The notes under the pieces: generated by a model | The model's database searches: none | The model's input: the letters and a program-made list of their open reading frames with translations, nothing else | What the model was told of the DNA's origin: nothing | Part shown: one piece after another, positions 1-8,776 of the stretch | How positions within the stretch are numbered: the stretch's first letter is position 1 | Layout of the letters: every line of letters begins with the position of its first letter | DNA from: Candidatus Thorarchaeota archaeon | GTDB lineage: Archaea > Asgardarchaeota > Thorarchaeia > Thorarchaeales > Thorarchaeaceae | NCBI GenBank assembly: GCA_016839345.1 | Contig: JAEOUL010000038.1 | Coordinates: 1 to 8,776, forward strand | Length of the DNA: 8,776 nucleotides | Reading direction: 5' to 3' | Translations under genes and position numbers: made by a program

Positions 1-3
1 AGC

Positions 4-24
4 TCGAAGGATGAATTCCTTCGG
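4..24. repeat. Hairpin-forming inverted repeat at left edge
   Basis: The arms CGAAGGA (5-11) and TCCTTCG (17-23) are perfect complements around the 5-nt loop TGAAT. A T-G wobble at 4/24 could add one pair. There is no T-run after it on either strand, so it is not a classical terminator. One plus-strand frame is closed by TGA at 12-14 and another by TAA at 32-34, so it may lie at the 3' end of an unseen upstream gene. The remaining frame stays open to TAG at 127-129, so it could also fall inside coding sequence. Function unknown. Confidence 0.3.
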
Positions 25-76
25 AAGACGTTAATAGTAGATTATTGTGACCCTGTGCTAAGCCTGTGTGATAACT

Positions 77-1177
77 ATGAGGATTGGAAAGGTAAGCAAA
101 ATAGGAGCTCCCGATGGTCTCTGTATTAGAGCAGTTGCGGTCCTAAAAGGACTTCTTTCGAAGAACCATGAAGTACATGCTATTACACAATCCAAAAAGG
201 TTGAAGGGCTTACAGAAGATAGGATTCATAGATTTCGTGCTATTCAATTAAATCCACATTTCTCAATCGATGCGCTATCATCACCACGAACAGTAGCAGA
301 AGTTTCCAAAAAATATAACCTTCAAGTCTTGCATATTCAAATGAACTCTGGCAGTACAGAGTTCTTCTTGCCATACTTCAAAAAGTCATTACCTCCACTT
401 ATTGTGACCTACCATCTAGCATACTCTGCTGGATCTTCACTTATTTCCACTCTTTTTAATATTGCATGGAAAGCATCACTCTTTGCTAGTAGAAAATATG
501 ATGAGGTTATCCTTGTTGACCCCTCTCAAAAACCGTATTTCATCAAGAGTGGTTTTTCAGAGGAAAATCTTACTGTGATAAGAAATGGAGTTGATACGAA
601 TCTCTTCAAACCTGTAGAGAGCTACAAGATAGATGATGATGTCATGGATTTTATTTATGTTGGACGACTTAGCTATGATAAAGGAGTACACATCCTTGTT
701 GACGCTTTTCGTGAGTATCACAACGAGAATCCAAAGACTCGACTGACAGTCATCGGCGATGGGATGCTAAAAGGACAGGTTGATGCATGCACTGATGATG
801 GATCAGTATCTTGGCTTGGTGCTATAGACCACGACAAGATTCCAGGGATTCTTCAGAAAATGGATGCATTTGTTATTCCTCAGAATATCGGTGGGCTAGG
901 ACTTAGCGTTATGGAAGCAATGAGTTGTGGTCTCCCAGTAATAACTACAGCCATTGGTGAAACTGTCAAACTACTCGGAAAAAATGAGGGTGTTTTGGTT
1001 GAACCTGAGAGTGTTTCAGCAGTAATTGGTGGAATGAGGATTCTTTCTGAAGATAGAAAGAGACGCCTGTCAATGGGACTTAACTGTAGAAAGAAGATTG
1101 AGAAAGAGTACTCATGGGATAGACAGATTGGTATGATTGAAGGTGTCTATAGAAAAGCAATTGAAAAATCAAGGTAG
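77..1177 (+). CDS. Glycosyltransferase, GT4-like (GT-B fold)
   Basis: Predicted cytosolic or membrane-peripheral glycosyltransferase that moves a sugar from a nucleotide-sugar donor to a lipid or glycan acceptor; the substrates cannot be read from the sequence. The 366-residue length is normal for the family. The N-terminal Rossmann half starts MRIGKVSKIG and has the Gly-rich acceptor-side turn GAPDG (10-14). The linker has RNGVDTNLFKP (169-179). The donor-binding half has YVGRLSYDKGVHILVDAF (194-211), VIGDG (225-229) and GLGLSVMEAMSCGLPVI (273-289). The usual E-x7-E motif is G272-x7-E280, so the first Glu is lost and the second kept. I chose ATG 77 over GTG 68 because MRIG is the natural beginning of the first beta strand. 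A weak GTGAT (68-72) sits just ahead of the ATG. SerS follows 63 nt downstream on the same strand, but a functional link is unlikely. Confidence 0.86.
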   Translation: MRIGKVSKIGAPDGLCIRAVAVLKGLLSKNHEVHAITQSKKVEGLTEDRIHRFRAIQLNPHFSIDALSSPRTVAEVSKKYNLQVLHIQMNSGSTEFFLPYFKKSLPPLIVTYHLAYSAGSSLISTLFNIAWKASLFASRKYDEVILVDPSQKPYFIKSGFSEENLTVIRNGVDTNLFKPVESYKIDDDVMDFIYVGRLSYDKGVHILVDAFREYHNENPKTRLTVIGDGMLKGQVDACTDDGSVSWLGAIDHDKIPGILQKMDAFVIPQNIGGLGLSVMEAMSCGLPVITTAIGETVKLLGKNEGVLVEPESVSAVIGGMRILSEDRKRRLSMGLNCRKKIEKEYSWDRQIGMIEGVYRKAIEKSR

Positions 1178-1226
1178 GAAACAACTTATCAACAGACGCA
1201 ACTTCGAATATAGCGCAACAATCAAC

Positions 1227-1233
1227 AGGTGAT
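1227..1233 (+). promoter_or_regulatory. Shine-Dalgarno site deciding the serS start
   Basis: AGGTGAT matches the anti-SD complement at the archaeal 16S rRNA 3' end (GGAGGTGAT). It lies 7 nt before ATG 1241. The in-frame GTG at 1229 falls inside this motif, which argues that GTG is part of the ribosome-binding site and not the start codon. An AT-rich GAATATAG (1206-1213), about 30 nt before the ATG, could be a weak TATA element. Confidence 0.55.
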
Positions 1234-1240
1234 ATACAAA

Positions 1241-2533
1241 ATGTTGCACATCCGATTCATCAGAGAAAATATTGACCTTATTCGAAAGAACCTCGAATGG
1301 AGAAAAGACAAAGCCAAGCTTGCAGAATTTGATAGATTATTGGAGCTTGATGAGAAAATCAGGGCTTTGAAAAAGGAAATTCAAGACCTTAGAACTCAGC
1401 GTAATAGCCTCTCACGAGAAGTTGGCAAATTGAAGAAACAAGGATCGGATGCCTCAGGGGTTATGAAACGCGCTGAGAAAGTGAATAAGAGGATAGTAGA
1501 GATAGATGAAGAAACTGCAACTCTCGAAGTTGAGTTGAGAAGAATTCAAATGAGTGTTCCAAATATTCTCCATGAAAGTGTACCGTATGGTGCAGATGAT
1601 GAGGATAATGAGGTTGTGAAAGAATGGGGTGGAAGACCTGAGTTTAAATTCAATGTACAAAGTCATGTTGACCTTCTGGATTCACTAGATATTGGAGATA
1701 TTCCAAGTGCCGCTAAAATTTCAGGTTCAAGATTCTACTATCTGAAGAATGAGTTGGTCATGCTAGATATTGCTATGCAACAGATGGCACTTGAGAAACT
1801 TCTAAGGAAGGGATTTACTCCACTCTATCCACCATTTATGATGCGACGTGAACCCTACGAAGGCGTCACAGACCTAGCAGATTTCGAGGATGTGATGTAC
1901 AAGATTGAAGGAGAAGACCTCTATCTCATTGCAACTTCAGAACATCCGATGGTAGCTATGCACATGAATGACATATTTGAACCAGGAGATCTCCCAATAA
2001 AACTCGCAGGAGTAAGTACATGCTTCAGAAAAGAAGCAGGATCTCATGGAAAGGATACCAAGGGTATCTTTCGTGTTCATCAGTTCAATAAGGTTGAGCA
2101 ATTTGTATTCAGTCATCCCGATGAATCATGGAATATTCATGAAGAGTTGATTAAGAACGAGGAGGAATATATTCAGGCGCTGAAATTACCCTATAGGATA
2201 GTGAATACCTGCACAGGGGATATTGGTATAGTTGCAGCCAAGAAGTATGACTTGGAACTATGGATGCCCGGACAACAGAAGTATCGAGAGGGTGGTTCAT
2301 GTAGTAACTGTACTGCATATCAGGCTACACGTTTGAATATCAAATATAGAATTAAGAAGGGGGGCACAGAGAAAGACTATCTACACACCCTCAATAGCAC
2401 AATGGTTGCTAATCCTAGAACGATTGTTGCCATTCTTGAAGTCTATCAGCAAGAAGATGGTAGCGTGAAAATTCCTCAAGCTCTACACAAGTATCTACCA
2501 GCAAGCATGAAGGAAATAGTCCCGAAGAACTAG
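1241..2533 (+). CDS. serS: Seryl-tRNA synthetase (class II, standard type)
   Basis: Charges tRNA-Ser (and tRNA-Sec where present) with serine in the cytosol, through a seryl-adenylate. The 430-residue length is typical of the common SerRS, not the rarer methanogen type. The N-terminal domain, about residues 1-105, begins MLHIRFIREN and forms the long antiparallel coiled coil that grips the tRNA-Ser extra arm (heptad-rich 32-103). The catalytic core has motif 1 around GFTPLYPPFMM (191-201), TSE (232-234), motif 2 FRKEAGSHG (262-270) followed by GIFRVHQFNKVEQ (275-287), the SCSNCTAYQARRLN-like segment (353-365) and motif 3 HTLNSTMVANPRTIVAILE (382-400) with Arg393. The LNST form and the C-terminal IPQALHKYLP resemble archaeal enzymes. 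The start was chosen by the strong AGGTGAT at 1227-1233. The stop lies 9 bases from the convergent sufB stop, with no clear terminator between them. Confidence 0.96.
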   Translation: MLHIRFIRENIDLIRKNLEWRKDKAKLAEFDRLLELDEKIRALKKEIQDLRTQRNSLSREVGKLKKQGSDASGVMKRAEKVNKRIVEIDEETATLEVELRRIQMSVPNILHESVPYGADDEDNEVVKEWGGRPEFKFNVQSHVDLLDSLDIGDIPSAAKISGSRFYYLKNELVMLDIAMQQMALEKLLRKGFTPLYPPFMMRREPYEGVTDLADFEDVMYKIEGEDLYLIATSEHPMVAMHMNDIFEPGDLPIKLAGVSTCFRKEAGSHGKDTKGIFRVHQFNKVEQFVFSHPDESWNIHEELIKNEEEYIQALKLPYRIVNTCTGDIGIVAAKKYDLELWMPGQQKYREGGSCSNCTAYQATRLNIKYRIKKGGTEKDYLHTLNSTMVANPRTIVAILEVYQQEDGSVKIPQALHKYLPASMKEIVPKN

Positions 2534-2542
2534 GGAAACCCA

Positions 2543-3772
2543 TTACATACCGCCTTCAAGACTCATCTTGATTGCTGTATCAATTGAATTCTGAAGAGCA
2601 TCAGGAAGACCGGGTACTTTTAGTTTGACAAATCCACGAATGATGAGTGAAGTAGCCTCTTCCTCAGAGAGACCTCTGCTCATCAGATAGCTTAGCTGTT
2701 CCGCTCCAACTTTACCCACAGTTGCCTCATGACTAAGTTCTGCTCCTTCTGCACTGGCTAAAAGCATAGGAACTGCACGAATAATCGCAGAGTCACTGAT
2801 GAGAAGACCCTCACATTCCAATCTTCCTTTTGATTGACCGGATAACCCAATGAGATCCCCTCTTGCAATGATTTCCGATGATTCCGTTGCAATAGACCTT
2901 GAGATTACCTTGCCACTTGTTCGAGAAGCCTCAAGACTGAGGAGACCTCCCACATCATATTTTGATTCCTTACTTCCATAGACAATAGAGTAAAGATCCG
3001 ATTTTGCTCCAGAACCAACAAGACGAACTTTTGGAAATGTCTGAATGGATTTGAGAGGGCTAAGGAGCGCATAACTCGAAATGTATGTCCCATTCTCTTC
3101 AACGATTGCCGCAGATCTAGGTCTGACATCTGTCCTCTCACTCCATCTATGGACCATAGTGAAGGAAAGTTGAGCGTTCTTCTTCACATAGAATTCAGTT
3201 ACACCAAGGTGGAGAGATTGCTCAACTTCAGATGGAGTTGCACATCCATTGATGATATGTAGCTCTGAACCCTCTTCAGCAATAATGATATTGTGCACAT
3301 TTTGAACTGCTTGGTTCTTCTTCATAATCAGACAGCTTTGAACTGGCATCCCAATCTTTGCACCTGCCTTAGCGCGGATGAAATATCCATTGTATGATTC
3401 AAGCTCACTTCTTGCTGTATATTTGTCTACGTCAACAGGGACTGCGTTCCATAGATAGTCCCATAGCCAATCATACTGCTTTAGAGCTTGACTCATTGGA
3501 AGTACTTCCAATCCCTCTTGTGATAGTAGAACATCTGCAAGTATGCTTTCTGTGTCGAATTGAATGAAAGATGCAGAAACACTCCTTTGTGAGGTATCAA
3601 ATCCGACTTCACTTACCAATGAACGGTCAGAAGATGATACTTCATCAATGGATTCTAATTCTCTAACTTCATCTGTAGCGTATTCGTACTTGTCAAGGTC
3701 GAGGTCATCACCATATTGAGCCTGTTTATCCTTGGCTGATTCAGCGCGTTTCTTCATATCTTTAGATGGCAT
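2543..3772 (-). CDS. sufB: Fe-S cluster scaffold protein SufB/SmsB
   Basis: Scaffold on which nascent Fe-S clusters are built, working with the SufC ATPase in the cytosol. The 409-residue protein has a polar N-terminal region (1-60), a helical segment (about 70-130), a right-handed beta-helix core (about 130-345) and a C-terminal helical bundle. SufB/D hallmarks include INGCATP (174-180), SLHLGVTEFYV (186-196), GRLECEGLLISD (316-327) and SHEATVGKVGAEQLSYLMSRGLSEEEA (347-373). Cys320 aligns with the essential SufB cysteine (E. coli Cys405), and His348-Glu349 match the conserved HEA near the SufB-SufD interface. No second SufB/D gene and no SufS, SufU, SufE or SufA is present here. This fits the minimal SMS type, in which SufB probably homodimerises. 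Its ATG shares one base with the sufC stop (TAATG at 3774-3770), indicating translational coupling. Confidence 0.93.
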   Translation of the reverse strand: MPSKDMKKRAESAKDKQAQYGDDLDLDKYEYATDEVRELESIDEVSSSDRSLVSEVGFDTSQRSVSASFIQFDTESILADVLLSQEGLEVLPMSQALKQYDWLWDYLWNAVPVDVDKYTARSELESYNGYFIRAKAGAKIGMPVQSCLIMKKNQAVQNVHNIIIAEEGSELHIINGCATPSEVEQSLHLGVTEFYVKKNAQLSFTMVHRWSERTDVRPRSAAIVEENGTYISSYALLSPLKSIQTFPKVRLVGSGAKSDLYSIVYGSKESKYDVGGLLSLEASRTSGKVISRSIATESSEIIARGDLIGLSGQSKGRLECEGLLISDSAIIRAVPMLLASAEGAELSHEATVGKVGAEQLSYLMSRGLSEEEATSLIIRGFVKLKVPGLPDALQNSIDTAIKMSLEGGM

Positions 3773-4542
3773 TAGCCAATCACCTCGGCCAAGAATTTTT
3801 CATAGCCTTTCTCTTCCAGTGAAGGTATATCGTTCATATCCCCAGTATACACCAATCGACCATTCTGTAAAATGTAGACCTTGTCAACTTCTAGGAATTC
3901 CAACACATACCTATGATGGCTGATTATCACGAGGGTAGTATCACCTTTCTCTCGAATCGCCTTTAGTTCACGACCAACTATCTTCAATGAATCATAATCA
4001 AGACCACTATCAGGTTCATCGAGAAACATGATTTTTGGACGCATTGAAAGGACCTGAAACAGCTCACTTCGTTTGGACTCACCACCCGAAAAGCCATCAT
4101 TCAGGTCACGCTTCGCCAGATTTCTTATCCCCAATCGTTCGAAATCATCATACAATTCATCTTTACATGCACAAGAGTCTCCCATCAAGTGGTCGCTTTC
4201 CACTTTGCATTGGTAGTCTGGACAGATTCTACAAATAAAATCGTCAAGTTTCACTCCGGAGATACTTGGAGGAGTCTGAAATGCATAAGCGATACCTAAC
4301 TGTGCTCGTTCAGTGATCGTCTTATTGAGAATTGATTGACCATTAAAGAGGATATCCCCACCAGTCGTCTTGTATTCAGGAAGTCCCATAACTGTCTTGG
4401 CAAGTGTGGATTTTCCTGAAGCATTAGGACCCAATACCGCATATACTAAACCTGACTCAAATGCTAAGTCTACACCAGTAAGAATGGGCACACCATTGAC
4501 CTCAACTCGTAAATCTCGGGTTTCAAGTAAATTCCCACACAT
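3772..4542 (-). CDS. sufC: Fe-S assembly ATPase SufC/SmsC, Cys-rich variant
   Basis: Cytosolic ABC-type ATPase that drives conformational change in the SufB scaffold during Fe-S assembly. The protein has 256 residues from ATG 4542. Walker A is GPNASGKST (38-46), the Q-loop AFQTPPSISGV (87-97), the ABC signature FSGGESKR (151-158), Walker B IMFLDEP (171-177) with the D-loop SGLD, and the H-loop ISHH (207-210). The FQ.P and SGGE.KR forms are typical of SufC and not of transporter ATPases. The oddity is a cysteine cluster right after the Q-loop: Cys104, 107, 112, 124 and 126 (CxxC-x4-C-x11-CxC), with His118 between them. SufC proteins I know do not need such residues, so a metal or Fe-S site is possible but unproven. 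GTG 4554 is an alternative start, but it lies within the likely Shine-Dalgarno AGGTG, so ATG 4542 is preferred. Confidence 0.93.
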   Translation of the reverse strand: MCGNLLETRDLRVEVNGVPILTGVDLAFESGLVYAVLGPNASGKSTLAKTVMGLPEYKTTGGDILFNGQSILNKTITERAQLGIAYAFQTPPSISGVKLDDFICRICPDYQCKVESDHLMGDSCACKDELYDDFERLGIRNLAKRDLNDGFSGGESKRSELFQVLSMRPKIMFLDEPDSGLDYDSLKIVGRELKAIREKGDTTLVIISHHRYVLEFLEVDKVYILQNGRLVYTGDMNDIPSLEEKGYEKFLAEVIG

Positions 4543-4551
4543 CGAAATCGA

Positions 4552-4556
4552 CACCT
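4552..4556 (-). promoter_or_regulatory. Shine-Dalgarno site for sufC
   Basis: Read on the minus strand this is AGGTG, followed by 9 nt and then ATG 4542. It overlaps the alternative GTG start at 4554-4552, so it helps to place the real start at the ATG. Confidence 0.4.
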
Positions 4557-4590
4557 TTGTATTTACTTCAAGACGAATCTAACTGATTCC

Positions 4591-4598
4591 TAATATAG
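4591..4598 (-). promoter_or_regulatory. TATA-like box upstream of sufCB
   Basis: Minus-strand CTATATTA lies about 50 nt before ATG 4542. With the usual archaeal spacing of about 26 nt to the start site, transcription would begin near 4568, giving a leader of about 25 nt that contains the AGGTG site. It lies in the 96-base gap (4543-4638) after the C_GCAxxG_C_C gene, so sufCB may have its own promoter in addition to read-through. Nothing else is recognised in this gap. Confidence 0.4.
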
Positions 4599-4638
4599 GT
4601 CCAATCGCAGTTATCACTTATTCTTTGGCATAGCATCA

Positions 4639-5121
4639 TCAACCAAGTGTCTTACGAATTTCGAGGACCTTTTTGACTGACCAATCAACATATTCCTCAC
4701 ATAACTTCTCAGGAAGACCTAGTGGTCTCTGTGAACCGACGGGTGGAAGTTTTCCTTCATCCATCTCTACCAAATGCCGACATCTTACAGATCCCCAGCT
4801 ATCAATAAAAGCCTGCATATACTGCTTCACAATCTCTCGAGCATTAGTACGCTTTTCTTTGAATTCCTCAATGTTTTCACTACCGTCTGTACCAAGTATG
4901 AGTCCCAGACTAAGAACTGCACCACTGACTGCTCCGCAAACTTCTCCAAAACCGCTAATTCCACCGCCCAAGATAGAAGCCATCCGCATACATGGTTGTG
5001 AAAAACCTGGGAGAGCAGAGTCTCTATCAATTCCTATTATTGTACTCTCAGCGCAGTTGAATGAACGCCCATTGTTTTCTTCCATTCTGATTGCCCAGTC
5101 TGCGCGGTGCAAATGACCCAT
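4639..5121 (-). CDS. C_GCAxxG_C_C family probable redox protein
   Basis: Small protein of the C_GCAxxG_C_C family (TIGR01909/PF09719), thought to be redox active because of four conserved cysteines; its biochemical role is not established. From ATG 5121 it has 160 residues, near the usual 140-160. The cysteines are Cys23 (SFNCAES), Cys62 in the CGAVSG motif (62-67) preceded by the Gly-rich stretch ILGGGISGFGEV (50-61), Cys114 (WGSVRCRHL, 109-117) and Cys141 (KLCEEY). Cys44 is extra. The frame is open upstream to a possible start at 5250, but that would overlap the divergent gene at 5204 and add about 43 residues that lie ahead of the usual family start. ATG 5085 is another candidate. It is co-directional with sufCB, 96 nt upstream, suggesting a shared sulfur or Fe-S context. 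Confidence 0.86.
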   Translation of the reverse strand: MGHLHRADWAIRMEENNGRSFNCAESTIIGIDRDSALPGFSQPCMRMASILGGGISGFGEVCGAVSGAVLSLGLILGTDGSENIEEFKEKRTNAREIVKQYMQAFIDSWGSVRCRHLVEMDEGKLPPVGSQRPLGLPEKLCEEYVDWSVKKVLEIRKTLG

Positions 5122-5203
5122 AGAAAAACATTCGTGTGGTATTGAAGATATTCTATCATCAAGCTTAAAACGTAGAGTCGTATGTCGAACATGGGGAATA
5201 TCA
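5122..5203. promoter_or_regulatory. Divergent promoter between redox protein and rubrerythrin-like gene
   Basis: This 82-base gap separates two genes that point away from each other. On the plus strand CTTAAAAC (5163-5170) lies about 38 nt before the TTG start at 5204 and could serve as TATA, putting transcription near 5193. On the minus strand TAGAATAT (about 5147-5154) lies about 30 nt before ATG 5121, predicting a nearly leaderless transcript. The boxes are nearly back to back, so one regulator could act on both genes. Box assignment is by eye. Confidence 0.35.
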
Positions 5204-5674
5204 TTGACTGAAGTCCAACAAACTTTCGAGAGATTAGTCTCCCTCGCCATTCAGAGAGAGGAGGAAGCGTACGACTTTTACATGAAAGCCGCTGATGAAT
5301 CAAAATTCAAGTCATCTACTAAATTACTCCATGAGTTGGCAAAGCAAGAAGTAACTCATAAGGAGAAGTTAATGGCGGCTCTTGATGAAGGAGTTTGTGA
5401 TACATTCACATGCGATACTGTAGAGGAAATTGAGAAATTGGATTTAAGCCAGTATCTCGTCGACATTCCACTAGGTGCAGATTCTACTCCTCAAGATGTA
5501 CTCATTGTTGCAATCAAAAAAGAGGCTGCTGCAAATAGCTTCTACAAGGCTTTGTCAGAACTTACTGGAAGCGGAGTCCATAGATCGGTCTTCGAAACTC
5601 TTGCTGCTGAAGAAGAAATTCACAAGACTCGCTTACAGAACATGTACGACGATATCTTCCAGCCAGATATGTAA
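5204..5674 (+). CDS. Rubrerythrin/ferritin-like di-iron protein
   Basis: Four-helix-bundle di-iron protein of 156 residues, probably a cytosolic peroxide-scavenging or electron-transfer protein. The first half has REEEAYDFYMKAA (18-30), giving Glu20 or Glu19, and KQEVTHKEKL (47-56), giving Glu49-xx-His52. The second half repeats the pattern with IKKEAAANSFYKAL (104-117), giving Glu107, and AEEEIHKTRL (135-144), giving Glu137-xx-His140. The two halves look like an internal duplication, as in rubrerythrins and symerythrins. There is no C-terminal rubredoxin domain with its CxxC pairs, so an outside electron donor would be needed. Cys65 and Cys70 occur in the connecting loop. No ATG or GTG is available; TTG 5204 is the only plausible start upstream of helix 1, with GGGGA at 5193-5197 as a possible ribosome site. 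Its location opposite the Fe-S genes fits oxidative-stress defence. Confidence 0.85.
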   Translation: MTEVQQTFERLVSLAIQREEEAYDFYMKAADESKFKSSTKLLHELAKQEVTHKEKLMAALDEGVCDTFTCDTVEEIEKLDLSQYLVDIPLGADSTPQDVLIVAIKKEAAANSFYKALSELTGSGVHRSVFETLAAEEEIHKTRLQNMYDDIFQPDM

Positions 5675-5679
5675 TGTAA

Positions 5680-5700
5680 GGAGAGCCAATTCGGCTCTCC
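5680..5700. terminator. Hairpin between convergent genes
   Basis: A perfect 8-bp inverted repeat, GGAGAGCC (5680-5687) and GGCTCTCC (5693-5700), surrounds the loop AATTC. It begins 5 nt after the rubrerythrin-like stop and ends 20 nt before the stop of the convergent 431-residue gene, so it could separate the two transcripts. There is no strong T-run downstream on either side, so termination is inferred from position and stem strength; a 3'-end stabilising role is also possible. Confidence 0.55.
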
Positions 5701-5720
5701 GTCACTATTTCCTCGAAAAA

Positions 5721-7016
5721 CTAGTTCTTGTGCAGTTTAGGTGCTGCTAGGAAGGTCAGACCACGCTTAGTGAGTTCCTCGGCAGTTCTATTCAACGAGT
5801 GATGCTTATCTAAGTAATTGGCAAGATGAAAGGGCATGTGCCCTGCTTTAATTATATCATCTTTCTCTCGGAAGTAGTCGAGGATATCACTTGGATATTC
5901 ACGAGTTTCTTCAATAGAGGGGACTCCACCTTCATGTTTTGCACTGATGTTCTTTACGTGATCAGCAAGATCCAACAACTCTGGAAGTCTATCATAAGGT
6001 TGGCGAACAATGTGTTTGTACGTTTCTGTAATATGATGCTCAATTCGCACAACTTCTTCAAATCCAAAGTTGCCGCGTATGTAAGCTGCTTGTTCGATGG
6101 TCTCGTTATTTACTGCATTTGAGAGGTTAAATCCGATGAGCGGACTTGTTCCATCATCTCGACTGAACAGCTTTGCTGTCATTAAGGTCCAGAGACAAGC
6201 ATAGGGATTATCATTACCCATGAACACTGATATTTTGAATTCCATGTCAATTCCTAGTTTGTGCATCATATATCCAACAAGAACACTTCCAGGATTGATA
6301 TTGAGTACTTGTTTAACACCATACTTGGTATAATAATTCAAAAACTCATCAGCCCACTTCAACGGGAATTCATTCGGCATACCGACTCCACCGAAGTATC
6401 CAGTTATTGTGTCTGGTCCCCCAAGGTGAACATTCACCGGAGCTCCATCTGGACCAGGGTAGGTCCCCTTTGTATCCAGAGTTTCAACATATGTTGACCC
6501 TGTAATCTGCATTCCGGCCGCAAAAGCAACCACATCATTGTCTTCGGTTTGCTCGGCCATTTTTCGAACACGGATGAATCGGCCAGGCATAAGTTCCTCT
6601 TTCTCTATAGATTGTTTAGCTTCGGTAATGAGCCACGGGAAATATTGGCAAGCACTAATCTCCAATGTAATTGCGAAACTGTCATCGAAATTCATCGATA
6701 GTGCCTTATCACCAAGTATCTTCTTTCGGTAATCAGGGACAGAGATGAAAGCATCATTGTCTCTTTGATCTTGCAACCATTCAAGGTCTTTGATGTAGGG
6801 AGAGTTCTTTGCATCGAGTTTGGCTAGGAGATTATCGAGCTTTCGAGCTTCCTTTGCCTTCTTGTTAATCTCTTCTACTCCCCCATACTTGTCAATAACA
6901 TCAAGCAGGTTTGTGATAAGAGGGTTGTTCTCGCTGAGGAGAAAATCATTAATCTCCTTCAGCCGATTTTCATTTATTCTGAGTTTTTGCCTGTCAGTCA
7001 TTAGTAGGCCGTCCAT
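5721..7016 (-). CDS. Uncharacterised 431-residue protein, probable soluble enzyme
   Basis: I do not recognise this family. The protein is 431 residues with no signal peptide or membrane segment, so it is probably cytosolic. Residues 8-70 are charged and helical, possibly a short coiled coil (KLRINENRLKEI, EEINKKAKEARKLDNLLAKL). The rest looks like an ordered alpha/beta enzyme with Gly- and His-rich turns: HLGGPDTITGYFGGVGMPNEFP (197-218), VLNINPGSVLVGYM (237-250), FMGNDNPYACLW (265-276), GFNLSNAVNNETIEQA (295-310), RIEHHITETYKHI (324-336), HEGGVP (361-366) and GHMPFH (392-397). The alternating strand/helix rhythm from about 160 to 330 would suit a TIM-barrel-like fold, and the His/Asp/Glu residues could bind metal; both are inference. 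ATG 7001 (MTDRQKL) is an alternative start. The upstream co-directional gene encodes an ECF S component, so a link to a vitamin or cofactor is possible but unproven. Confidence 0.82.
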   Translation of the reverse strand: MDGLLMTDRQKLRINENRLKEINDFLLSENNPLITNLLDVIDKYGGVEEINKKAKEARKLDNLLAKLDAKNSPYIKDLEWLQDQRDNDAFISVPDYRKKILGDKALSMNFDDSFAITLEISACQYFPWLITEAKQSIEKEELMPGRFIRVRKMAEQTEDNDVVAFAAGMQITGSTYVETLDTKGTYPGPDGAPVNVHLGGPDTITGYFGGVGMPNEFPLKWADEFLNYYTKYGVKQVLNINPGSVLVGYMMHKLGIDMEFKISVFMGNDNPYACLWTLMTAKLFSRDDGTSPLIGFNLSNAVNNETIEQAAYIRGNFGFEEVVRIEHHITETYKHIVRQPYDRLPELLDLADHVKNISAKHEGGVPSIEETREYPSDILDYFREKDDIIKAGHMPFHLANYLDKHHSLNRTAEELTKRGLTFLAAPKLHKN

Positions 7017-7021
7017 TTAAT

Positions 7022-7043
7022 TCAAATTCATGAACTAATTTGA
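7022..7043. repeat. Inverted repeat just upstream of the 431-residue gene
   Basis: The arms TCAAATT (7022-7028) and AATTTGA (7037-7043) are perfect complements around an 8-nt spacer that itself contains the core of the palindrome TTCATGAA (7027-7034). The repeat begins 5 bases upstream of ATG 7016, where a repressor or a leader hairpin could act on initiation. No clear TATA box or Shine-Dalgarno site is seen for that gene. Being AT-rich, the repeat could also be chance. Confidence 0.3.
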
Positions 7044-7086
7044 CACTGATGAGTGCCATTCGTGTTCTTGCAAAGTAACATCTCCT

Positions 7087-7092
7087 AAAAAA
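7087..7092 (-). terminator. T-run after the ECF S-component gene
   Basis: On the minus strand a run of six T lies about 70 nt after the S-component stop codon, within the 144-base gap before the 431-residue gene. Archaeal termination often uses such U-runs without a hairpin. It is short, so partial read-through is possible. I see no tRNA or convincing riboswitch in the remainder of the gap (7017-7160). Confidence 0.25.
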
Positions 7093-7160
7093 CCGTTCCG
7101 ACAAAGAATCAAATCATATCCGGTCATCATCGAGATACGATCGAACTGGTGCATTCTGTT

Positions 7161-7742
7161 TCAACTGGTTTTTAGTTCCTCATATGGTTTACCAGATTCA
7201 ATATCGCGAAAGTTGATTGTCCTTAGATAAGTGCGAATTGTGGGACCTACTAGGAGCGCAACGAGAGAGCCAGCTACAACTTGACCTAGATTAACAACCA
7301 CTAATTCTGCTAATGCTGCTCCAAAGCCCCATAGAATAATTTCACCAACCAAGTATCCTACCAACATTACGAATGAACCAATGATGACACCAACAATATC
7401 CCATTTACTCATACGAATAACACCCATTGTCCTAGCACCGAAGAAACCAACAGCCATGCCTTCAAATCCCTTTACAACAAGTGTGATTGGAGCGTAAATT
7501 GGGGCAACTATCATGTCAGCAAGAGCAGATCCAACTCCACCTACAATAAAACCTCCAATAGGTCCAAGAATTAGTCCACCAAGCATTACAATTGTATCAC
7601 CGAGATTGAAGTAGCCATTAGTAACAGGATATGGAATGGTCAGAACCAAAGTTGTAATAGTGGCAAGTGCTGTAAAGATAGCTAACAATGCAATGTTGAT
7701 TGCAGAATTTTTTCCAGCTGGGCGAAAGTACTCCATTTCCAT
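7161..7742 (-). CDS. ECF transporter S component (vitamin/precursor-binding membrane protein)
   Basis: Integral membrane substrate-binding subunit of an energy-coupling-factor transporter. It has 193 residues from ATG 7742, normal for the family. Hydrophobic segments lie at about 13-37, 47-64, 62-77, 78-103, 114-140 and 146-169, giving about six helices. The run NGYFNLGDTIVMLGGLILGP (positions 42-61) followed by GGVGSALADM is characteristic of the HmpT/PF07155-like S components, which take up thiamin precursors, riboflavin and similar small vitamins. The substrate cannot be fixed from sequence. No EcfA ATPase or EcfT is in the window, so it probably shares a module encoded elsewhere. GTG 7751 would add three residues; GTGA at 7751-7748 ahead of ATG 7742 favours the ATG. 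Divergent from the threonine synthase-like gene. Confidence 0.85.
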   Translation of the reverse strand: MEMEYFRPAGKNSAINIALLAIFTALATITTLVLTIPYPVTNGYFNLGDTIVMLGGLILGPIGGFIVGGVGSALADMIVAPIYAPITLVVKGFEGMAVGFFGARTMGVIRMSKWDIVGVIIGSFVMLVGYLVGEIILWGFGAALAELVVVNLGQVVAGSLVALLVGPTIRTYLRTINFRDIESGKPYEELKTS

Positions 7743-7775
7743 GATATTCACACGCGGCTGGTCGAATGAGAGAGG

Positions 7776-7800
7776 ATATATAACTTTGAGCCTATATATA
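7776..7800. promoter_or_regulatory. Compact bidirectional promoter with two TATA-like boxes
   Basis: ATATATAA (7776-7783), preceded by the purine-rich GAGAGAGG, is about 34 nt before ATG 7814 and suits a plus-strand start near 7806, giving an almost leaderless mRNA. TATATATA (7793-7800) reads the same on both strands and would place a minus-strand start near 7770, about 28 nt before ATG 7742. The minus reading of the first box (TTATATAT) could instead start transcription near GTG 7751. The intergenic region is only 71 bases, so the two preinitiation complexes would overlap. Confidence 0.5.
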
Positions 7801-7813
7801 GGCGCGAATGTGA

Positions 7814-8776
7814 ATGAGTCTCATATCTTCATACAGGTGTACAAGATGCGGTAAGCAAATCCCATATGATTTGAGAGAGAGAGTCTGTCCTGAGTGTGGT
7901 AGTTTTCTTGAGATTATGTATGACTTGCCAGCTGTTAGCAAACGTATCACAAAAAACTCACTGAAGAAGAGAGACCCTGGTATCTGGAGATACGCCGAGC
8001 TGTTACCTGTTGCAGCTTCATCAAGTGTCATTTCTCTAGGAGAAGGGGGAACATACCTTCACCGGTGCGATAGATTAGCTAAACGTTACAACTTAAGGTC
8101 GCTGTATCTAAAGGATGAAACCACAAACCCGACTGGATCATTCATCGATAGAGGCACAGCGGTTGAAGTCACTGTAGCAAAACAGCAGGGTTTTCGCTCT
8201 TTGTGTTGTGGATCTACAGGTAACCTTGCAGCATCTCTTGTAGCTTATGCAGCACGTGCTGGAATGAAGTGCAATGTCTTCATTGCGCAAACTGGGAATG
8301 TGGATTCCGGAAAATTCTATCAGATACTTGCATACGGTGCTAATGTTACTGTAGTCAAGAACCATGAGATTGCTTTAGAGAGGGCCAATGCTGAAGGCGC
8401 TCATAGTTATGTTGTTGATGCGTATAGCTCTTCATTCCTCGAAGGAGTAAAAACTACAATCTTCGAGATATGTGAACAATTGATGTGGAGTACTCCCGAT
8501 TGGATTGTCATACCAATGGGAAATGGAGGACATCTCTCTATGGTCTGGAAAGGATTGAAGGAGCTACAAGAGATTGGAGTTTTAGATAAAATTGAAACAA
8601 AAATAATCGGAGTTCAATCGACAGGTTGTGCACCTATTGTAGATGCATTTGCAAGTGGGACAGAAGATATCACTCCGACTGCAGGGGGAGCTACTATTGC
8701 TTTGGATATAGGGGTCAGTAATCCATCATGTGGACATACAGCGCTCAGGGCAATTCGAGAATCAGGAGGGTTGGCG
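7814..8776 (+). CDS. Threonine synthase-family protein lacking the PLP lysine (3' end beyond window)
   Basis: Partial: 321 codons, open to the window edge. Threonine synthase (ThrC) converts O-phosphohomoserine to threonine using pyridoxal phosphate. The protein starts with a zinc ribbon (Cys9, Cys12, Cys25, Cys28) as in many archaeal members. It then has SLGEGGTYL (74-82), LYLKDETTNPTGSF (97-110), CGSTGNLAASLVAYAARAG (132-150), SGKFYQILAYGA (165-176), the phosphate-binding loop PMGNGGHLSMVWKG (234-247) and NPSCGHTALRAIRESGG (303-319). The family motif TGSFKDRG, whose Lys forms the Schiff base with PLP, is TGSFIDRG here: Ile111, codon ATC. Two base changes separate ATC from either Lys codon, so a single read error does not explain it. 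TGA at 7811-7813 closes the frame just before ATG 7814, fixing the start. It could be a divergent paralog with another reaction or a regulatory pseudoenzyme, so I give no thrC symbol. Confidence 0.88.
   Translation, partial: MSLISSYRCTRCGKQIPYDLRERVCPECGSFLEIMYDLPAVSKRITKNSLKKRDPGIWRYAELLPVAASSSVISLGEGGTYLHRCDRLAKRYNLRSLYLKDETTNPTGSFIDRGTAVEVTVAKQQGFRSLCCGSTGNLAASLVAYAARAGMKCNVFIAQTGNVDSGKFYQILAYGANVTVVKNHEIALERANAEGAHSYVVDAYSSSFLEGVKTTIFEICEQLMWSTPDWIVIPMGNGGHLSMVWKGLKELQEIGVLDKIETKIIGVQSTGCAPIVDAFASGTEDITPTAGGATIALDIGVSNPSCGHTALRAIRESGGLA

Follow-up and report, generated by a model that had tools for sequence, protein, structure and literature searches.

Here, we describe a protein that has the sequence and fold of the threonine synthase family and in which the lysine of the NPTGSFKDRG motif, the residue that forms the Schiff base with PLP in this family, is absent. 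We put at roughly two in three the probability that it is a lysine-less fold-type II PLP sensor and a repressor of vitamin-B6 genes, and thereby a counterpart of bacterial PdxR. The gene stands at the end of the window (the whole stretch of 8,776 nucleotides that was analysed), and the features concerned are collected in Table 1. The loss of the residue, the domain fusion in relatives, the gene neighbours and the motif in the shared promoter were established by computation. The original prediction had been made from the letters of the window only; the winged helix, past the end of the window, was out of its sight, and neither the divergent ECF S gene nor the operator-like site was used.

Table 1. 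Features of the window with coordinates, strand and basis of assignment
Feature	Position	Strand	Basis
ThrC-like fold-type II PLP domain (zinc ribbon and most of the PALP domain), predicted ThrC-HTH regulator	7814..8776	+	Pfam, relatives
ATC (Ile111) replacing the PLP Schiff-base Lys codon	8144..8146	+	translation, alignments
S component of an ECF transporter (PF07155, PdxU/HmpT family), transcribed divergently from the ThrC-HTH gene	7161..7751	-	Pfam, structure search
Putative operator TATATAAC-TTTGAG-CCTATATA, an inverted repeat whose 8-bp arms flank a 6-bp gap, then TAGG	7777..7798	.	sequence motif

Loss of the Schiff-base lysine

The reading frame (321 codons, LKDETTNPTGSFIDRG) is open at the window end and reads NPTGSFIDRG at 8126-8155. 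An isoleucine at the Schiff-base position had been proposed for the stretch 8135-8158, which corresponds to the residues GSFIDRGT, and is confirmed by the alignment of Ile111 with the lysine of NPTGSFKDRG in four solved threonine synthases (2zsj, 6cgq, 2d1f and 1uim). It is likewise correct that ATC is two positions away from either lysine codon, and the landmarks of the PLP fold are all there (zinc ribbon C9/C12/C25/C28, LGEG, STGN and GNGG).

A protein search with the window frame returned 7517 relatives, and the residue counts given here refer to the 104 full-length proteins (480-520 aa) among the best 120 of these 7517. Position 111 is isoleucine in 92 and leucine in 12, so that the suspected clade sharing isoleucine exists as an isoleucine/leucine clade comprising all 104 full-length proteins among the 120 listed, and D112 and R113 are kept in every one. 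Compared with three relatives (L001, L002 and L089), the window gene has a dN/dS of 0.07-0.08, and dS is close to saturation. Because the replacement is clade-wide and dN/dS is about 0.07, the gene is neither decayed nor misread, and the earlier view that it is intact is borne out.

Four residues which we take to be PLP contacts besides the Schiff-base lysine (N137, G236, G238 and T375) are kept in all 104 of these close relatives. The suggestion of a PLP-independent protein is therefore doubtful and a PLP-independent enzyme is not favoured, though N137 is aspartate in 4 of the 33 loci of a wider group, the divergent non-Lys loci with an S gene plus the Ser-type locus. The arginine of RLEGQKT, which we assume to contact the substrate phosphate, is replaced by phenylalanine in 103 of the 104 relatives and by tyrosine in one; its loss weighs little since arginine stands at this position in only 13 of 21 HTH-less, Lys-bearing ThrC controls and may therefore be no defining residue of threonine synthase. 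Two arguments are thus weakened, by these control counts and by those for N137.

The winged-helix part would lie beyond the window end, and we infer the fusion in the window protein from its relatives for that reason. According to our reading of the Pfam listing, PF03551 (PadR-type winged helix) and PF00291 occur together in 116 of the 120 listed relatives, and the four without PF03551 (P0010, P0019, P0021 and P0042) are short. The relative P0001, 89% identical over the part in the window, scores 223.1 bits for PF00291 and 43.6 bits for PF03551 against a cut-off of 27. A GntR winged helix with a fold-type I aminotransferase-like domain gave no such Pfam match; PF00291 and PF03551 were found instead. 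P0001 also lies above the cut-offs of TIGR00260 (204.3 vs 167.1) and NF006050 (308.7 vs 303), and automatic annotation would therefore label it threonine synthase.

Predicted vitamin-B6 genes beside the fused genes

The gene neighbourhood was surveyed in 227 genomes of the phylum to which the L001 genome belongs (taken to be Asgard, L001 being a Thorarchaeota record), a sample of possibly incomplete and not independent genomes. A profile of 34 relatives matched in 175 of the 227 at E <=1e-60, HTH-less ThrC included, and a profile of 33 fused proteins matched in 95 genomes at 1e-110, some HTH-less ThrC among them. From these, 83 fused loci were taken, one per genome: 82 with a match reaching the HTH, together with G211, in which two contigs each carry part of the gene. 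G095, truncated by a contig end, was excluded, and the set may lack weaker fused genes. The Schiff-base position is occupied by isoleucine in 20 loci, leucine in 18, lysine in 31 and arginine in 10, with single cases of N, T, V and S. The tree of the loci is unrooted and from a quick search, with 10 of the 31 Lys-type loci used and column 111 kept in.

A gene for predicted vitamin-B6 uptake or for PLP synthesis adjoins the fused gene, within the fetched flanks, in 75 of the 83 loci; this is an S gene of the PF07155 type in 66 and pdxS plus pdxT in nine, while the eight loci with neither are all Arg-type. In eight loci, 573-2067 bp separate the fused gene from the S gene; in the others the gap is below 260 bp. 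HTH-less ThrC served as the control: none of its 20 loci (21 genes, each Lys-bearing) has an S gene or pdxS plus pdxT as a neighbour. Neighbours were detected by profiles built from the loci themselves, and the Pfam families of the representatives are PF07155, PF01680 and PF01174. At one locus (L103), genes for an ECF ATPase and a CbiQ-type protein follow the S gene.

Further genes of the window were also recorded. A 431-aa protein encoded at 5721-7016 (-) adjoins the S gene and has no Pfam or NCBIfam match; its family has 18 members among the compared loci, the window included (cluster 3). The longest open reading frames at 4639-5250 (-), a C_GCAxxG_C_C protein, and at 5204-5674 (+), rubrerythrin-like, overlap head-to-head by 47 bp, and one start is therefore probably further in.

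The S component of the window scores 102.5 bits for PF07155 (cut-off 26.7) and is predicted to be a vitamin-B6 uptake protein and a target of the regulator. PdxU and PdxU2/HmpT, both PF07155, are counted among only three characterised B6 transporters in the available part of PMC9997740, where the substrate is given as verified for PdxU2/HmpT and not for PdxU, and pyridoxamine is named as a substrate of HmpT in that of PMC4860826. The only solved relative of the window S protein at E <=0.01 is 4hzu chain S (HmpT/PdxU2; E 1.5e-11), which carries all six residues named for HmpT (E41, H84, Q87, Y120, N140 and Q143; PMC4860826, available part). Three of the six (Y120, N140 and Q143) are unchanged in the window protein, whereas Asp replaces E41, Lys replaces H84 and Glu replaces Q87; the latter two replacements are shared by 37 of 37 aligned S proteins.

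The distribution of pdxS, which is present in 36 of the 227 genomes, also bears on the substrate. It is found in none of the 66 genomes with an S-gene neighbour, compared with 36 of the 161 other genomes (Fisher p 1.5e-6) or with 22 of the 144 that have no fetched fused locus (p 1.7e-4). PF07155, present in 164 of the 227, occurs in 9 of the 36 pdxS genomes vs 155 of the 191 others (p 1e-10). All these p-values are too optimistic, in that related, possibly incomplete genomes are treated as independent. In one genome (G005, contig C242:5131-6586), the matches to pdxS and to an S gene of PF07155 share a strand and are separated by about 430 bp, which is another link between PF07155 and B6 in the phylum.

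The signal sensed by a regulator of the divergent transporter could instead be another vitamin, or else threonine or a related amino acid, with the pocket a relic of the substrate site. The descent of the domain from threonine synthase would suit such a sensor, as would the facts that the substrate of the S component is a prediction and that PF07155 is named after riboflavin transport. This reading is nevertheless unlikely, because nine fused loci adjoin pdxS plus pdxT instead of an S gene, pdxS and PF07155 are seldom found in one genome, and the four PLP contacts are kept throughout the close relatives; the uniform loss of the RLEGQKT arginine also counts against an amino-acid sensor, with the little weight noted above.

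A candidate operator and its distribution

The putative operator lies within the 62-bp divergent intergenic region 7752-7813, and the inverted repeat had no match in 200 shuffles of the window. Loci were scored for TATATAGG-N6-CCTATATA at no fewer than 13 of 16 positions in the 220 bp upstream, two loci with little upstream DNA being dropped. This score was reached by all 33 divergent non-Lys loci with an S gene, window included, as well as by one of eight divergent pdxST loci and the sole locus with a downstream pdxST. In the same 220 bp it was reached by none of the 20 HTH-less controls and none of the 30 Lys-type loci, nor by the eight Arg-type loci without a B6 neighbour, one other Arg-type locus and the Ser-type locus. 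First-order Markov re-samples of the 33 upstream regions reached it in 0.3%.

At the genome level, the exact pattern TATATARS-N6-SYTATATA has one site each in 25 of 34 genomes and none in the other nine, and 24 of the 25 sites precede a ThrC-HTH gene; none of the 34 contains the reversed pattern. As the pattern was drawn from these loci, its information lies in its absence elsewhere. The only exact match in genome G198 (L201, contig C11:109-130) lies away from the ThrC-HTH gene, near a contig end, and precedes a 310-aa frame that is DUF89-like by eye. The operator arms look like archaeal TATA boxes, and promoter sequence may account for part of their conservation; from this resemblance, repression by covering them is suggested. 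Most pdxST loci have a palindrome of their own, TATACAAG-N6-CTTGTATA, with the same spacing as the S-gene operator. An exact match to it occurs once in 6 of 9 genomes searched, always at the pdxST ThrC-HTH locus, and with up to two mismatches it is no commoner in the nine genomes than the reversed control.

The B6 neighbourhood and the retention of most of the PLP pocket would also be expected of a PLP-binding protein for storage or delivery that is no transcription factor. We regard this as a slight chance, given that PF03551 is above its cut-off in P0001 and that a near-unique inverted repeat stands in the shared promoter.

The Lys-type and Arg-type fused proteins behave differently from those of the window's clade. 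Among the 31 Lys-type loci, 30 are convergent to the S gene and one lies upstream of it, so that a promoter shared with every fused protein is rejected; and since these proteins also adjoin S genes, loss of the lysine is not required for the gene association. A different palindrome, TTTACGAT-N2-ATCGTAAA, stands upstream of many Lys-type genes (L060, L132, L133, L148 and L149 included). Near the S gene of Lys-type loci, it has no match of at least 14 of 16 positions; weaker matches (12-13) lie within about 450 bp before the S gene at L129, L139, L142, L143 and L148, against a background of seven matches of 12 in 126 kb of the 20 control loci. In some loci the palindrome stands beside genes that, judged by eye, resemble those of zinc transporters. 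With only weak matches at S genes and with such neighbours, it was not assigned to the ThrC-HTH regulator as a Lys-type operator.

The Arg-type accounts for 10 of the 83 fused loci, eight of them without a B6 neighbour. Seven of the ten (L046, L048, L049, L050, L051, L053 and L058) are near genes for a GINS-like protein and MCM, labels that come from the Pfam matches of representatives (clusters 14 and 15). Among the matches listed for L049, all 120 relatives (P0121-P0240) have arginine at the Schiff-base position, and those named by organism include Bathyarchaeia, labelled threonine synthase. L049 passes the 'threonine synthase' model NF004170/PRK05638 (442 positions; 455.9 vs a cut-off of 421). 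The mechanism proposed here is limited to the window's clade and the pdxST-linked relatives; the Lys-type and Arg-type proteins fit it less well.

Proposed function and relation to known systems

In the mechanism that we propose, a one-component regulator would be built from the fold-type II PLP domain of threonine synthase and a C-terminal PadR-type winged helix. Having lost the Schiff-base lysine, the protein should not make threonine; with most of the pocket kept, it would most likely bind PLP reversibly as a signal, alternative ligands being an adduct of PLP with an amino acid or the phosphate of a different B6 vitamer. A dimer would sit on TATATARS-N6-SYTATATA in the divergent promoter, over the TATA-like sequences, and plentiful PLP would lead to repression of its own gene and of the divergent B6 gene (the ECF S component, or pdxS-pdxT elsewhere). 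We infer PLP as the ligand, DNA binding, repression and not activation, and the transported substrate. With rather less assurance, the balance tips towards an archaeal family of PLP-sensing regulators that arose when threonine synthase was fused to a winged helix, in whose window clade the lysine was lost and the cofactor became a reversible ligand. This family may read PLP plus an amino acid, as the external aldimine.

An intact fold under strong purifying selection could also belong to an enzyme that still catalyses without the lysine, through another base or a cofactor adduct, its winged helix being a domain for protein contacts. The lysines conserved at at least 94% in the PLP domain of the listed relatives (K100, K167, K213, K246 and K380) all stand in the four aligned Lys-bearing enzymes as well, with the exception of Met at 246 in 1uim, and this comparison revealed no new fixed lysine in the domain. 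A replacement lysine is hence rejected, and the fold-type II enzyme using another residue that had been suggested is not supported. Moreover, the second, Lys-containing thrC that had been proposed as a check was found in both related genomes examined: those of L001 and L002 (Candidatus Thorarchaeota) also hold HTH-less Lys-bearing ThrC (L005, L006 and L007). The single-protein search of genome contigs used here gave two loci, and an alignment query would have reached further. Among the ThrC loci compared, every one whose match ends before the HTH is Lys-bearing, save L043, where a contig end truncates a fused gene. As the promoter site and the B6 neighbours are regulator-like too, continued catalysis is very improbable. 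A sequencing error or decaying gene, for which no point in favour was found, is rejected with practically no probability left, as all 104 relatives share I or L and dN/dS is about 0.07. What stands of the original interpretation is thus the intact gene, the clade (as Ile/Leu) and probably the non-catalytic, regulatory role.

PLP-binding regulators derived from enzymes, the kind of protein proposed, are already represented by bacterial MocR; the fold, the domain order, the lost lysine and the archaeal setting differ. The likeness to the MocR/GabR regulators of the PdxR type in Bacteria lies in the joining of a PLP-enzyme fold and a winged helix in a transcription factor. MocR proteins have a GntR winged helix and an aminotransferase-like domain, whereas the ThrC-HTH protein is of fold-type II, has a C-terminal PadR-type helix, has no lysine and is archaeal. 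We know of no archaeal vitamin-B6 regulator. In the available parts of the sources, PdxR (MocR-type) is said to control PLP synthesis genes such as pdxST (PMC9997740, PMC5320631), and the MocR subfamily is described as not present in Archaea (PMC5320631).

ThrC itself (TIGR00260, PF00291) differs from the ThrC-HTH protein, which lacks the Schiff-base lysine and has the extra winged helix and the B6 gene neighbourhood. The matches of P0001 and L049 to NF004170/PRK05638 span nearly the entire model, its C-terminal part too, with P0001 below the cut-off (287.5 vs 421). PadR is a small stand-alone regulator; in P0001 the same winged-helix family (PF03551) is fused to a PLP domain. No description of the ThrC-HTH fusion was found among the titles and abstract openings of the literature searched (few subscription papers, no preprints), which is not proof, nor in the available parts of PMC11237513 and PMC1274311.

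Lys-less ThrC-HTH proteins should not be taken for threonine synthases, despite P0001 passing TIGR00260, and if the proposed function is true, many 'threonine synthases' in databases may be PLP-sensing regulators. The family is a testable candidate for an archaeal B6 regulator, for which a DNA site and target genes are specified. If true, archaea would have in it a vitamin-B6 regulator and a fold-type II equivalent of the PdxR of bacteria, and it suggests a route by which loss of the cofactor-holding residue turns a PLP enzyme into a sensor.
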